A stretch of DNA of 64,000 nt from Collinsella provencensis (GTDB taxonomy: Bacteria > Actinomycetota > Coriobacteriia > Coriobacteriales > Coriobacteriaceae): the NCBI RefSeq assembly GCF_900199705.1, contig NZ_LT904908.1, forward strand, positions 255,694 through 319,693, written 5' to 3'. How positions within the stretch are numbered: the first letter of the stretch is position 1; each line of letters begins with the position of its first letter. The notes beneath the pieces were generated by a model. It did not search any database and was not told the DNA's origin. It saw only the letters and a program-made list of their open reading frames with translations. A program made the translations under genes and the position numbers. Shown one piece after another: positions 1 to 64,000 of this stretch.

Positions 1-1583
1 AACTCAACGTGTTCCCCGTACCTGATGGTGACACGGGTACCAACATGTCGCTCACGCTGCAGTCCGTGGTAAAAGAGCTTGCCGCACTGCCCGTCGACGC
101 AGACATGGAGGGTATCGCCGGTGCCATCACCCACGGTTCGCTCATGGGTGCGCGCGGCAATTCCGGTGTTATCACCTCGCAGATTCTGCGCGGCGTTGCC
201 GAAGGATTGAAAGACGCCGGCGAGCCCGTTTCGAGCGCCGACGTTGCCGCTGCGTTCCGTCGCGCTGTCAAGGTCGCCTTCCAGGCGGTTCGCAAGCCCA
301 TCGAAGGTACGATTCTTACCGTGCTCCGTGACGTTTCCACCAAGGCCGACGAGTGCGAAAAGAAGAAGTTCACGGTCGAGGAGACCCTCGACGCGCTCGT
401 CGTCGAGGCTTATCAGTCCGTTGCGCGCACGCCCGACCTGCTGCCCGTTCTTAAGGAGAACGGCGTTGTCGACTCCGGCGCGTTCGGCTTTGCTATCTTC
501 CTGGAGAACTTTGTAGCCGCTGCCCTCGGTCGCACCGCCAGGATCGAGGACTTCTCCGCAACGTTCGACGCCGGCTCCGCCAAGGCCGGTGCGCTCGATC
601 GCGTCAAGATCGAGGCCAATGACGACTGGGAGGGCTCGGAGTTCCGTTACTGCAACGAGTTCCTTTTCAAGGCAGAGAAGCCGTTTGATGAGGACGAGAC
701 CCTCAAGTTCCTGGGTTCCATGGGCGACTGTGAGCTGCTCGTGGGCGCATACCCCGATTACAAGGTGCACGTCCACTCCAACACGCCGAACCTGGTGCTC
801 GAGCACATGCTCCAGTATGGTCAGGTGTACGAGGTGTTCATCCACAACATGGACCTCGAGGTCGCCGAACGCACCGCCAAGATCCATGCCGATCAGGAGG
901 CTGATGCCGAGCCTGCCAAGCCTCTGGGCTTCGTTGCCGTGGCCGCTGGTTCCGGTGAGGCTGAGATTCTCGAGTCCCTGGGTGTCGATGTGATCGTCTC
1001 GGGCGGTCAGACGATGAACCCCTCCACTGCCGACCTGCTCGATGCCGTCTCCAAAGTGAACGCCGAGTCTGTCATTATCCTGCCCAACAACGGCAACATC
1101 CGCATGGCTGCCGAGGCTGCTGCGAGCGCATGTGAGGACAAGCACGTGTATGTGGTGCCCACTAAGACGGTGCCGCAGGCGTTCTCTGCGCTGTTCGCCG
1201 TCATGCCCGATACTCCCGTTGAGGAGGTCGTCGAGGCGATGACCGAGGCTAAGGCCGAGGTGCGCGATGGCGAGGTCACGCGTGCCGTCCGCGATTCGCA
1301 GGCTTCCGATGGCACACCCATCCACGATGGTGACGTCATGGGTATCATTTGCGACTCCATTGACATCGTGGGCTCCGACATCAAGCAGGTCACTCTCGAC
1401 TGCATCAACCGCATGATGGAGGACGAGGAAGGCGACTCGCTGACGATCCTTGCAGGTGAAGAGCTCGATGACGAGGCATTCCAGGATATCATCGACGCCA
1501 TCGAAGAGGCTCAGCCTGATCTTGAGATCGACCCTCACCGCGGTGAGCAGCCGCTCTATCCGGTGATTTTCTCCATCGAGTAA
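1..1583 (+). CDS. fakA: Fatty-acid kinase FakA/YloV family (DAK phosphatase/kinase domain plus DegV-like domain), 5' truncated
   Basis: The reading frame is open from the first base, so the start lies left of the window. The visible part begins inside the conserved DhaL/DAK1_2 motif NVFPVPDGDTGTNM, whose aspartates bind Mg-ATP in dihydroxyacetone-kinase-like enzymes. About 526 residues remain: the DhaL-type ATP-binding domain, a middle domain, and a C-terminal DegV-like domain containing SGGQTMNPS and PNNGNI. Family members (YloV/FakA) phosphorylate fatty acids held by a DegV-fold FakB protein, making acyl-phosphate for PlsX/PlsY. That role fits plsX at 6481, plsY at 50564 and a degV/fakB gene at 59365. 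recG follows after 12 bases, as it does next to yloV in many Gram-positives. Confidence 0.9.
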   Translation, partial: LNVFPVPDGDTGTNMSLTLQSVVKELAALPVDADMEGIAGAITHGSLMGARGNSGVITSQILRGVAEGLKDAGEPVSSADVAAAFRRAVKVAFQAVRKPIEGTILTVLRDVSTKADECEKKKFTVEETLDALVVEAYQSVARTPDLLPVLKENGVVDSGAFGFAIFLENFVAAALGRTARIEDFSATFDAGSAKAGALDRVKIEANDDWEGSEFRYCNEFLFKAEKPFDEDETLKFLGSMGDCELLVGAYPDYKVHVHSNTPNLVLEHMLQYGQVYEVFIHNMDLEVAERTAKIHADQEADAEPAKPLGFVAVAAGSGEAEILESLGVDVIVSGGQTMNPSTADLLDAVSKVNAESVIILPNNGNIRMAAEAAASACEDKHVYVVPTKTVPQAFSALFAVMPDTPVEEVVEAMTEAKAEVRDGEVTRAVRDSQASDGTPIHDGDVMGIICDSIDIVGSDIKQVTLDCINRMMEDEEGDSLTILAGEELDDEAFQDIIDAIEEAQPDLEIDPHRGEQPLYPVIFSIE

Positions 1584-1595
1584 GACGGCGGCGTG

Positions 1596-3779
1596 ATGGT
1601 TGGCGCCCTTTCGACACCGCGCGCCGCGTCTCGTTTGGCGCACGCGAGCGTCCTTTTCGAGGATGTATCGCGTCTGAAATACGTTTCTGGTGTACGTGAG
1701 GAGGCCCTCCGCAGGCTCGGTATCGAGCGGGTGGGGGACCTCCTCTTGCATGCGCCGTTTCGCTATCTCGACTTCACGCACGCGTATTGCATCGAGCATG
1801 CGCCGATAGGCGAGGTGTGTACCATCGTGGGCACGGTGGACAAGGTTTCCAATCGTCTCACCTCTAAGCGCGGTATGACGGTGACCGAGGTGTATGTGCT
1901 TGATGAAACCGGTGTGCTGAAGGTCGCTTTTTTCAAGCAACCGTGGATCGCGCGAGAATTGGCGCAGGGAGATCGCCTTGCCGTGATCGGTAAAGTCGAG
2001 TTCGCCTATGGCTTCAAACAGATGGCTTCGCCCCATTATGAGAAACTCGATGCTTCAAGTGGCGTGGGCACGATACTGCCTGTTCATCGTGTGACCGAAG
2101 GCTTGTCCCAGGCTTGGATGCGGCGTTTGGCTTCCGTGGCGCTGGAGACGGTTGGGAGTTTTCCTGATCCCATGCCGGCACCGCTGCGCGCACGTAACGG
2201 CCTCATGAGCCTGTCTCGCGCGCTGCGAACCATTCACTTCCCGCGTACCATGGCCGAGGTTCCCTTTGCCCGCCGTCGTCTTGCCTATGATGAGCTCATG
2301 TATCTTCAGCTTGCGCTCCGCCTGCGCAACGATTCGAATTTGCTGAACGTAGCGCCGCTTGCGCACACGCCGGGCGCACATGTTGAAGCTCTCTATGGTG
2401 CGCTGCCCTTTTCGCTGTCCGACGAGCAACAGCAGGCTGCCGATGAGATTTTGGCGGACATGTCAAACCCCGACCGCGTTATGAACCGCTTGTTGCTCGG
2501 TGACGTCGGTACGGGTAAGACCGCAGTTGCTTGCGTTGCACTTGCCGCCGTTGCAGACTCAGGCACGCAGGCGTGTGTGATGGCGCCCACAAGCGTACTG
2601 GCGCAACAATATGCGGTGAAGACCGGACCTCTACTTGCGAGCGCTAGGGTTAGCTGGGCATTGCTCACGGGCGCCACGCCCACTTCGGAGCGTGCCGAGA
2701 TATTCCGCCGTTTGGAAAATGGAGAGCTCACAGTTCTCTTCGGTACGCACGCGGTGCTCGGTGATGATGTGCGCTTCAAGCGCTTGTCCCTCGTGGTGAT
2801 TGACGAGCAGCATCGGTTTGGCGTGGGGCAGCGAAATGCCCTGCGCTCGAAGGGCCCCGGCGCTGATTTGCTTGTGATGACTGCAACCCCCATTCCGCGC
2901 ACTTTGGCGCTTTCCGTATATGGAGACTTGGACACGAGCATCATCCGGCATCGCCCTGTTCCCGGCGCCGGTGTTGCGACCGAAGTTTTGGAGAGCGCGA
3001 ACCGCGATATCGCATACGATGCCCTGCGTGAGGCTATAGGGAATGGCAGGCAGGGTTACGTCATCTGTCCGCTTGTGGCACCGCAAGAGGGTACTGACGA
3101 GCTTGAGGATGTCCCCGGGTTGGATATCGATGAAGAGGGCCGTGCCAAGCAGGCGATGACGCTGCATGATGTTGCGACCGAAGTCGATCGCATGCGAGCT
3201 TTGCTTCCCGAGGCTCGCATCGAGGCGCTGCACGGCCGGATGAACGCTCGTGAAAAAGACGAGGTTATCGACGCGTTTCGAGCGGGCGATATCGACGTGC
3301 TCGTTTCCACGACGGTGGTTGAGGTCGGTGTCGATGTTCCCAATGCCACGCTGATGATCATCGAAAACGGCGAGCGTTTTGGCTTGGCGACCCTGCACCA
3401 GCTTCGCGGTCGTGTGGGACGCGGAAAGCTCTCGGGCACCTGCTATGTCATTACCGAGTTGCGCGCCAAGCGCGGTAAGCGTTCCCCTTCAATTGAGCGC
3501 TTGGAAGCCCTTGAGCATTCGACGGACGGCTTTGAGCTCGCCGAGATGGACTTGCGCCTGCGCCATGAGGGCGAGATTTTGGGATTGCGCCAACATGGAG
3601 GCGTGTCCTTGCAGTTCGTCGACCTTGATGACGATACGGATCTTATCGAAGCGGCGCACCATGATGCCGTGGAGCTTTTGCGCTATGCGCCTAGCCTCAA
3701 CGCGACTGCCGTATTGCCGTTGCGTCATGAGGTCATTGCGCGTTATGGCGATGTATTCAAGGAGGTAAGTGGAGGATGA
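1596..3779 (+). CDS. recG: ATP-dependent DNA helicase RecG
   Basis: This superfamily-2 helicase remodels stalled replication forks and Holliday junctions. The 727-residue length is normal for RecG. The N-terminal part carries the wedge/OB-fold region (helix-hairpin LRRLGIERVGDLLLHAPFRY near residue 40). The helicase core has Walker A GDVGTGKT, the DEQHRFG box (motif II), TATPIPRTLAL (motif III), and the C-terminal lobe with STTVVEVGVDVPNA and QLRGRVGRG (motifs V and VI). The start is ambiguous: GTG at 1593 directly precedes ATG at 1596 and both lie behind a weak GGCGG. Its stop overlaps the rsmD start (ATGA), implying translational coupling. Confidence 0.95.
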   Translation: MVGALSTPRAASRLAHASVLFEDVSRLKYVSGVREEALRRLGIERVGDLLLHAPFRYLDFTHAYCIEHAPIGEVCTIVGTVDKVSNRLTSKRGMTVTEVYVLDETGVLKVAFFKQPWIARELAQGDRLAVIGKVEFAYGFKQMASPHYEKLDASSGVGTILPVHRVTEGLSQAWMRRLASVALETVGSFPDPMPAPLRARNGLMSLSRALRTIHFPRTMAEVPFARRRLAYDELMYLQLALRLRNDSNLLNVAPLAHTPGAHVEALYGALPFSLSDEQQQAADEILADMSNPDRVMNRLLLGDVGTGKTAVACVALAAVADSGTQACVMAPTSVLAQQYAVKTGPLLASARVSWALLTGATPTSERAEIFRRLENGELTVLFGTHAVLGDDVRFKRLSLVVIDEQHRFGVGQRNALRSKGPGADLLVMTATPIPRTLALSVYGDLDTSIIRHRPVPGAGVATEVLESANRDIAYDALREAIGNGRQGYVICPLVAPQEGTDELEDVPGLDIDEEGRAKQAMTLHDVATEVDRMRALLPEARIEALHGRMNAREKDEVIDAFRAGDIDVLVSTTVVEVGVDVPNATLMIIENGERFGLATLHQLRGRVGRGKLSGTCYVITELRAKRGKRSPSIERLEALEHSTDGFELAEMDLRLRHEGEILGLRQHGGVSLQFVDLDDDTDLIEAAHHDAVELLRYAPSLNATAVLPLRHEVIARYGDVFKEVSGG

Positions 3780-4348
3780 GAATCGTTGGAGGGCAGTGGC
3801 GCGGGCGTCCCATCGACCCGCCAAAGGGCCGCGATGTGAGTCGCCCCACGACCGATCGAGTGCGTGAAGCCATCGCTTCCGTGCTCGATTCTGCCATCGA
3901 TAGCGGCATTGAGGGCACGCGTGTACTCGACGCTTTTGCAGGTTCGGGGGCCATGGGCATCGAGTTGCTTTCACGCGAGGCGGCGCATGCCACGTTTTTC
4001 GATATCGATCGCTCGGCAGCTGCGCTCGTCAAACACAACCTCGAAAAGGTGACCTGTTCGCCCGCGCGTTTTCACGTCGTGCGCGGCGATGTGCTTCTGG
4101 GTGCAAAACGCGGTCGTCTGCCCGGTGCCCCTTTTGACGTGGTGCTTATCGATCCGCCGTATGCTCTCGGTACCGCTCCCGCTGAGCAGCTGCTTGCGTC
4201 TCTCCTTGAGCATGACCTGCTTTCTCCACGTGCCGTTGTGATTTTCGAGCGCACCTCGACTACGCCCGCGCTTGAGGTGGCAGGTTTTGAGCATGTCAAG
4301 GAAAAACGATACGGTCAGACGTCTATCGATGTGTTGAGGAGGAAATAG
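3776..4348 (+). CDS. rsmD: 16S rRNA (guanine966-N2)-methyltransferase RsmD
   Basis: It methylates G966 of 16S rRNA on the assembled 30S head using S-adenosylmethionine. The 190-residue protein starts with the typical MRIVGGQWRGRPI. It has the SAM-binding motif VLDAFAGSGAMGIE near residues 42-55 and the catalytic DPPYALG motif (D/N-PP-Y/F of amino-methyltransferases) near residue 124. The ATG overlaps the recG stop by four bases and is preceded by a strong AAGGAGG/GGAGG region. coaD follows after one base; the rsmD-coaD pair is conserved in many bacteria. Confidence 0.93.
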   Translation: MRIVGGQWRGRPIDPPKGRDVSRPTTDRVREAIASVLDSAIDSGIEGTRVLDAFAGSGAMGIELLSREAAHATFFDIDRSAAALVKHNLEKVTCSPARFHVVRGDVLLGAKRGRLPGAPFDVVLIDPPYALGTAPAEQLLASLLEHDLLSPRAVVIFERTSTTPALEVAGFEHVKEKRYGQTSIDVLRRK

Positions 4349-4349
4349 C

Positions 4350-4847
4350 ATGTCCGATGCTATTCAACATGTGTTGGTTCCGGGTACTTTCGATCCCATT
4401 ACCTATGGCCACATGGATGTCGTGCGGCGTGCGCGGCGCATCTGTCCGCATGTGACCGTGGCTGTGGCCGAAAGCTTGGGGAAAAACGGTGTCGGAACCA
4501 CGTTTTCGCTGGAAGAGCGCGTTGCGTTGGCACGCGAAGCGCTCGATGGCCTTGACGGTGTGGACGTGCTTCCCTTCACGGGCCTTCTCGTTGATTTTGC
4601 CCGTGAGGTCGACGCTCAGGGCGTGGTCAAGGGATTGCGCGCGATGACCGACTTTGAATATGAGCTGCAGCAGGCAGACCTCAACTATCGACTCAATCCG
4701 CGTTTGGAATCCATGTTCGTCATGAGCGCTCCCGAGTACGGGTATCTGTCGAGCTCGGTGGTGCGCCAGCTCGCTTCGATGGGCGGGGATGTGAGTGATT
4801 TTGTCCCCGCATGCGTGACAGAGGCTTTACACGAACGTTTTATGTAG
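4350..4847 (+). CDS. coaD: Phosphopantetheine adenylyltransferase CoaD
   Basis: It catalyses the fourth step of coenzyme A synthesis, transferring AMP from ATP to 4'-phosphopantetheine. The 165 residues match the family length. The nucleotidyltransferase signature GTFDPITYGH is near residue 12, and the second signature YLSSSVVRQLA (equivalent to ISSTxxR) is near residue 129. RGLRAMTDFEYELQ is the usual central CoaD block. It is tightly coupled to rsmD. The later steps' partner coaBC is at 55647 in this window. Confidence 0.95.
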   Translation: MSDAIQHVLVPGTFDPITYGHMDVVRRARRICPHVTVAVAESLGKNGVGTTFSLEERVALAREALDGLDGVDVLPFTGLLVDFAREVDAQGVVKGLRAMTDFEYELQQADLNYRLNPRLESMFVMSAPEYGYLSSSVVRQLASMGGDVSDFVPACVTEALHERFM

Positions 4848-4907
4848 TGTGTGACGTTGTGGAACGTGAGGAAGCTTCGAATCAACGTCTGGCACTTCGC
4901 GTGGCGC

Positions 4908-4987
4908 CTTTGCGCAAAGAGCTTCAAGTAGCGTCATTTTGCATCCGGTACCTGCGCTTCGGTTGTAACAAAGTGTTGTGGTACTAT
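4908..4987 (+). promoter_or_regulatory. Intergenic promoter region upstream of the sepIVA-like gene
   Basis: The coaD-sepIVA gap (4848-5024) contains a perfect 12-base palindrome CTTTGCGCAAAG at 4908-4919. It also has an extended -10 element TGGTACTAT at 4979-4987, ending 37 bases before the start codon at 5025. No good -35 is visible at the usual spacing. The same TGGTAnnnT element recurs before other genes in the window. The promoter call rests on sequence only, and no role is known for the palindrome. Confidence 0.45.
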
Positions 4988-5024
4988 TAGCCACTAGAAT
5001 GTACCTAATGTGAAAGGAGTCCTC

Positions 5025-5525
5025 ATGCCGGGTGAGAACCTTCCTGGCGAGCGCATCGAAAGCCTCGTCGATGAGCTCGAGGGCATCATCGCGGAGTCCA
5101 AATCGCCGTGGGGCAAGGGCGGTCAGCTCAAGGTTATCGAAAGCGACGTCTTCCTCAATATCCTCGATGAGATTCGCATGAGCTATCCCGAGGAGTGGAT
5201 GAAGTCCCGTCGTATTCTCAAGGAGCGTGACGAACTTCTGGCCAGCGCCGCCGCTCAGGCCGATTCGATTATCGCCGACGCACAGCAGCAAGCGCTTACC
5301 ATTGCCTCTGAGCAGGAGATCGTCCGTCTTGCACAGTCTCAGGCCGACGAGATCACCGATCGCGCCAATCAGTATGAGCGCGAGACCCGTTATGCCGCTG
5401 AGGATTACGCCGAGCAGGTCTTCACGCATCTTGAGGAGAACCTCAAGTCTTTGACGAGCACCGTTGCGCGTTGCCGTCAGCAATTGACCGACACTGCTTC
5501 TCAGAACATGAATCAGGGCTGGTAA
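5025..5525 (+). CDS. DivIVA-domain/SepIVA-like coiled-coil protein
   Basis: A 166-residue acidic protein that starts at ATG 5025 behind GAAAGGAG. The N-terminal half (ERIESLVDELEGIIAESK) is followed by a hydrophobic VFLNILDEIR stretch, then a long Ala/Gln/Glu-rich coiled coil (residues 75-150: repeated Q/E-A-x-x-I-I-x-x-A pattern). No enzyme motif or membrane segment is seen. In mycobacteria the equivalent position, next to the yceD (DUF177) and rnc genes, is occupied by SepIVA (Rv2927c), a DivIVA-domain protein needed for septation. Context and architecture make this a plausible counterpart; orthology is inference. Annotation pipelines may name it ATPase or F0 subunit b-like because of the coiled coil. 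Confidence 0.7.
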   Translation: MPGENLPGERIESLVDELEGIIAESKSPWGKGGQLKVIESDVFLNILDEIRMSYPEEWMKSRRILKERDELLASAAAQADSIIADAQQQALTIASEQEIVRLAQSQADEITDRANQYERETRYAAEDYAEQVFTHLEENLKSLTSTVARCRQQLTDTASQNMNQGW

Positions 5526-5528
5526 GTC

Positions 5529-6083
5529 ATGAGCTGTTTTGGCTCCATCCCCGTCGACTTGTCCGAGCGCCTCGAGGACCCCGGCGACTCCATCCAGCTT
5601 GCCGGCGCTATCGAAGCATCTGAGTATACGGTGGGCGAGAAGACGTTTTCGTTGCCTGCGAACCCCAAGTACGATGTCGTTCTCACCAATGCCGGCGATG
5701 GCATTTTGGTGACGGGCATCGTGCGCGCCTCGGTGGAAGGGGAGTGTGATCGCTGCCTCGAGCCCGCTTCGTTTGAGGTCTCCGGCGAGATCGAGGAGTA
5801 TTTCCTGTTCGAAGAACCTGAGAATTCCGACGCATACGAAGACGGATTTGAGCTTGTGGGCGAGGATCGCGTCATCGATTTGGGCGATGCCATTTCCGAT
5901 GCCGTGATTATGGATACGCCGTTTGTGGTGCTCTGCCAGCCTGATTGTCTTGGCCTGTGCCCCACGTGCGGTGCCAACCTCAATGAGGGGGATTGCGGCT
6001 GCTCAGCCAAGGCGGAAGATGCCTGGGTCGAGTCTGATGAGAATCCCTTCGCTGCGCTTAAGAACCTTAAATTTGACGAGTAG
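5529..6083 (+). CDS. YceD family protein (DUF177), probable large-subunit rRNA accumulation factor
   Basis: A 184-residue acidic protein of the YceD/DUF177 family, which is almost always encoded just before rpmF and is linked to 23S rRNA accumulation. Family hallmarks are visible. A CDRCLEP knuckle near residue 75 is followed by a cysteine-rich C-terminal segment near residues 136-160 (CQPDCLGLCPTCG and later CGC). ATG 5529 lies three bases after the sepIVA-like stop, so the pair is probably co-transcribed. The start is supported by spacing more than by a strong ribosome-binding site. Confidence 0.88.
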   Translation: MSCFGSIPVDLSERLEDPGDSIQLAGAIEASEYTVGEKTFSLPANPKYDVVLTNAGDGILVTGIVRASVEGECDRCLEPASFEVSGEIEEYFLFEEPENSDAYEDGFELVGEDRVIDLGDAISDAVIMDTPFVVLCQPDCLGLCPTCGANLNEGDCGCSAKAEDAWVESDENPFAALKNLKFDE

Positions 6084-6147
6084 CTTGCTTTGGGCATAAT
6101 ACGCAGGTCCAAAGCTTCTGTTTCATATGATTTTTCTTGCAAATGTT

Positions 6148-6176
6148 TTGTGTATGCAGGTGTTTTCTGTTAATAT
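6148..6176 (+). promoter_or_regulatory. Promoter for rpmF-plsX
   Basis: A -35 box TTGTGT at 6148-6153, a 17-base spacer, and a -10 box TAATAT at 6171-6176 precede rpmF by about 50 bases. This is a reasonable housekeeping-sigma promoter, judged from sequence alone. Confidence 0.5.
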
Positions 6177-6227
6177 CGTTACTTGCGCGTAATCGCCGCC
6201 AGTACAGAGTTCATAAGGAAGGTCATC

Positions 6228-6407
6228 ATGCCAGTACCTAAGCAAAAAAAGGGTCGCGCTAAGACGCACTCTCGTCGTTCGACGAACATGAAGATCAACG
6301 CTGCTGCTCAGTCCACCTGCCCTCGTTGCGGTGCTGTGAAGCTTCCGCACCACGTGTGCCCCAATTGCGGTTTCTACAAGGACCGCGAGGTCATCGTCGT
6401 CGAGTAG
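6228..6407 (+). CDS. rpmF: 50S ribosomal protein L32
   Basis: A 59-residue basic protein starting MPVPKQKKGRAKTHSRRS, the L32 signature. The zinc-binding version is present: CPRCG near residue 31 and CPNCG near residue 44. A longer upstream in-frame extension is rejected because ATG 6228 follows AAGGAAGG at 6215-6222 and gives the canonical N-terminus. The yceD-rpmF-plsX order is widely conserved and connects ribosome assembly with lipid synthesis genes. Confidence 0.97.
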   Translation: MPVPKQKKGRAKTHSRRSTNMKINAAAQSTCPRCGAVKLPHHVCPNCGFYKDREVIVVE

Positions 6408-6436
6408 CTCGACTGGCGGTTACGTTGAGTTGTTAT

Positions 6437-6463
6437 GGCCGGCTCGGTGAGTCGGCCATTTCT
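6437..6463 (+). terminator. Hairpin between rpmF and plsX (weak terminator or attenuator)
   Basis: GGCCGGCT at 6437-6444 pairs with AGTCGGCC at 6450-6457 (one G-U pair, 5-base loop), followed by ATTTCT. The U-tract is poor, so partial termination or 3'-end protection of the rpmF message is more likely than full termination. Confidence 0.5.
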
Positions 6464-6480
6464 GTATAGAGGGGTTGCTC

Positions 6481-7497
6481 ATGAGCAAGGTGCGTGTTTG
6501 CGTTGATGCAGTTGGCGGCGACGAACCGCCCGAGACGGTTCTGCAAGGCATTGCTGCCGCGTTGGAGGCGGATTCCGAGCTTGAGGTGCTCGTTGCCGGA
6601 CCTGAGGACGTCGTGGTGCCGTTCTGCGACGCGCACGAGCGTGCCGAGGCCTTGATCGCCCCCGATGTCATCACCATGGAAGACGACCCGATTGCCGCCG
6701 TTATGAAAAAGCGCAAGTCGTCCATTGTGCTGGGATGCCGCGCGGTTAAAAAGGGTCAGGCTGCGGGCTTCTTCTCCGCCGGCTCGACGGGAGCAGTTAC
6801 CGCAGCGGGGACTGCATATGTGACACCTTATAAAGTAGAGGCCGACGGCAAGCGCAGTCCGGTACGTCCGTGCCTCACCAACGCTTTGCCCAATCGCAAG
6901 GGTGGTCTGACCGTCTTGTGCGATATGGGTGCCAATCCCGATGTTGAACCGCAGGACGTCGTCCGCTTTGCACAGATGGGTGCTGCCTACGCCACCTGCG
7001 TGCTCGGTATCGAGCATCCGCGCGTCGGCTTGCTGGCCAACGGCACCGAGGAACACAAGGGCAACGCTTTTACGCAGGCATGTTATCCGCTCATGCGCGA
7101 GCAGGTTCCCGGTTTTGCGGGGAATTGCGAGGGCACGGATGTGACGAGCGGAAATGTCGATGTGGTGGTGTGCGACGGGTTTTCGGGCAACATCGCGCTG
7201 AAATCCATCGAAGGCGCTGCCAAGTTCATGATGCAAGAGCTCAAAGCCGGATTCATGAGCTCGCTCAAAACTAAACTCGCCGCCCTTTTGTTTAAAGACA
7301 CCTTGCATGGGCTCAAAGCTAAGCTTTCGGGCGATGCCAAGGGCGGTGCCGTTTTGCTGGGCTTGCGAGGGGTCGTGGTTATTGGACACGGCGCTACGAG
7401 CGTGGAGGCCGTGAAGAACGGTACGCTCGCGGTGGCCGACGCAGCACGACAGGGCCTTGTGGAGCGCGTGGCGGAATCCATGGGTGCGTTCGTGTAG
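6481..7497 (+). CDS. plsX: Phosphate acyltransferase PlsX
   Basis: It converts acyl-ACP to acyl-phosphate, the donor for PlsY, in bacterial phosphatidic-acid synthesis. The 338-residue protein starts MSKVRVCVDAVGGDEPPE, corresponding to the usual VDAMGGDxAP block, here with V for M. Further conserved regions are GFFSAGSTGAV near residue 95, LCDMGANPD near residue 145 and VVIGHGATSVEAVKN near the C-terminus. ATG 6481 is preferred over the in-frame TTG at 6475 because AGAGGGG ends six bases before it. It follows rpmF and precedes acpP, as in many Gram-positives. Confidence 0.95.
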   Translation: MSKVRVCVDAVGGDEPPETVLQGIAAALEADSELEVLVAGPEDVVVPFCDAHERAEALIAPDVITMEDDPIAAVMKKRKSSIVLGCRAVKKGQAAGFFSAGSTGAVTAAGTAYVTPYKVEADGKRSPVRPCLTNALPNRKGGLTVLCDMGANPDVEPQDVVRFAQMGAAYATCVLGIEHPRVGLLANGTEEHKGNAFTQACYPLMREQVPGFAGNCEGTDVTSGNVDVVVCDGFSGNIALKSIEGAAKFMMQELKAGFMSSLKTKLAALLFKDTLHGLKAKLSGDAKGGAVLLGLRGVVVIGHGATSVEAVKNGTLAVADAARQGLVERVAESMGAFV

Positions 7498-7526
7498 TGA
7501 TGCTTCGTCTATGAGGCGTCGTGTTG

Positions 7527-7555
7527 TTGAGCGAGCCTGGATATGCGGCTAAAAT
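7527..7555 (+). promoter_or_regulatory. Promoter upstream of acpP-rnc-smc-ftsY
   Basis: TTGAGC at 7527-7532 and TAAAAT at 7550-7555 are separated by 17 bases, about 60 bases before the acpP start. The 118-base plsX-acpP gap holds no other recognisable element. Confidence 0.5.
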
Positions 7556-7615
7556 GAATGACGTCTGTGAATGGCGGGAGCGTCGTGTTTTCCGTCTTGC
7601 TGAAGGGAGCATCCC

Positions 7616-7864
7616 ATGGCTATGAATCGTGACGAGATTTATGCAAAGGTCTGCGATATCGCCTCTGACGTGCTGGGTATCGTAGCCGATGAGCTTACCT
7701 ATGAAACCACGTTCGACGACCTCGACGCCAATTCGCTCGATCGCCTCCAGCTGGTAACGGCCATGGAGGACGAGTTCGATATCGAGATCGACGACGACAA
7801 GCTCATGGAGATCAATTCGGTTTCCGAGGCTATCGACGCGATTGAGGAAACGCTGGAGGGGTAA
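7616..7864 (+). CDS. acpP: Acyl carrier protein
   Basis: An 82-residue strongly acidic protein carrying the growing fatty-acid chain on a phosphopantetheine arm. The attachment serine is Ser40 in DANSLDRLQL. The usual DSL triplet is NSL here, so the residue before the serine is Asn39 instead of Asp. Helix II (residues 40-55) and the acidic C-terminal helix are normal. The gene sits between plsX and rnc, the common acpP-rnc arrangement. The rnc ribosome-binding site lies inside its last codons. Confidence 0.95.
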   Translation: MAMNRDEIYAKVCDIASDVLGIVADELTYETTFDDLDANSLDRLQLVTAMEDEFDIEIDDDKLMEINSVSEAIDAIEETLEG

Positions 7865-7868
7865 GGTT

Positions 7869-8594
7869 TTGTCGATTAGCGAGAAGCTCGCCGCCGCAGA
7901 GGAGATCTGCGGATACACCTTTTCCGATAAAAAACTTCTTAGGAGCGCCGTAACGCACCCTTCCGCTGTGGAGGGTGAGCCTGTTTCTGCCTCCTATGAA
8001 CGCTTGGAGTTTTTGGGTGATTCCATCTTGGGCAGCGTGGTTGCACTTTCGTTGTTTCGCACGTATGGCGATTTCGACGAAGGCAAGCTCACACGTCTCA
8101 AGGTGTCCCTCGTTGCCGGCTCCACGCTTTCCGACGTGGGAGAAGAGCTCGGTATCAACAACGTGATCATCCTGGGTGCCTCCGAGCAGGGAACCGGTGC
8201 GCGTGGCATGCACTCTGCGCTTGAAAACGTGTACGAGGCGCTGGTTGGCGCGCTGTATCTCGATGGCGGCTGGGATGTTGCCGAGGACTTCATCCTGCGC
8301 ACCCTCAAGCCCCATCTAGCCTCCGAACGTGCCGAACATCCTTCGAATCCCAAGAGTTACCTGCAGGAATGTGTGCAGTCCGACCGCCTTGACCCCCCTT
8401 CGTATAAAGTGGTGGGGGAGTCGGGTCCGGCTCATCAGCCCACGTTCACCGCGGTTGCCATCGTCGATGGCATTCGCCGTGGTCGTGGGACCGGTTCTTC
8501 GAAGAAGGAAGCCGAAGCTGCCGCAGCGCTCGATGCACTTGAACGTATGGGGTATACCACCAATGGCGTCATTCTCAAGAAGAAGCTTGGATAG
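7869..8594 (+). CDS. rnc: Ribonuclease III
   Basis: A double-stranded-RNA endonuclease that matures 16S/23S rRNA precursors. The catalytic domain contains the signature ERLEFLGDSILG near residue 40 and the second acidic site ENVYEALVGALYLDGG near residue 118. A dsRNA-binding domain follows from about residue 160 (NPKSYLQE to GTGSSKKEAEAAAA). TTG 7869 is chosen because GGAGGGG at 7855-7861 sits 7 bases upstream and it gives the usual length of 241 residues. Longer in-frame starts would lie inside acpP without a better site. Confidence 0.93.
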   Translation: MSISEKLAAAEEICGYTFSDKKLLRSAVTHPSAVEGEPVSASYERLEFLGDSILGSVVALSLFRTYGDFDEGKLTRLKVSLVAGSTLSDVGEELGINNVIILGASEQGTGARGMHSALENVYEALVGALYLDGGWDVAEDFILRTLKPHLASERAEHPSNPKSYLQECVQSDRLDPPSYKVVGESGPAHQPTFTAVAIVDGIRRGRGTGSSKKEAEAAAALDALERMGYTTNGVILKKKLG

Positions 8595-8603
8595 CGAGGG
8601 CAC

Positions 8604-11600
8604 GTGTTCTTAAAATCTCTCACCCTCAAAGGGTTCAAATCTTTTGCCGATCGCGCGCACATGACATTCGAGCCCGGTCTTACGGTCATCGTTGGACCCA
8701 ATGGATCCGGCAAATCGAATATCTCCGATGCTATTCTGTGGGTCCTGGGCGAGCAAAGCGCCAAGCAGCTGCGCGGTCAGGCCATGGAAGATGTGATCTT
8801 TTCCGGTTCGTCCGCACGTCAGCCCGTCGGCGTGGCCGAGGTCACGCTCGTGCTGGACAACTCCGACCACATGCTGCCCGTCGACTTCAACGAGGTTGCG
8901 ATCACGCGGCGCATGTATCGTTCGGGTGAAAGCGAGTATCTCATCAATTCCAGTCCATGCCGTTTGATGGATATCCAGGATATCCTGCACGATTCGGGCT
9001 TGGGCAAAGACACCCATTCCATCATCTCCCAGGGTAAGCTCGATTCGATTTTGCAGAGCCGTCCCGAGGAGCGTCGCTCTTTGATTGAGGAGGCCGCGGG
9101 CATCTCCAAACACAAGCGCCGCAAGGAGCGCGCGCTGCGCAAGCTGAAAAACATGGACGAGCATCTCACGCGTGCCCGTGATATCAATCGAGAGATCTCG
9201 CGTCAGCTTAAGCCCCTCGAGCGCCAGGTCGACCGTGCACGTAAATATCGCGACCTGTCGAGCCGCGCGACTGAGCTCACGCAGATTCTCGCTGTCGATG
9301 AGCTGCGTCAGCTGCAAACGCAATGGGCCGACCTTGAGTCATCCTCAAAAGAGAGCTCTGCCGCATTGGAGCTTGCCCGCTATCGACTGAGCGAAAAGGA
9401 ACGCGAGCTCGAAAAACTGCAGGTGATGCTCGAGGAAAAGGGCCTGTTCGTGGGCGACCTCGGCGAACAGCGTCGTCACATGCAAGACGTCGTTGGCCGC
9501 ATCGGTTCCGATATGCGCCTGCTCGAGGAAAAGGGCCGCAATATGGTCTCGCGCCTCTCTGAGATGCGCGGGACGCTGTCCGGTTCGGAGCATCAGCGTC
9601 GTCGGACGGTTGAAGAACTTTCCGATATCAATCGTCAGCTTGATGGGGAGCGTGCCGCCGCCGAAGTGGCGCGTGGCGATGTCGCAACTTTTGAGCCGGC
9701 GGCCGACGAACTGCACAGTCGTCGCGTCGAGTTGGATGAACTCATCTCCACTCTCACGCGTACCCAGCGCGAGGTTCAGCGTACCGCCGATACCGCAGCC
9801 CTTGAACTGGTCAAGGTGAAGGAGACGCTTTCGAACGCAGAGCTCGAGGACGGTATGTACGCCAAGCGCCTCGAGCAGATCGACGATGAGACGCAGACGC
9901 TCACTGCTTCTTTGGAGAGCCGTCGTACGCGCGCGAAGGAGCTTGAGAGTGAGCTCGAGTCCGCTAGAACTGCACGAGATGAGGCTAAGGCCGCCGTCGA
10001 GGTTGCACTTGCAGCCTTGAACGACCTTCGTGAGAAGGAGCAAATCGCACGCGGCAAGCTGTCCGATGTCCGTTCCGAACTTGCAAGTTTGAAGAAGCTC
10101 GATGCGAGCATGGCCGATGCCTCCCCGCTCGTTGCACGTGTGGCGCATGAGCGTGCCGAGCGTTTTGCGGGCCGCCTGGGTGATGCGATCGAGGCTCCCG
10201 CCGAGCTTGAGGCACTGGTCGAGAATCTGCTTTCCCACGACATTGATGCGCTCGTGTGCAATGACGCCGCAGGGCTTTCCGATGCCGCCCATTTTGCGCT
10301 TGAGGCGTCGGATGCGTCCGGCGAGGCGGTGCTCCTCGCGCGTGACATAAAGGCACCCGTATTTGCCGAGGGGGCCGCGGGCAAGCGCTTGGTGGAACTT
10401 CTCAATATTCGCGAGGGATATGGACCTGCCGTTGCGGCATTGTTGGGACATATCTACCTTGTTGACGATCTTGCAGCTGCTTTATCTGCCCCCGTCGTTC
10501 CGGGCGTGTTGTATGTGACCCTGGATGGTGCGCGCGTCCGCGATGGCGGCGTGGTGCGCGTGGGGCGCGGAAGCGGTGAGATGTCCGGTGCGCTTGAGCG
10601 CAAGCGTCGCATTCGCGAGCTCGAGGGTCTCGAGCCCGAGGTATCTGTACTTTTTGAACACGCGGCTGAGCGCGTCATCGAAGCTCAGGCTGCCATTGAA
10701 GAGGCGCGATCGATTGAGACTGAGAAGGCCGGTGCGATTTCGCGTCTTGAGGGAGAGCAAAGCTCTCTTCTTTTTGAGATTGGTCGCATGGAGCACTCGC
10801 TTTCCGCCATGCTTTCCGAGCATTCCAATTTGACGCGTCGTCGTGAGGCAGCGGCCGAATCGGTGCGCGCCGCCCAGCCAAAGCTCGAAGAGCTCTCGGC
10901 AACACGTGATGAGGCCCAGGGGCAGCTTAAAGACCTTGCCGATGAGCTCGACGTCGCGCACGACGACCTTGAGCGTCTACGTCGTGATGATGCCGAGGCG
11001 GGTGCCAAACTCGCCGACGCCAAGGTTCGCCTTGCCCAGGCGACCGAGCGCGTGCGCAGCCTTTCCGCACGTGTCCCCGAACTTGAAAAGCGACTTGAGG
11101 CCATCGACCGCCGTATTCACGGCACCGAGCAAGCGGCGCGGTCGCTTGAGGGGCTGCGTTTGCGCGTTGACCCTCTGCACGACCGTTATCAGGCGCTTTC
11201 CGAGCGCGCCATGGATTGGGCGGCGCGCTTGCGCGACCAGGCATCGCTTGAGGAAGCGGATTCCGCTTCGCTCAAACGCACGATCGAGAACGCTCGCGCC
11301 GAGGTGTTGCGTGCCAAGGAGGAGGTTGAGTTCGCCAACGTGGCGGTCAACGAATCCAAGGTTGCTCGCGGCAAGCTGGAAGTGCAGGTCGAAACTGCAG
11401 TAAAGGCCATTACGGCTGATGGTAAGACGGTACTTGAAGAGGCTTTGAGGCTTCCCGCGCCTGAGGACCGTGCGGCCGCACAGCGCGAACTGAATGACCT
11501 GGTGCGCCAAATCAACAATTTGGGACCCGTGAACCAGGTTGCCATGGAGGAGTACGAGACGCTCAAGAAGCGCGCCGATTACATCGCCTCCCAGCTTGAA

Positions 11601-12140
11601 GATCTTGAGACCGCTCGTAAGGCGCTCACCAAGATCACCGCTGCAATCGATCGCAAGATGCGTGCGAGCTTCCTGACCACCTTCGAGAAGGTTGACGAGA
11701 ACTTCCGCGAGGTGTTCTCCATGCTCTTCCCTGGCGGTCAGGCTCATTTGGAGATGACTGACCCCGAGCATCCCGCCGAGACGGGTATCGAGGTTATTGC
11801 ACAGCCGCGCGGCAAACGCATCACCAAGATGACGCTTATGAGCGGCGGCGAGAAGTCGCTGACCGCGCTCGCGTTGCTGTTCGCCGTGTATCGCACGCGC
11901 ACCGTGCCGTTCTACGTGCTTGACGAGGTCGAGGCCGCGCTTGACGACTCGAACCTCTCCAAGCTCATCGGTGCCATCGATTACCTGCGTCATTCTACGC
12001 AGCTGCTCGTTATTTCCCACCAGCGCCGTACCATGGAAGACGCCGACGTGCTGTACGGTGTCTCCATGCAGGCAGACGGCGTGAGCCGCGTGGTCAGTCA
12101 AAAACTCGATCGAAAAACCGGAAAGGTCGTGAATGCATAA
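8604..12140 (+). CDS. smc: Chromosome segregation ATPase SMC
   Basis: The condensin ATPase, a large ring protein that compacts and segregates chromosomes with ScpA and ScpB (42971-44490). Its 1178 residues are typical. The N-terminal head has Walker A GPNGSGKS at residues 31-38, a first coiled coil occupies roughly residues 165-500, and the hinge follows (about 510-660, including PLVARVAHERAERFAGRLGD). A second coiled coil leads to the C-terminal head with signature LMSGGEKSLTALALL and Walker B FYVLDEVEAALDD. GTG 8604 follows a weak GAGGG. The stop overlaps the ftsY start by one base (TAATG). Confidence 0.97.
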   Translation: MFLKSLTLKGFKSFADRAHMTFEPGLTVIVGPNGSGKSNISDAILWVLGEQSAKQLRGQAMEDVIFSGSSARQPVGVAEVTLVLDNSDHMLPVDFNEVAITRRMYRSGESEYLINSSPCRLMDIQDILHDSGLGKDTHSIISQGKLDSILQSRPEERRSLIEEAAGISKHKRRKERALRKLKNMDEHLTRARDINREISRQLKPLERQVDRARKYRDLSSRATELTQILAVDELRQLQTQWADLESSSKESSAALELARYRLSEKERELEKLQVMLEEKGLFVGDLGEQRRHMQDVVGRIGSDMRLLEEKGRNMVSRLSEMRGTLSGSEHQRRRTVEELSDINRQLDGERAAAEVARGDVATFEPAADELHSRRVELDELISTLTRTQREVQRTADTAALELVKVKETLSNAELEDGMYAKRLEQIDDETQTLTASLESRRTRAKELESELESARTARDEAKAAVEVALAALNDLREKEQIARGKLSDVRSELASLKKLDASMADASPLVARVAHERAERFAGRLGDAIEAPAELEALVENLLSHDIDALVCNDAAGLSDAAHFALEASDASGEAVLLARDIKAPVFAEGAAGKRLVELLNIREGYGPAVAALLGHIYLVDDLAAALSAPVVPGVLYVTLDGARVRDGGVVRVGRGSGEMSGALERKRRIRELEGLEPEVSVLFEHAAERVIEAQAAIEEARSIETEKAGAISRLEGEQSSLLFEIGRMEHSLSAMLSEHSNLTRRREAAAESVRAAQPKLEELSATRDEAQGQLKDLADELDVAHDDLERLRRDDAEAGAKLADAKVRLAQATERVRSLSARVPELEKRLEAIDRRIHGTEQAARSLEGLRLRVDPLHDRYQALSERAMDWAARLRDQASLEEADSASLKRTIENARAEVLRAKEEVEFANVAVNESKVARGKLEVQVETAVKAITADGKTVLEEALRLPAPEDRAAAQRELNDLVRQINNLGPVNQVAMEEYETLKKRADYIASQLEDLETARKALTKITAAIDRKMRASFLTTFEKVDENFREVFSMLFPGGQAHLEMTDPEHPAETGIEVIAQPRGKRITKMTLMSGGEKSLTALALLFAVYRTRTVPFYVLDEVEAALDDSNLSKLIGAIDYLRHSTQLLVISHQRRTMEDADVLYGVSMQADGVSRVVSQKLDRKTGKVVNA

Positions 12141-13054
12141 TGGGTCTGTTTGATTCCCTTAAGCACGGTCTGGAGCGCAGCCGTGAGGCGCTCAACGAGA
12201 TCTTCTACTTTGGTGGCGAGGTCGATGAGGACTTCTGGGAGGAGCTCGAGGACACGCTTGTCATGGGTGATATGGGTGGCGAAATCGCCATGCGCGTCAC
12301 CGACGACCTGCGTGAGATGGCTGCACGCAAGAACCTCCGAACCGCCGATCAGCTGCGCGCCGCGCTTGCCGAGCGTCTCGAGGAGTTTTTCGTCGCACCC
12401 GAGTCGGACATCTTTGACGATACGCCGAGCTGCGTGCTGTTTGTAGGCATCAACGGAGCGGGTAAGACCACCACGGTGGGCAAGATCGCGAGCGCCGAGG
12501 CGACCGCTGGCAAGAACGTGGTGATCGGCAGTGCCGACACCTTCCGCGCCGCCGCCATTGAGCAGCTGGACGTATGGGGCGAGCGTGCAGGCGTGCCCGT
12601 TATCAAGCGCGACCGCGGTTCCGACCCCGCAAGCGTTTGCTACGACGTGCTTGACGAGGCGGATAAGTGCAACAGCGACCTAGTGCTCATCGACACCGCG
12701 GGTCGTTTGCATTCGAGCCCGGAGCTCATGCGCGAGCTTGCCAAGGTGGTCAAGGTTACGCGTAAGCGCGCGGAGGCCTGCACCGCAGGCCCCATGCCTG
12801 TGCACGCGGTGCTCGTTATCGATGCCGCTACCGGCCAAAACGGCCTCAATCAAGCCAAGGAGTTCAATGACGCCTTGGGGCTCGATGGCATTATCATGAC
12901 CAAGCTCGATGGCACGGCAAAGGGCGGTATCGCTTTGGCTGTTGCCAACCAGCTCAAGTTGCCGATTTATCGTATCGGCGTGGGCGAGCAGGTGGATGAC
13001 CTGCAGCGTTTTAATGCTCACGATTTCTGCCGAGCTTTGGTTGGCATCGAATAG
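12140..13054 (+). CDS. ftsY: Signal recognition particle receptor FtsY
   Basis: The membrane-associated SRP receptor GTPase. Its 304 residues contain only the NG domain: an N-terminal helical bundle (residues 1-95), then G1 GINGAGKTTTVGKIA near residue 108, DTFRAAAIEQL, DTAGRLH (G3) and TKLDGTAKGG (G4). The acidic A domain of proteobacterial FtsY is absent, as is common in Gram-positives. It is translationally coupled to smc and is followed 46 bases later by ffh, its partner GTPase. Confidence 0.96.
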   Translation: MGLFDSLKHGLERSREALNEIFYFGGEVDEDFWEELEDTLVMGDMGGEIAMRVTDDLREMAARKNLRTADQLRAALAERLEEFFVAPESDIFDDTPSCVLFVGINGAGKTTTVGKIASAEATAGKNVVIGSADTFRAAAIEQLDVWGERAGVPVIKRDRGSDPASVCYDVLDEADKCNSDLVLIDTAGRLHSSPELMRELAKVVKVTRKRAEACTAGPMPVHAVLVIDAATGQNGLNQAKEFNDALGLDGIIMTKLDGTAKGGIALAVANQLKLPIYRIGVGEQVDDLQRFNAHDFCRALVGIE

Positions 13055-13100
13055 CATCGGATAAGTACGACCTTTTGGTCTTCGTTTGAGGAGAGAGCAT

Positions 13101-14579
13101 ATGGCAGCATTCGGATCGCTTTCCGATCGTTTGACCGACACATTTGACCGCCTGCGTGGCAAGGGCAAGCTCACTGAGGCCGATATCAACGTTGCCATGC
13201 GCGAAATCCGCATGGCGTTGCTCGAGGCTGACGTCAACTACCGTGTGGTGAAGGACTTTGTGACGCGTACCAAAGAGCGTTGCCTCACCGCTGACGTCAT
13301 GGACTCGCTCACCCCTGCGCAAAACGTCGTAAAGATCGTTCTTGATGAGCTGACCGAGCTGCTGGGCGGTACGGAGAGCAAGCTGGTGTTCTCGAGCCGC
13401 ATCCCCAACGTGATTATGCTTGTCGGTTTGCAGGGCTCCGGTAAGACGACCGCTGCCGCGAAGCTCGCCTACATGCTTAAAAAGCAGGGTCGCAGTCCCT
13501 TGCTCGCCGCGTGCGACGTGTATCGTCCCGCCGCTGCCGATCAGCTTGCTACGCTTGGCGGCGAGATCGGCGTGCCAGTCTTCCGCGGCGATGGCAAGAA
13601 CCCGGTTGAGATCGCCTCTGCTTCTATCCGCGAGGCTGTGGACAAGATGCGCGACGTGGTCATCGTCGACACCGCCGGTCGTCTGCAGATCGATGAGCAG
13701 ATGATGCAGGAAGCTGTGGACATCAAGCACGCGGTCAAGCCTGATCAGGTCCTTATGGTGGTCGACGCCATGACCGGTCAGGACATCGTCAACGTGGTGT
13801 CCACGTTTGCCGAGCGTACCGACTTTGACGGCGTGATCATCTCCAAGCTTGACGGCGATGCCCGTGGCGGCGGCGCGCTGTCCGTTCGCGAGGTTACGGG
13901 CAAGCCGATCAAGTTCGTCTCGATGGGCGAGAAGCCCGACTCGCTCGAGGTGTTCAATCCCGAGCGTATGGCCAAGCGCATCCTGGGCATGGGTGACGTC
14001 GTCGGCATCATCGAAAAGGCCCAAGAGATCGCTACAGCCGAGCAGATGGAAGCCGCCGAGCGCATGCTTCGCGACGGCTTCACGATGAACGACATGCTCG
14101 AGCAGATGCGCGCGCTCAAGAAGATGGGTGGCATGAAGGGCGTCCTCGGCATGCTGCCGGGCGGCCAGAAGGCCCTCAATCAGATGGGTGGCAACCTTGA
14201 CGAGGCCGTGTTCGATCGCCATGATGCGATCATCCAGTCCATGACCGCCGAGGAGCGCAACCGTCCCTCCATCATCAACGGACAGCGCCGCGCCCGTATC
14301 GCACGTGGCTGCGGTTTGACGCCCGCTGACGTCAACGTCCTCATGAAGCAATGGGGCGAGATGAACAAGATGATGGGCAAGATGCGCGCTATGACCCAGC
14401 AGCAGGGCGGTAAAAAGGGCAAGAAGGGCAAAAAGGGAAAGAAGATGCGCATGCCCGGTATGGGTGGCATGGACATGAACAAGCTCATGAACCAGATGGG
14501 TGGTATGGGCGGCCTTGGTGGCGGTATGACCGACATGGACAAGCTCATGCGTATGAACGATCAGTACAAGCGCAAGTAA
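13101..14579 (+). CDS. ffh: Signal recognition particle protein Ffh
   Basis: The SRP54-type GTPase that binds signal peptides and 4.5S RNA. The NG domain shows GLQGSGKTTAAAKLA near residue 108, DTAGRLQ and SKLDGDARGG. The methionine-rich M domain follows from about residue 300. At 492 residues it is longer than the 453 of E. coli Ffh because of a basic KKG-repeat stretch (about residues 440-450) and a Met/Gly-rich tail. ATG 13101 has GAGGAGAGA at 13088-13096; the upstream in-frame TTG is rejected. No 4.5S RNA gene was recognised in the window. Confidence 0.97.
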   Translation: MAAFGSLSDRLTDTFDRLRGKGKLTEADINVAMREIRMALLEADVNYRVVKDFVTRTKERCLTADVMDSLTPAQNVVKIVLDELTELLGGTESKLVFSSRIPNVIMLVGLQGSGKTTAAAKLAYMLKKQGRSPLLAACDVYRPAAADQLATLGGEIGVPVFRGDGKNPVEIASASIREAVDKMRDVVIVDTAGRLQIDEQMMQEAVDIKHAVKPDQVLMVVDAMTGQDIVNVVSTFAERTDFDGVIISKLDGDARGGGALSVREVTGKPIKFVSMGEKPDSLEVFNPERMAKRILGMGDVVGIIEKAQEIATAEQMEAAERMLRDGFTMNDMLEQMRALKKMGGMKGVLGMLPGGQKALNQMGGNLDEAVFDRHDAIIQSMTAEERNRPSIINGQRRARIARGCGLTPADVNVLMKQWGEMNKMMGKMRAMTQQQGGKKGKKGKKGKKMRMPGMGGMDMNKLMNQMGGMGGLGGGMTDMDKLMRMNDQYKRK

Positions 14580-14590
14580 AGGGGCGGCAT

Positions 14591-15439
14591 ATGAGCAAGG
14601 CAGACAAGCTATTTGTATCCATGTGCCAGGACATCTTGGACCATGGAACGACGACTGAAGGACAGAAGGTGCGTCCGCATTGGGAGGACGGCACGCCTGC
14701 CTATACCATCAAAAACTTTGGCGTGACGGCTCGTTACGATCTGCGTGAGGAGTTCCCTGCGACTACCTTGCGTCGCACTGCGCTCAAGAGTGCCATGGAC
14801 GAAATCTTGTGGATTTACCAGAAGAAATCGAACAACATCAACGACCTGCACTCCCACATCTGGGATGAATGGGCGGACGAGACCGGCTCCATCGGTAAGG
14901 CGTACGGCTATCAGATTGCGCAGAAGTCGCATTATCCCGAGGGCGACTTCGACCAGATGGACCGCGTGCTGTACGACCTCACGCACACGCCGTATTCGCG
15001 TCGTATCATGACGAACATGTACACGTTCTCCGATCTTTCCGAGATGCACCTGTATCCATGCGCTTATTCGGTTACGTATAACGTGACGCAGGATCCGGGT
15101 TGCGATAAGCCTACGCTCAATATGGTGCTGATGCAGCGCTCACAGGACATTCTTGCCGCCAATAACTGGAATGTGTGCCAGTACGCCATCCTTCTCATGA
15201 TGGTTGCCCAGCACTGTGGCATGATCGCCGGTGAACTGCTGCATGTAATTGTGGACGCCCATATCTACGACCGTCATGTGGACATCGTGCGCGAGCTCAT
15301 CGAGCGCCCCCAGTATCCTGCGCCGAAGGTCTCGCTCAATCCTGAGGTGACCAACTTCTACGATTTCACGACGGACGATTTGATCGTTGAGGACTACCAG
15401 CATGGCCCGCAAATCAAGGGCATTCCGATTGCGGTGTAG
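14591..15439 (+). CDS. thyA: Thymidylate synthase ThyA
   Basis: It makes dTMP from dUMP using methylene-tetrahydrofolate; the product dihydrofolate is recycled by the adjacent folA. The 282-residue protein contains the catalytic cysteine C157 in LYPCAYSV and the dUMP-binding arginines in YSRRIMT and RSQDILAANNWNV. HVDIVRELIER and YDFTTDDL complete the fold. The segment after the cysteine (PCAY instead of the common PCH) and ANNWNV instead of GxPFNI resemble the divergent ThyA subgroup found in Bacillus phi3T-type and clostridial enzymes. ATG 14591 follows AAAGGGGCGG. Confidence 0.93.
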   Translation: MSKADKLFVSMCQDILDHGTTTEGQKVRPHWEDGTPAYTIKNFGVTARYDLREEFPATTLRRTALKSAMDEILWIYQKKSNNINDLHSHIWDEWADETGSIGKAYGYQIAQKSHYPEGDFDQMDRVLYDLTHTPYSRRIMTNMYTFSDLSEMHLYPCAYSVTYNVTQDPGCDKPTLNMVLMQRSQDILAANNWNVCQYAILLMMVAQHCGMIAGELLHVIVDAHIYDRHVDIVRELIERPQYPAPKVSLNPEVTNFYDFTTDDLIVEDYQHGPQIKGIPIAV

Positions 15440-15442
15440 CTC

Positions 15443-15955
15443 ATGACGTGCGAACTTAAGGCAATCGTTGCGGTGTGTGACGACTGGGGGATTGGTCGCG
15501 ATGGCGATATGGTGGTCGTCAATCGCACTGATATGCGGCATTTCGTTGCCTGCACAAAAGGGCGTCCTGTCATTATGGGTCGCAAAACGCTCGAGAGCTT
15601 TCCGGGCGGAAAGCCGCTGAAAAACCGTCGGAACATTGTACTTTCGCGAGATGCGGCTTACGCTCCTGACGGCGTGGAGGTCGTGCATTCCGTTGAAGAG
15701 GCTTTGACTGCTGTTGCGAACGAGGAAGTCGCTTGGGTTATCGGCGGCGGAGCGGTGTACGAGCAGTTTTTGCCGTACTGCGAGGAAGCCGTGGTAACGC
15801 ATAATTACGTTACGCATGAAGTAGATACGTTCTTTCCCAACTTGGCTTCCGATTCACATTGGAGGGTCGTCGCTCGTTCAGATACAAGTATCATTGAAGA
15901 AGGGCAGGGAGATGTGGGCGTTACCTACGAGTTCGTAACGTATCGTCGCATCTGA
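15443..15955 (+). CDS. folA: Dihydrofolate reductase
   Basis: It regenerates tetrahydrofolate for ThyA with NADPH. The 170 residues show AIVAVCDDWGIGRDGDMVV, with WGIG in the Met20-loop region, then the NADPH-binding GRKTLESFPGGKPLKNRRNIVLSR segment and VIGGGAVYEQFLP near residue 95. The folate-pocket residue usually Asp27 or Glu appears as the aspartate of NRTDMRHF. The gene is three bases after thyA, so the two are an operon. The C-terminus GVTYEFVTYRRI is typical. Confidence 0.92.
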   Translation: MTCELKAIVAVCDDWGIGRDGDMVVVNRTDMRHFVACTKGRPVIMGRKTLESFPGGKPLKNRRNIVLSRDAAYAPDGVEVVHSVEEALTAVANEEVAWVIGGGAVYEQFLPYCEEAVVTHNYVTHEVDTFFPNLASDSHWRVVARSDTSIIEEGQGDVGVTYEFVTYRRI

Positions 15956-15978
15956 AATTGCAACCGAAAGGAAATCTC

Positions 15979-16347
15979 GTGCAGTTCAAAATGGCTCACA
16001 CCGAAATTCATGTACTCGATCTTGATGCTTCCTTGGCGTTTTATGCCGAGGCGCTTGATTTGCACCCCGTTCGTGAGAAGGGCCCTGAGGATGGATCTTG
16101 GAAGCTCGTTTTCCTCGGCAATGAGGCCAGTGAGTGCGAGCTTGAGCTGACCTGGAACAAGGGCCGCGTTGAGCCGTACAACCAGGGCGGTCGTGACATC
16201 CATCTGGCGTTTGCCGTTGAGGACATGGACGCTGCACACGAGCTGCACGAGCGCATGGGTTGCATCGTCAAGGAAAATCCTGCTATGGGCATTTATTTCA
16301 TCGCCGACCCCGACGGCTTCTACCTGGAGATCATTCCGGCGAAGTAG
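15979..16347 (+). CDS. VOC/glyoxalase I-like metalloenzyme
   Basis: A 122-residue single-domain vicinal-oxygen-chelate protein resembling lactoylglutathione lyase. The four usual metal ligands can be matched: His in KMAHTEIHV, Glu in ELELTWN, His in DIHLAFAVEDMD and Glu in FYLEIIPAK. GTG 15979 is chosen because AAAGGAA at 15967-15973 lies six bases upstream. It may detoxify methylglyoxal, but substrate and thiol cofactor cannot be deduced from sequence. It follows folA by 23 bases and may share its transcript. Confidence 0.85.
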   Translation: MQFKMAHTEIHVLDLDASLAFYAEALDLHPVREKGPEDGSWKLVFLGNEASECELELTWNKGRVEPYNQGGRDIHLAFAVEDMDAAHELHERMGCIVKENPAMGIYFIADPDGFYLEIIPAK

Positions 16348-16384
16348 ACCCTTTTTCGATTGTCGAATTTGAGGAATGAAGCGC

Positions 16385-17305
16385 GTGGAGAGCAACGTTC
16401 AGCCAAATATCATTCGCATCTCGTCTCTTGAGGACGAGCGCCTTGACGCGTATACGCGTTTGACCGAGCGCGAGCTCAGGTGCGTCCTCGAGCCTGAAAA
16501 GGGTATCTTTATCGCTGAGAGCGCCAAGGTGATTGAGCGTGCTGTTCGCGCCGGTCTAGAGCCCGTGAGCTTCTTGATGGGGGAGCGTTGGCTCGACCAG
16601 CTCATGCCGCTGCTTGAGCAAGTCGCTTGCGAGCGCCCTGAGGCTGATATTCCCGTGTTCGTTGCAAGCATGGAGCTCATGGAGACGCTCACGGGCTTTT
16701 CCGTCACGCGCGGTGCTCTGGCTACCTTCCGTCGTCCGCGTATGGCAGATGCTTCGGCTTTTTTACAGGCACTTGTCGAGCGGGCGGGGGAGCGCCCTGT
16801 TCGTGTCTGTGTGCTTGAGGGAATCGTCGACCATACCAACGTTGGTGCCATCTTTCGTTCCGCTGCGGCGCTTAACGTGGATGGCATCCTCGTAAGCCCC
16901 ACATGCTGTGACCCGTTGTATCGACGCTCCGTGCGAGTTTCGATGGGTACGGTGTTTCAGGTTCCGTGGTGTCGTATCGGTTCCGACGCACATGCATGGC
17001 CAAAGGACGGGCTCTCCGTTTTGCACGAGGTCGGTTTTGAATGTGCCGCTATGGCGCTCACCGATGATTCGGTTTCCCTTGATGACCCGTCCTTACAGCG
17101 GATTGATCGGCTTGCCATCTTCATGGGCACCGAGGGCGCGGGCCTTAAGGCAACGACGATTTCGGGCTGCGACAAGACCATCCGTATCCCGATGGCGCAT
17201 GGCGTCGATTCGCTTAATGTTGCCGCCGCGAGTGCTGTTGCGTTTTGGCAATTGTGCCCCCACCTTGATAATGGGTATCACTATCGACCGGGGATGTTCG
17301 CCTAA
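16385..17305 (+). CDS. TrmH/SpoU-family RNA 2'-O-methyltransferase
   Basis: A SPOUT-fold methyltransferase of about 306 residues acting on tRNA or rRNA ribose. An N-terminal substrate-binding region (residues 1-110, including EPEKGIFIAESAKVIERA) precedes the SpoU domain. Motif 1 is IVDHTNVGAIFRSAAAL, motif 2 is IFMGTEGAGL, and motif 3 is PMAHGVDSLNVAAASAV. ATG 16376 is in frame but only one base after GAGGA; GTG 16385 has proper spacing and is used here. The exact target nucleotide is unknown. Confidence 0.88.
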   Translation: MESNVQPNIIRISSLEDERLDAYTRLTERELRCVLEPEKGIFIAESAKVIERAVRAGLEPVSFLMGERWLDQLMPLLEQVACERPEADIPVFVASMELMETLTGFSVTRGALATFRRPRMADASAFLQALVERAGERPVRVCVLEGIVDHTNVGAIFRSAAALNVDGILVSPTCCDPLYRRSVRVSMGTVFQVPWCRIGSDAHAWPKDGLSVLHEVGFECAAMALTDDSVSLDDPSLQRIDRLAIFMGTEGAGLKATTISGCDKTIRIPMAHGVDSLNVAAASAVAFWQLCPHLDNGYHYRPGMFA

Positions 17306-17325
17306 ACCCCTGCTGGTTTATTATA
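17303..17325 (+). terminator. Weak hairpin at the end of the RNA methyltransferase gene
   Basis: TAAACC (17303-17308, including the stop codon) pairs with GGTTTA (17315-17320), followed by an AU-rich run. The stem is only six base pairs, so this is a tentative terminator. Confidence 0.3.
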
Positions 17326-17420
17326 AAAATTCATAGCGTATTTCCTGCGGGCTTCTTAAATCATGAGAAGATGTGAACCGTAAGATGCGGTGTTGCGGGC
17401 ATTCAGGTAAAAGCGTACCG

Positions 17421-17429
17421 TGCTATAGG
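17421..17429 (+). promoter_or_regulatory. Extended -10 element upstream of the MATE gene
   Basis: TGCTATAGG at 17421-17429 could serve as an extended -10, 42 bases before the MATE start. No convincing -35 box lies 17-18 bases upstream. The rest of the 17306-17471 gap shows nothing recognisable. Confidence 0.3.
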
Positions 17430-17471
17430 GATTTGAACGAGCTTGAGCGAGCGTGATAACGGGGAAGGTCT

Positions 17472-18854
17472 ATGGCGAAGCGCGCGAAAAACGGGTCAAT
17501 CGATGTTACTGAGGGAGTCATCTGGCAGCAGTTGCTCATCCTGTGCGTCCCCATTTTCTTCAGCTCATTTTTCCAACAGGCATATTCCCTCATCAATACC
17601 TTTATCTTGGGTCAATTCGGAGGAAAAAACGCCCTGGGCGGTATTCAGGCAACGATGTCGTTGACCGAACTCGCCGTCGGCTTTTCCGTTGGACTTGGTG
17701 CCGGTTGTGCGGTTATCTCGGGCCAGTTCTTCGGTCAGAAAGATGACGAGCATCTTTCCCGCTCGGTTCATACCGCGATGACGATTGCCTTGGTGCTTGG
17801 TGCCGTCCTATCGGTTCTCGGTGTGGTCTTCATGCCATCCATCCTCGCATTCATGGGTACCCCTGAAGAGCTCATGTGGGAGTCCGTTGCGTATTCGCGC
17901 TGCTACTTCGGAGCCATGGTCTTTGCGCTCGTTCTTAACATGGGAACGGCGCTTCTGCGCTCTGTGGGTGACACGCGTGCGCCCGCACTTATCATCGCCT
18001 CAGGTTGCGTGTTCAACGTGATATTCGACCTCATTTTCGTGGCGCATTTTAAGATGGAGGCGCTGGGTTGCGGTATCGCAACGGCTTTGACTATCGCCAT
18101 CAACGCCACGATGGTGATGGTGCGCATGATGCGTGCGAAGGGCGCATGGCGGCTCGATATCCATAAGCTCGGCATCGACCCCACACTGTGCAAAAGCATG
18201 ATTTCGTGCGGTCTTCCGCTCGGTATCCAGTCCAGCGTGTATTCCTTCTCTAACATCATCGCGCAGTCCACGGTGAACAGCTTCGGCGCCGACGCGGTGA
18301 CGGGCTGGGGTCTTTCCGGTCGTTTGGATGCCATCGTGTGGATGGTGACTGAGGCGCTCGGCGTCGCAATCACCACGTTTTCTGCCCAGAATTTTGGTGC
18401 GCACAACTACGAGCGTATGCGCAAGGGTTACCACACGTCCCTGGTTATCACCGTCACGCTCGTCGGATGTCTGGCTCTTTTCCTGGTCACGTTTGTGAAT
18501 CCGCTTGCACGGTTCTTTATCGACGACGATGTCGTTGTGGGGTACACCAGCAAGATGATCCACTTCATCGCGCCGTTCTACCTGTTTTACTCCGTGGTCG
18601 ACAACACATCGGGCGTCATTCGCGGGTCGGGAGAGAGCTTCCGCCCCATGTTGCTTACCATTGTGGGAACCTGCGTGTTCCGAGTGGTTTGGCTTCTGCT
18701 CGTTGTGCCGATGCATCACACCCTCGAAACGATGCTGCTCGTTTATCCCGTGACGTGGATACTCACGGCCGTACTGTTCGTGCTTTATCACCACTTCGGT
18801 CATTGGCTCACGCACGCCGAGGAACGTCGCGAAAAGCTGGAGCTCTCCATTTAA
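17472..18854 (+). CDS. MATE family multidrug/metabolite efflux transporter
   Basis: A 460-residue polytopic membrane protein with about twelve predicted transmembrane helices in two homologous halves. The family pattern is visible: PIFFSSFFQQAYSLINTFILG near residue 28, QATMSLTELAVGFSVGLGAGC near residue 62, and the repeat PLGIQSSVYSFSNIIAQ near residue 248. It exports cationic drugs or metabolites in exchange for Na+ or H+. The substrate is unknown. ATG 17472 follows GGGGAAGG. It stands between the RNA methyltransferase and ftsH with its own gaps. Confidence 0.92.
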   Translation: MAKRAKNGSIDVTEGVIWQQLLILCVPIFFSSFFQQAYSLINTFILGQFGGKNALGGIQATMSLTELAVGFSVGLGAGCAVISGQFFGQKDDEHLSRSVHTAMTIALVLGAVLSVLGVVFMPSILAFMGTPEELMWESVAYSRCYFGAMVFALVLNMGTALLRSVGDTRAPALIIASGCVFNVIFDLIFVAHFKMEALGCGIATALTIAINATMVMVRMMRAKGAWRLDIHKLGIDPTLCKSMISCGLPLGIQSSVYSFSNIIAQSTVNSFGADAVTGWGLSGRLDAIVWMVTEALGVAITTFSAQNFGAHNYERMRKGYHTSLVITVTLVGCLALFLVTFVNPLARFFIDDDVVVGYTSKMIHFIAPFYLFYSVVDNTSGVIRGSGESFRPMLLTIVGTCVFRVVWLLLVVPMHHTLETMLLVYPVTWILTAVLFVLYHHFGHWLTHAEERREKLELSI

Positions 18855-18961
18855 GATGGGGCGACGATGTTGGCGGGAGGTTCCCGACAACCTATCCGTT
18901 TATTGTCCGCATTGCTGGGTATCCTCAAACCATTACGTATTACTACGGATGGAGAAGATCC

Positions 18962-20866
<1,905 letters not shown>

Positions 20867-20906
20867 CAGTAGACTGCATAGTTTATTCAAATGAAAGGGG
20901 GTGCCC

Positions 20907-21713
20907 ATGGCATTTCAAAATGATGATGTGCGTTTTGCGGTCTTGATCGATGCGGATAACGCAAGCGAGAAGTACATCAAGATCGTGCTTGATGAGGTCG
21001 CAAATGTCGGCGTGGCAACGTATAAGCGCATTTACGGTGACTGGACGAGCACAAGGCTCAACAGTTGGAAGTCCTGCCTGCTCGATAACTCGATCACGCC
21101 CATGCAGCAGTACGGCTATACCGTCGGCAAAAATGCGACTGACTCGGCCATGATCATTGATGCCATGGACATCCTCTATTCGGGTACGGTCGATGGTTTT
21201 GCCATTGTTAGTTCCGATTCGGACTTCACCCGTTTGGCCGCGCGCTTGCGTGAGAGCGGCATGCAGGTCATCGGTATGGGGGAGCAAAAGACCCCCAAGC
21301 CGTTTATCTCGGCATGCAATCAATTCAAGTACCTTGACCTGCTCTATGCACAGCAACAAAACAACGAAACTGAGGTGGTTGAGGATACCGAGGATGCCGT
21401 GTTAGCTTCCACGCGACCTGAAAAGCAGCATCGTTCGCGCCGCAAGCCTGGTGATACGAGCACCATGAAAACGCTCAGCACGGCTCCTGTTCTTTCGGCA
21501 ATTGATGCGATTCTCGACATCCACGGTGACGACGACGGTTGGATCGACCTGGCATGGTTGGGCAACCTGCTCGTTAAGCGCCTGCCTGATTTCGATGTTC
21601 GCAATTACGGCTTCAACCGCCTGTTCCCGTTCCTGAAATCGCTCGATGCGTATGAGTTCAACGAGCCTGATGGTCAGTCGGGAGCGCGTGCAATTTACCT
21701 GCGGATGAAGTAG
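20907..21713 (+). CDS. NYN-domain ribonuclease-like protein with C-terminal OST-HTH/LOTUS domain
   Basis: A 268-residue protein. The N-terminal NYN/LabA (PIN-like) domain has the acidic residues expected of a metal-dependent nuclease: D in FAVLIDADNAS near residue 15, D in NATDSAMIIDAMDI near residue 80, and D in IVSSDSDFTRLA near residue 104. A charged linker (residues 160-190) leads to a roughly 60-residue C-terminal domain (AIDAILDIHGDDDGWIDLAW to NRLFPFLKSLDAYEF) matching the OST-HTH/LOTUS winged-helix pattern. Such two-domain proteins resemble eukaryotic MARF1-type RNA regulators, so RNA cleavage or binding is plausible. ATG 20907 has AAAGGGGG upstream. It follows ftsH by 40 bases. Confidence 0.85.
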   Translation: MAFQNDDVRFAVLIDADNASEKYIKIVLDEVANVGVATYKRIYGDWTSTRLNSWKSCLLDNSITPMQQYGYTVGKNATDSAMIIDAMDILYSGTVDGFAIVSSDSDFTRLAARLRESGMQVIGMGEQKTPKPFISACNQFKYLDLLYAQQQNNETEVVEDTEDAVLASTRPEKQHRSRRKPGDTSTMKTLSTAPVLSAIDAILDIHGDDDGWIDLAWLGNLLVKRLPDFDVRNYGFNRLFPFLKSLDAYEFNEPDGQSGARAIYLRMK

Positions 21714-21778
21714 GTCTGGCAATATCACGTATAATCTGCCTTTCCATGTGTAACAACGTGGAGAGCTTGAGATTTTCC

Positions 21779-21807
21779 TTGGTGAATGCACCTGTCTTGT
21801 GTATACT
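21779..21807 (+). promoter_or_regulatory. Promoter for rplS
   Basis: TTGGTG at 21779-21784 and TATACT at 21802-21807 have a 17-base spacer. The implied leader of about 60 bases contains a possible GTGTCG/CGGCAC stem around 21830-21852. A perfect TATAAT at 21730-21735 lacks a matching -35. Confidence 0.5.
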
Positions 21808-21876
21808 TGTCGACGTTTGTTCAACCTATGTGTCGGCGTACGCGTGCGGCACCTCTAGAAGAGTAAGGAAGCAAAG

Positions 21877-22218
21877 ATGGATTACATCCGCGCAATCGAG
21901 CGTCAGCAGATCCGTGAGGATATGCCCCGCATCCTCGTTGGTGACAACGTCAAGGTTCACTACCGCATTAAGGAAGGCGACCGCGAGCGCATCCAGGTGT
22001 TCCAGGGCGACGTCATTCGTCTCCAGGGTGCTGGTTCCCGTGAGACCTTCACCGTCCGCAAGATTTCCTACGGTATCGGTGTTGAGCGTACCTTCCCGGT
22101 TCATTCCCCGAAGATCGCCAAGCTCGAGGTTGTACGTCACGGTAAAGTCCGTCGCGCCAAGCTTTACTACCTGCGTGATCGCTCTGGTAAGGCCGCTCGT
22201 ATTCCCGAGAAGCGCTAA
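21877..22218 (+). CDS. rplS: 50S ribosomal protein L19
   Basis: A 113-residue basic protein of the L19 family, located at the 30S-50S interface. Conserved regions include [23 protein letters not shown], the [22 protein letters not shown] block and the C-terminal [21 protein letters not shown] 21877 follows AAGGAAG. rplS is often near rnhB and yraN, as here. An intrinsic terminator follows at 22250. Confidence 0.97.
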
Positions 22219-22249
22219 GACGCACGCACCGGTTTCATCCGTGCTGTTT

Positions 22250-22280
22250 GCGGGTCGCCCTTTGGGTGGCCCGCTTTTTT
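22250..22280 (+). terminator. Intrinsic terminator after rplS
   Basis: A ten-base-pair stem (22250-22259 with 22265-22274, including two G-U pairs) with a CTTTG loop is followed directly by six T residues. Confidence 0.85.
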
Positions 22281-22317
22281 GTGCCACAATGCTGTCGAAT
22301 GGATGCGAGGTATAACG

Positions 22318-23106
22318 ATGGCAAATATGACAATCTCTGCTTCGGCGACTGTTGTGGCTGCTGAACTGGCAAGCGCTCCCTTTGAGGAAATTAAGACGCT
22401 GGTTGATCGCTACGCCGAGGACCCGCGTATTCAGGTTCAAAAGGCCTGTTCACGTGCCATGAATCGCTATGAAAATGAGCTTGCCGAGCGCAATCGAGTC
22501 GATGACATGTATGCCACCATGCTTGAATTGGGTGGCGAGGGCGTAGTTGTCGGTGTTGATGAAGTGGGGCGCGGTTCCGTTGCGGGCCCGTTGACCGTAT
22601 GTGCCGTTTGTCTACCCGCAGAGCCGCACATCTGGGGCTTGAATGATTCCAAAAAGCTGATCCCTGCACGCCGTGAAATGCTCGCTGTCCGAATTGCCGA
22701 GGTCGCTCGTGCAATTGGCCTTTGCCATATTCCGCCTGAACGAATCGATGAGATCGGGATGGCCCGTGCGCTACGCGAGGCGGTTGCCGGGGCTGTGGCA
22801 GACACGGGTTTAACGCCCGATTGCGTGCTTATGGATGGCAACCCGCTCGGAGCCGTTCCCAATGAACGGGATGTCGTCAAGGGCGATGCCAAGGTTGCGT
22901 GCATTGCCGCCGCATCTATCGTGGCCAAAGTGACGCGTGACGAGATGCTCGTTGAGCTTGATGGCGAATACCCCGGTTACCATCTTGCCCAATCAAAGGG
23001 ATATGCCTCTCCCGAACACATCCAAGCGATCAAGGAACATGGGCTTACACCTATACACCGCGTGAGCTTCTGCGGAAACTTTCTGGAGACTGCTCGCTTG
23101 TTTTGA
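22318..23106 (+). CDS. rnhB: Ribonuclease HII
   Basis: It cuts RNA in RNA-DNA hybrids and at misincorporated ribonucleotides. The 262 residues consist of an approximately 70-residue N-terminal helical extension, as in Bacillus-type RNase HII, and a catalytic domain. Catalytic acidic residues lie in GVDEVGRGSVAGP (D and E) and CVLMDGNPLG (D), with the KGDAKVACIAAASIVAKVTRD block after them. ATG 22318 has GCGAGG seven bases upstream; longer starts would run into the rplS terminator. Confidence 0.94.
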   Translation: MANMTISASATVVAAELASAPFEEIKTLVDRYAEDPRIQVQKACSRAMNRYENELAERNRVDDMYATMLELGGEGVVVGVDEVGRGSVAGPLTVCAVCLPAEPHIWGLNDSKKLIPARREMLAVRIAEVARAIGLCHIPPERIDEIGMARALREAVAGAVADTGLTPDCVLMDGNPLGAVPNERDVVKGDAKVACIAAASIVAKVTRDEMLVELDGEYPGYHLAQSKGYASPEHIQAIKEHGLTPIHRVSFCGNFLETARLF

Positions 23107-23280
23107 TGCTCCTGTGTTGAGTTGCACCGCACAATCAAATTGCCTGTCGTCCTGAGCTTTCGTTTTAGTTGAAGTCTGTTTGGGTGTTGGAAGCGCGTCA
23201 GTTCATCTGGGCACTCAAAGGGATTAATTTGAGACCCTCAGATTGATACTCCTTTCACGTTCCGTTGAGAGGAGTGGGTT

Positions 23281-23769
23281 ATGGGTCGAAGCAAAAACAG
23301 GGAGCGTGCACACGAGCTGCTCGAGGCACTCTTGCAAGGGGATTCTTCTGAGCTGGGCGATGAGGGGCTGGAGTGTCTTCCGACGCAGTTGCTGGGAGCA
23401 TTAGGTGAAGAAGTCGCCGCTTGGTATCTCGAAGAGCGCGGATATGTGATTGTTGAACGCAATTACCGCTGCCCTGAAGGGGAAGCGGACATCGTCGTGC
23501 TTGACGAGGACAACTCCGAAGTTGTGCTCGTTGAGGTTAAGACACGCCGGGAGCGTTCGGGAATTGACATGACGTATCCCGAGGAAGCCGTGACACCCCA
23601 TAAACGACAGCGCTATCGTCGTATTGCCCATTACTATGCGGCGGAGCATTATCCCGTTCCCGCAATCCGTTTTGATGTCATCGCCGTTTGCATCGATCCA
23701 GATCAAGAGGCGAGAACAGGCACGATTCACCACATCTGCCGTGCTTTTGATTGGGAGGCGGAGCGGTGA
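23281..23769 (+). CDS. YraN family (UPF0102) endonuclease-like protein
   Basis: A 162-residue protein with an N-terminal charged extension of about 40 residues, then the YraN core: LGEEVAAWYLEERGYVIVERNYRC, GEADIVVLDED and VLVEVKTRR. The E...D...ExK pattern is that of restriction-endonuclease-like folds related to Holliday-junction resolvases. No activity is established for most members. The neighbourhood rnhB-yraN-comM-dprA is a classical conserved block. ATG 23281 has GAGAGGAG upstream. Confidence 0.88.
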   Translation: MGRSKNRERAHELLEALLQGDSSELGDEGLECLPTQLLGALGEEVAAWYLEERGYVIVERNYRCPEGEADIVVLDEDNSEVVLVEVKTRRERSGIDMTYPEEAVTPHKRQRYRRIAHYYAAEHYPVPAIRFDVIAVCIDPDQEARTGTIHHICRAFDWEAER

Positions 23770-25307
23770 GCGGGAAGGCCGCAATGCGCACGTATGCCGT
23801 ACATGCGGCCTGCATTCGGGGCGTCGAGGCCTTTTCCGTGACGGTTGAGGTCTCGGCGTCCGGAAGCATTCCGGGAATCAGTATCGTGGGGATGGCGGAT
23901 GCAGCTGTTCTCGATGCGAGAAGTCGAATACGGTGTGCGTTGCGTTCCAGCGGTTTTGAAGTTCCTCGTAGCTCATTTACGGTGAACTTGGCGCCCGGAG
24001 ACATTCGGAAAACGGGGTCGGGCTTTGATTTGCCTATTGCAGTTGCGGTTCTTGCGCTCTCGAATCAGATACCGCTTTCCGATCTTGATGACTGCCTTTT
24101 TGTGGGGGAGCTGGGACTTGATGGATCGGTATGCGGAGTCAAGGGTGAGGTTGCCTACCAATTGCTCGCGCGTGAACGCGGCCTACGGTTGATAAGTGGC
24201 CATTCGAAGGACCACGTTGCGATTGCAGGTGTCGAACAAAGATACCTCGATCGTCTCGATGGGCTTCGAGAGGGGATTGAGCGGGCTAGTAAGACCTTCA
24301 TGAACAATCGGTCCGAGGACGAGATCCGACTTTCGGTGCTTGATTACAGCGACGTGATTGGCCAGGAAGTGGCGAAGCGTGGCATCACGGTCGCGGCAAC
24401 AGGCAGTTTGGGGATGCTAATGATTGGCTCGCCTGGTTCGGGAAAATCGATGCTTGCACGACGGATGACGGGGATTCTTCCGCCCATCTCGGAGCGTGAG
24501 CAGCAGGAGGCCCTTTGCGTGCATTCAGTCATGGGCGAACCAACCGACATGCTGCTTGCTGGATTTCGGCCTTTCAGAAGCCCACATCATAGTATTTCTT
24601 CTGCCGGCCTGGTGGGAGGTGGCAGGCCCGTTCGGCCGGGGGAGATTAGTTTGGCCCACGGGGGAGTGCTGTTCTTGGACGAACTCGCTGAGTTTTCGTC
24701 TCAGACACTGCAAATGCTTCGTCAACCGCTTGAAGACGGTGCCGTGCGAATCGTGCGCGTGGATGGCTCTTATTCGTTTCCAGCACACTTTCAGCTGATA
24801 GCAGCGAGCAACCCCTGCCCTTGCGGATATCTAGGCGACAGAGAGGTGACGTGCAGGTGCTCTGACGCGGCAATTGAACGGTACCAGAATAAGTTGGGCG
24901 GTCCTTTAGCCGATCGAATCGATTTGATTTTGAACGTGGCACGGCCTGATGCACGGTTGATTGTGCAGGGAGAAGAGGGCATGGGCACGCAAGAGATGCG
25001 AGGGCAAGTTGAGCGCGGCAGGGCATTTTGTACTTGGCGAGAACAGCGAGCAGCGAAAACTGGGAGAGCCGTTAACAAGACGGCTGGAAGTTTAGATGCC
25101 GCTATCTCGGAATTTGACCTTAATGGTGAAGGGCAGGATATGCTGCTTGATATCTCGCATCGAAATCATTTGACCGGACGTGGCATCGTACGCCTTTGCA
25201 GAATCGCTCGTACGATTGCAGATATTGATGAGGCTGAGCATGTGAGTCCATTGCACTTACTTGAAGCGTCACAGTTGCAAGGGAGACGCGGGAATGAGCA
25301 CATGTGA
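23766..25307 (+). CDS. comM: ComM/YifB family Mg-chelatase-like AAA+ ATPase
   Basis: A 513-residue AAA+ helicase family linked to branch migration during natural transformation. The N-terminal domain (VEVSASGSIPGISIVGMADAAV) is followed by AAA+ Walker A GSPGSGKSMLARRM near residue 225, Walker B GGVLFLDELAEF, and a C-terminal Mg_chelatase_C domain with NPCPCG and GRGIVRLCRIARTIAD. GTG 23766 overlaps the yraN stop (GTGA) and has GGAGGCGGA just upstream. ATG 23784 is an alternative start. dprA overlaps its 3' end. Confidence 0.93.
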   Translation: MSGKAAMRTYAVHAACIRGVEAFSVTVEVSASGSIPGISIVGMADAAVLDARSRIRCALRSSGFEVPRSSFTVNLAPGDIRKTGSGFDLPIAVAVLALSNQIPLSDLDDCLFVGELGLDGSVCGVKGEVAYQLLARERGLRLISGHSKDHVAIAGVEQRYLDRLDGLREGIERASKTFMNNRSEDEIRLSVLDYSDVIGQEVAKRGITVAATGSLGMLMIGSPGSGKSMLARRMTGILPPISEREQQEALCVHSVMGEPTDMLLAGFRPFRSPHHSISSAGLVGGGRPVRPGEISLAHGGVLFLDELAEFSSQTLQMLRQPLEDGAVRIVRVDGSYSFPAHFQLIAASNPCPCGYLGDREVTCRCSDAAIERYQNKLGGPLADRIDLILNVARPDARLIVQGEEGMGTQEMRGQVERGRAFCTWREQRAAKTGRAVNKTAGSLDAAISEFDLNGEGQDMLLDISHRNHLTGRGIVRLCRIARTIADIDEAEHVSPLHLLEASQLQGRRGNEHM

Positions 25308-26220
25308 CATGCGACTTGAGATTGAACGGGATGACGAAGCGTATCCCGCCTGCGTTTTGGAGCTTCATGACGCCCCGCAACGTCTGTATGTGCGCGGTAA
25401 TGTCGAGATGCTGGGCGCCCCCGCTCTTTCGATTATCGGGTCACGTTCTGCGACTCCTTATGGATTAGCTTTGACGGAGATGGCGGCGCGTATTGGAGCC
25501 GAAGCGGGGCTCACGATAGTCTCAGGTGGCGCAAAGGGATGTGACAGCGCTGCAGGTAGAGCGGCCCTCAAGGCTGGAGGAAAGCACGTCGTGGTATTGG
25601 GAACAGGGGCAGACGTGCCATACCCTGCCTCATCTCGATCGCTGATTGAAGAAACTCTGGAACGGGGAGGAGCGGTTGTATCGCTGGAGCCATGGGGAAC
25701 ACCTCCCCAACGCTGGGCATTTCCCAAGCGAAATCGTGTGATCGCAGCTCTATCGCAGGCATTGTTCATCGGTGAGGCAGGGATGCCCTCCGGAACCTTC
25801 AGCACGGCTGAAACGGCTTCAGAGCTTGGGCGAGAATTGCTTGTAGCGCCTGGTTCGGTTTTCTCGCCTCAATCACGCGGGGCAAATTACCTTATATCGA
25901 ACGGCGCCTGCTGTATTGCAGACGAAGAGACCCTTGAGGTTGCGATTTCGCGAATATATGGTGTTTTACGATTTGAACGGCCTCAAGCTCAAGGAATTGA
26001 AGGGGTTAGCGCTGATGAACGCCGAGCCCTGACCATGTTGATTGCAAATGCCATGCGTGTCGAGGAACTTGCTCTATCTATGAAATTGAGCAGTCTTGAT
26101 TGTCTTCAGCTTCTAAGCAGGATGGAGGTGAGTGGGTTGGTCAAGCGTTTGATTGATGGAAGGTTTTCGCCCACAAAGACCGCACTTCACGCACTTACAC
26201 GGTTGGGGCAAAATGGATGA
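25294..26220 (+). CDS. dprA: DNA processing protein DprA
   Basis: It loads RecA on incoming single-stranded DNA during transformation. The Rossmann-like core contains LSIIGSRSATPYGL near residue 49, VSGGAKGCDSAAGRAAL near residue 74, LGTGADVPYPASS and FPKRNRVIAALSQALFIGEA. A C-terminal winged-helix domain runs from about residue 245 (LTMLIANAMRVEELALSMK). The N-terminal SAM domain of longer DprA proteins is missing (308 residues). ATG 25294 overlaps the comM stop; ATG 25309 is an alternative. Confidence 0.93.
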   Translation: MSTCDMRLEIERDDEAYPACVLELHDAPQRLYVRGNVEMLGAPALSIIGSRSATPYGLALTEMAARIGAEAGLTIVSGGAKGCDSAAGRAALKAGGKHVVVLGTGADVPYPASSRSLIEETLERGGAVVSLEPWGTPPQRWAFPKRNRVIAALSQALFIGEAGMPSGTFSTAETASELGRELLVAPGSVFSPQSRGANYLISNGACCIADEETLEVAISRIYGVLRFERPQAQGIEGVSADERRALTMLIANAMRVEELALSMKLSSLDCLQLLSRMEVSGLVKRLIDGRFSPTKTALHALTRLGQNG

Positions 26221-26247
26221 ACGTAGGATTCGACCGATAGGGGCATC

Positions 26248-27582
26248 ATGCCATTTGATTGTGTAACGGTGGTTGGCGGAGGGTTGGCTGGTTGTGAATG
26301 CGCCTGTCAACTTGCCGATCGCGGAATGAAAGTCCGCTTATGCGAGATGCGTCCCGAGGTTGAATCGCCTGCGCACAAAACCGACGGTCTTGCCGAGCTC
26401 GTGTGTTCCAATTCGTTAAAATCCACCCGGATTGACTCCGCCGCCGGACTGCTTAAAGAGGAACTTCGGCGTATGGGATCTGTCCTGCTGAAATGCGCTG
26501 AGCGAGTGGCTGTTCCGGCCGGTGGGGCCCTTGCCGTCGATCGAGAGCGTTTTTCTCAATTTGTCGAGGAAGAAATCTCCGCTCGTCCGCTTATCGAGGT
26601 GGTTCGAGGTGAGGTAACGGAAATACCTGAAAGTCCATGTGTGATTGCTGCGGGCCCGCTATGTTCTCCTGCGCTTTCAACACGTGTGATGGAGCTCGTG
26701 GGCGGAGAGTCCCTTTCGTTTTTTGATGCGGCGGCGCCGATTGTGGATGCGTCAACAATCGATCGAGAGATCGTGTTTGCTCAATCTCGCTACGATGATG
26801 CGGCTGTTGGAGATTATCTCAACGCTCCATTTACTAAAGATGAATACGACGCGTTTATCGATGCCTTAGTTGGAGCCGACCGCGTCATTCTGAAAGATTT
26901 TGAGCGACGTGAGCTTTTTCAGGCGTGTCAGCCCGCTGAGGAAGTTGCGCGCACGGGGCATGATGCCATTCGTTTTGGCGCTATGAAACCCGTCGGTTTG
27001 ACCGATCCGAGAACGGGGAAGCGCCCATGGGCTGCCGTTCAACTTCGTGCCGAAAATGAAGCGGGCACAGCGTATAACCTTGTGGGTTTCCAAACCAATT
27101 TGACGTTCAGTGAACAGAAGCGCGTGTTCCGTATGATTCCTGGCTTGGAGAACGCGGAGTTTTTCCGGTATGGAGTTATGCACCGTAACACGTTTGTCGA
27201 TGCCCCCCACGTACTCGATCGCACCTTTAGGGTTCCTGGAACTTCGGTTCGCCTTGCAGGACAAATCACCGGAACGGAAGGCTATACGGAGGCCATTGCT
27301 TCAGGGTTACTTGCCGCTCTGAATACGTATGCTGATTCCATTGGAGCCGAACGGGTATCTTTGCCCGTTACGGGTGCATTTGGTTCTCTCGTTGCACACG
27401 CAACCAATCCCGAGACGGTTGATTATCAGCCCATGCATGTGAACTTCGGCGTTGTCCCGCCGTTGGAGGATGGGACGCGCCGAAGCAAGCGTGACCGCTA
27501 TGCAGCGTATTCCGACAGGGCATTGCGGGATTTGGATGGCTACATGGCCACACGTGGCGATTTGTTCGCTTGTGGTGCATAG
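26248..27582 (+). CDS. trmFO: Methylenetetrahydrofolate-tRNA-(uracil-5-)-methyltransferase TrmFO
   Basis: A folate- and FAD-dependent enzyme making ribothymidine at position 54 of tRNAs. Its 444 residues begin with the FAD-binding VTVVGGGLAGCECACQLADRG, then LCEMRPE and ELVCSNSLKS, and the C-terminal GQITGTEGYTEAIASGLLAA and YQPMHVNFGVVPPLE blocks are typical. The dprA stop is 27 bases upstream, with no topA gene in between, although topA often separates these two genes in Firmicutes. xerC starts three bases after it. Confidence 0.95.
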   Translation: MPFDCVTVVGGGLAGCECACQLADRGMKVRLCEMRPEVESPAHKTDGLAELVCSNSLKSTRIDSAAGLLKEELRRMGSVLLKCAERVAVPAGGALAVDRERFSQFVEEEISARPLIEVVRGEVTEIPESPCVIAAGPLCSPALSTRVMELVGGESLSFFDAAAPIVDASTIDREIVFAQSRYDDAAVGDYLNAPFTKDEYDAFIDALVGADRVILKDFERRELFQACQPAEEVARTGHDAIRFGAMKPVGLTDPRTGKRPWAAVQLRAENEAGTAYNLVGFQTNLTFSEQKRVFRMIPGLENAEFFRYGVMHRNTFVDAPHVLDRTFRVPGTSVRLAGQITGTEGYTEAIASGLLAALNTYADSIGAERVSLPVTGAFGSLVAHATNPETVDYQPMHVNFGVVPPLEDGTRRSKRDRYAAYSDRALRDLDGYMATRGDLFACGA

Positions 27583-27585
27583 AGC

Positions 27586-28506
27586 ATGTCGATGGGTGCG
27601 CACGACGCGTTGTACGACGCGATAGACGATTACGTTGCATATATCTCGCGTGTTGAGGGGATGTCTCCTGAGACGGTCCGCGCGTATTCCCAGCATCTTG
27701 AGGCATATGCACGCTGGAGTGAACGTTCTCAGGTTGACGGCTTGCACCCTCATGCGCGCATGTTGCGTGGATATTTGGCTGAATTTCGGTCCGCAGGTTA
27801 TGCAGGCAGGACCGTTGCCGCCCATCTCTCGGCTCTTCGCTCTTTTTTCCGTTGGTTAAACCTTGAGGGCATAGTGGATACGGATGTCGTTGGGGCGCTT
27901 GCGACGCCCAAGTTGGATAAGCCACTGCCCCATACGTTGACTATGGCGGAACTCGACCTGCTGATGAAGGCACCGGAAAAAGAGACAGCTGAGGGGCAGC
28001 GAGATGCTGCCATGCTCGAGCTGTTCATTGCGAGCGGTGCGCGCATCTCGGAGTTGGTGCGGCTTTCCGTCGGCGATATTGATGAGAGAGAGGGGTTCGT
28101 CCGGCTTTTCGGAAAAGGTTCAAAAGAGCGAATCGTTCCCATGTATCGGCGAGCTGTTACTACCGTCATGGATTATGTCTATGACGGTCGCGTCAAACTC
28201 ATAGGGGAGAGTGGCGCAGGCAGTCCTGTGGATGCGCTTTTTGTATCCAATCGTGGTCGTGCGATGAATGCTGCAGCATTGCGCTACCGCTTTGATGTAC
28301 TCAAACGGCGTGCTGGAATTTCAAGTGATGTAACTCCCCACACCATGAGGCATACGTTTGCGACTGAGCTGCTGGGCGGTGGCGCTGATTTGCGCTCCGT
28401 GCAGGAGCTTCTCGGTCATGCAAGCCTTAGCACGACGCAACTTTACACGCATTTGACTCCCGATCGGCTCAAAGTGGCCGTGCACCAAGCGCATCCAAGG
28501 GGATGA
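27586..28506 (+). CDS. xerC: Tyrosine recombinase XerC/XerD
   Basis: A site-specific recombinase that resolves chromosome dimers at dif. The 306-residue protein has an N-terminal core-binding SAM-like domain (residues 5-95, VEGMSPETVRAYSQHLEAY). The catalytic domain carries Arg153 in GARISEL, His252 and Arg255 in TPHTMRHT, the later His in ELLGHASLS and nucleophile Tyr287 in TQLYTHL. The position after trmFO matches the xerC/codV locus of Firmicutes. XerC versus XerD cannot be decided here. It is a housekeeping locus with no integrase-like neighbours. Confidence 0.92.
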   Translation: MSMGAHDALYDAIDDYVAYISRVEGMSPETVRAYSQHLEAYARWSERSQVDGLHPHARMLRGYLAEFRSAGYAGRTVAAHLSALRSFFRWLNLEGIVDTDVVGALATPKLDKPLPHTLTMAELDLLMKAPEKETAEGQRDAAMLELFIASGARISELVRLSVGDIDEREGFVRLFGKGSKERIVPMYRRAVTTVMDYVYDGRVKLIGESGAGSPVDALFVSNRGRAMNAAALRYRFDVLKRRAGISSDVTPHTMRHTFATELLGGGADLRSVQELLGHASLSTTQLYTHLTPDRLKVAVHQAHPRG

Positions 28507-28559
28507 CCATCTCGAACGGCCCTGATATCGATGCGCATGCGCGTTGTCTTTGTGAAGCC

Positions 28560-28588
28560 TTGGCAGATGGCAGATGAGCTGGTATCAT
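28560..28588 (+). promoter_or_regulatory. Promoter for rpsB-tsf
   Basis: TTGGCA at 28560-28565 is separated by 17 bases from TATCAT at 28583-28588, which also has the extended -10 TGG directly upstream. The predicted transcript starts near 28595, giving a leader of about 130 bases. Confidence 0.65.
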
Positions 28589-28595
28589 TCATCGG

Positions 28596-28724
28596 GTTGC
28601 GAAAACGCAACGTTTCATCACACACGCACGGCTACACGTCGGCCGCGGTGCCTGGGGTTTGGTAGCACATATCCGGGTGGCCGACGTGGACGACACCGTG
28701 CGAAAGCAAAACCGGGAGGTAAAC
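28596..28724 (+). ncRNA. Structured 5' leader of rpsB, probable S2 autoregulatory RNA
   Basis: Directly after the predicted start site, GTTGCG-AAAA-CGCAAC forms a hairpin (28596-28611). A large nested stem then follows: CGCACGG (28625-28631) pairs with CCGTGCG (28696-28702). Inside it, CACGTCGGCC (28635-28644) pairs perfectly with GGCCGACGTG (28679-28688), and GTGC/GCAC (28648-28651 with 28665-28668) caps it. There is no U-tract, so it is not a terminator. The ribosome-binding site GGGAGG lies just after the structure. Ribosomal protein S2 represses its own leader in other bacteria; that role here is inference. Confidence 0.7.
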
Positions 28725-29486
28725 ATGGCTACCAAGATTAACATCCGTACTCTGCTCGAGGCTGGCTGCCACTTCGGTCATCAGACCCGTCGTTGGAACC
28801 CCAAGATGAAGCCGTACATCTTCGGCGAGCGCAACAACATCTATATCCTTGACCTCAAGCAGACCATCATCGAGGCCGACCGCGCTTATTCCTTCCTCAA
28901 GGAGACCGCTGCCAAGGGCGGCAAGGTGCTCTTTGTCGGCACCAAGAAGCAGGCTCAGGAGGCCGTGAAGGCCGCTGCCGAGCGCGCCAACATGCCCTAC
29001 ATCAACCAGCGCTGGCTCGGTGGTATGCTCACCAACTTCGTGACCATCCGTTCCCGCATCAACCGCCTCGAGGAGCTCGAGGGCATGGTCGCTGACGGTT
29101 CCATGGCGCTGCGTGGCAAGAAGGAGCAGGCCGTTCTGGGCAAGGAGCTCGCTAAGCTCCAGGCCAACCTCGGTGGCGCTCGCGATCTGAAGGCCGCTCC
29201 GGCTGCCCTGTTCGTGATCGACACCAAGCGCGAGGAGAACGCAATCAAGGAGGCCAAGCGTCTCGGCATTCCCGTGGTTGCCCTTATCGACACCAACTCT
29301 GATCCCGATGTGATCGATTATGGCATTCCCTGCAACGATGACGCCATTTCCGCCATTCAGCTCATGAGCGAGCTCTTCGCCGACGCCTGCCTTGCTGGCT
29401 CTGGTAAGGAGCAGATCTCCGAGGCCGAGATGGCTGGCGAGGCTCCCGAGGCTGAGGCCGCTGCTACTGAGGCAGTCGCTGAGTAA
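28725..29486 (+). CDS. rpsB: 30S ribosomal protein S2
   Basis: A 253-residue S2 protein with the canonical LLEAGCHFGHQTRRWNPKMK near the N-terminus, then GGKVLFVGTKKQAQ and NQRWLGGMLTNF, and the LFVIDTKREENAIKEAKRLG and NDDAISAIQL blocks. The C-terminal tail is Ala/Glu-rich. ATG 28725 has a perfect-spacing GGGAGGT. Earlier in-frame starts fall inside the structured leader and are rejected. tsf follows after 43 bases, the universal rpsB-tsf operon. Confidence 0.98.
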   Translation: MATKINIRTLLEAGCHFGHQTRRWNPKMKPYIFGERNNIYILDLKQTIIEADRAYSFLKETAAKGGKVLFVGTKKQAQEAVKAAAERANMPYINQRWLGGMLTNFVTIRSRINRLEELEGMVADGSMALRGKKEQAVLGKELAKLQANLGGARDLKAAPAALFVIDTKREENAIKEAKRLGIPVVALIDTNSDPDVIDYGIPCNDDAISAIQLMSELFADACLAGSGKEQISEAEMAGEAPEAEAAATEAVAE

Positions 29487-29529
29487 CCAACTACGTTGTA
29501 ACGAACGCATCTCTTTGAAAGGAACGAAC

Positions 29530-30399
29530 ATGGCCCAGATTACCGCCGCTATGGTCAAGCAGCTCCGCGAGATGACCGACTCTCCTATGATGGAGTGCAA
29601 GAAGGCTCTCGTCGAGGCTGAGGGCGATATGGACGCCGCCGTCGACATTCTTCGCAAGAACGGCCTTGCTGCTGCTGCCAAGAAGGCCGGTCGCGATACC
29701 AACGAGGGTGCCGTCGCCGCATACGTCTCCGAGGACGGCGCCATGGGTGCCCTCGCCGAGGTTGCCTGCGAGACCGACTTTGTCGCCTCCAACCCCAAGT
29801 TCACCGGCTTTGTCGGTGAGGTCGCCAAGGTTGTGTGCGATACCGATATCACCGAGCCCGAGGCTCTTATGGCCGCCGCTATGAACGGTGAGACCGTGGA
29901 GTCCGCCCTCACTGAGATGATTCACATCATCGGCGAGAACATGAAGATTTCCCGCTGCGCTGTGCGCAAGCCCGCTAACGGTGCTGTCTCCAGCTACATC
30001 CACATGGGTGGCAAGATCGGCGTTATCGTCGAGTTCTCCTTCGACAAGCCCGAGACCGGTTCCGCTGATGCCTTCAAGGCCTTTGCGCACGACGTTGCCA
30101 TGCAGGTCGCTGCTACCGCTCCCATCGCCGCTGTGCGTGAGGACGTTGCCCAGGAAGTTATCGATCACGAGGTTTCCATTTACAAGGCCCAGGCTGCCGA
30201 GTCTGGTAAGCCTGAGGCTATCCAGGAGAAGATGGCCGTTGGCCGCCTCGAGAAGTTCTTCAAGGGTTTCGTTCTGAACGAGCAGGAGTTCATCAAGGAT
30301 TCCAGCCTTACCATCAAGGCATATGCCGAGAAGGTTTCCAAGGAGCTCGGCGACAACGTCAAGGTCGTCGCATTTGACCGTCTGGTCGTTGGCGAGTAA
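29530..30399 (+). CDS. tsf: Translation elongation factor Ts
   Basis: The nucleotide exchange factor for EF-Tu. Its 289 residues start with a UBA-like domain, including LREMTDSPMMECKKALVEAEGD (the TDxxMMxCKKAL signature near residue 13), then GAVAAYVSEDGAMGALAEVACETDFVA and two core subdomains. ATG 29530 follows GAAAGGAACG. A strong terminator closes the rpsB-tsf unit at 30420. Confidence 0.98.
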   Translation: MAQITAAMVKQLREMTDSPMMECKKALVEAEGDMDAAVDILRKNGLAAAAKKAGRDTNEGAVAAYVSEDGAMGALAEVACETDFVASNPKFTGFVGEVAKVVCDTDITEPEALMAAAMNGETVESALTEMIHIIGENMKISRCAVRKPANGAVSSYIHMGGKIGVIVEFSFDKPETGSADAFKAFAHDVAMQVAATAPIAAVREDVAQEVIDHEVSIYKAQAAESGKPEAIQEKMAVGRLEKFFKGFVLNEQEFIKDSSLTIKAYAEKVSKELGDNVKVVAFDRLVVGE

Positions 30400-30419
30400 C
30401 TTCGCATTATGAACATGAG

Positions 30420-30455
30420 AGCAGGTCGTGGGTTCCGCTCACGGCCTGCTTTTTT
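30420..30455 (+). terminator. Intrinsic terminator after tsf
   Basis: AGCAGGTCGTG (30420-30430) pairs with CACGGCCTGCT (30440-30450) with one G-U pair, followed by a run of T to 30455. Confidence 0.88.
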
Positions 30456-30492
30456 GTATGTGTTGTCATGGTCAGCAACCTTTTCCAAAGCC

Positions 30493-30501
30493 TGTTAGAA
30501 T
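30493..30501 (+). promoter_or_regulatory. Extended -10 promoter for pyrH
   Basis: TGTTAGAAT at 30493-30501 (TGn plus TAGAAT) lies 30 bases before the pyrH TTG start. No -35 box is seen at 17 bases. It restarts transcription after the tsf terminator. Confidence 0.45.
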
Positions 30502-30531
30502 AGATGAAATCGCGTTCGAGGAGGGGTTCTT

Positions 30532-31254
30532 TTGTCCGAGTACCAGTACAAGCGCGTATTGCTGAAGATTTCCGGTGAAGCTCTTATGGGCAACAACGAG
30601 TACGGTATCGATCCGGACTTTGTCGCCCACATGGCAAAGCAGATCAAACAGCTGAATGAAGAGGGGATTGAGGTCGCCATCGTCGTCGGTGGAGGCAACA
30701 TTTTCCGTGGTGTTGCAGGTTCCGCGAAGGGCATGGAGCGCGCGCAGGCCGATTATATGGGCATGCTCGCAACCGTCATGAATGCGCTGGCACTCCAGGA
30801 TGCCATTGAGCGCATCGATTGCCCGTGCCGTGTTATGAGCGGTATTCAGATGAACGAAGTCTGTGAGCCGTATATTCGCCGTCGCGCCATGCGCAGCCTT
30901 GAGAAGGGCGAGGTTGTCATTTTCGCCGCCGGCTCGGGTAACCCATACTTCACCACCGACACCGCTGCCGCGCTGCGCGCATGTGAGATCGGTGCTGATT
31001 GCCTGCTTAAGGCGACCAAGGTCGACGGTGTTTACGACATGGACCCGGTCAAGAACGAGGATGCCACCCGTTTCGAGAACATCAGCTACCATGAGGTCCT
31101 CGTGCGCGGCCTGCAGGTCATGGATTCGACCGCAACGGCTCTGTGCCAGGACAACCACATGCCCATCATCGTGCTCAATATCGACGGGGACGACAATATT
31201 CAGCGCGCCCTCGCCGGCGAACCTATCGGTACCGTTGTCATGCAGGAGGATTAG
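30532..31254 (+). CDS. pyrH: Uridylate kinase (UMP kinase)
   Basis: The hexameric bacterial UMP kinase, supplying UDP for nucleotide and cell-wall precursors. Its 240 residues show [14 protein letters not shown] near residue 6, [10 protein letters not shown] near residue 56 and the C-terminal half [20 protein letters not shown] and [12 protein letters not shown]. Start TTG 30532 has GAGGAGGGG at 30519-30527 with good spacing and yields the family N-terminus, so the rare start is well supported. frr starts two bases after the stop. Confidence 0.96.
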
Positions 31255-31256
31255 CA

Positions 31257-31790
31257 ATGTCTGATATCAAAGAGAACATGGAAAAGACCATCGAGAACCT
31301 GAAGCACAACTTCTCAAAGGTCCGCACGGGTCGCGCCAATGCCAACATCCTGGCCGACATCACGGTCGATTATTATGGTCAGGCCACGCCGATTACGCAG
31401 ATTGCCGCCGTGAAGGCACCTGAGGCTCATATGCTCGTCATCGAGCCGTGGGATAAGGCGCTCCTTAATGCCATCGTCAAGGCCGTTACCGCTTCCGACC
31501 TTGGCATTACACCAAGTTCCGATGGTATGGTCGTTCGCCTTCCGTTCCCGGCTCCTACGGAGGAGCGCCGTCGTGAGCTCGTGAAGGAATGCCACGAGCT
31601 TGCCGAGCACGCAAAGGTCGCTGTGCGCAATATCCGTCGCGATGCGAACAACAAACTTGAGCGCGACGAGGACCTTACCGAGGATGATGTGCGCCGCGAG
31701 CAGGCGAAGGTCCAGAAGGCGACCGACGAGTATGTTGCCAAGATCGACGAGCTGCTAAAGGCTAAAGAAGCAGAGGTCATGGAGATCTAG
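31257..31790 (+). CDS. frr: Ribosome recycling factor
   Basis: It splits post-termination ribosomes together with EF-G. The 177-residue protein (usual length about 185) has the family pattern SKVRTGRANANILADITVDYYGQATP, then PWDKALLNAIVKAV and LPFPAPTEERRRELVKECHE. ATG 31257 has GGAGG within the end of pyrH. Gene order pyrH-frr-uppS-cdsA is conserved. Confidence 0.96.
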   Translation: MSDIKENMEKTIENLKHNFSKVRTGRANANILADITVDYYGQATPITQIAAVKAPEAHMLVIEPWDKALLNAIVKAVTASDLGITPSSDGMVVRLPFPAPTEERRRELVKECHELAEHAKVAVRNIRRDANNKLERDEDLTEDDVRREQAKVQKATDEYVAKIDELLKAKEAEVMEI

Positions 31791-31792
31791 GC

Positions 31793-32581
31793 ATGCAATA
31801 CGACGAAACTAAATTCGCCGAATACTTTGCCGAGCATCCCGAGGACATCTCGATTGATGACATTGATATGGCGCGTCTCCCGCGCCATATCTCTTGCATT
31901 ATGGACGGAAACGGCCGATGGGCGACGAGCCGCGGTATGAATCGCGGCGAAGGACACAAGGCCGGTATCGTTGCGCTGCGCGAAATCATCACTGCCTGCG
32001 TCCGTATGGGTGTCGATGTACTTTCGGCGTATGCGTTTTCCACTGAGAACTGGAATCGCCCTCAATCTGAGGTGAACTTGCTCATGCATTTGTTCGCTAA
32101 AACGTTTATCGACGAACTGCCGCTCCTGAAGCGTGAAAATGTCCGCGTTGAATTTTTGGGCGATATCTCCGCTCTTCCGCAGAAGACGCGTGAGGTCTTC
32201 GAATATGGTCTTGCTGAGACGAAAGATCACACCGGCATGATCTTGGCGCTTGCGGTTAATTACGGAGCCCGAGCCGAGCTTGCCCGTGCTGCGCGTCTGA
32301 TCGTCCAGGACGTTCAGTCTGGAAAGCTCATGGCAGAAAAAGTAGATGAAAAGGCCGTTGCTGCGAGGCTTTACACTTCTGACCTTCCCGATCCTGAGTT
32401 GGTGATTCGCACCTCGGGTGAGATGCGCGTCTCAAATTACCTTTTGTGGCAAATCGCCTACTCAGAGTTCTATGTCACAGATACCTATTGGCCCGATTTC
32501 GATCGTTGGGGACTGGTGCGCGCCATTGCATCATTCCAAGCGCGAGATCGTCGATTTGGAGGATTGACCGACAGCAAGTAA
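31793..32581 (+). CDS. uppS: Undecaprenyl diphosphate synthase (isoprenyl transferase)
   Basis: A cis-prenyltransferase making the lipid carrier for peptidoglycan. Its 262 residues include the signature HISCIMDGNGRWATSRG near residue 32, which holds the catalytic Asp, AYAFSTENWNRP near residue 80 and PELVIRTSGEMRVSNYLLWQ near residue 200. It has an N-terminal extension of about 25 acidic residues relative to short homologues. It begins two bases after frr. Substrate comes from the MEP pathway encoded nearby (dxr, ispG, ispH). Confidence 0.95.
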   Translation: MQYDETKFAEYFAEHPEDISIDDIDMARLPRHISCIMDGNGRWATSRGMNRGEGHKAGIVALREIITACVRMGVDVLSAYAFSTENWNRPQSEVNLLMHLFAKTFIDELPLLKRENVRVEFLGDISALPQKTREVFEYGLAETKDHTGMILALAVNYGARAELARAARLIVQDVQSGKLMAEKVDEKAVAARLYTSDLPDPELVIRTSGEMRVSNYLLWQIAYSEFYVTDTYWPDFDRWGLVRAIASFQARDRRFGGLTDSK

Positions 32582-32622
32582 ATCACGCTGTAAGTCATGG
32601 TTAAGGAAAGCTGCGAGATTCT

Positions 32623-33489
32623 ATGGATACCAATTCCGCCCCTTCGATGAAGGGGGGCTCGAATACCGAGCGCAATAATACCCCTCTGCACTCATTTGTC
32701 GTTCGCGCAAGCGCCGGCATCGTATATGCCGTGCTTTTTATGGGCTCCCTGTTGCTCGGAGTTGTTCCCACTGCAATCTTTGTTTCTGTGATGAGCTTGC
32801 TGTGCTGCATCGAGTTTTACCGCATGGTGCGTATCGACGGTAAGGTTCCCAATGAATTCATTGGCTTAGTCGCCACGGTTCTTTTTCCGTTGTCGGCGCT
32901 GGTAGATGGCGTCTGGCTTACCGTCCTCAATTTCCTCCTCGTACTCGCCTTGGGTCTTTGGTATATCCAAATGCCCCGTGTGCGCTTGTCTGACGTTGCA
33001 GTTACGCTGTTTGGTCCGGTGTATACCGGTTACATGCTTTCGGCAGTCGTTCTTTTGCGCGCCGCGCTTCCCGGTTTTGAGGGAATTATCTTCTCTATTG
33101 GCGTTTGTGCTTCACTGTGGATCAGTGACTCCTTCGCCTACATGGTTGGCAGCAAATTTGGTAAGCATAAAATGGTTCCAAAAATCTCTCCCAAAAAGAG
33201 TTGGGAGGGTTTCTTCGGCGGACTGCTCGGCTCTGTTCTAGTTTGGATTTTCATTTGGGTTCTTTGCTCGAATACCATTGGGATTTGGTTTGCGATTCTC
33301 TGCGGAATCGTCGTGTCGATTATGGGTGTCTGCGGCGACCTTATTGAAAGCCGAATTAAGCGCGGTGTGGGCGTTAAGGACTCAGGCAACTTGATTCCGG
33401 GTCATGGCGGCATGCTCGATCGTTCCGATTCTCTCATCTTCGGTGTCATCACCGCGTATCTCTTGCTTCATATCGGTGGTGTTTTGTAA
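32623..33489 (+). CDS. cdsA: Phosphatidate cytidylyltransferase CdsA
   Basis: It makes CDP-diacylglycerol from phosphatidic acid and CTP, used by PgsA at 57102. The 288-residue membrane protein has about seven to eight transmembrane helices. The family signature is in the C-terminal part: SRIKRGVGVKDSGNLIPGHG and the following MLDRSDS. An unusual polar N-terminus (residues 1-20) precedes TM1. Its stop codon overlaps the dxr start (TAATG). Confidence 0.94.
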   Translation: MDTNSAPSMKGGSNTERNNTPLHSFVVRASAGIVYAVLFMGSLLLGVVPTAIFVSVMSLLCCIEFYRMVRIDGKVPNEFIGLVATVLFPLSALVDGVWLTVLNFLLVLALGLWYIQMPRVRLSDVAVTLFGPVYTGYMLSAVVLLRAALPGFEGIIFSIGVCASLWISDSFAYMVGSKFGKHKMVPKISPKKSWEGFFGGLLGSVLVWIFIWVLCSNTIGIWFAILCGIVVSIMGVCGDLIESRIKRGVGVKDSGNLIPGHGGMLDRSDSLIFGVITAYLLLHIGGVL

Positions 33490-34691
33490 TGACGCTTCGT
33501 TATAAAGCTTGCATGGATCTGGACAAACGACGAGACACGCGCATGCGCGTCGCAATTTTAGGCTGTACAGGATCAATCGGTTCTCAGGCACTTGATGTGT
33601 GCCGTCAACATACCGATAAGGTTCAGGTCGTTGCCCTGACCGCTCATTCAAATACGCACCAACTCGTTGCAAATGCTCGGGAATTCGGGGCGACTCGTGT
33701 TGTGGTAACTGACGAGGCGCATTGCAATGACCCCGTTCTATCCGAGCTGCCCGATGGTTGTGCACTCTTTTTCGGTTCCGATGCGCTTGCCGACCTTCCG
33801 CATCTTGAAGATATCGATATCGTTTTGGTTGCCGTCGTCGGTGCCGTTGGGCTCGAGGCGAGTTATGCGACGCTTAAGGCTGGCAAGCGATTGGCGCTTG
33901 CAAACAAGGAGCCGCTGGTTGCTGCCGGTGACTTGCTCATGCCTTTGGCCGCTCCCGGGCAACTCATCCCGGTAGATTCCGAGCACTCTGCAATCTATCA
34001 ATGCTCGATGGTGGGGGAACCTCGCGAGGTCCATCTCATTTGGCTCACCTGTTCAGGTGGCCCGTTTTTCGGTTGTTCTCACGATGAGCTTGCTCGCGTG
34101 GGGAAGCAAGACGCGTTGGCTCATCCTAATTGGAACATGGGTGCGAAAATTTCCATCGACTCCGCGACCCTTATGAACAAAGGTTTGGAGCGTATTGAGG
34201 CTATGCATCTGTTTGATGCCGACCTTGATCAAATCCAGATCGTCATTCAACGTGAGTCGAAGATCCACTCGATGGTCGAATATGCAGATGGCTCGGTTAT
34301 GGCCCATATGGGCACCTCCGACATGCGTATTCCCATTCAGTTTGCGTTCTCATACCCCGAGCGTTGGAGCACTCCTGCCCCTCGAATCGATTATCGAGAG
34401 CTTGGCAAGCTTACGTTTGATGCACCCGATGTCGAGGCATTCCCGTCTTTGCGCTTGGCCGATTTTGCAGGTCGAGTGGGCGGTACGATGCCCTGTGTGT
34501 TGAACGCTGCCAATGAGGTAGCAGTTGAGGCTTTCTTGCAAGAAGCTTGTTCGTTCAACGATATTCCGCGCGTTGTCGAGACATGCATGGAAGCGCACGA
34601 TCGTATGGAAGTTTCTTCGCTCGAGCAATTGCATGAGGTAGATGCTTGGGCGCGTTCACGTGCCGCTCAGGTACTGGCTTCACTTGCATAA
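33489..34691 (+). CDS. dxr: 1-deoxy-D-xylulose 5-phosphate reductoisomerase
   Basis: The second enzyme of the MEP isoprenoid pathway. Its 400 residues include NADPH-binding AILGCTGSIGSQALDVC, LANKEPLVAAG near residue 140 and the metal/substrate site VDSEHSAIYQC. The later KISIDSATLMNKGLE and SMVEYADGSVMAHMGTSDMR blocks are typical. ATG 33489 overlaps the cdsA stop and is used. In-frame ATG 33543 would start exactly at the conserved MRVAILG, so the true start could be later. Confidence 0.95.
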   Translation: MTLRYKACMDLDKRRDTRMRVAILGCTGSIGSQALDVCRQHTDKVQVVALTAHSNTHQLVANAREFGATRVVVTDEAHCNDPVLSELPDGCALFFGSDALADLPHLEDIDIVLVAVVGAVGLEASYATLKAGKRLALANKEPLVAAGDLLMPLAAPGQLIPVDSEHSAIYQCSMVGEPREVHLIWLTCSGGPFFGCSHDELARVGKQDALAHPNWNMGAKISIDSATLMNKGLERIEAMHLFDADLDQIQIVIQRESKIHSMVEYADGSVMAHMGTSDMRIPIQFAFSYPERWSTPAPRIDYRELGKLTFDAPDVEAFPSLRLADFAGRVGGTMPCVLNAANEVAVEAFLQEACSFNDIPRVVETCMEAHDRMEVSSLEQLHEVDAWARSRAAQVLASLA

Positions 34692-34796
34692 AACCAGGTT
34701 CTTTTTTGGGCGTTGCATGCAGTTTGCCCCCAGCGGGTATGTTCGATGGAGCGATTGTATCGAGCCGTATATCAGTACGACAGAAATTTGGATGGT

Positions 34797-36167
34797 ATGG
34801 ACTATCTTCTCGGAATTCTCGGTCCGTTGTTTTGGGGCCTGCTCCTCTTATCGGTCATTGTCTTTCTCCATGAGGGAGGACATTTCCTTGCCGCGCGCGC
34901 CTGTGGCGTGCGTGTGAGCGAGTTTTTCCTTGGATTGCCCTGTAAATTCAACATCAATCATGTATCAAGGCGCATGGGCACCAAGTTTGGCGTGACGCCC
35001 TTGCTACTCGGCGGTTATGCGGCTATTTGCGGCATGGACCCCACGCCTGCCCCTTGGGGAAGTCGCGTGCTCGCCTTGGTGCATCGCCATGGAACCATCA
35101 GTGCGTGGGATGCTCATCGAGAACTTGGTTTGAGTGCCGATGAATTGTCTGAAGCGGTGTACCTCCTACAGGACTGGGGATCCATTACAACCGAGGAGAT
35201 TGAACCGTCTGCTGATCATCCAGAAATCGAGGGCTTTTCGTACGTTCTTCGTTCCGTTCCACGCGATGCGCAAGGAAACACGTTGTTTGACGGCCGGTTG
35301 TTCGATCGAGCAAACGCAACGCAGGCGGGGGAGGTATGGGAACCCCCTATGGATGACGAGGCGTTCTATGCCCAAGAACGCTCCCGGACGTACCAGGGAA
35401 AGGGCTTTTGGAAGCGCGCGTTTATGCTTGTTGCCGGTATTGCGGTCAACATCGTCACCGGTTTTTTGTTTATCGTTATGGTGTACTCCGTCATCGGCGT
35501 GGACATCACCATTAATACCAATGAACTGGGGGCGGTGACCGCTGGATCGCCTGCAGATCAGGCCGGTCTACATGGTGGAGACAGCATTATCTCGATTGAT
35601 GGCGTTGAGACCGATTCCTGGTTGGCCATTCTTGATGAATTGGATGCGTTTGAAGCTGGCGATACCGTTCAAATCGAATTTGAGAGCGCGGACGGCGAGA
35701 TAAAGACCGTGCCCGTTGAGCTTGATGACGCGGGTATGATCGGCATCTCGGTTAAGGAAGAATGCGTTCGCCTCAATCCGTTCGATTCCTGCTCTATTGC
35801 AGTGGAGAATATCGTGCTTACAGCGCGTTCAATTGCAAGTTTGATCAACCCGCAGCACACGAAAGAGGTGCTTGATAATTCCACTTCGGTGGTCGGTATC
35901 TCAATCTTGTCAGCTCAGGCGGCTTCTGCGGGTGTCGCTTCGTTCTTGAACTTCGCGGCACTCATTTCGTTCTCGCTCGGATTTATGAACCTTCTGCCCA
36001 TACCTCCGCTTGACGGTGGCAAGCTCGTCATTGAGATTGTCCAGGCCATATTGCACCGTGAAGTATCGCTCAAGGTGCAAACGATCCTGTCGTTTATCGG
36101 CGTCGGGCTGTTCATGCTGCTCTTCATCTACATGCTGCGCGCTGACATCATTCGGTTCTTCTTATAA
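34797..36167 (+). CDS. rseP: RseP-type site-2 zinc metalloprotease with a wHTH-like insertion
   Basis: An intramembrane protease cleaving membrane-bound anti-sigma or regulatory proteins. The 456-residue form starts MDYLLGILGP. Zinc motif HEGGH is at residues 25-29 in TM1, a PDZ domain covers about residues 245-310 (LGAVTAGSPADQAGLHGGDSI), and the last catalytic motif NLLPIPPLDGGK is near the C-terminus. Between the GGYAAICGMDP region and YQGKGFWKRAFMLVAGI there is an insertion of about 100 residues (89-190). Its first part (LALVHRHGTISAWDAHRELG to LLQDWGSITTEE) looks like a winged helix. ATG 34746 is an alternative start. It sits between dxr and ispG, the usual locus. Confidence 0.93.
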   Translation: MDYLLGILGPLFWGLLLLSVIVFLHEGGHFLAARACGVRVSEFFLGLPCKFNINHVSRRMGTKFGVTPLLLGGYAAICGMDPTPAPWGSRVLALVHRHGTISAWDAHRELGLSADELSEAVYLLQDWGSITTEEIEPSADHPEIEGFSYVLRSVPRDAQGNTLFDGRLFDRANATQAGEVWEPPMDDEAFYAQERSRTYQGKGFWKRAFMLVAGIAVNIVTGFLFIVMVYSVIGVDITINTNELGAVTAGSPADQAGLHGGDSIISIDGVETDSWLAILDELDAFEAGDTVQIEFESADGEIKTVPVELDDAGMIGISVKEECVRLNPFDSCSIAVENIVLTARSIASLINPQHTKEVLDNSTSVVGISILSAQAASAGVASFLNFAALISFSLGFMNLLPIPPLDGGKLVIEIVQAILHREVSLKVQTILSFIGVGLFMLLFIYMLRADIIRFFL

Positions 36168-36181
36168 CGGGAGATGGAAAC

Positions 36182-37243
36182 ATGACCTCACTTGCCCGTA
36201 ATTTGACGCGTCCCGTTATGGTTGGCAACGTGCAAATCGGTGGCGGTGCACCTGTCGTGGTCCAATCGATGACCTGTACGCCGACGACTGACGCTGAAGC
36301 CACGCTCGCGCAGGTTCGTGCGCTCGCCGAGGTGGATTGTGATGTTGTGCGTGTGAGCGTTCCCACGCGTGAGGCGCTGGAACCTTTTGGGCGCGTGTGC
36401 GCGCAGAGCCCTGTTCCCATCGTCGCCGATATCCATTTTGATTATCGCCTGGCAATTGGGGCGGTACGGGCTGGTGCAGCCAAGCTGCGCATCAACCCCG
36501 GCAACATCGGCTCGTGGGAACGCGTCGATGCCGTTATCGATGCGGCGGGCGAGGCGGGCGCTGCCATTCGCATCGGTGTGAATGCGGGGTCGCTTGACGA
36601 GACGATTGCCGCTCGCGATGACCTTACGCAGCCCGAGAAGCTCGTTGCGTCATCGTTGCAGTTTGTCGAGCACTTCGAGCAGCGTGGATTCGAAAACATC
36701 GTATTATCCGCGAAGGCCCACAGTGTTAACACCACCATCGAGACGTATCGCGCGCTTTCGCGTGAGCTTCCCACGGTGCCCCTTCACCTGGGCGTAACGG
36801 AAGCGGGAACGCACTTGCAGGGAACCATCAAGAGCTCTGTCGCGCTCGGCGTCCTGCTATCCGAGGGCATTGGCGATACGTTGCGCGTGTCGCTTACCGC
36901 CGATCCCGTGGATGAGCTGCCGGTCGCATGGGGAATCCTTTCGTCGCTCGGTTTGCGCCGGCGTGGTCCCGAGCTGGTAAGCTGTCCCACCTGTGGACGC
37001 ACGCAGGTGAATTTGATCGATCTTGCCGAACAGGTATCCCAACGACTCAAAACGTGCGACAAGCCGATTTCCGTCGCGGTGATGGGATGTGTGGTCAACG
37101 GTCCTGGCGAGGCGTCGGACGCCGATGTGGGGGTTGCCTGCGGCAGGGGAGTGGGTATGGTTTTTCGCCATGGCGAAATCATCCGCAAGGTCCCTGAGGA
37201 TCAGATCGTTGATGCCCTCATGGAGGAAATCGCCCTGCTCTAG
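36182..37243 (+). CDS. ispG: (E)-4-hydroxy-3-methylbut-2-enyl-diphosphate synthase IspG (GcpE)
   Basis: A [4Fe-4S] enzyme of the MEP pathway. The 353-residue protein has the N-terminal TIM-barrel block VGNVQIGGGAPVVVQSMTCT and PIVADIHFDYRLAI. The cluster cysteines lie near the C-terminus in SCPTCGRTQVN (two) and VAVMGCVVNGPGEA (third), with the conserved glutamate in that last motif. ATG 36182 follows GGGAGATGG. It lies 14 bases after rseP. ispH is elsewhere in the window at 46740. Confidence 0.96.
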   Translation: MTSLARNLTRPVMVGNVQIGGGAPVVVQSMTCTPTTDAEATLAQVRALAEVDCDVVRVSVPTREALEPFGRVCAQSPVPIVADIHFDYRLAIGAVRAGAAKLRINPGNIGSWERVDAVIDAAGEAGAAIRIGVNAGSLDETIAARDDLTQPEKLVASSLQFVEHFEQRGFENIVLSAKAHSVNTTIETYRALSRELPTVPLHLGVTEAGTHLQGTIKSSVALGVLLSEGIGDTLRVSLTADPVDELPVAWGILSSLGLRRRGPELVSCPTCGRTQVNLIDLAEQVSQRLKTCDKPISVAVMGCVVNGPGEASDADVGVACGRGVGMVFRHGEIIRKVPEDQIVDALMEEIALL

Positions 37244-37248
37244 CCCTG

Positions 37249-37257
37249 TGGTACCAT
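37249..37257 (+). promoter_or_regulatory. Extended -10 element before proS
   Basis: TGGTACCAT at 37249-37257 ends 37 bases before the proS GTG start. It matches the recurrent TGGTAnnnT element of this window. No -35 is recognisable upstream, inside ispG. Confidence 0.4.
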
Positions 37258-37294
37258 TGCTTCGTTTGACTGTATTTCTATGAGGAGGTCGCCA

Positions 37295-39022
37295 GTGTTT
37301 AAGACGCGCGCCATGAAGATGTCCCAACTCTATGCACCCACCCTTAAGGAGGATCCGGCCGATGCCGAACTCGCCAGCCATCGTTTGATGCTGCGCGCCG
37401 GTATGATTCGCAAGCAGGCGGCCGGCCTCTACAGCTACCTGCCGCTTGCATGGCGCTCTTTACGCAAAATCGAGGACATCGTGCGCGACGAGATGGATGC
37501 CGCCGGCGCTCAGGAGTTGCTCATGCCCATCATGGTCGATGCCGAAGTTTGGCATGAGTCCGGTCGCTACAACGCATACGGTCCGGAGCTCATGCGTTTC
37601 TCCGATCGCCATGAGCGCGAGTTCGTGCTCGGCCCCACGCATGAGGAGACCGTGGTCGACCTGATCAAGAACGAGCTCAGAAGCTATAAACAGTTGCCTG
37701 TCAACCTGTATCAGATTCAGGACAAGTTCCGCGACGAGATGCGTCCGCGCTTTGGTTTGATGCGCGGTCGTGAATTCATCATGAAGGACGGCTACTCCTT
37801 TAATGCAACGCAGGAGAGCCTGCAGGAGACCTATGACGCAATGAAGCAAGCGTATGCGAACATTTGCGAGCGCTGTGGCATCAAGGCCCTTCCCGTTGTT
37901 GCCGACTCCGGTCAGATTGGCGGCGACACTTCCGTCGAGTTCATGGCACTGGCCGATGCCGGCGAGGCAGCGCTTGTGTATTGCGATGACTGCGGTTATG
38001 CGGCAGACGACGAGGCTGCCTCCACCCGCATCGCCGTGACCGAAGGCCCTGGCGACGGCACGCTTACCAAGGTGCACACTCCTGGTCTCGGTTCGATTGC
38101 CGATGTTGCGGCATTCTTCGAGTTCCCTGAGAACGGCACTCGCAAGTCTCTGGCTCTGTTCGACGCTGAGGGCAAGCCCGTTGTCGCCATTGTCCCGGGC
38201 GACCACGAGCTCAATGAGTGCAAAGCCGACCACGCGTTTGGCGAGGGCTGGCGCATGATGACCGACGAGGAGCTTGAGCAGGTCGGCCTGTTCAAGGGCT
38301 TTATCGGGCCGGTGAATCTGCCCGAAGGCGTCCGTTTGGTCTGTGACGTGAGTCTCAAGGACTCCAAGCAGTGGGCATGCGGTGCCAATGAGATTGACTA
38401 CCACTACACAGGCGCCTGCCCGGGTCGCGATTTTGAGGCGGATGCCTGGGAGGACCTCGTCACCGTCGTCGCGGGCGATCCGTGCCCCCGTTGCGGTAAA
38501 CCGCTTGCCGGCGCGCGTGGCATCGAGGTGAGCCAGGTCTTCCAGCTCGGCACCAAGTATTCTGCAGCTATGGGAGCTACATTTGCAGACGAAAACGGTG
38601 TTGAGAAGCCGTTTTTGATGGGTTGTTATGGCGTGGGTGTCTCCCGTACGCTCGCCGCGTCCGTCGAGCAGCACCATGACGAGCATGGCATCATTTGGCC
38701 GGTTTCCATCGCCCCGTTCGAGGTTTCCGTCATTCCGCTCGATCCGGGCAAGGAGCCCTGCCAGAGTGCGTGTGACGCGATTGTCGAGGCGCTTTGTGAT
38801 GCGGGTATCGAAGTCGTTGTGGACGATCGTTCTGAACGTCCCGGCGTCAAGTTCGCCGACAACGACCTTATGGGCTTCCCGTATCAAATCGTGCTTGGCA
38901 AGCGCGGTCTTGCCAACGGCACGGTTGAACTGAAAGATCGTGCCACGGGCGAGCGTGAGGATGTTGCCATCGACGAGGTGGCGTCCAAGGTCGCTGCTTT
39001 GGTAATCCCTCAGCGCGCGTAA
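37295..39022 (+). CDS. proS: Prolyl-tRNA synthetase (bacterial ProS type)
   Basis: A class II synthetase charging tRNA-Pro. Its 575 residues include motif 1 around ELLMPIMVDAEVWHESGR, motif 2 around FRDEMRPRFGLMRGREFIMKD, and motif 3 CYGVGVSRTLAASVEQ. An editing (INS) domain lies between motifs 2 and 3 (about residues 225-390, including KSLALFDAEGKPVVAIVPGDHE). The C-terminal anticodon-binding domain starts near 475. GTG 37295 has GAGGAGGT at 37282-37289; the upstream ATG at 37280 would overlap that site and is rejected. A tRNA-Pro gene is at 56913. Confidence 0.96.
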   Translation: MFKTRAMKMSQLYAPTLKEDPADAELASHRLMLRAGMIRKQAAGLYSYLPLAWRSLRKIEDIVRDEMDAAGAQELLMPIMVDAEVWHESGRYNAYGPELMRFSDRHEREFVLGPTHEETVVDLIKNELRSYKQLPVNLYQIQDKFRDEMRPRFGLMRGREFIMKDGYSFNATQESLQETYDAMKQAYANICERCGIKALPVVADSGQIGGDTSVEFMALADAGEAALVYCDDCGYAADDEAASTRIAVTEGPGDGTLTKVHTPGLGSIADVAAFFEFPENGTRKSLALFDAEGKPVVAIVPGDHELNECKADHAFGEGWRMMTDEELEQVGLFKGFIGPVNLPEGVRLVCDVSLKDSKQWACGANEIDYHYTGACPGRDFEADAWEDLVTVVAGDPCPRCGKPLAGARGIEVSQVFQLGTKYSAAMGATFADENGVEKPFLMGCYGVGVSRTLAASVEQHHDEHGIIWPVSIAPFEVSVIPLDPGKEPCQSACDAIVEALCDAGIEVVVDDRSERPGVKFADNDLMGFPYQIVLGKRGLANGTVELKDRATGEREDVAIDEVASKVAALVIPQRA

Positions 39023-39034
39023 CGGTTGAGTAGG

Positions 39035-39077
39035 AGAAAGGCGTGTGGGCAATGTTTCGACCGCACGCCTTTCTTTT
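39035..39077 (+). terminator. Intrinsic terminator after proS
   Basis: AGAAAGGCGTG (39035-39045) pairs perfectly with CACGCCTTTCT (39064-39074), followed by TTT. The loop is 18 bases. Confidence 0.75.
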
Positions 39078-39112
39078 GCGAGCGAGTATTTTGTAGGCGC
39101 GTAAAAAAGTCC

Positions 39113-39141
39113 TTGCACACCGAGTAACTTTCTCGTATAGT
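39113..39141 (+). promoter_or_regulatory. Promoter of the tRNA-Ala pair
   Basis: TTGCAC at 39113-39118 and TATAGT at 39136-39141 are separated by 17 bases, 15 bases upstream of the first tRNA-Ala. This is a strong-looking housekeeping promoter. Confidence 0.75.
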
Positions 39142-39156
39142 TCTTATCTGTTGCTT

Positions 39157-39232
39157 GGGGGCGTAGCTCAGCTGGGAGAGCGCTTGACTGGCAGTCAAGA
39201 GGTCAGGGGTTCGATCCCCCTCGTCTCCACCA
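39157..39232 (+). tRNA. tRNA-Ala (anticodon GGC), CCA encoded
   Basis: A 76-base cloverleaf including CCA. Acceptor GGGGGCG pairs with CGTCTCC and contains the G3-U70 alanine identity pair. The anticodon stem CTTGA/TCAAG encloses CTGGCAG with anticodon GGC. The T arm AGGGG-TTCGATC-CCCCT is perfect. It is the first of two nearly identical copies. Confidence 0.96.
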
Positions 39233-39252
39233 TTGCAATTTCTTCTCTCTAT

Positions 39253-39325
39253 GGGGGCATAGCTCAGCTGGGAGAGCGCTTGACTGGCAGTCAAGAGGTC
39301 AGGGGTTCGATCCCCCTTGTCTCCA
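39253..39325 (+). tRNA. tRNA-Ala (anticodon GGC), second copy, CCA not encoded
   Basis: Nearly identical to the copy 20 bases upstream. The last acceptor pair is changed in a compensatory way: GGGGGCA pairs with TGTCTCC, so pair 7-66 is A-T instead of G-C. G3-U70 and anticodon GGC are kept. The discriminator A is followed by CCC, so CCA must be added after transcription. Confidence 0.95.
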
Positions 39326-39338
39326 CCCATGAGATTTA

Positions 39339-39369
39339 ACGACCCTCGGATATTCCGGGGGTCGTTTTT
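39339..39369 (+). terminator. Intrinsic terminator-like hairpin between tRNA-Ala and tRNA-CAU
   Basis: ACGACCCTCGGA (39339-39350) pairs with TCCGGGGGTCGT (39354-39365) with one G-U, followed by TTTTC. It is only nine bases before the next tRNA, which leaves no room for a separate promoter between them. Confidence 0.8.
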
Positions 39370-39378
39370 CTAACATGC

Positions 39379-39454
39379 GGGCTCTTGGCGCAACGGTTAG
39401 CGCAGGGGACTCATAATCCCTGGGTTCTGGGTTCGAATCCCGGAGGGCCCACCA
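39379..39454 (+). tRNA. tRNA with CAU anticodon (Met, or Ile2 if lysidinylated), CCA encoded
   Basis: A 76-base cloverleaf. Acceptor GGGCTCT pairs with AGGGCCC. Anticodon stem GGGGA/TCCCT encloses CTCATAA (anticodon CAT). The T arm CTGGG-TTCGAAT-CCCGG is regular, then A and CCA. It lacks the C1-A72 mismatch of initiator tRNA, so it is an elongator Met or an Ile2 tRNA read by TilS. The two cannot be separated with certainty from the sequence alone. Confidence 0.92.
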
Positions 39455-39463
39455 GGAATGAAC

Positions 39464-39488
39464 AAGGCTCCAGCAATGGGGCCTTTTC
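39464..39488 (+). terminator. Intrinsic terminator after tRNA-CAU
   Basis: AAGGCTCCA (39464-39472), a GCAA tetraloop, and TGGGGCCTT (39477-39485) form a nine-base-pair stem ending in a T-rich run. Confidence 0.82.
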
Positions 39489-39490
39489 TT

Positions 39491-39579
39491 GTTTGGCTTA
39501 CTTGTATGGATTCGAACCCTGTTCCCGTTACCTATGATTTCCTGCAATTTCAAGAAGCCAAACGGTCGAAAATCATAGG
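39491..39579. repeat. Two interleaved inverted repeats in the tRNA-CAU/tRNA-Val gap
   Basis: GTTTGGCTT (39491-39499) is the inverted copy of AAGCCAAAC (39555-39563). CCTATGATTT (39531-39540) is the inverted copy of AAATCATAGG (39570-39579). The arms alternate (A, B, A', B'), the topology of an H-type pseudoknot if transcribed, or of paired protein-binding arms in DNA. A reversed T-arm-like GGATTCGAACCC lies at 39509-39520. This is the only part of the 39455-39691 gap, apart from the terminator and the tRNA-Val promoter, with visible structure. Confidence 0.55.
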
Positions 39580-39643
39580 CAATGGCAAGTGACCGCAGAC
39601 AATGGACACTTTTCATGTTGAACGAACGCTCAGAAATTCCCTC

Positions 39644-39672
39644 TTGGCTCAACGTGATATCCGTGGTACTAT
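39644..39672 (+). promoter_or_regulatory. Promoter of tRNA-Val
   Basis: TTGGCT at 39644-39649, 17-base spacer, TACTAT at 39667-39672 with the extended -10 TGG. The tRNA begins 20 bases later. Confidence 0.7.
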
Positions 39673-39691
39673 TTTCCTTGCTGAAAAGCAC

Positions 39692-39766
39692 GGGCGATTG
39701 GCTCAGGGGTAGAGCATATCCTTCACACGGATGGGGTCACAAGTTCGAATCTTGTATCGCCCACCA
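39692..39766 (+). tRNA. tRNA-Val (anticodon CAC), CCA encoded
   Basis: A 75-base cloverleaf including CCA. Acceptor GGGCGAT pairs with ATCGCCC. The D arm is GGCTCAGGGGTAGAGC. The anticodon loop TTCACAC between TATCC and GGATG gives CAC (valine, GUG codons). The T arm ACAAG-TTCGAAT-CTTGT is perfect. Confidence 0.95.
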
Positions 39767-39777
39767 TCACACAGTAG

Positions 39778-39803
39778 AGGCTCCAGGCAACTGGGGCCTT
39801 TTT
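39778..39803 (+). terminator. Intrinsic terminator after tRNA-Val
   Basis: AGGCTCCAG (39778-39786), GCAA loop, CTGGGGCCT (39791-39799) and TTTT. It is nearly the same sequence as the terminator after tRNA-CAU, suggesting a duplicated unit. Confidence 0.88.
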
Positions 39804-39885
39804 GCTATCACTCGGGTGTTTCTCACATAGTACAGAAGCACCTGATATTTCCAGTACGTCTGAAGTGTGGATTGGATTGACGGAT

Positions 39886-41925
39886 ATGATCCTTCTGCTC
39901 GACAAGATTGAGAAGTCGTTTGGTGTGCGCACCCTCTTTACGGGTGCCTCTTTGCAGGTAAATGCCGGCGAGCGCTACGCGCTGGTTGGTCCCAACGGCG
40001 CGGGTAAAACAACGCTGCTCAAAATCATCATGGGCATCGATGCTCCCGATTCGGGCACGGTCACTTTTGCCAAAGATGTGAACGTCGGCTACCTGGAGCA
40101 GGAAACCAAGCTTGCAAGCGACACCTCAATCTTGCAGGAAGTCATGGATGCCGCTTTGGAAATCCGACATATGGGCGAGCGCGCCGAAGAGCTGCAGCTT
40201 CAGATTGCCGAAGCGGGAGAGCAAGGAGAGGTGCCTCGAGCGCTGCTTGAAGAATACGGTCATGTGCAGGATCGTTTTGAGCGCTTGGGCGGCTATGAGC
40301 TTGAAAGCAACGCGCGACAGATCCTTGCCGGCCTGGGCTTCCATCCCTCTGATTTCGAAAAACCATGTTCGGAGTTCTCGGGTGGTTGGCAGATGCGTAT
40401 CGCGCTTGCCAAGCTCTTCCTGCGTCATCCCGATGTCCTGCTGCTTGACGAGCCTACCAACCATCTGGACCTCGAAAGCGTTCAGTGGTTGCGTGGCTTT
40501 ATCGCAAACTACGAGGGCGCGGTCGTTATCGTCTCGCACGACCGTGCGTTCATGGATGCCTCGGTCGATCATGTTGCGGCTATAGAGAATCGTCGTATCA
40601 CCACCTACGTGGGAAATTATTCTTCCTACCTCAAACAGCGTGCCGACAACCTCGAGCAGATGCGCGCCAAACGCGCCGCTCAGGAGCGTGAGATCGCCCA
40701 TATGCAGGTCTTTGTCGATAAGTTCCGCTATAAGCCGACGAAGGCTGCGCAGGCACAGGAGCGTATACGCCGCATCGAGCAGATTAAAAGCGAGCTCGTC
40801 ATCTTGCCTGAAGGCCACAAGCACGTGAATTTCACGTTCCCCGATCCTCCGCGTTCAGGTGATATGGTCATTCAGCTTAAGGACTTCGCCAAGCGCTTCG
40901 GTTCCAAGACGCTTTACGAAGACGCCAACCTAACCTTGTATCGCGGCGACCGCGTTGCGCTGGTCGGACCCAATGGTGCTGGAAAATCAACGCTCCTCAA
41001 GATGCTTATCGGACAGACGCCGCTTGACGAAGGCACACGCACCCTTGGTACGCACGTGGGTGTGGCGTATTATGCGCAGCACCAGCTTGAAGGCCTCAAC
41101 GAGTCCAACACGGTACTGCAAGAGATCGACTCGGTCGCCCCAACGTGGACCGTTCCCCAGCAGCGCAGCCTTCTCGGTGCGTTCCTGTTTTCGGGAGAAG
41201 ACGTCGACAAACGCGTACGCGTCCTTTCGGGCGGCGAACGGGCGCGTTTGGCGCTTGCAAAGATGCTCGTGGCACCCGAAGCCCTCCTGTGCCTCGATGA
41301 GCCTACCAACCACTTGGACATCGACTCGGTCGATATGCTCGAGCATGCACTCAAGCGCTTCCCGGGCACGATTGTGCTCATCAGCCACGACGAGCATCTG
41401 GTGCGCTCGGTTGCAAACCGCGTTGTCGACATCCGTGACGGCAAGATGACCGTAATTGATGGAGATTACGAGTACTACCAGTTCAAACGTGAGGATCTGG
41501 CACAGCGTGCCGCCGTGGAGCAGGACGCGATGGCACAAGGTACCGCTCGCAAGGAAGCCGCCGGCTCCGCGTCAACAGAGCATCGCGTTCCCCGTACGCA
41601 TGTCGATGCGTCTGCTCCTCGTGAGGGTAAAAAGACCAAGGAGCAGCGTCGCGCTGAGGCCCAGGCCCGTGCGGAACTCAACCGCCGTCTTAAAGGAACC
41701 AAAGATCGCCTCAAAAGGGTCGAAGTGGAGCTTGAAACCAAGCGTAAGCGCTATGACGAGCTCATGGAGCTTATGGCAAGCGAGGAACTCTATGCCGACC
41801 AAGACAAGTTCAACGCCGCGCTTGCCGAATATAACGAGTTGAAGCAACAGCTCCCCGCGCTCGAAGATGAGTGGCTTGAGCTGTCCACCACGATTGAGGA
41901 GGAAACCGCACGTGGATGCGCGTAA
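39886..41925 (+). CDS. ABC-F family ATPase (Uup/EttA-like)
   Basis: A soluble protein with two ABC domains and no membrane segments, 679 residues; ABC-F proteins act on the ribosome. The first domain has [11 protein letters not shown] near residue 36 and [16 protein letters not shown]; the second has [11 protein letters not shown] near residue 363 and [15 protein letters not shown]. Both have [11 protein letters not shown]-type Walker B. The linker (residues 250-320) is rich in Arg and Lys, as in the tRNA-interaction motif. A C-terminal coiled coil (about 590-675) is of the Uup type. ATG 39886 gives the canonical N-terminus, though its ribosome-binding site is weak. Role could be translation quality control or antibiotic protection. 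Confidence 0.92.
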
Positions 41926-42208
41926 GGCAGGTGCCATTGTTTTTAATGTGCTGAGCTATGCGTGTCGTATTCTCGCGCTTCTGCTGTGTGCGCTCACGGT
42001 CTTGCTGTGCTTCAGCGGTGTTTCGACCAGACTCGGCATCGTATCGTTTGTCATCGAGCTTACGCAATCGCTGCCCGATGTCATTGCCGGTTATGGTTTG
42101 ATTCCCACGCCGTTTGGCGGCGTGTTCCGTTTTGATTTCATGCTCATGTCTGTCGTGCTATTCATAGTCGACTACCTGTGCGCACGTCTTGCGCGCAGCC
42201 TTCGTTAG
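41912..42208 (+). CDS. Small two-helix membrane protein of unknown function
   Basis: A 98-residue protein not recognised from sequence. GTG 41912 lies inside the last codons of the ABC-F gene, with GAGGAGG at 41896-41902. Two hydrophobic segments are predicted: residues about 8-32 ([20 protein letters not shown]) and 73-90 ([16 protein letters not shown]). They are separated by an approximately 35-residue loop, and the ends are basic. The overlap with the ABC-F gene and the 18-base gap to the M50 protease make co-expression likely. Confidence 0.65.
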
Positions 42209-42226
42209 CTGAAAGGGGAGAGCTGC

Positions 42227-42907
42227 GTGTACGATTTGCTTTCCATGATCACCAGCGCCATTGCCGTTGCGTTTGCCATTGTTGTACATGAAAGTGCGCA
42301 CGCTCTGGCTGCCTATCTGCTGGGTGACAACACGGCGCGGGAACGCGGACGCATCTCGTTCAATCCGCTCGCCCATATCGATCCTTTTGGCACGGTTATC
42401 TTGCCTCTATTGATGATTGCCGCCGGTGGACCGGTGTTTGCCTTTGCCAAACCGGTACCTGTGTATTTGGGCAACCTCAAGCACCCCAAGCGCGATGAGA
42501 TCTTGGTGTCGCTTGCGGGCCCCGCGTCGAATATTCTTCTTGCATTACTCGCTACCTTGCTGTTACACGCATTTGGCTCGATGCCCGCCTCGATTTATGT
42601 GACGATGGGAACGGGTGCGATCGACTTTGCAGTGCTGCTCTTCGTCAGCTCGATTTCTGTCAACCTGTCACTCGCCTTCTTCAATTTAATTCCGATTCCT
42701 CCGTTTGACGGTTCGTCGTTACTCGTTCCGTTTCTCAAGGGCAAGGCGCTTCGCACGTATTACGAGCTTCAGCGCTACACCATGCCCATCTTGATCGTTG
42801 TGCTGTACCTGCTTCCCAGTGTGCTGCACATCGATTTGATTGATATGTATTTCAGCGCGACAGTCGATCCCCTGTTCTTTATGCTTCTTCGTTTCGCGCT
42901 GGGGTAG
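42227..42907 (+). CDS. M50-family site-2 protease (compact, PDZ-less)
   Basis: A 226-residue membrane zinc protease. The catalytic motif HESAH lies in TM1 (IVVHESAHALAAYLLGD, near residue 22), then GRISFNPLAHIDPFGTVILPL, and the C-terminal metal-binding motif FFNLIPIPPFDGSSLL near residue 155. There is no PDZ domain. It is distinct from RseP at 34797. Many Gram-positive genomes have this compact M50 protein directly before scpA and scpB, as here. Substrates are unknown. GTG 42227 follows AAAGGGGAGAG. Confidence 0.9.
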   Translation: MYDLLSMITSAIAVAFAIVVHESAHALAAYLLGDNTARERGRISFNPLAHIDPFGTVILPLLMIAAGGPVFAFAKPVPVYLGNLKHPKRDEILVSLAGPASNILLALLATLLLHAFGSMPASIYVTMGTGAIDFAVLLFVSSISVNLSLAFFNLIPIPPFDGSSLLVPFLKGKALRTYYELQRYTMPILIVVLYLLPSVLHIDLIDMYFSATVDPLFFMLLRFALG

Positions 42908-42970
42908 GAGTGCGCTACACTAGCCCACGTCCGTCTATTTGCACATTTGCGTTTGGTGAGGAGGCCCGCG

Positions 42971-43780
42971 TTGTCATATCGTGTTTCCACGCAGGTCTAC
43001 TCAGGACCGTTTGACCTGCTCTTGCAATTGGTGAGCCGCCAGAAGGTCGACATCGGCTCTATTTCCATCTCCGAAGTGGCAGAGCAGTATCTGTCTGAGG
43101 TTGAGCGTCTTGAAGCTCTGGACCTTGATGTTGCGAGCGATTTCTTACTCGTTGCCGCTACGCTGCTCGACATCAAGGCAGCCTCTCTGGTTCCTGCGGA
43201 CGCTCCCAAGCAGCGCTTCGACGAAGAAGACGAAGCAGATGAATATGAGGGACTGGATGGCGACGCCCTGCGCGAGGTTCTAATCCAGCGCTTGATTGCA
43301 TACAAACAGTTCAAAAGCGCCGCCGCGGCTTTGGGCGCGCGCATGGAGGCCGAGAGCCGTATGCATCCACGCGTTGCGGGACCTGATCCGGAATTCCTCA
43401 ATCTCATGCCCGACTATCTATCTGGCATCACGCTGCGTGGTCTTGCGGTTATCTGCGCTGACTTGGCAGGGCGACGTGAGACGTTCTTGCTTGAAGCGGA
43501 ACACGTTGCACCCCATCGCGTTCCCATCGAACTCACGGTGGCCTCAGTCGACCGTGTGACGATTTCCAAACCTCATACCACCTTTCGTGAGCTTCTTGAT
43601 GGTGATGCCACGACCGAACAGATCGTGTCGACGTTTTTGGCCATCTTGGAACTTGCCAAACGCGGTTCCCTCGTGCTTTCGCAAGATGAGAATTTTGGCA
43701 CGATACAGATTGATCGCGTTGAAGGTGCGCCTGAATACCACCCCGGCGATGGCACCCTTTTTGACGAGGAGGACTCGTGA
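42971..43780 (+). CDS. scpA: Segregation and condensation protein ScpA
   Basis: The kleisin subunit that bridges the two SMC heads. Its 269 residues have the N-terminal helical domain VYSGPFDLLLQLVSRQKVDI and ISEVAEQYLSEVERL, and a C-terminal winged helix (about residues 195-255, TFRELLDGDATTEQIVSTFLAILELAKRG). TTG 42971 has GAGGAGG at 42958-42964 and gives the usual start. scpB overlaps the stop by four bases. smc itself is about 31 kb upstream. Confidence 0.94.
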   Translation: MSYRVSTQVYSGPFDLLLQLVSRQKVDIGSISISEVAEQYLSEVERLEALDLDVASDFLLVAATLLDIKAASLVPADAPKQRFDEEDEADEYEGLDGDALREVLIQRLIAYKQFKSAAAALGARMEAESRMHPRVAGPDPEFLNLMPDYLSGITLRGLAVICADLAGRRETFLLEAEHVAPHRVPIELTVASVDRVTISKPHTTFRELLDGDATTEQIVSTFLAILELAKRGSLVLSQDENFGTIQIDRVEGAPEYHPGDGTLFDEEDS

Positions 43781-44490
43781 ACAACCTTTCAACTCTCGAG
43801 GCTGGTGAGCTCAAAGGCGCTCTTGAAGCCATGCTGCTCGTCTCTAGCGACCCTGTGAACGCCAGTCAGCTCGCTTCGGTGCTCAATGTGGCCCCTGGCG
43901 AGGTCGCGTCGTTGCTCGCCGAGCTCAAGGTCGAGTACGAGGAGACGAACCGCGGCTTCCAACTCCGCGAAGTTGCGGGTGGATGGCGTTTGTTCACCCA
44001 CCCCGCCTATCATGAGCAGGTTGAATCGTTCGTGCTGTCGTGGGACACGCAAAAGCTCTCTCAGGCGGCTCTCGAAACACTTGCCGTCATTGCGTATCAC
44101 CAGCCCGTTACAAGGGAAATGGTAAAAGGAATCCGTGGCGTAAACTCCGATGGCGTTATTTCCTCACTGGTCGATAAGGGGCTTATTCGCGAGATGGGGC
44201 GTGATGCCGATCGAGGACAGGCTATTCTCTACGGAACCACGAACGCCTTCTTGGAAAAGTTCGGTTTGCGCAGCACGCGCGATCTGCCCGATTTGGAGCA
44301 ATTCGCCCCCGATGAGCAATCGCGCCAATTCATTCGAGAGCGTCTTTCGGGCCGTTCCATTCAATCTACGCTCGACGAGGTCGATAACGATTTAGCCGAG
44401 GAACGTGACTTGATCGATACCGAGGAAGACGACGCCGACGATGACTTGATGATTATCGGAGATGCCTCTGATGAGGACTTCGATGTCTGA
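43777..44490 (+). CDS. scpB: Segregation and condensation protein ScpB
   Basis: The KITE protein that dimerises and binds ScpA. Its 237 residues contain two winged-helix domains: ALEAMLLVSSDPVNASQLAS near residue 13, and LSQAALETLAVIAYHQPVTR with GVNSDGVISSLVDKGLI. A long acidic C-terminal tail follows (residues 195-237), longer than in Bacillus. GTG 43777 overlaps the scpA stop (GTGA). rluB overlaps its end by eight bases. Confidence 0.94.
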   Translation: MNNLSTLEAGELKGALEAMLLVSSDPVNASQLASVLNVAPGEVASLLAELKVEYEETNRGFQLREVAGGWRLFTHPAYHEQVESFVLSWDTQKLSQAALETLAVIAYHQPVTREMVKGIRGVNSDGVISSLVDKGLIREMGRDADRGQAILYGTTNAFLEKFGLRSTRDLPDLEQFAPDEQSRQFIRERLSGRSIQSTLDEVDNDLAEERDLIDTEEDDADDDLMIIGDASDEDFDV

Positions 44491-45307
44491 GTTTCCTCGC
44501 GACAATGGTATGAGGGTTCACCCCGATGACGCGATGTTGGTCCCCATGCGTCTTCAACGTTTTTTGGCACGCGCAGGTGTTGCAAGCAGGCGTGGCTCCG
44601 AGGATTTGATGACTGCAGGGCGCGTATGTGTGAACGGCGAGGTTAAAACCGAGCTTGGCACCAAGGTCGATCCGATTGTCGATGTCGTCACCGTCGACGG
44701 CGTTCCCGTTGTTCTCGGTGCTGGTGCGTCCTATTTGATGCTCAACAAACCTGCAGGTGTATTGACGACCATGAGCGACCCTTATGGGCGCACTACGGTT
44801 GCCGAGCTCATGTCACTTGACCGGTACCCCGGCCTCTTCCCTGTGGGCAGACTCGATAAAGACACGACGGGCCTTTTGCTCTTCACCACCGATGGTGATT
44901 TGGGGCAAATGTTGCTGCACCCCTCGCATCACGTGTGGAAAACATACCTCGCGCTAGTTGATGGCGTATGCTCCGATAAGGAACTCGACGCACTGCGTCG
45001 GGGCATTGTGCTTGATGACGGCCCTTGTCAGCCGGCGCGTTGCCGCGTACTCCCAAATCGAGAAGCGCATGTCGTCGCACCACATGGCGTACGACCCGGA
45101 ACCACCGCCGTTGAAGTTGTGATTCGCGAGGGTCGCAAAAATCAGGTAAAACGTATGTTGTCAAAAATCGGCCACCCCGTGTTGCGCTTACATCGCAGCA
45201 AGTTCGGCGAGCTTGAGTTGGGAAACTTGAAGCCCGGAACTTGGCGTGAACTCACGGAGCTCGAAGTACGTACACTTAAGGAATCGCCTGCTCAGCAGGA
45301 TAGGTAG
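44483..45307 (+). CDS. rluB: Pseudouridine synthase RluB/RsuA family
   Basis: It isomerises uridine in rRNA. Its 274 residues have an N-terminal S4 RNA-binding domain (MRLQRFLARAGVASRRGSEDL) and the catalytic domain with the signature VGRLDKDTTGLLLFTTDGDL, whose first Asp is the nucleophile. The C-terminal GRKNQVKRMLSKIGHPVLRLHR is typical. The start is uncertain: ATG 44483 overlaps scpB, while the S4 domain itself starts at ATG 44548. The scpA-scpB-rluB-cmk order is widely conserved. RluB is the most likely subgroup. Confidence 0.92.
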   Translation: MSEFPRDNGMRVHPDDAMLVPMRLQRFLARAGVASRRGSEDLMTAGRVCVNGEVKTELGTKVDPIVDVVTVDGVPVVLGAGASYLMLNKPAGVLTTMSDPYGRTTVAELMSLDRYPGLFPVGRLDKDTTGLLLFTTDGDLGQMLLHPSHHVWKTYLALVDGVCSDKELDALRRGIVLDDGPCQPARCRVLPNREAHVVAPHGVRPGTTAVEVVIREGRKNQVKRMLSKIGHPVLRLHRSKFGELELGNLKPGTWRELTELEVRTLKESPAQQDR

Positions 45308-45315
45308 GAGGAACG

Positions 45316-45996
45316 ATGATCATTGCAATCGACGGTCCGGCGGGTTCGGGCAAGTCTACCATCGCCCGAGAAGTTGCCGCCCGCTTTGGTTTTGCCAAGC
45401 TCGATACCGGTGCGATGTACCGTTCCGTTGCTTTGACTGCTTTGCAGCGGGGTGTCTCCCTTGATGAAACCGATGCCGTCGCCGAGCTTGCACGCACCAT
45501 TTCCATTACCTTCGGGTCTGAGCAGCATGGCAACGTTTCGGTGTTTGTGGACGGTGTGGATGTGAGTGATGCCATCCGTACCGCCGAGGTCGATCGTAAT
45601 GTATCTGCCGCCGCGGCCAACCCTGGCGTCCGTGCGGCGATGTTGGCGCCGCAGCGTTTATTTGCGCAAGATCGCGATGTCGTGGCAGAAGGCCGTGATG
45701 TGGGGACCGTGGTATTTCCTCATGCCGAGCTCAAGCTGTTTCTCACTGCCGATCCACGTGAGCGCGCTCGTCGTCGCGTTTTGCAACGCCATGAGGGTCA
45801 AATCGTTGACCCTGCGGTGTTGGAAACCGAGATCGATGAGACGCTGGCCGATATCGAACGACGCGATGCGTTGGACTCTCAGCGTGATACCGCACCGCTT
45901 ACCTGCGCGGACGATGCTATGCGTATCGACTCTACGAGTTATACAATTGATGAGATCGTTCAGCAGATTGGCGAGCTTATCAACGAACGGAGGTAG
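45316..45996 (+). CDS. cmk: Cytidylate kinase
   Basis: It phosphorylates CMP and dCMP. The 226-residue protein has the P-loop IAIDGPAGSGKSTIAREVAA at the N-terminus, DTGAMYRSVAL near residue 32 and the NMP-binding AEGRDVGTVVFPHA. Near the C-terminus RRDALDSQRDTAPL is the usual lid/core region. ATG 45316 has TAGGAGGAA. plsC begins three bases after its stop. Confidence 0.96.
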   Translation: MIIAIDGPAGSGKSTIAREVAARFGFAKLDTGAMYRSVALTALQRGVSLDETDAVAELARTISITFGSEQHGNVSVFVDGVDVSDAIRTAEVDRNVSAAAANPGVRAAMLAPQRLFAQDRDVVAEGRDVGTVVFPHAELKLFLTADPRERARRRVLQRHEGQIVDPAVLETEIDETLADIERRDALDSQRDTAPLTCADDAMRIDSTSYTIDEIVQQIGELINERR

Positions 45997-45999
45997 CAC

Positions 46000-46740
46000 A
46001 TGGCGGCAAATACCGCAGTGGATGCTTCGCACGTCGAGAGTAATCCCCACTATGACAAGGGAATGAGCTCATTTTCTCTTTTGGATCGCGCTATCTATGC
46101 GTTTGTTATGGCTGTGCTGTGGGTGTTCAGCAAAATCATGTGGCGTTGGAACTTTGAAGATGCCGATAAACTCCATGACGGCGTGAACGGATCGGTCATC
46201 ATTTGCAATCATACTTCGATGGCCGAGGTGCTACCCATCGTCACGCACTTATGGGCAATGGGCCGTCGTGTGCGACCCATCTTTAAATCTGAATTCAACA
46301 AGACGGGTATCGTGCGCTGGGCTTTCGCATTGGCGGGAGGCATTCCGGTCGACCGTGGAACCGCTGATTTGAGCGCTCTGCGTGCTGCCCAACATGCTCT
46401 ACAGCGTGGCGAGGATATTTTGATCTTCCCTGAGGGTACCCGTATTCGCAGTGATGAGCAGCCCGTTGAGCTTCACGGTGGCTTCGCACTGATCGCCCAA
46501 ATGGGCAAGGCCCCTATCGCTCCCATGGCGGTATGCGGATTCCGCGATATCACACCGCTTGGCAAAAAGGTGATGCGACCGATGAAGTGCTGGATGCGCG
46601 CCGGCGATCTCGTTCGCCTTGAGGACGCGCCAGAGGGTATGAAACGCCGCGAGCGTACCCAGTGGGTTGAAGATGAGGCGCTACGTCGCATGTTCGAAAT
46701 TCGAGACGCGCTGCGTGTTGAGCATCCGGGACGGCATTAA
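46000..46740 (+). CDS. plsC: 1-acyl-sn-glycerol-3-phosphate acyltransferase PlsC-like, with Glu in the catalytic dyad
   Basis: It adds the second acyl chain to make phosphatidic acid. The 246-residue protein has one N-terminal hydrophobic segment (about residues 27-46). The family's motif NHX4D appears as NHTSMAE, with His71 but Glu76 at the position of the catalytic Asp. The other blocks are normal: GGIPVDRG and the phosphate-binding FPEGTR near residue 146. The change is conservative, so activity is still plausible. The stop overlaps the ispH start (TAATG). Confidence 0.88.
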   Translation: MAANTAVDASHVESNPHYDKGMSSFSLLDRAIYAFVMAVLWVFSKIMWRWNFEDADKLHDGVNGSVIICNHTSMAEVLPIVTHLWAMGRRVRPIFKSEFNKTGIVRWAFALAGGIPVDRGTADLSALRAAQHALQRGEDILIFPEGTRIRSDEQPVELHGGFALIAQMGKAPIAPMAVCGFRDITPLGKKVMRPMKCWMRAGDLVRLEDAPEGMKRRERTQWVEDEALRRMFEIRDALRVEHPGRH

Positions 46741-47591
46741 TGGGTATTCCGTGCATCGAAGTCGCTCAATATGCGGGCGTTTGTTATGGCGTTGAACGCG
46801 CGCTGACGCTTGCCAAAGAGGCTGGATCCACTGCAACTGGTCCAGTTTGCACCATGGGTCCGCTTATCCATAATCCCATCGTGGTACACGAACTGGAACA
46901 GTCCGGCGTGTCTGTGGCCAACTCTGTTGAGGACTGTGTCGAGGGAGCGGTGATTATTCGCGCACACGGGGTTGTTCCACAAGTGATCGACGAGTTGCAA
47001 AACAAGGGGCTGCAAATCATCGATGCCACATGCCCGTTTGTAAAAAAAGTCCATGTTGCTGCCGAACGCCTTGAGCGAGAAGGTTATCAACTCTTGGTTG
47101 TAGGGGAGAGCGGTCATCCCGAGGTTGAGGGCATCATGGGTCATGCCGGAATGGATGCGCATATCGTTTCCTCTCCTGAAGACTTACATGAACTTGAGCT
47201 CGGGCGCAAAGTAGGCATCGTTGTGCAAACGACACAGACCGCCGACACCCTTAATGCTGTCGTTGCTTCGGTGCTTCCACGCGTTTCGGAATTGCGTGTT
47301 GTCAATACGATTTGCACCGCCACGCAGGAGCGCCAGGCGAGTGCCGCCGAGCTTGCATCGCGTGCCGATGTCATGATCGTTGTTGGTGGAAAAAACTCGG
47401 GCAACACACAGCGGCTCGCGCAAATTTGCTCTGAAAGATGTTCAAGGACCTACCATATCGAGCAGGCATGCGAGCTTGATCCTTCGTGGCTTGAAGATGC
47501 GCAGCTCATCGGTGTGACTGCGGGCGCTTCGACACCTGCCGCTCATATCGAGCAAGTCGTCGAAGCTTTACGTAACGCATCGAAAGCATAG
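46740..47591 (+). CDS. ispH: 4-hydroxy-3-methylbut-2-enyl diphosphate reductase IspH
   Basis: The last step of the MEP pathway, producing IPP and DMAPP. The 283-residue [4Fe-4S] enzyme shows the three cluster cysteines in GVCYGVERAL (near residue 14), DATCPFVKKVH (near 95) and NTICTATQERQ (near 190), and the substrate histidines in GPLIHNP and RAHGV. It completes, with dxr and ispG, most of the MEP pathway in this window. It is translationally coupled to plsC. Confidence 0.96.
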   Translation: MGIPCIEVAQYAGVCYGVERALTLAKEAGSTATGPVCTMGPLIHNPIVVHELEQSGVSVANSVEDCVEGAVIIRAHGVVPQVIDELQNKGLQIIDATCPFVKKVHVAAERLEREGYQLLVVGESGHPEVEGIMGHAGMDAHIVSSPEDLHELELGRKVGIVVQTTQTADTLNAVVASVLPRVSELRVVNTICTATQERQASAAELASRADVMIVVGGKNSGNTQRLAQICSERCSRTYHIEQACELDPSWLEDAQLIGVTAGASTPAAHIEQVVEALRNASKA

Positions 47592-47594
47592 GCG

Positions 47595-49028
47595 ATGTCC
47601 ATGGGTTTTGAAGAGGCGGATACCATGCCGCAATCCAGTTTGCCAACCGTTCCACAATATGCTGCCAGCGTTGCAAACTATTGCGCGAGCCGTCATCCCG
47701 ATGCGGAGGGTGCGCTTGTGATTTCCGTCGTACCTGAGTCTCCCGCTGATGACTTGGGTATCGAGCCCGGTATGCGCGTTCTTTCCGTCAATGGGCATGA
47801 GCTCACGGACATGATCGTTTGGCTGTGGGAAACCGATGATCTTGAGGCTGACCTTGAGGTGTTCGATCCGCGTGATAACACGGTTGCACGTGCGACAATC
47901 GAGCGCTTCCCCGGGGAAGAATGGGGCGTCGAGTTTGATGGTGCGGTGTTCGACGGTATGCGTACCTGCGTGAATGCTTGCATTTTCTGTTTCATGAATA
48001 TGTTGCCCAAGGAGAGCCGGGATTCGCTTTCCATTCGTGACGACGATTATCGTTTGAGCTTTTTACAGGGCAATTTTGTCACGCTTACCAACATGAGTGA
48101 TGCCGAGGTCGACGATGCCATCGGTAAGATGCTGTCGCCTATGAACGTGAGCCTTCACGCCATCAATCCGGAATGTCGTCGTAAGCTCATCGGACGCAAC
48201 GCACCGCGCGGCATCGAGGTGCTCGAGCGATTCCTTGACGCCGGAATTGAGATTCACGCGCAAATCGTTTTGTGCCCCGGTATCAACGACGGCGACGAAT
48301 TGCTTGCCACGCTTGAGTATGTGGAGCAGCATCCCGGCATCACGAGCCTTGCAATCGTGCCTTTGGGCTTTACCAAGCACCAGAAGCGTTTCACCACCTC
48401 GTACTCTGATGATGTCGAGGGGTCGCGTGCGGTGGTCAAGCTTTTGGAGCCATTTCAAGAGCGTGCACGTGCGACGCGTGGTTGTACGGTCTTTCAGCTT
48501 GCCGATGAGTTTTACGTCGATGCGGAATTGGATGTTCCGCCTGCGGAGACGTATGACGGTTTTCCACAGTTCTATGATGGCATCGGCATGCTCAGGAGCT
48601 TTCTTGATGAAGTCGAGGAGCTGCGTTGTTCCCACATGGATGATGTTGAGCGAGTGGGGGAGTACCTTTCGCAGCGTGATGCATCTGTCATTGTTGTCTG
48701 TGGCGAAGCTGCGCAACGTACGTTTGACGCGTTCTGCGCATTGTTCTCTTCGAATGCGCAGGTGTTGACACAGGCGATTAAGAACGAGTACTTCGGTGGC
48801 AACGTCAATGTAACGGGCTTGATTTGCGCCTGTGACTTGCTCGCTCAATTGCCCGAGGACCTGTCGAGCGCGATCGTGCTTATCCCCGAAGTCATCTACA
48901 ACTACGATGGCCTAACCCTCGATGGTGAAACGCGTGAGTTCGTCGAAAGGTCGCTTGCGGCGCGCGGTGCCTGTGTCAAAACGTGTGTTTCAAGTCCCTA
49001 CAAGATGCTTGACGAGCTTGGCGAATAG
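47595..49028 (+). CDS. DUF512 protein: PDZ-like plus radical-SAM-like plus C-terminal DUF512
   Basis: A 477-residue protein of the widely distributed DUF512 family. Residues about 30-110 form a PDZ-like domain (VVPESPADDLGIEPGMRVLSVNG). A radical-SAM-type cluster motif with Cys spacing 4 and 3 lies in RTCVNACIFCFMNMLP near residue 125. The DUF512 part follows from about residue 230. The function is not established. It neighbours der in many Gram-positive genomes. The start could be any of ATG 47595, 47601 or 47625. Confidence 0.87.
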   Translation: MSMGFEEADTMPQSSLPTVPQYAASVANYCASRHPDAEGALVISVVPESPADDLGIEPGMRVLSVNGHELTDMIVWLWETDDLEADLEVFDPRDNTVARATIERFPGEEWGVEFDGAVFDGMRTCVNACIFCFMNMLPKESRDSLSIRDDDYRLSFLQGNFVTLTNMSDAEVDDAIGKMLSPMNVSLHAINPECRRKLIGRNAPRGIEVLERFLDAGIEIHAQIVLCPGINDGDELLATLEYVEQHPGITSLAIVPLGFTKHQKRFTTSYSDDVEGSRAVVKLLEPFQERARATRGCTVFQLADEFYVDAELDVPPAETYDGFPQFYDGIGMLRSFLDEVEELRCSHMDDVERVGEYLSQRDASVIVVCGEAAQRTFDAFCALFSSNAQVLTQAIKNEYFGGNVNVTGLICACDLLAQLPEDLSSAIVLIPEVIYNYDGLTLDGETREFVERSLAARGACVKTCVSSPYKMLDELGE

Positions 49029-49173
49029 CCTAGGTGTTTGGAACTCGGGGTAATCCGTACATGCATATTGCCGCTGTTCCTCCTGCAGGACAATACCTGC
49101 GGGTTGAGCCAGGCGCATGGCTACAGAGATTCTGTCCAGACGCTTGCCTGAAGACGGACGCATAACCTGCGCA

Positions 49174-49182
49174 TGGTAGACT
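49174..49182 (+). promoter_or_regulatory. Extended -10 promoter for der
   Basis: TGGTAGACT at 49174-49182 ends 31 bases before the der start. The rest of the 49029-49213 gap shows only a 34-codon open frame from 49061 with no supporting ribosome-binding site. Confidence 0.45.
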
Positions 49183-49213
49183 GACTTCAGCTATGACAAC
49201 ACAAGGAGAACCT

Positions 49214-50557
49214 ATGTCTCGACCTATCGTTGCGATTGTCGGCCGTCCGAATGTGGGCAAGTCGACGCTCGTCAACCGTATTGCACAAACTTCCGATGCC
49301 ATCGTGCACCAGAGCCGCGGAGTCACCCGTGACCGCAGCTATCACGTTGCCGACTGGAACGGTCGCGAGTTCATGCTCGTTGATACGGGCGGCATCGAGC
49401 CCATGAAGAGTGACGACGTCTTTGCCACGTCCATTCGCGACCAAGCGCTTGCCGCAGCCGAGGAAGCCGCCGTCATTTTGTTCGTGGTTGACGGTTCGGT
49501 GGGCGTTACCGAAGAGGATGAGAGCGTTGCGCGCATGGTGCGCAAACTCAAGAAGCCTACCTTCCTGCTTGTAAACAAGCTCGATAACCCTGACCGCGAA
49601 AATGAGCGCCTTTGGGAGTTCTATAGCTTGGGCGTGGGCGACCCCGTTGCGGTCTCTGCGCTCCACGGACATGGCACGGGCGACTTGCTCGATGACGTCG
49701 TTGCCCTGCTTCCTGAAGACGACGGCGAGAACGAGGACGATGAGCCCGATACGCTTCGCGTCGCCATCATCGGGCGCCCCAACGCCGGCAAGTCTTCGCT
49801 GTTCAACAAGATCATCGGCTCCGATCGCTCCATTGTGAGCAACATCGCCGGTACCACGCGCGACGCCATCGATACGGTGGTCGAGCGCAATGGCAAGCGG
49901 TACCGCATGGTCGACACGGCTGGTATTCGCAAAAAGAGCACCGTGTATGAGAACATCGAATATTATTCCATGGTGCGTGGTCTGCGCGCCATCGACCGTG
50001 CCGACGTTGCTTTGCTGGTGGTAGACGCGTCCACGGGCGTAACCGAGCAAGACCAGAAAGTTGCCAACTTGGCCATCGAGCGCGGTTGCGCATTAGTAGT
50101 GCTGCTCAACAAGTGGGATCTGCTTAAAGACGACTATGAGCGCGAGGCGGTCATGGAGACGGTCAATCGTCGATTGACCATGGCTCCTTGGGCTGAATAC
50201 CTGCGCATTTCTGCTCTCACGGGTAGGTCCGTCCATAAGATTTGGGATATGATCGATGCGGCTGCGGAGCGACGCGCTACCCATATCTCCACTTCACAGC
50301 TTAATCGCCTGCTTACTGACATGCGTGAATTCGGTCATACGGTTTCTGACGGCAAGCGTCGTCTTAAGATGCACTACGTGACGCAGACCGGTGAGAAGCC
50401 ACCCGCGTTCACGTTCTTCGTCAACCACACCGACTTGGTGACTGATAACTATCGTCGCTATATCGAAAACCGCATGCGCTCCACCTTCGACTTCAAGGGA
50501 ACGCCCATTCGCCTGCGCTTCCGCGCAAAAAAGGATACTAAGGATAAGGAGGCGTAA
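49214..50557 (+). CDS. der: Ribosome-associated GTPase Der (EngA)
   Basis: It has two tandem GTPase domains and is essential for 50S maturation. Its 447 residues have GRPNVGKSTLVNRI near residue 9 and GRPNAGKSSLFNKI near residue 190, each followed by DTGG/DTAG and NKxD motifs. A C-terminal KH-like domain starts near residue 355 (THISTSQLNRLLTDM). ATG 49214 is preferred over the in-frame ATG 49193 because AAGGAGAA lies between them at 49203-49210. plsY begins six bases after the stop. Confidence 0.96.
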   Translation: MSRPIVAIVGRPNVGKSTLVNRIAQTSDAIVHQSRGVTRDRSYHVADWNGREFMLVDTGGIEPMKSDDVFATSIRDQALAAAEEAAVILFVVDGSVGVTEEDESVARMVRKLKKPTFLLVNKLDNPDRENERLWEFYSLGVGDPVAVSALHGHGTGDLLDDVVALLPEDDGENEDDEPDTLRVAIIGRPNAGKSSLFNKIIGSDRSIVSNIAGTTRDAIDTVVERNGKRYRMVDTAGIRKKSTVYENIEYYSMVRGLRAIDRADVALLVVDASTGVTEQDQKVANLAIERGCALVVLLNKWDLLKDDYEREAVMETVNRRLTMAPWAEYLRISALTGRSVHKIWDMIDAAAERRATHISTSQLNRLLTDMREFGHTVSDGKRRLKMHYVTQTGEKPPAFTFFVNHTDLVTDNYRRYIENRMRSTFDFKGTPIRLRFRAKKDTKDKEA

Positions 50558-50563
50558 AGCCGC

Positions 50564-51259
50564 ATGACGCTTTCCGGTCATCCAGACCTTGTCGCCGTCA
50601 TTTGCATGGTTGTTGCCTATTTGGTGTGCGGCATTCCCTTCGGTAAGATCATCGCAAATCGCATGTGCAAGGTCGATTTGCAAAAGGTCGGCTCAGGCAA
50701 TATCGGTACCACCAATGCTCTGCGCGCTGGTGGACCGAAAGTCGCTGCACTAACACTTCTTTGCGACGTGCTCAAGGGTTTTGGATGTGTGTATCTTGGA
50801 ACCCAAGTCATCGCACTTGAGGGTCTGGGTTTTAATGCAAGTGCCGTTGCGCCTGGAACGGCACACGACTATCTCATCGCTTTGCTTTGCCTGTCGTGTG
50901 TCCTTGGCCATATGTTTTCGCCCTACCTACATTTCCATGGTGGCAAATCAATTGCGACGGGCGTCGGTGTCCTGTTTGGCCTTGCCTGGCCGCTCGCCCT
51001 TATTCATTTGGGCATCTTTATCGTGCTTGTTGCGATAACCGGGTATGTTTCAGCTGGCTCGATTGTTACTGCGGCGCTGGTCGGTCTTACGGTAAGCCTT
51101 TATTTCCCAAATGCGACTTTGGCTTTTAAGCTCATCATGGCGGCTCTCGGCCTGTTAGTGGTTTGGGCGCACCGCTCTAACATTAAGAAACTTCGCTTCG
51201 GAACGGAGTCAAAGTTGTCATTTACCAAACGTGTCGACAGAATGGATGATGCCGCATGA
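50564..51259 (+). CDS. plsY: Glycerol-3-phosphate acyltransferase PlsY
   Basis: A membrane acyltransferase using acyl-phosphate from PlsX. Its 231 residues have about five transmembrane helices. Conserved motifs are CGIPFGKIIA, GSGNIGTTNALRAGG and the catalytic-site block GHMFSPYLHFHGGKSIATGVG. A polar C-terminal tail of about 25 residues is present. gpsA overlaps the stop by four bases. The der-plsY-gpsA order is common. Confidence 0.94.
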   Translation: MTLSGHPDLVAVICMVVAYLVCGIPFGKIIANRMCKVDLQKVGSGNIGTTNALRAGGPKVAALTLLCDVLKGFGCVYLGTQVIALEGLGFNASAVAPGTAHDYLIALLCLSCVLGHMFSPYLHFHGGKSIATGVGVLFGLAWPLALIHLGIFIVLVAITGYVSAGSIVTAALVGLTVSLYFPNATLAFKLIMAALGLLVVWAHRSNIKKLRFGTESKLSFTKRVDRMDDAA

Positions 51260-52263
51260 AAATCGCGTTGATTGGAACTGGCTCTTGGGGTACGGCTATG
51301 GCCGGCCTCGTTGCGGGCCACGGTCATGATGTTGTGATGTGGTCGTTTGAGGAGGCGCCGGCACTCGAGATTAACACGTATCACACCAATGCCTGTTATC
51401 TCAAGGATTTTGTACTTCCCAATAACGTAAGCGCAGCCACGGATTTCGCCGAGGCATTTGATGGGGCGGATGCGGCGATTTTTGCCGTACCGTCTGCCTT
51501 CTTGCGTAGTGTCGCTCACAATTGCGCTGAATATGTGCCCGAAGATTTGCCTGTAATGTGCCTGTCAAAGGGCATCGAAATTGGAACCGGCCTTCTCATG
51601 AGCGATGTAGTCGCGAGCGAAATCGGTCATCCTGAGCGTATCGCAGCGCTTTCCGGTCCCAATCACGCCGAGGAGATTTGTCACGGTGCCCTTTCCGCTT
51701 CAACCATTGCCTCTGAAAGCGCTGAAATCGGTGAGTTTTTCAAACAATTGACGTTGAGCCAAAACTTTCGCGTTTATCTTTCCACTGATATGACCGGTGT
51801 CGAGCTCTGCGGTGCCATGAAAAACGTTATAGCCATCGTATGTGGTATCGCGGCTGGACTTGGTTTGGGTGACAATGCCCTCGCGCTTATCATGACTCGT
51901 GGTCTTGCCGAGATCAGCCGTTTGGTACATGCCTGCGGTGGCGAGGCAATCACCTGCATGGGTCTTGCCGGTATGGGTGACCTTATTGTGACCTGTACCT
52001 CGCAGCATTCGCGTAACCGTACCTTTGGCGAGGCGTTTGCCAAGGGCGAAACACTTGAAGAGTACCAGGCGCGCCGCCATATGGTCGTTGAGGGAGCAGT
52101 GGCGGCAAAAAGCGTAAGCGAGCTTGCTCGTGCCAAGGGCGTTGACGTTCCACTTACATTTGCCCTTGAACAGTTGCTTTACGGCGACGTGTCTTTGGAC
52201 GATGCCTTGGATATACTCGTGAGCCGTATTCCCAGTGAAGAGTTCTATGGTTTGGACGACTAG
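51256..52263 (+). CDS. gpsA: Glycerol-3-phosphate dehydrogenase [NAD(P)+] GpsA
   Basis: It makes glycerol 3-phosphate, the acceptor for PlsY. The 335-residue protein has the dinucleotide-binding IGTGSWGTAMAGLVAGHGH, the CLSKGIE segment near residue 98, and the catalytic lysine in GAMKNVIAIVCGIAAGLG near residue 191. It is co-translated with plsY (ATGA overlap), a direct functional pairing. Confidence 0.96.
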   Translation: MKIALIGTGSWGTAMAGLVAGHGHDVVMWSFEEAPALEINTYHTNACYLKDFVLPNNVSAATDFAEAFDGADAAIFAVPSAFLRSVAHNCAEYVPEDLPVMCLSKGIEIGTGLLMSDVVASEIGHPERIAALSGPNHAEEICHGALSASTIASESAEIGEFFKQLTLSQNFRVYLSTDMTGVELCGAMKNVIAIVCGIAAGLGLGDNALALIMTRGLAEISRLVHACGGEAITCMGLAGMGDLIVTCTSQHSRNRTFGEAFAKGETLEEYQARRHMVVEGAVAAKSVSELARAKGVDVPLTFALEQLLYGDVSLDDALDILVSRIPSEEFYGLDD

Positions 52264-52281
52264 GGTAGGAGAGGACAACTC

Positions 52282-52962
52282 ATGACGACTCAGATTAAGG
52301 TTTCCCCATCGATTCTTTCGGCTGATATGGCTCAGCTGGGTCATGATTTGGAGCGCATTGCCAATGCGGACTACATCCACATCGATGTTATGGACGGTCA
52401 TTTCGTACAGAATTTGACCTTTGGAACAGGTATTGTCAAGGCATGCAAGTCTGCCTCCAATATTCCCCTTGATGTCCACCTGATGGTGACGAATCCTGAC
52501 AGCACGGTCGATTGGTACATCGACGCCGGTGCGGATCTGATTACGGTTCATGTTGAGGCATCCACGCATCTGCATCGCACGATTACCCACATTAAGGAAC
52601 GTGGTTGTAAGGCAGGAGCGGTGCTTAATCCTGGCACTCCCGTAAACGTGCTCGAAGACATCATCGACGAACTCGATATGGTGCTGCTTATGAGCGTGAA
52701 CCCTGGCTTTGGCGGTCAGAAGTTCATTCCGCGCGTTCTCGAGAAGCTGCGTCAGCTGCGTAAGATGTGTATCGAGCATGGCGCGAATCCCGAGATTGAG
52801 ATCGATGGCGGCGTGAGCGTTGCCAACGCCGGGCAGCTCGCTGCGGCAGGCGCCACCGTATTTGTCGCCGGTTCTGCCGTGTTTGGCGCTGATGATCCTG
52901 CAGCGGCTGTTGATGCCATTCGTGCAGCAGGAAAGCGCGGCTGCGCACAGCAGGACGCATAG
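52282..52962 (+). CDS. rpe: Ribulose-phosphate 3-epimerase
   Basis: A TIM-barrel enzyme of the pentose phosphate pathway. Its 226 residues show SPSILSADMAQLGHDL at the start, HIDVMDGHFVQNLTFG (metal ligands His and Asp), VDVHLMV-type LDVHLMVTNP, MSVNPGFGGQKFIPRVLEK and EIEIDGGVSVANAG. ATG 52282 follows AGGAGAGG. The stop precedes the cysteine desulfurase start by two bases. Confidence 0.96.
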   Translation: MTTQIKVSPSILSADMAQLGHDLERIANADYIHIDVMDGHFVQNLTFGTGIVKACKSASNIPLDVHLMVTNPDSTVDWYIDAGADLITVHVEASTHLHRTITHIKERGCKAGAVLNPGTPVNVLEDIIDELDMVLLMSVNPGFGGQKFIPRVLEKLRQLRKMCIEHGANPEIEIDGGVSVANAGQLAAAGATVFVAGSAVFGADDPAAAVDAIRAAGKRGCAQQDA

Positions 52963-52964
52963 TG

Positions 52965-54128
52965 ATGTTCGACAACTCCTTCGTCAATTTGGATTATGCC
53001 GCCTCGACGCCCATGCGTGTTGAGGCGGTACGTGCACAGGCCGCCTATGATGCCTCGGACATTGCGGGTGCAAACCCCAATTCACTTCATACGCTCGGTC
53101 GTAAGGCGGCAGCGCAGCTCGAAACATGCAGACGTTCGATTGCACGTTCATTTGGTCCACGCGTTCGCTCGAGTGAAGTCATATTCACGGGTGGCGGCAC
53201 CGAGGCAAACGTTCTCGCATTGTTCGGCCTCGCCGAGGCGGTGCGTGAACAGGATCGCAATCGAACGCGTGTGATTCTTTCCGCCATCGAACATGATTCC
53301 ATGCTCGACAACCTTTCGCTGCTCCACGCGGCAGGTTTTACCACAGAGCTTATAAAGCCCTGTCGTGCTGGTTACGTTGAACCAGCGGCGCTCGAAGCTT
53401 GCATGGGAGATGACGTCGCACTCGTTTCCGTCATGCTCGCCAACAATGAAACGGGCGTTATCCAGCCCGTGCGTGAACTTGCCGCCGTCGCTCATGCGCG
53501 TGGCGCGCTCTATCACGCCGATGCTGTTCAGGGTTGGCTGCATACACCCTTTGACGTGCAGGAGCTTAACATCGATGCCCTTTCTGTCGCTGGCCATAAA
53601 ATCGGTGGACCGGTGGGGATTGGTGCTTTGTATCTCAAGAATCGCACCCCGTTACGTGCTCGCAGCTTTGGAGGCGGTCAAGAGCGCAACCTCCGCCCCG
53701 GCACGCAGGACCTTCGCGCCATCGTTGCGCTTGCGGCGGCGGCAGATGCGCTTCACCCCCATATTGAGGAAGACTCCAAGCGCTTGCTTGGTCTGTCTAG
53801 CCTTCTCTATGAACGAATCTGCACACACCCCCATATCCATGCCACTATGGGAGATTGGGTGACCGTCGATCGTCTTCCCGGCATTGTGAGCATTTTCGTT
53901 GACAACATGGACTCTGAAGAGCTCATCTTGCAGCTCGACGGACGCGGCTTCGAGGTCTCTGCGGCGAGCGCTTGTTCGAGTGGTTCGTTGGATGCAAGTC
54001 ATGTGCTTCGTGCTATGGGCATCTCACGCGAAGAGGCTCTAGGGTCACTCAGAATCTCCTTTGATGACCGTGTTGATCCAATTGACCTCGATCGATTTGC
54101 CGATGCTTTACTTGAGGTGGTTCGCTAA
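52965..54128 (+). CDS. Cysteine desulfurase (IscS/NifS type)
   Basis: A PLP enzyme that supplies sulfur for Fe-S clusters and thio-modified tRNAs. The 387 residues have NLDYAASTPMRVEAV at the start, EHDSMLDN-type IEHDSMLDNL, the PLP lysine in LSVAGHKIGGPVG near residue 212 and the sulfur-accepting cysteine in SAACSSGS-type SAASACSSGSLDASH near residue 345. ATG 52965 or the adjacent GTG 52962 is the start. No iscU/sufU gene is adjacent. Confidence 0.92.
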   Translation: MFDNSFVNLDYAASTPMRVEAVRAQAAYDASDIAGANPNSLHTLGRKAAAQLETCRRSIARSFGPRVRSSEVIFTGGGTEANVLALFGLAEAVREQDRNRTRVILSAIEHDSMLDNLSLLHAAGFTTELIKPCRAGYVEPAALEACMGDDVALVSVMLANNETGVIQPVRELAAVAHARGALYHADAVQGWLHTPFDVQELNIDALSVAGHKIGGPVGIGALYLKNRTPLRARSFGGGQERNLRPGTQDLRAIVALAAAADALHPHIEEDSKRLLGLSSLLYERICTHPHIHATMGDWVTVDRLPGIVSIFVDNMDSEELILQLDGRGFEVSAASACSSGSLDASHVLRAMGISREEALGSLRISFDDRVDPIDLDRFADALLEVVR

Positions 54129-54920
54129 ATGAACGTACGCGATCTATGCAATGCGCTTTTGAGCCGTTTTCCCGTCCAGAACGCCGAACCTTGGGACCAT
54201 GTCGGTCTATCGGTAGGTAATCCTGCTGACGAGGTCAAGGCGGTTGTCTGTGCGCTTGATGCAACCGAGGAAAACGTTTTGCACACTGTCGAACTGGGCG
54301 CAAATGTGCTGCTTACCCATCATCCGGTGTATATCAAGGCGCCTGATGCGTTTACACCCGCCACTTCCGAGCTACCGTCAAGCGCAGCGGCAGTTTATAC
54401 GGCAGCGCGCATGGGTGTGAGCATCATCTCGCTTCATACCAACCTCGATCGCTCGTTGGAAGCGCGCATGAAACTTCCCGCGCTTATGGGATTCTCGGCT
54501 GAAAGTTCGCTTGAGTATGCAGACGACCCCGAGCGTCTGGGGCTTGGCTCATTGTGCCGTTGTCCCGACATGACACTTGAGGCACTTGCGAAACGCGCCT
54601 CGGATATTTTCGAGACAAGAGCCCGTGTTTGGGGAGACGTGAGTCGCAACCTTCAATCCGTTGCTTTTCTCGGCGGATCCTTGGGGGATTTCGGCGAGTT
54701 GGCGGTTAGGGCGCATGTGGATGCCGTCGTAACGGGGGAGTGCGGTTACCACGTTGTTCAGGACTTGTGTGCACGTGGACTTTGCGTTGTGCTTCTCGGC
54801 CACGACCGTTCCGAACAACCGTTTTGCGCTATCCTATCCGCCGCGGCCTGCGATGCTGGCGTACCACAGGACCGCATCCATATCATTTCACACCCATCCA
54901 CATGGTGGACTGTAGCGTAA
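54129..54920 (+). CDS. Nif3-like dinuclear metal-center protein
   Basis: A 263-residue member of the Nif3/YqfO family (sometimes called GTP cyclohydrolase I type 2). Metal-binding signatures are PWDHVGLSVGNP near residue 20, LLTHHPVYIKA near residue 60, LHTNLDRS near residue 102 and the C-terminal GECGYHVVQDL and LGHDRSEQP. Its function is debated in all bacteria. It begins immediately after the cysteine desulfurase and is followed 11 bases later by a coiled-coil zinc-ribbon gene, the commonly conserved pair. Confidence 0.9.
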   Translation: MNVRDLCNALLSRFPVQNAEPWDHVGLSVGNPADEVKAVVCALDATEENVLHTVELGANVLLTHHPVYIKAPDAFTPATSELPSSAAAVYTAARMGVSIISLHTNLDRSLEARMKLPALMGFSAESSLEYADDPERLGLGSLCRCPDMTLEALAKRASDIFETRARVWGDVSRNLQSVAFLGGSLGDFGELAVRAHVDAVVTGECGYHVVQDLCARGLCVVLLGHDRSEQPFCAILSAAACDAGVPQDRIHIISHPSTWWTVA

Positions 54921-54931
54921 AGGAGATCCGT

Positions 54932-55645
54932 ATGAGCCTAGGTGCCGACCTGCTCGCACTGCAAGACCTCGACTTGGAACTCGAGCGCACCACCAAAGAG
55001 CTGCAAGAGCTTCCGATTCTCTCCGAGCTTGCGAAAAAGCGCGCAACGTATGCCAAATTGAAGTCCGAATCGACCAAAATCCTCGCCCGCCGAAAGGATG
55101 CCGAAATCGCCGTGGGCGATTTGGACGATGCCGAGCGCTCCTGTCACGAGAAGATAGCTGGGATTCAGAATAAGCAGGCTACCTTGACCGATTACCGTTC
55201 TGTCCAGGACCTTGAAATCGAGTTGTCCCTTCTTGCCAAGCGATTGGATAAAATCGCATTCGACCGTCCCGCCGCCGAAAAGTCACTTGAAGATATCAAG
55301 CAAAAGGAAGACCAGCTTACGGGATATATCAAGCGCTTTGAGCAGGCGATTCTCAGCGATGCCAAAACAGCTCGCGAGGAGGCTGAGGTGCTCCAGGGTC
55401 GCATCGAAGCTTCAAGGCAAAAGCGCGAACGTCTTGCTTCGAAGTTGCCTGCCGACACACTGCAAAAGTATGAGCAGACATCGCGTCGTTTTAAGGGTAT
55501 CGCCGTTGAAAGGCTCGAAGGAAAGATTCCCTCTGTGTGCCGCACGGTGTTGCAGACCGCATCTATGGATCAGCTGCGCCATGCAAGCGACATTGCCGAG
55601 TGCCCGTATTGCCATCGCATTCTCGTATTGAATGAGGGCGAATAG
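54932..55645 (+). CDS. Coiled-coil zinc-ribbon protein (DUF164 family), degenerate ribbon
   Basis: A 237-residue protein starting at ATG 54932 behind AAAGGAGAT. Residues 5-175 form a long helical hairpin-type coiled coil. The C-terminal zinc ribbon normally has two CxxC knuckles. Here the second is intact (ECPYCHRI near residue 224), but the first has only one cysteine (SVCRTVL near residue 203). Homologues form hexameric or RNA-binding-like rods of unknown function and co-occur with nif3-like genes. Confidence 0.85.
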   Translation: MSLGADLLALQDLDLELERTTKELQELPILSELAKKRATYAKLKSESTKILARRKDAEIAVGDLDDAERSCHEKIAGIQNKQATLTDYRSVQDLEIELSLLAKRLDKIAFDRPAAEKSLEDIKQKEDQLTGYIKRFEQAILSDAKTAREEAEVLQGRIEASRQKRERLASKLPADTLQKYEQTSRRFKGIAVERLEGKIPSVCRTVLQTASMDQLRHASDIAECPYCHRILVLNEGE

Positions 55646-55646
55646 C

Positions 55647-56855
55647 ATGGCGAACCTTGCGGCAGCTCAAGGCAAAACTGCCTTGGTGTGTGTTACGGGA
55701 TGTATTGCAGCCTATAAAGCATGTGAGATCGTACGCGGACTACAGAAAGCCGGTGTACGCGTCAAGGTGTGCATGACCGAACATGCCACGTCCTTTGTTG
55801 GACCCACGACGTTTCGCGCGTTGACGCACGAAGAGGTCGCTGTTGGGCTTTTCGATAACCCTTCCGACCCCATTCATCATATTTCACTTGCCAAAGAGCC
55901 GGATGCCGTGCTGATTGCACCCGCAACGGCCAACGTGATAGCTAAAATCGCCCACGGAGAGGCAGATGACCTGCTTACAACTACGGTGCTCGCCACCGAT
56001 GTCCCAGTTGTCGTGGCACCTGCAATGAACGTTGGCATGTGGCAGGCGCCTGTGACCCAGGACAACATTTCCGCACTCGAAGCGCTGGGCTACGACATCG
56101 TGCGTCCCGCTACCGGATACCTCGCCTGTGGAGATACAGGAGAGGGCAAGCTGGCGGAGGTCGATGAGATCGTCGCACGTACCCTTGCGGCCCTTCAAAC
56201 CTCATGTTTGCTGGCGGGCGAGCGTGTGCTTATCACCGCCGGAGGTACGCACGAGGCGATTGATCCCGTTCGCTTCATCGGCAATCGTTCTACCGGCAAG
56301 ATGGGCTACGCACTTGCGCGTGCGGCGCGTGCGATGGGCGCCGAGGTAACGCTTGTAACGGGTCCCTCGAATCTTTCCATTCCCTACGGCGTAACCGGCG
56401 TGCGTGTGACGAGTGCCGCTGAGATGCACGCAGCTGTGTCCGAGCGATTTGAAAACGCGACGATGCTCATCTGTGCAGCCGCGGTAGCGGATTACACTCC
56501 CGCAAATCCGGCAGGGGAGAAGCTCAGCAAGGCTGATGGTGAGCTCACTTCTATCCCTGTCGTGAAAACCGCTGACATCCTCGCCGACATGTCTGCTCAG
56601 AAAGGGGAGCGTATTGTCGTTGGTTTTGCCGCAGAAACCAATAACCTTGAAGAACGAGCCCGTGCTAAGCGCGCGCGTAAGGGATGCGACGCGATTGTTG
56701 CCAACGATGTCTCACGGACAGATTCGACATTTGGATCTGATACAGATGCCGTGACCTGGGTAACGGAAACATGTGTGGAGCCTTTGCCGTGCATGGGCAA
56801 GCAAGCACTCGCATTTGAGCTGCTTCGACGTGCGCATATGTTGAAATCCCAATAG
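55647..56855 (+). CDS. coaBC: Bifunctional CoaBC (phosphopantothenoylcysteine synthetase/decarboxylase)
   Basis: It converts 4'-phosphopantothenate and cysteine to phosphopantetheine, feeding CoaD. The 402-residue protein has the N-terminal flavin decarboxylase CoaC (residues 1-185: LVCVTGCIAAYKACEIVRGL, IAPATANVIAKIAHGEADDL, VAPAMNVGMW) and the C-terminal synthetase CoaB (GGTHEAIDPVRFIGNRSTGKMG, then AAAVADYTP). ATG 55647 lies after GAGGG. ATG 55632 overlaps the upstream gene and is less likely. Confidence 0.95.
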   Translation: MANLAAAQGKTALVCVTGCIAAYKACEIVRGLQKAGVRVKVCMTEHATSFVGPTTFRALTHEEVAVGLFDNPSDPIHHISLAKEPDAVLIAPATANVIAKIAHGEADDLLTTTVLATDVPVVVAPAMNVGMWQAPVTQDNISALEALGYDIVRPATGYLACGDTGEGKLAEVDEIVARTLAALQTSCLLAGERVLITAGGTHEAIDPVRFIGNRSTGKMGYALARAARAMGAEVTLVTGPSNLSIPYGVTGVRVTSAAEMHAAVSERFENATMLICAAAVADYTPANPAGEKLSKADGELTSIPVVKTADILADMSAQKGERIVVGFAAETNNLEERARAKRARKGCDAIVANDVSRTDSTFGSDTDAVTWVTETCVEPLPCMGKQALAFELLRRAHMLKSQ

Positions 56856-56871
56856 AAGTCCAAATTATCTC

Positions 56872-56900
56872 TTGCATCTGACGGTCGGGTTGGGTAAAGT
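56872..56900 (+). promoter_or_regulatory. Promoter of tRNA-Pro
   Basis: TTGCAT at 56872-56877, 17-base spacer and TAAAGT at 56895-56900. The tRNA begins 13 bases later. Confidence 0.72.
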
Positions 56901-56912
56901 ATCTACTCGCTT

Positions 56913-56989
<77 letters not shown>

Positions 56990-56998
56990 TGGAGCTTG

Positions 56999-57027
56999 AA
57001 AGGGCGGTCATTTGACTGCCCTTTTTT
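56999..57027 (+). terminator. Intrinsic terminator after tRNA-Pro
   Basis: AAAGGGCGGTCA (56999-57010) pairs with TGACTGCCCTTT (57013-57024) through one G-U; the run of T continues to 57027. Confidence 0.87.
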
Positions 57028-57101
57028 CAATTAACGGTTATCCCCGCGGGCAAGCGGGTATGATGCATCTAGTGTATGTATCATTTAACGGGGAGACGCG
57101 C

Positions 57102-57845
57102 GTGGCCTCAAGTAAGATTCGGAAGAAGATCAAAAAGGAGCTGATCGGCACCTCCGATTACCCCTCGAATAAGATCTTTACGATTTCTAATTTCATCACG
57201 TTCACGCGCCTTATCCTCACGGGTGTTTTTCTGTATCTCTTTGTTTCCGATGGCAATCGCTACGTCGCCCTTGCGATTTATGCCATCGCCGCATCAACCG
57301 ACTGGTTAGACGGTCAGATTGCCCGCATGACCAGAACCGTGAGCTGGCTGGGCAAGATGCTCGATCCCATCGTCGATCGTGCTTTGCTCTTTACGGGCGT
57401 CGTCGGTCTGGCCGTGCGCGGTGAGCTTCCGTTATGGATCTGCATTGCCATCGTGGGTCGTGATTGCTATCTGTTCCTCGGTAATCTCGTGGTGCGCCGC
57501 TATCACAAGCGCCCCATCGACGTCGTCTTTATCGGAAAGCTCGCCACGGCCCTCTTGATGAGCGGTTTCTCACTCATGCTGCTCGGTCTTCCCATTCTCG
57601 ACGGCCTGCATATCGTGCCCGACGCCCTTACGTGGCTACCGGGACTTAACAGCGCGAGCGCTCCTTTGGGTATCTATTTCGTCTACGCTGGTGTTACGTG
57701 CTCGCTTCTCACGGGTGTTGTGTATACCTTCAAGGGCGCCGCCGCTATCCGTCGAGCCATTACACATCCCGAGGAAGAGGATATCGACTTTCTCAATCCC
57801 GAGATTGAGGATGATGCGTTGGTTGAGGGTGTCGAAACAGCGTAA
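57102..57845 (+). CDS. pgsA: CDP-alcohol phosphatidyltransferase (PgsA-type)
   Basis: It transfers phosphatidyl from CDP-diacylglycerol to an alcohol, most likely glycerol 3-phosphate. The 247-residue protein contains the full catalytic motif DG-AR-G-D-D in WLDGQIARMTRTVSWLGKML followed by DPIVD, near residues 67-92, and about six transmembrane helices. GTG 57102 has GGGGAGA at 57090-57096. Longer in-frame starts overlap the tRNA-Pro terminator. The acidic C-terminal tail is unusual. It is followed by the FHA and MerR genes. Confidence 0.9.
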   Translation: MASSKIRKKIKKELIGTSDYPSNKIFTISNFITFTRLILTGVFLYLFVSDGNRYVALAIYAIAASTDWLDGQIARMTRTVSWLGKMLDPIVDRALLFTGVVGLAVRGELPLWICIAIVGRDCYLFLGNLVVRRYHKRPIDVVFIGKLATALLMSGFSLMLLGLPILDGLHIVPDALTWLPGLNSASAPLGIYFVYAGVTCSLLTGVVYTFKGAAAIRRAITHPEEEDIDFLNPEIEDDALVEGVETA

Positions 57846-57930
57846 TTCGCTTTCCTACCTCTAGAGTGCGGTAGAATACCGTAATGGACGTTTACGCGGC
57901 CTTGTGGCCGTTTGCAAGTTGGGAGCATTC

Positions 57931-58341
57931 ATGGCTAATATCGAGCAGAACGAGACGACGCGTGTTTTTCGTATGCCTTTGAGCGACGCGACCGCGCCCG
58001 ACCTCATGAAGAGCGCTCAGATTCCCGTGCCCGTGCTCTCTATTATCAAGGGGCCGCAAACGGGTAATAACTTTGAACTCGACGCCTCTGAGGTCACGCT
58101 GGGGCGCGATCCTTCCAACACCATCTTCCTCAACGATATGACGGTTTCTCGCAGCCATGCAAAGATTCTGCGCAATGCCGCCGGCACGCTTATCGAGGAC
58201 CTTGGCTCCCTCAATGGAACATGGGTTGATGGTGCCATCGTCAATTCCGCTCCGTTACACGACGGCTCATCCGTGCAAATCGGCACCTTCACGCTGATTT
58301 ATCACGAAAGCACTGCGGAGCGCATCGAAACCGGGGAGTAA
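57931..58341 (+). CDS. FHA-domain protein with GarA/OdhI-like N-terminal phosphorylation motif
   Basis: A 136-residue protein with a single forkhead-associated domain (about residues 45-130): LGRDPSNTIFLNDMTVSRSHAKI and DLGSLNGTWVDG carry the phosphothreonine-binding Arg, Ser and Asn. Before it, residues 8-14 read ETTRVFR. This closely matches the ETTSVFR motif of mycobacterial GarA and corynebacterial OdhI, phosphorylated by Ser/Thr kinases to control 2-oxoglutarate metabolism. The gene order pgsA region-garA-merR also resembles Mycobacterium. Function by homology is inference. ATG 57931 follows GGGAGC. Confidence 0.87.
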   Translation: MANIEQNETTRVFRMPLSDATAPDLMKSAQIPVPVLSIIKGPQTGNNFELDASEVTLGRDPSNTIFLNDMTVSRSHAKILRNAAGTLIEDLGSLNGTWVDGAIVNSAPLHDGSSVQIGTFTLIYHESTAERIETGE

Positions 58342-58343
58342 CG

Positions 58344-59204
58344 GTGGCAGAGCGTAGCTACCTGAGTATCGGGCAGGTCGTGAACTTACTTCGTGCCACC
58401 TATCCCGATCTTTCAAACTCCAAAATTCGCTTCTTGGAAGACGAGGGGCTCATTACGCCGCATCGTACCCCCAAGGGATATCGTCAGTATTCCAAGGAAG
58501 ACGTCGATCGCTTGGAAGTCATTTTGCATTTGCAGAAGACGCGCTATATGCCGTTGTCTGCCATTAAGCAAAAGCTCGATAGCGCTACCGACTTGTCGAC
58601 GCTCGCATTCGAGGTAGGCTTGCTTACCGATGCACCCATGAAGGTCGCTTCCAAAGAAACGCGCCAAAAACTCCATCCCATTGAGGACGTTCCGGATTTG
58701 CTGGGAGTTGAGATCTCCTTTATTCGCCAGCTTGCCGATAACGATCTCATTCGCATCATTCGCAGCCCGCAAAACCGTGAGCTCATTGACGGACGTGAAT
58801 TCGAAATCATTCGCCATTGTGCCGAGCTCTCGCGTTTCCATATCGAGCCGCGCAACCTCCGCCAGTATGTAAGCGCTGCAAACCGTGAGTCGACCTTGTT
58901 TGAACAGGTGCTCGTCGGCATGCTCGGTTCCGATGACTCAGATGACGACCGTGAAGCCAAGCTTGAGCGCGCCTTTAAGACGCTTCATGATCTTACCGAC
59001 GGCGTTCGCACTGCTTTGCTGCGCAATCGTGTGTTCAGCTCTCTTAATGCCGTGGTCGATGATGCCGATATCGATGCAATCGACGATGAGATCACGCGCG
59101 CCGAGCATGCAGCGCAAGTGTCCGCTTCTCAGGTAATTGACCCCCTAGACGCAAGCGAGCTGGCTGTTCAACCTATTCGCGTCCGTCCGCTTGATGTCGA
59201 TTAG
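58344..59204 (+). CDS. MerR-family transcriptional regulator (Rv1828-like)
   Basis: A 286-residue DNA-binding protein. The N-terminal MerR winged helix (residues 5-80) has LSIGQVVNLLRATYPDL and KIRFLEDEGLITPHRTPKGY, with a second region about residues 105-190 (IEDVPDLLGVEISFIRQLAD). No metal-binding cysteines typical of MerR sensors are visible. Position right after a GarA-like gene and the general form match mycobacterial Rv1828. GTG 58344 is two bases after the FHA stop. Targets are unknown. Confidence 0.87.
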   Translation: MAERSYLSIGQVVNLLRATYPDLSNSKIRFLEDEGLITPHRTPKGYRQYSKEDVDRLEVILHLQKTRYMPLSAIKQKLDSATDLSTLAFEVGLLTDAPMKVASKETRQKLHPIEDVPDLLGVEISFIRQLADNDLIRIIRSPQNRELIDGREFEIIRHCAELSRFHIEPRNLRQYVSAANRESTLFEQVLVGMLGSDDSDDDREAKLERAFKTLHDLTDGVRTALLRNRVFSSLNAVVDDADIDAIDDEITRAEHAAQVSASQVIDPLDASELAVQPIRVRPLDVD

Positions 59205-59299
59205 GCGCCTTGAATCCAAGATATGATGAATCTTTTTTGGATTAGATCTAGTACAAAAAATATAATGATTCATGTTTCATATTTCCCAAGGTGGAATAT

Positions 59300-59340
59300 A
59301 GGTTAGTTGTGGTAACGACTGGTATACTGGTATCTAACCT
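59300..59340 (+). promoter_or_regulatory. Extended -10 promoter flanked by an inverted repeat, upstream of degV/fakB
   Basis: TGGTATACT (59320-59328) is an extended -10, 36 bases before the start codon. It is flanked by AGGTTAG (59300-59306) and CTAACCT (59334-59340), a perfect seven-base inverted repeat that could be an operator. A second repeat ATGAATC/GATTCAT (59226-59232 and 59267-59273) lies upstream. The 59205-59364 gap is clearly AT-richer than its surroundings. Confidence 0.45.
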
Positions 59341-59364
59341 TTAATAGAAGGGGAGGAGACCTAC

Positions 59365-60240
59365 ATGAGCTGGGCTTTGATTGCCGATTCCAGCTGCAAT
59401 CTTCGAGGATATGTGCCCTCCGCACCCGACTGCTCTTTTGCAATCGCTCCGCTTAAAATCGAGATCGCTGGACAGGAATACATCGACGACGAATACCTCG
59501 ATGTTGATGATTTAAATCGTCGTGTTGCTGAAGAAAAATCAGCCTCGGGAAGTGCATGTCCCAGTGCAGGGGAGTGGGCAGAGCTTTTCCATAGCGCCGA
59601 CAAGGTAATAGCCATTACGATTTCGGCTAACCTTTCAGGTAGCTATGAGGCCGCGCTTATGGGACGAACCATCGCTATGGATGAGTACATTCGCGACCAT
59701 GCGGGTTCTATTGAAGGTAAGAATATCCAGGTCATCAATTCCAAAGCTGCTGGCGGACCACTCGAAGTTGCAGTGGTGTTGATAGATAGGTATCTAACAG
59801 AAAATCCTGAAGCTTCATTTGAGCAAGTTGCAAACTATGCTCAGGAAATCATCGAACATTCCCAAGTGCTTTTCTCACTTTCAAGTTACGACAACCTTGT
59901 TAAAAACGGGCGTATGCCCAAACTTGTTGGAAGTGTCGCGAGTTCACTTTCCATTCGCATGCTGGGTACGGCAAGCCCACAGGGAACGATAAAGGTGGTT
60001 GCACCCACACGTGGCGACAAAAAGACGAATCGAAAGATCATTGAGTGTATGGCTGCTGACGGCTTCCATGGCGGCATGGTCTATATCGATCATGTCGACA
60101 ATGCAAAGGGAGCATCACATCTACGCGATGCGATTATGAGCACCTGGCCAACTGCTGAAGTCCATATCATTCCATGTGGAGGTCTCTGTTCATACTATGC
60201 AGAGCAGACGGGTCTTATTGTGGGCTACGAGATGCTGTGA
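59365..60240 (+). CDS. DegV/FakB family fatty-acid-binding protein
   Basis: A 291-residue protein of the DegV family, whose members bind a fatty acid for phosphorylation by FakA. Conserved elements are WALIADSSCN at the start, TISANLSGSYEAALMGR near residue 78, VINSKAAGGP near residue 120 and NGRMPKLVG near residue 184. The C-terminal lobe ends with HIIPCGGLCSYYAEQTG. A FakA-type kinase is encoded at the left edge of the window. ATG 59365 has GGGGAGGAG. It has its own promoter and terminator, so it is probably a monocistronic unit. Confidence 0.9.
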   Translation: MSWALIADSSCNLRGYVPSAPDCSFAIAPLKIEIAGQEYIDDEYLDVDDLNRRVAEEKSASGSACPSAGEWAELFHSADKVIAITISANLSGSYEAALMGRTIAMDEYIRDHAGSIEGKNIQVINSKAAGGPLEVAVVLIDRYLTENPEASFEQVANYAQEIIEHSQVLFSLSSYDNLVKNGRMPKLVGSVASSLSIRMLGTASPQGTIKVVAPTRGDKKTNRKIIECMAADGFHGGMVYIDHVDNAKGASHLRDAIMSTWPTAEVHIIPCGGLCSYYAEQTGLIVGYEML

Positions 60241-60291
60241 CGCACGTTCTTCAGATTGACTTGTTGGCAAAGCAGGAGACGGCTCCAAAGC

Positions 60292-60325
60292 ATGGGGCGT
60301 GTAGACACAGGACACGCCCCATTTT
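60292..60325 (+). terminator. Intrinsic terminator after degV/fakB
   Basis: ATGGGGCGTGT (60292-60302) pairs perfectly with ACACGCCCCAT (60312-60322), followed by TTTT. The symmetric stem could also act for the opposite strand. Confidence 0.85.
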
Positions 60326-60341
60326 CCTTCTTCTTTTCTAC

Positions 60342-60360
60342 TTGACATAATATATATTAT
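60342..60360. promoter_or_regulatory. TTGACA followed by a 14-base AT palindrome, orphan site
   Basis: TTGACA (60342-60347) runs into the perfect palindrome ATAATATATATTAT (60347-60360). There is no gene immediately downstream on the + strand; trxB is on the other strand. A protein-binding site or an antisense promoter is possible, but neither is supported further. The 60361-60466 stretch shows nothing recognisable. Confidence 0.3.
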
Positions 60361-60466
60361 CTCGAATTAAGCAAACTCAAGATAACAGGGATTAGTTCCG
60401 GCACTATGTTGAAATACTGCTCTAATACGATGAGGTTTTCGCGTTATGGAACACAGTCGTAAATAA

Positions 60467-61414
60467 TCAAAGAGTTTCTTTGCAAGCTTCCACATACTTA
60501 TAAGCCGAAACTCCGGCAATGGCACCATCAGCTGCCGCAGTGATAACTTGTCGAAGCGAGCCGGCACGCATGTCACCCGCGCAGAACAAGCCGGGTGTCT
60601 GAGTCGCCATTGAGCTATCGACCATGACGCTACCATCTGAAGCCAATTCAACGAAGTTCGCGACAAGATCGGTTGCGGGATTATGACCTGTGGCAACGAA
60701 GATGCCAATGCTACCGGCCTCAAAGTGTTCTTCATATTCGATACCGGTAGAATTATTCTTGAAGGTAATTGAATTGATAAACGTGTCGCCCTCGACGGAA
60801 ACAATACTAGTTTGGTACCTCACTGTAATGTTATCGTGGGACAGCATCCGATTGGCCATGCCACGCGATGCGCGGAACTGATCACGCCTCAAAATAACTT
60901 CAACCGATTCTGCGACGTTTGAAAGGTAGATAGCCTCTTCGCACGCAGAATTTCCGCCGCCAATCACAAAGACATGTTTTCCACGATAAAACATGGCATC
61001 GCAGGTTGCGCAATACGACACTCCCCTTCCACGGTATGTGTCTTCACCCTTAAAACCGGCGGTACGTGGGGTTGCGCCCGTCGCAGCGATCACACTCAGA
61101 GATTGATAGGCATTCATGTCAGTTTGAACGGTAAAGACGCCTTGATCCGAACGTTCAATGCTAATTACCATTCCATATGCCGTCTCAGCGCCGACCTGCG
61201 TTGCGTGATCTTGCATGCGTTGGCCTAGTTCAGAACCCGAACAGCTTGGAATAGCGGGATAATTATCAATCATGTCCGACGTGGCGATTTGTCCACCAGG
61301 CATTCCCTGCTCAAGTACCAAGGTATTCAAACCGGCACGGCTGGCATAAATCGCTGCAGAATACCCTGCAGGACCTCCGCCAATAATGATGGCATCGTAG
61401 AGTTGAGTCTCCAT
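60467..61414 (-). CDS. trxB: Thioredoxin reductase
   Basis: An FAD/NADPH flavoprotein reducing thioredoxin. The 315-residue protein begins DAIIIGGGPAGYSAAIYASRAG (FAD motif), has the redox-active pair in CATC near residue 137, the NADPH motif VFVIGGGNSACEEAIYLSNVA near residue 150 and the C-terminal GLFCAGDMRAG FAD site. The minus-strand start has GAAAGGAAG. It is divergent from the glycosyltransferase gene, with a 109-base shared intergenic region. No thioredoxin gene is adjacent. Confidence 0.95.
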   Translation of the reverse strand: METQLYDAIIIGGGPAGYSAAIYASRAGLNTLVLEQGMPGGQIATSDMIDNYPAIPSCSGSELGQRMQDHATQVGAETAYGMVISIERSDQGVFTVQTDMNAYQSLSVIAATGATPRTAGFKGEDTYRGRGVSYCATCDAMFYRGKHVFVIGGGNSACEEAIYLSNVAESVEVILRRDQFRASRGMANRMLSHDNITVRYQTSIVSVEGDTFINSITFKNNSTGIEYEEHFEAGSIGIFVATGHNPATDLVANFVELASDGSVMVDSSMATQTPGLFCAGDMRAGSLRQVITAAADGAIAGVSAYKYVEACKETL

Positions 61415-61473
61415 GTCGCTTCCTTTCGTACGTTGTTTCTTTGCTCTTACCCCTCATGTCCTGCGTTCATGCG

Positions 61474-61503
61474 TTGATAACCGTACAATAGGCACCATAT
61501 GAT
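61474..61503 (+). promoter_or_regulatory. Promoter for the glycosyltransferase gene
   Basis: TTGATA at 61474-61479 and TATGAT at 61498-61503 are separated by 18 bases, 20 bases upstream of the start codon. It lies in the divergent region with trxB. Confidence 0.5.
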
Positions 61504-61523
61504 TCCGACTGGAAGTTTTTTAC

Positions 61524-62801
61524 ATGGCTATCGAAGCTTCGCCTGCTCTCGACAACGCACCGGATGAGCAGGTGCATACTGATACACGACCCGTCATTAC
61601 CGTTATGCATGCATCTGTGGGCTCAGGGCATCGAGCTGCGGCGGTTGCAATCGCCCAGGCTTTTGAAGCCATGCGTGGCACAGAAAACATCCCGGAAAAT
61701 GTCTTAATAGAGGTATTGGATGTTCTCGATTTTGGTCGCATCAAATTCGACGGGAATAAGACCGCTGCAGCATTCACGGGAGCTACGCGTCCAATTTACG
61801 ACGTGACCTGGCGGTACACGCTTACGGGCCGGTTGTTGTGGGGCGGAGGCTCCGCATGGTCCCGCATCATGTTCAAAAGCTTCAACAATTATGTGCTGGA
61901 AAAGCGACCGTTGGCTGTCATTTGCACCCATATCACGGCGGCAAACGTCGCCGTAGGTGCTCGCATGCTCACGGGTGTCGATTATCCCGTTGTCTGCGTT
62001 CCCACCGATTATGAAATCGAAGGCTGGTGGCCTCATCGCGAAACCGACTTGTTTTGCGTTGCAACTGAGTTCATGGCAGAGACGCTACGGCCGCGCAAAG
62101 TCGATGAAAAGGCAATTTCTATCACGGGTATTCCCATCCGTCGGGGATTTGACAATGCGCATGACATCACTGCTGTTCGAGATAAATTCAACCTTCCGCA
62201 AGATAAGAAGATCATCCTCGTAATGGCGGGAGCTTCGCTTCCTCAACCTTACGTACGTTTTCGCGCGGCGATCGAGCAGACTTTGCCATATCTTAGAAGT
62301 TTCGAAAACATGCATTTCGTCTTTTTGCCAGGTAAGGATCGTGATTACGCAGCACATCTTCGAACTGTGTTCGATGGCATGAAGCTCCCCAACGTCTCGG
62401 TGATAGATTATGTGGATGACATGGCAGCGCTCATGCATGCTTCTGATCTGGCAATCCTAAAATCTGGAGGGCTCACCGTAACAGAGTGCCTCTGTGCCGA
62501 ATTGCCCATGTTGCTGCTCGGCAAGTCTTATGGTCAGGAAAAGTCCAATACAACCATGTTGACGGCCTTTGGCGCAAGTATGCACGCAACGACTTACCGT
62601 GAGCTCATTGTTCTGTTGCATCGCCTGTATGAACATCCTGAGATGCTCCACGCCCTATTAGTCAATGCTGAATCGCTTCGTAGGCCGTCTGCCGCGGAAG
62701 ATATAGTGCGTAGCACCATGAAGCTGGTTGGCGTTCCTTGTGAGCGCGATCGCCATTTTGCTGAGTTTTATTGGGGTGGAAAACCCGCGCACACTCGTTA
62801 A
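61524..62801 (+). CDS. MGDG synthase/UgtP-like diacylglycerol glycosyltransferase
   Basis: A GT28-family glycosyltransferase of 425 residues. The N-terminal domain has the signature HASVGSGHRAAAVAIAQAFEAM near residue 29, followed by ITAANVAVGARML. The C-terminal nucleotide-sugar domain has VMAGASLPQPYVRF near residue 233 and the donor-binding ILKSGGLTVTECLCAELPML near residue 311. Relatives add glucose or galactose to diacylglycerol, making membrane glycolipids and lipoteichoic-acid anchors. The sugar is not predictable. It is followed by a strong terminator. Confidence 0.85.
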   Translation: MAIEASPALDNAPDEQVHTDTRPVITVMHASVGSGHRAAAVAIAQAFEAMRGTENIPENVLIEVLDVLDFGRIKFDGNKTAAAFTGATRPIYDVTWRYTLTGRLLWGGGSAWSRIMFKSFNNYVLEKRPLAVICTHITAANVAVGARMLTGVDYPVVCVPTDYEIEGWWPHRETDLFCVATEFMAETLRPRKVDEKAISITGIPIRRGFDNAHDITAVRDKFNLPQDKKIILVMAGASLPQPYVRFRAAIEQTLPYLRSFENMHFVFLPGKDRDYAAHLRTVFDGMKLPNVSVIDYVDDMAALMHASDLAILKSGGLTVTECLCAELPMLLLGKSYGQEKSNTTMLTAFGASMHATTYRELIVLLHRLYEHPEMLHALLVNAESLRRPSAAEDIVRSTMKLVGVPCERDRHFAEFYWGGKPAHTR

Positions 62802-62886
62802 CCTCAACGCTTATCGAACGCAGCTTTGTCATTCAGCATTAGAGCTCTTTCAATAATAGGGGCGTTCGACGCTTCCTCTCAATAGA

Positions 62887-62930
62887 ACGAGGGTCCGTAA
62901 GTTTTCTTAACCTACGGGCCCTCGTTTTTT
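62887..62930 (+). terminator. Intrinsic terminator after the glycosyltransferase gene
   Basis: ACGAGGGTCCGTA (62887-62899) pairs with TACGGGCCCTCGT (62913-62925), one G-U pair, followed by six T. Confidence 0.88.
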
Positions 62931-62961
62931 ACGCAATCAACATGCGTTTATGTTGCACATC

Positions 62962-64000
62962 CTAAAGAAGCAGGAAGTATGCCAAGAATGCAATGCCTGC
63001 CACCCACATGAGCGGACGAACCTTCTTGATGTTACCCGTCACCGCAGCAACGAGGATATAGGAAATGAATCCCAGGCCGATGCCGTTGGAAATGGAGTAC
63101 GTGAACGGCACACCAACGATGATCATGAACGTCGGGAAGCCCTCGATAATGTCGGACCAGTCAATTTCGGTAACCTCGCTCATCATCAGGAAGCCAACGT
63201 AGACCAAAGCACCACACGTGGCAGCGGAGCTGATGCAGCCAATGATCGGCGAGAAGAAAGCGGCGAGCAGGAAGAGAACACCCGTGCAAATAGATGTGAG
63301 ACCAGAACGACCGCCATCCGCCGCGCCGGAAGCAGACTCAACGAACGTCGTGATGGAAGATGCGCCCAGGGCGCCGCCCACAGCGGCAGCGATGGAGTCG
63401 ACAATCAAGATCGGCTTGATATCCTCTACCCTACCGTCCTCGGTAAGGAACTCGCCGGGCTTCGCAACAGCCATGGCCGTACCCATGGTGTCAAAGAAGT
63501 CGCTCATCATGAGTGAGAAGGCGAAGAGCAACAGGGTCGGCGTGGTCAGGGCTTTCACAACACCCATAACGCCATCCTCACCGGGCATGAACGGCGCGCC
63601 AAAGGTGGAGAAGTCAAGCGGAGCGACGATGCTAGAAGGAGCAGCGGTCACGCCCAGCGGGATGCCGCAAAGAGCTGCGATGATGATGCCCCAAAGCAAG
63701 GAACCCTTGATGTTCATAGACGAGAAGATGACCGTGAAGATGATCGAGATGATACCGACAAGGAACACCGGGTCATTGATATTGCCCAAAGAGACCATAG
63801 TCGCCTCGTTCGCAACGATGACTCCACCGTTCTTAAGGCCGATCATGGCGATGAAGAGACCAAGGCCGATGGAGATGCCGTGACGCAGCGTCACCGGAAT
63901 CGCGTCCATGATCGCCTCACGCAATCCGCAGAGCACGAGAAGCAAAATGGCAATACCCTCAATGAAGATGATAGCCATGGCGGTCTGCCAGCCAAGACCC
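62962..64000 (-). CDS. NCS2/AzgA-type purine permease, N-terminus beyond the right edge
   Basis: The minus-strand frame is open to the end of the window (upstream codons read GLGWQTA before the internal Met at 63976-63978). The N-terminal helices are therefore missing and about 346 residues are visible. Around eight to nine transmembrane helices are seen. Signature regions include MIGLKNGGVIV near the start, the AzgA-like LMMSDFFDTMGTAMAVA and ALGASSITTFVESASGAADGGRSG. AzgA relatives import adenine, guanine or hypoxanthine with protons. The stop at 62962 is followed by no clear terminator on that strand. Confidence 0.9.
   Translation of the reverse strand, partial: GLGWQTAMAIIFIEGIAILLLVLCGLREAIMDAIPVTLRHGISIGLGLFIAMIGLKNGGVIVANEATMVSLGNINDPVFLVGIISIIFTVIFSSMNIKGSLLWGIIIAALCGIPLGVTAAPSSIVAPLDFSTFGAPFMPGEDGVMGVVKALTTPTLLLFAFSLMMSDFFDTMGTAMAVAKPGEFLTEDGRVEDIKPILIVDSIAAAVGGALGASSITTFVESASGAADGGRSGLTSICTGVLFLLAAFFSPIIGCISSAATCGALVYVGFLMMSEVTEIDWSDIIEGFPTFMIIVGVPFTYSISNGIGLGFISYILVAAVTGNIKKVRPLMWVAGIAFLAYFLLL

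Follow-up and report, generated by a model that had tools for sequence, protein, structure and literature searches.

A winged helix-turn-helix insert in the RseP site-2 protease of the class Coriobacteriia as a candidate docking or gating domain

RseP is a known enzyme family, which is found here with a new accessory domain: an insert with a well-supported predicted winged helix-turn-helix (wHTH) fold, located just after the membrane-reentrant (MRE) β-loop region of this intramembrane metalloprotease. The insert is a recurrent domain of Coriobacteriia, a class with gut as well as environmental members, and is not restricted to Collinsella provencensis, the source of the window (the whole stretch of 64,000 nucleotides that was analysed). 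Almost all genomes of the class carry it. The best explanation of the data as a whole, to which we give about even credence, is that this class-specific wHTH was gained once and serves for protein docking or gating, rather than for DNA binding.

We identified the rseP gene of the window by its protein, which passes the cut-off of the NCBIfam model for RseP (TIGR00054, 172.3 bits against 147.55), matches the Peptidase_M50 family (PF02163, 151.6 bits) and passes the cut-off of PDZ_2 (PF13180, 31.2 bits against 27). The normal RseP parts reported in the earlier note (HEGGH, GGYAAICGM, a PDZ domain and LLPIPPLDGG) are all found in this protein. The features of the protein and the neighbouring genes are as follows.

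31793–32581, + strand: uppS, upstream (NCBIfam)
32623–33489, + strand: cdsA-like gene, upstream (NCBIfam, match below the cut-off)
33489–34691, + strand: dxr, upstream (NCBIfam)
34797–36167, + strand: rseP, site-2 (intramembrane) metalloprotease, 456 aa (open reading frame with ATG at 34797; a TTG at 34713 is a possible alternative start, giving a longer protein)
34869–34883, + strand: HEGGH zinc motif in TM1, residues 25–29 (H25, E26 and H29 invariant in 44 rows)
34983–35036, + strand: strands of the putative MRE β-loop region, residues 63–80, ending with GGYAAICGM at 72–80 (model strands 63–66 and 73–77)
35046–35201, + strand: wHTH core, insert residues 84–135 (AlphaFold2, wHTH matches of Foldseek and VIA-align, profile matches)
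35175–35177, + strand: W127, directly before the wing (alignment conservation)
35202–35354, + strand: variable extension, residues 136–186, holding the wing strand 149–153 (alignment)
35355–35381, + strand: pre-TM2 helix, residues 187–195 (AlphaFold2 model)
35406–35495, + strand: TM2 helix, residues 204–233 (AlphaFold2 model)
35490–35720, + strand: single PDZ domain, residues 232–308 (PF13180; missing in the Eggerthellaceae-type orthologues)
35991–36020, + strand: LLPIPPLDGG motif, residues 399–408 (P401, P404, D406, G407 and G408 identical in all 44 rows)
36182–37243, + strand: ispG, downstream (NCBIfam)
37280–39022, + strand: proS, downstream (NCBIfam)

G79 and M80, at the end of the β-loop region, are also invariant in the 44-row alignment, and from their position residues 63–80 presumably correspond to the MRE β-loop. 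The gene order around rseP varies within the class. At least 30 named class loci were obtained by a contig scan with fragment alignment, while the single-protein scan gave none. In 30 of these loci, some of which stop at contig ends, Dxr is close to rseP in 21 and IspG in 25; both are present in 18, Dxr only in three, IspG only in seven, and neither in two (L112 and L123). A Dxr–RseP fusion, considered for the 857–1045 aa frames of family f5, was rejected: in the four that were fetched (L218–L221), dxr lies in another frame, and they are run-on frames.

How large is the insert? In the window RseP, 135 residues separate GGY (residue 72) from the conserved R207 of TM2. In 20 loci picked for clear matches among 92 genomes of the same phylum outside Coriobacteriia, the corresponding distance is mostly 31 or 32 residues (16 loci); two loci have 37, and the remaining two have 63 and 76. 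It is 99–160 among the class members of the 44-row alignment and 99–175 in the 31-row alignment, which consists of the window and the 30 named loci and shares species with the former (L029, which lacks HExxH and lies at a contig end, was left out of one measurement). The window RseP therefore has about 104 extra residues between the GGY strand and TM2, close to the 100 or so that the earlier note had claimed at 35061–35366, corresponding to residues 89–190 of the 456-aa protein. In the comparison with solved structures, the aligned pieces are separated by 18 residues in Kangiella koreensis RseP versus 123 in the window protein, and by six in Aquifex aeolicus RseP versus 115. As a separate observation, the 63- and 76-residue linkers outside the class (L176 and L181) are highly charged by eye, and their extra sequence looks unlike the wHTH insert and unlike each other.

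The fold of the insert was predicted with AlphaFold2, both in the context of the whole protein (31-row alignment; mean pLDDT 91.9, pTM 0.85) and for the insert alone (residues 75–200; pLDDT 85.0, pTM 0.80), and the two confident models contain the same elements. A helix (88–98) is followed by a strand (100–102), a second helix (103–110), the recognition helix (114–126) and two further strands (130–134 and 149–153). This is the α1-β1-α2-α3-β2-β3 order of the winged helix-turn-helix, and the predicted fold is well supported. The proposal of the earlier note that the first half of the insert is a wHTH is thus upheld by the two models, by the structure matches and by weak Pfam wHTH matches in several members. 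The conserved wHTH indeed occupies the first half (88–134), while the second half (about 136–186) is mostly the variable extension, which has a similar form in families f1, f3, f5 and f8 and is different or shorter in the others.

The structure searches point in the same direction. The ten best Foldseek matches of the insert in the PDB comprise nine rows of wHTH proteins and one of TFIIIC, with E-values from 6.2e-3 to 0.049 and a probability of 1.00 for the first five rows; no match of the insert alone against the PDB reached E 0.001. The putative HTH regulator 1sfx and the ROK repressor Lmo0178 head the list, and the other wHTH rows include two MarR-family proteins, Zα and TFE. VIA-align gave Z scores up to 8.1, including 7.4 for the Zα structure 4lb5 (rmsd 1.3 over 57 residues), where a Z below 8 may mean merely a common arrangement. 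At the sequence level, nine of the 44 inserts have a MarR_2 (PF12802) match with an E-value of 0.1 or lower, the best being 7.5e-7. The window insert itself remains below the cut-off (E 0.024; 15.3 bits against 27), and FtsK_gamma weakly matches six of the 44 (best 7.1e-4). Profile comparison of the insert gave weak matches to DDRGK1 (E 0.0051) and TFE (0.011). The insert thus resembles MarR_2 in fold and weakly in sequence, and differs from it in its score below the cut-off and its acidic recognition helix. In addition, MarR proteins dimerise through long flanking helices, which are not seen in the insert; the insert-alone model has one short helix after the wing.

Next, we investigated the distribution of the insert, using a profile built from the 44 class inserts. 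It matches 322 of 329 Coriobacteriia genomes of >=90% completeness at E<=1e-8, some of these genomes having also supplied profile sequences, and this recurrence across the class places the insert far from chance. Among 296 genomes drawn from across the phylum, all 34 listed class members match at 4.1e-21 or better, and the listed genomes without a match all lie outside the class. The insert is not a common property of RseP within the phylum: none of the 262 genomes outside the class matches at E<=1e-8, and other phyla were compared through the solved RsePs only. The best match outside the class (5.7e-6) lies in an 805-aa frame, and we read such weak matches as generic wHTH similarity. An in-genome paralogue was considered as the source of the insert and rejected, as the profile matches only once in the window's genome at E<=0.01, namely RseP itself.

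Seven class genomes lack a match at E<=1e-8 (G061, G133, G029, G549, G605, G516 and G139). In G133, the start of the contig truncates RseP. Weak matches only (E 6.5e-5 to 6.2e-4) are present in G029, G549 and G605, G516 and G139 have none, and RseP was not found in these five genomes. The remaining one, G061, is the single real exception seen and has a complete RseP (L211/L215; contig C1:135128-136255) without the insert, with about 36 residues from GGY to TM2, lying between Dxr and IspG. Its closest BLAST match is an insert-bearing RseP of its own family (L070, 262 bits), and the best row outside the class scores 169 bits.

To describe the history of the insert, a tree was built of 64 RsePs (44 with the insert, 19 from outside the class, and that of G061), from which the insert and PDZ columns were excluded and one outside-class protein (L174) was left out. 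The insert state changes twice on this tree, as compared to a mean of 17.2 changes in 500 shuffles, none of which was as low. The simplest reading of this tree is one gain and one loss, with a single gain near the base of the class being the most likely. The branch uniting the class has an SH-aLRT of 94, just below the 95 mark. The position of G061 inside the class has support values of 84 and 82, and the strongly supported branches force only one change; therefore, the reading of G061 as a loss leans also on its GTDB class and the BLAST match. The absence of the wHTH in G061 is probably a secondary loss.

The conservation of the wHTH is close to that of the PDZ domain. With the Eggerthellaceae rows set aside, the mean pairwise identity reaches 30.6% in the wHTH and 30.7% in the PDZ domain, as compared to 15.8% in the extension and 59.5% in the catalytic N-terminus. 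Two positions stand out: L124 is present in 44 of 44 rows, and W127 is a tryptophan in 39 of 44 and in 31 of 31 aligned rows. The position of W127 is a glutamate in the profile alignment to DDRGK1. The conservation of this aromatic residue suggests that it marks a contact site.

How might the wHTH act? According to PMC4597795, the MRE β-loop enters from the cytoplasmic side, lies close to the active site and is linked to substrate binding. Since the insert starts a few residues past the last β-loop strand, it should be cytosolic and adjoin the substrate path. Judging from the RseP topology, the wHTH would thus lie on the cytosolic face, between the MRE β-loop and TM2. There, it may dock an adaptor from the cytosol or the cytosol-facing portion of a membrane substrate, and in this way position or gate substrates at the active site. 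We propose docking or gating because the wHTH is inserted directly after the β-loop region that helps to hold the substrate in E. coli RseP. In B. subtilis, the function of the RseP relative RasP is reported to require EcsA (PMC10128001), and partner control of this protease family therefore has a precedent.

No substrate candidate emerged from the zf-HC2 and TIGR02937 searches of the window's genome. The zf-HC2 anti-sigma model has no match there (it was found in one of 21 genomes searched), and TIGR02937 gave nine sigma-factor matches, only two of which are above the cut-off (frames of 265 and 455 aa). With zf-HC2 unmatched and two sigma factors above the cut-off, the usual kind of target is perhaps missing, and this genome, in which anti-sigma factors were judged by zf-HC2 only, may lack a canonical ECF sigma/anti-sigma circuit.

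The wHTH is also retained where the PDZ domain is not. Among the 31 aligned proteins, 17 match PDZ models, and the other 14 (L107, L111–L118, L120, L121, L123, L124 and L129) have only nine or ten residues in the PDZ columns, as compared to 81–87 in the others. The wHTH and the catalytic motifs are present in every one of these 14. By title, they comprise three Slackia, two Adlercreutzia, one Enteroscipio and one Parvibacter, genera that we take to belong to Eggerthellaceae, together with five “Eggerthellaceae”, one “Coriobacteriia bacterium” and one “Bacterium D16-34”; the last two would be placed in Eggerthellaceae by sequence likeness only. The tree shows a single change of the PDZ state, and its six Eggerthellaceae rows (family f2) form a group with a support of 99. 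The PDZ domain is thought to work outside as a size filter (PMC10202637). The wHTH may have taken over the substrate selection of the PDZ domain, which would have allowed Eggerthellaceae to lose the latter. This alternative is compatible with docking or gating, and both the retention of the wHTH in all 14 PDZ-less proteins and the single, grouped PDZ change agree with it. However, the other families hold both domains, so the wHTH has not made the PDZ domain dispensable everywhere, and a plain loss of the need for a size filter fits the data equally. We consider the takeover possible, but rather unlikely.

The wHTH could instead be a domain for self-association (dimerisation) or an intramolecular brace of RseP, which we regard as similarly doubtful. 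wHTH domains often dimerise, the pTM of the full-length model may reflect a fixed place of the wHTH on the core, and the strong conservation of W127 would suit such an interface, while the G061 protein suggests that the core needs no brace.

The earlier note had left two roles side by side, DNA binding and protein docking, and the charge of the domain bears on this choice. The recognition-helix stretch (112–126) has a net charge of -4 in the window RseP. Its net charge is below zero in 43 of 44 and 29 of 31 rows, and above zero in none of the 44 and one of the 31. The whole wHTH (84–135) is net negative in every row of both alignments (44/44 and 31/31). In contrast, the wing stretch (127–156), with -4 in the window RseP, has a positive net charge in 12 of 44 and 14 of 31 rows, reaching +8, as has helix 1 in 25 of 44 and 19 of 31 rows, so that other faces of the domain might still touch nucleic acid. 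How unusual is this acidity? Of 1226 15-aa pieces from 40 long window frames, which were found mechanically and need not all be genes, 46% carry a negative charge and 5.1% a charge of -4 or lower, and 13.1% of 658 52-aa pieces from long window frames are at -6 or lower. The acidity of a single wHTH is thus not extreme, and its consistency among the relatives is the argument.

Binding to DNA or RNA, by which the wHTH would tether RseP to the nucleoid or make it a membrane-bound regulator, has in its favour that the closest structure matches are for the most part wHTH proteins that bind nucleic acids, some of them solved with DNA, and that a part of the wings is positive. Nevertheless, DNA binding is improbable, because the recognition-helix stretch is consistently acidic. 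Moreover, five MarR_2 matches above the cut-off elsewhere in the window's genome have recognition stretches of -1, +3, -1, +3 and +2 (approximate placement), as compared to -4 in the window RseP. Of the two roles, docking is accordingly the best reading, and DNA binding is disfavoured despite the partly positive wings. Finally, a neutral spacer that happens to fold is very improbable: its absence from the G061 lineage and its low sequence identity would suit a spacer, but the insert is present in 322 of 329 class genomes, keeps L124 in all and W127 in 39 of the 44 rows, and has an identity at the level of PDZ and about twice that of the adjoining extension.

We compared the protein with known systems. 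The full-length model matches the solved RsePs of E. coli (7w6x, E 8.6e-19), K. koreensis (7w6y, 2.2e-17) and A. aeolicus (9j82, 4.8e-16), and shares with these group I site-2 proteases (S2Ps) the catalytic motifs, the MRE β-loop region, the PDZ domain and the layout of the TM helices. Unlike them, it adds the wHTH after the MRE β-loop region. It has a single PDZ domain, whereas E. coli RseP has a tandem and the Eggerthellaceae-type members have none. The best full-length structure match (E 1.6e-22) is 9a6w, titled as a RASP-ECSA model, which combines an RseP relative with EcsA as the second protein. In that case, regulator and protease are two proteins, while in the window RseP the domain is built into the protease. 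The S2Ps of group III, with their CBS domain, and SpoIVFB resemble the Eggerthellaceae RsePs in having an extra domain and no PDZ (PMC10202637); the extra domain of group III is CBS rather than wHTH, and the window protein scores as RseP. The same source describes PDZ in group I, CBS in group III, or no accessory domain in S2Ps. Among the open-access literature matches listed, neither a wHTH within an S2P nor an Eggerthellaceae RseP lacking PDZ is described.

Docking or gating by a wHTH at the edge of the substrate-holding β-loop would be a new way of regulating intramembrane proteolysis, and the domain was apparently gained once and kept through nearly the whole class, including common gut bacteria. 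It is conceivable, although we would not expect it, that these proteins form a new S2P subfamily, in which a built-in winged helix selects substrates inside the cell and has replaced the outside PDZ filter in Eggerthellaceae. If so, the Eggerthellaceae RsePs would obey a cytosolic signal instead of site-1 trimming. The Eggerthellaceae-type RseP, with the wHTH and no PDZ, and the G061 protein, with no wHTH, are natural experiments that could separate the roles of the two domains.
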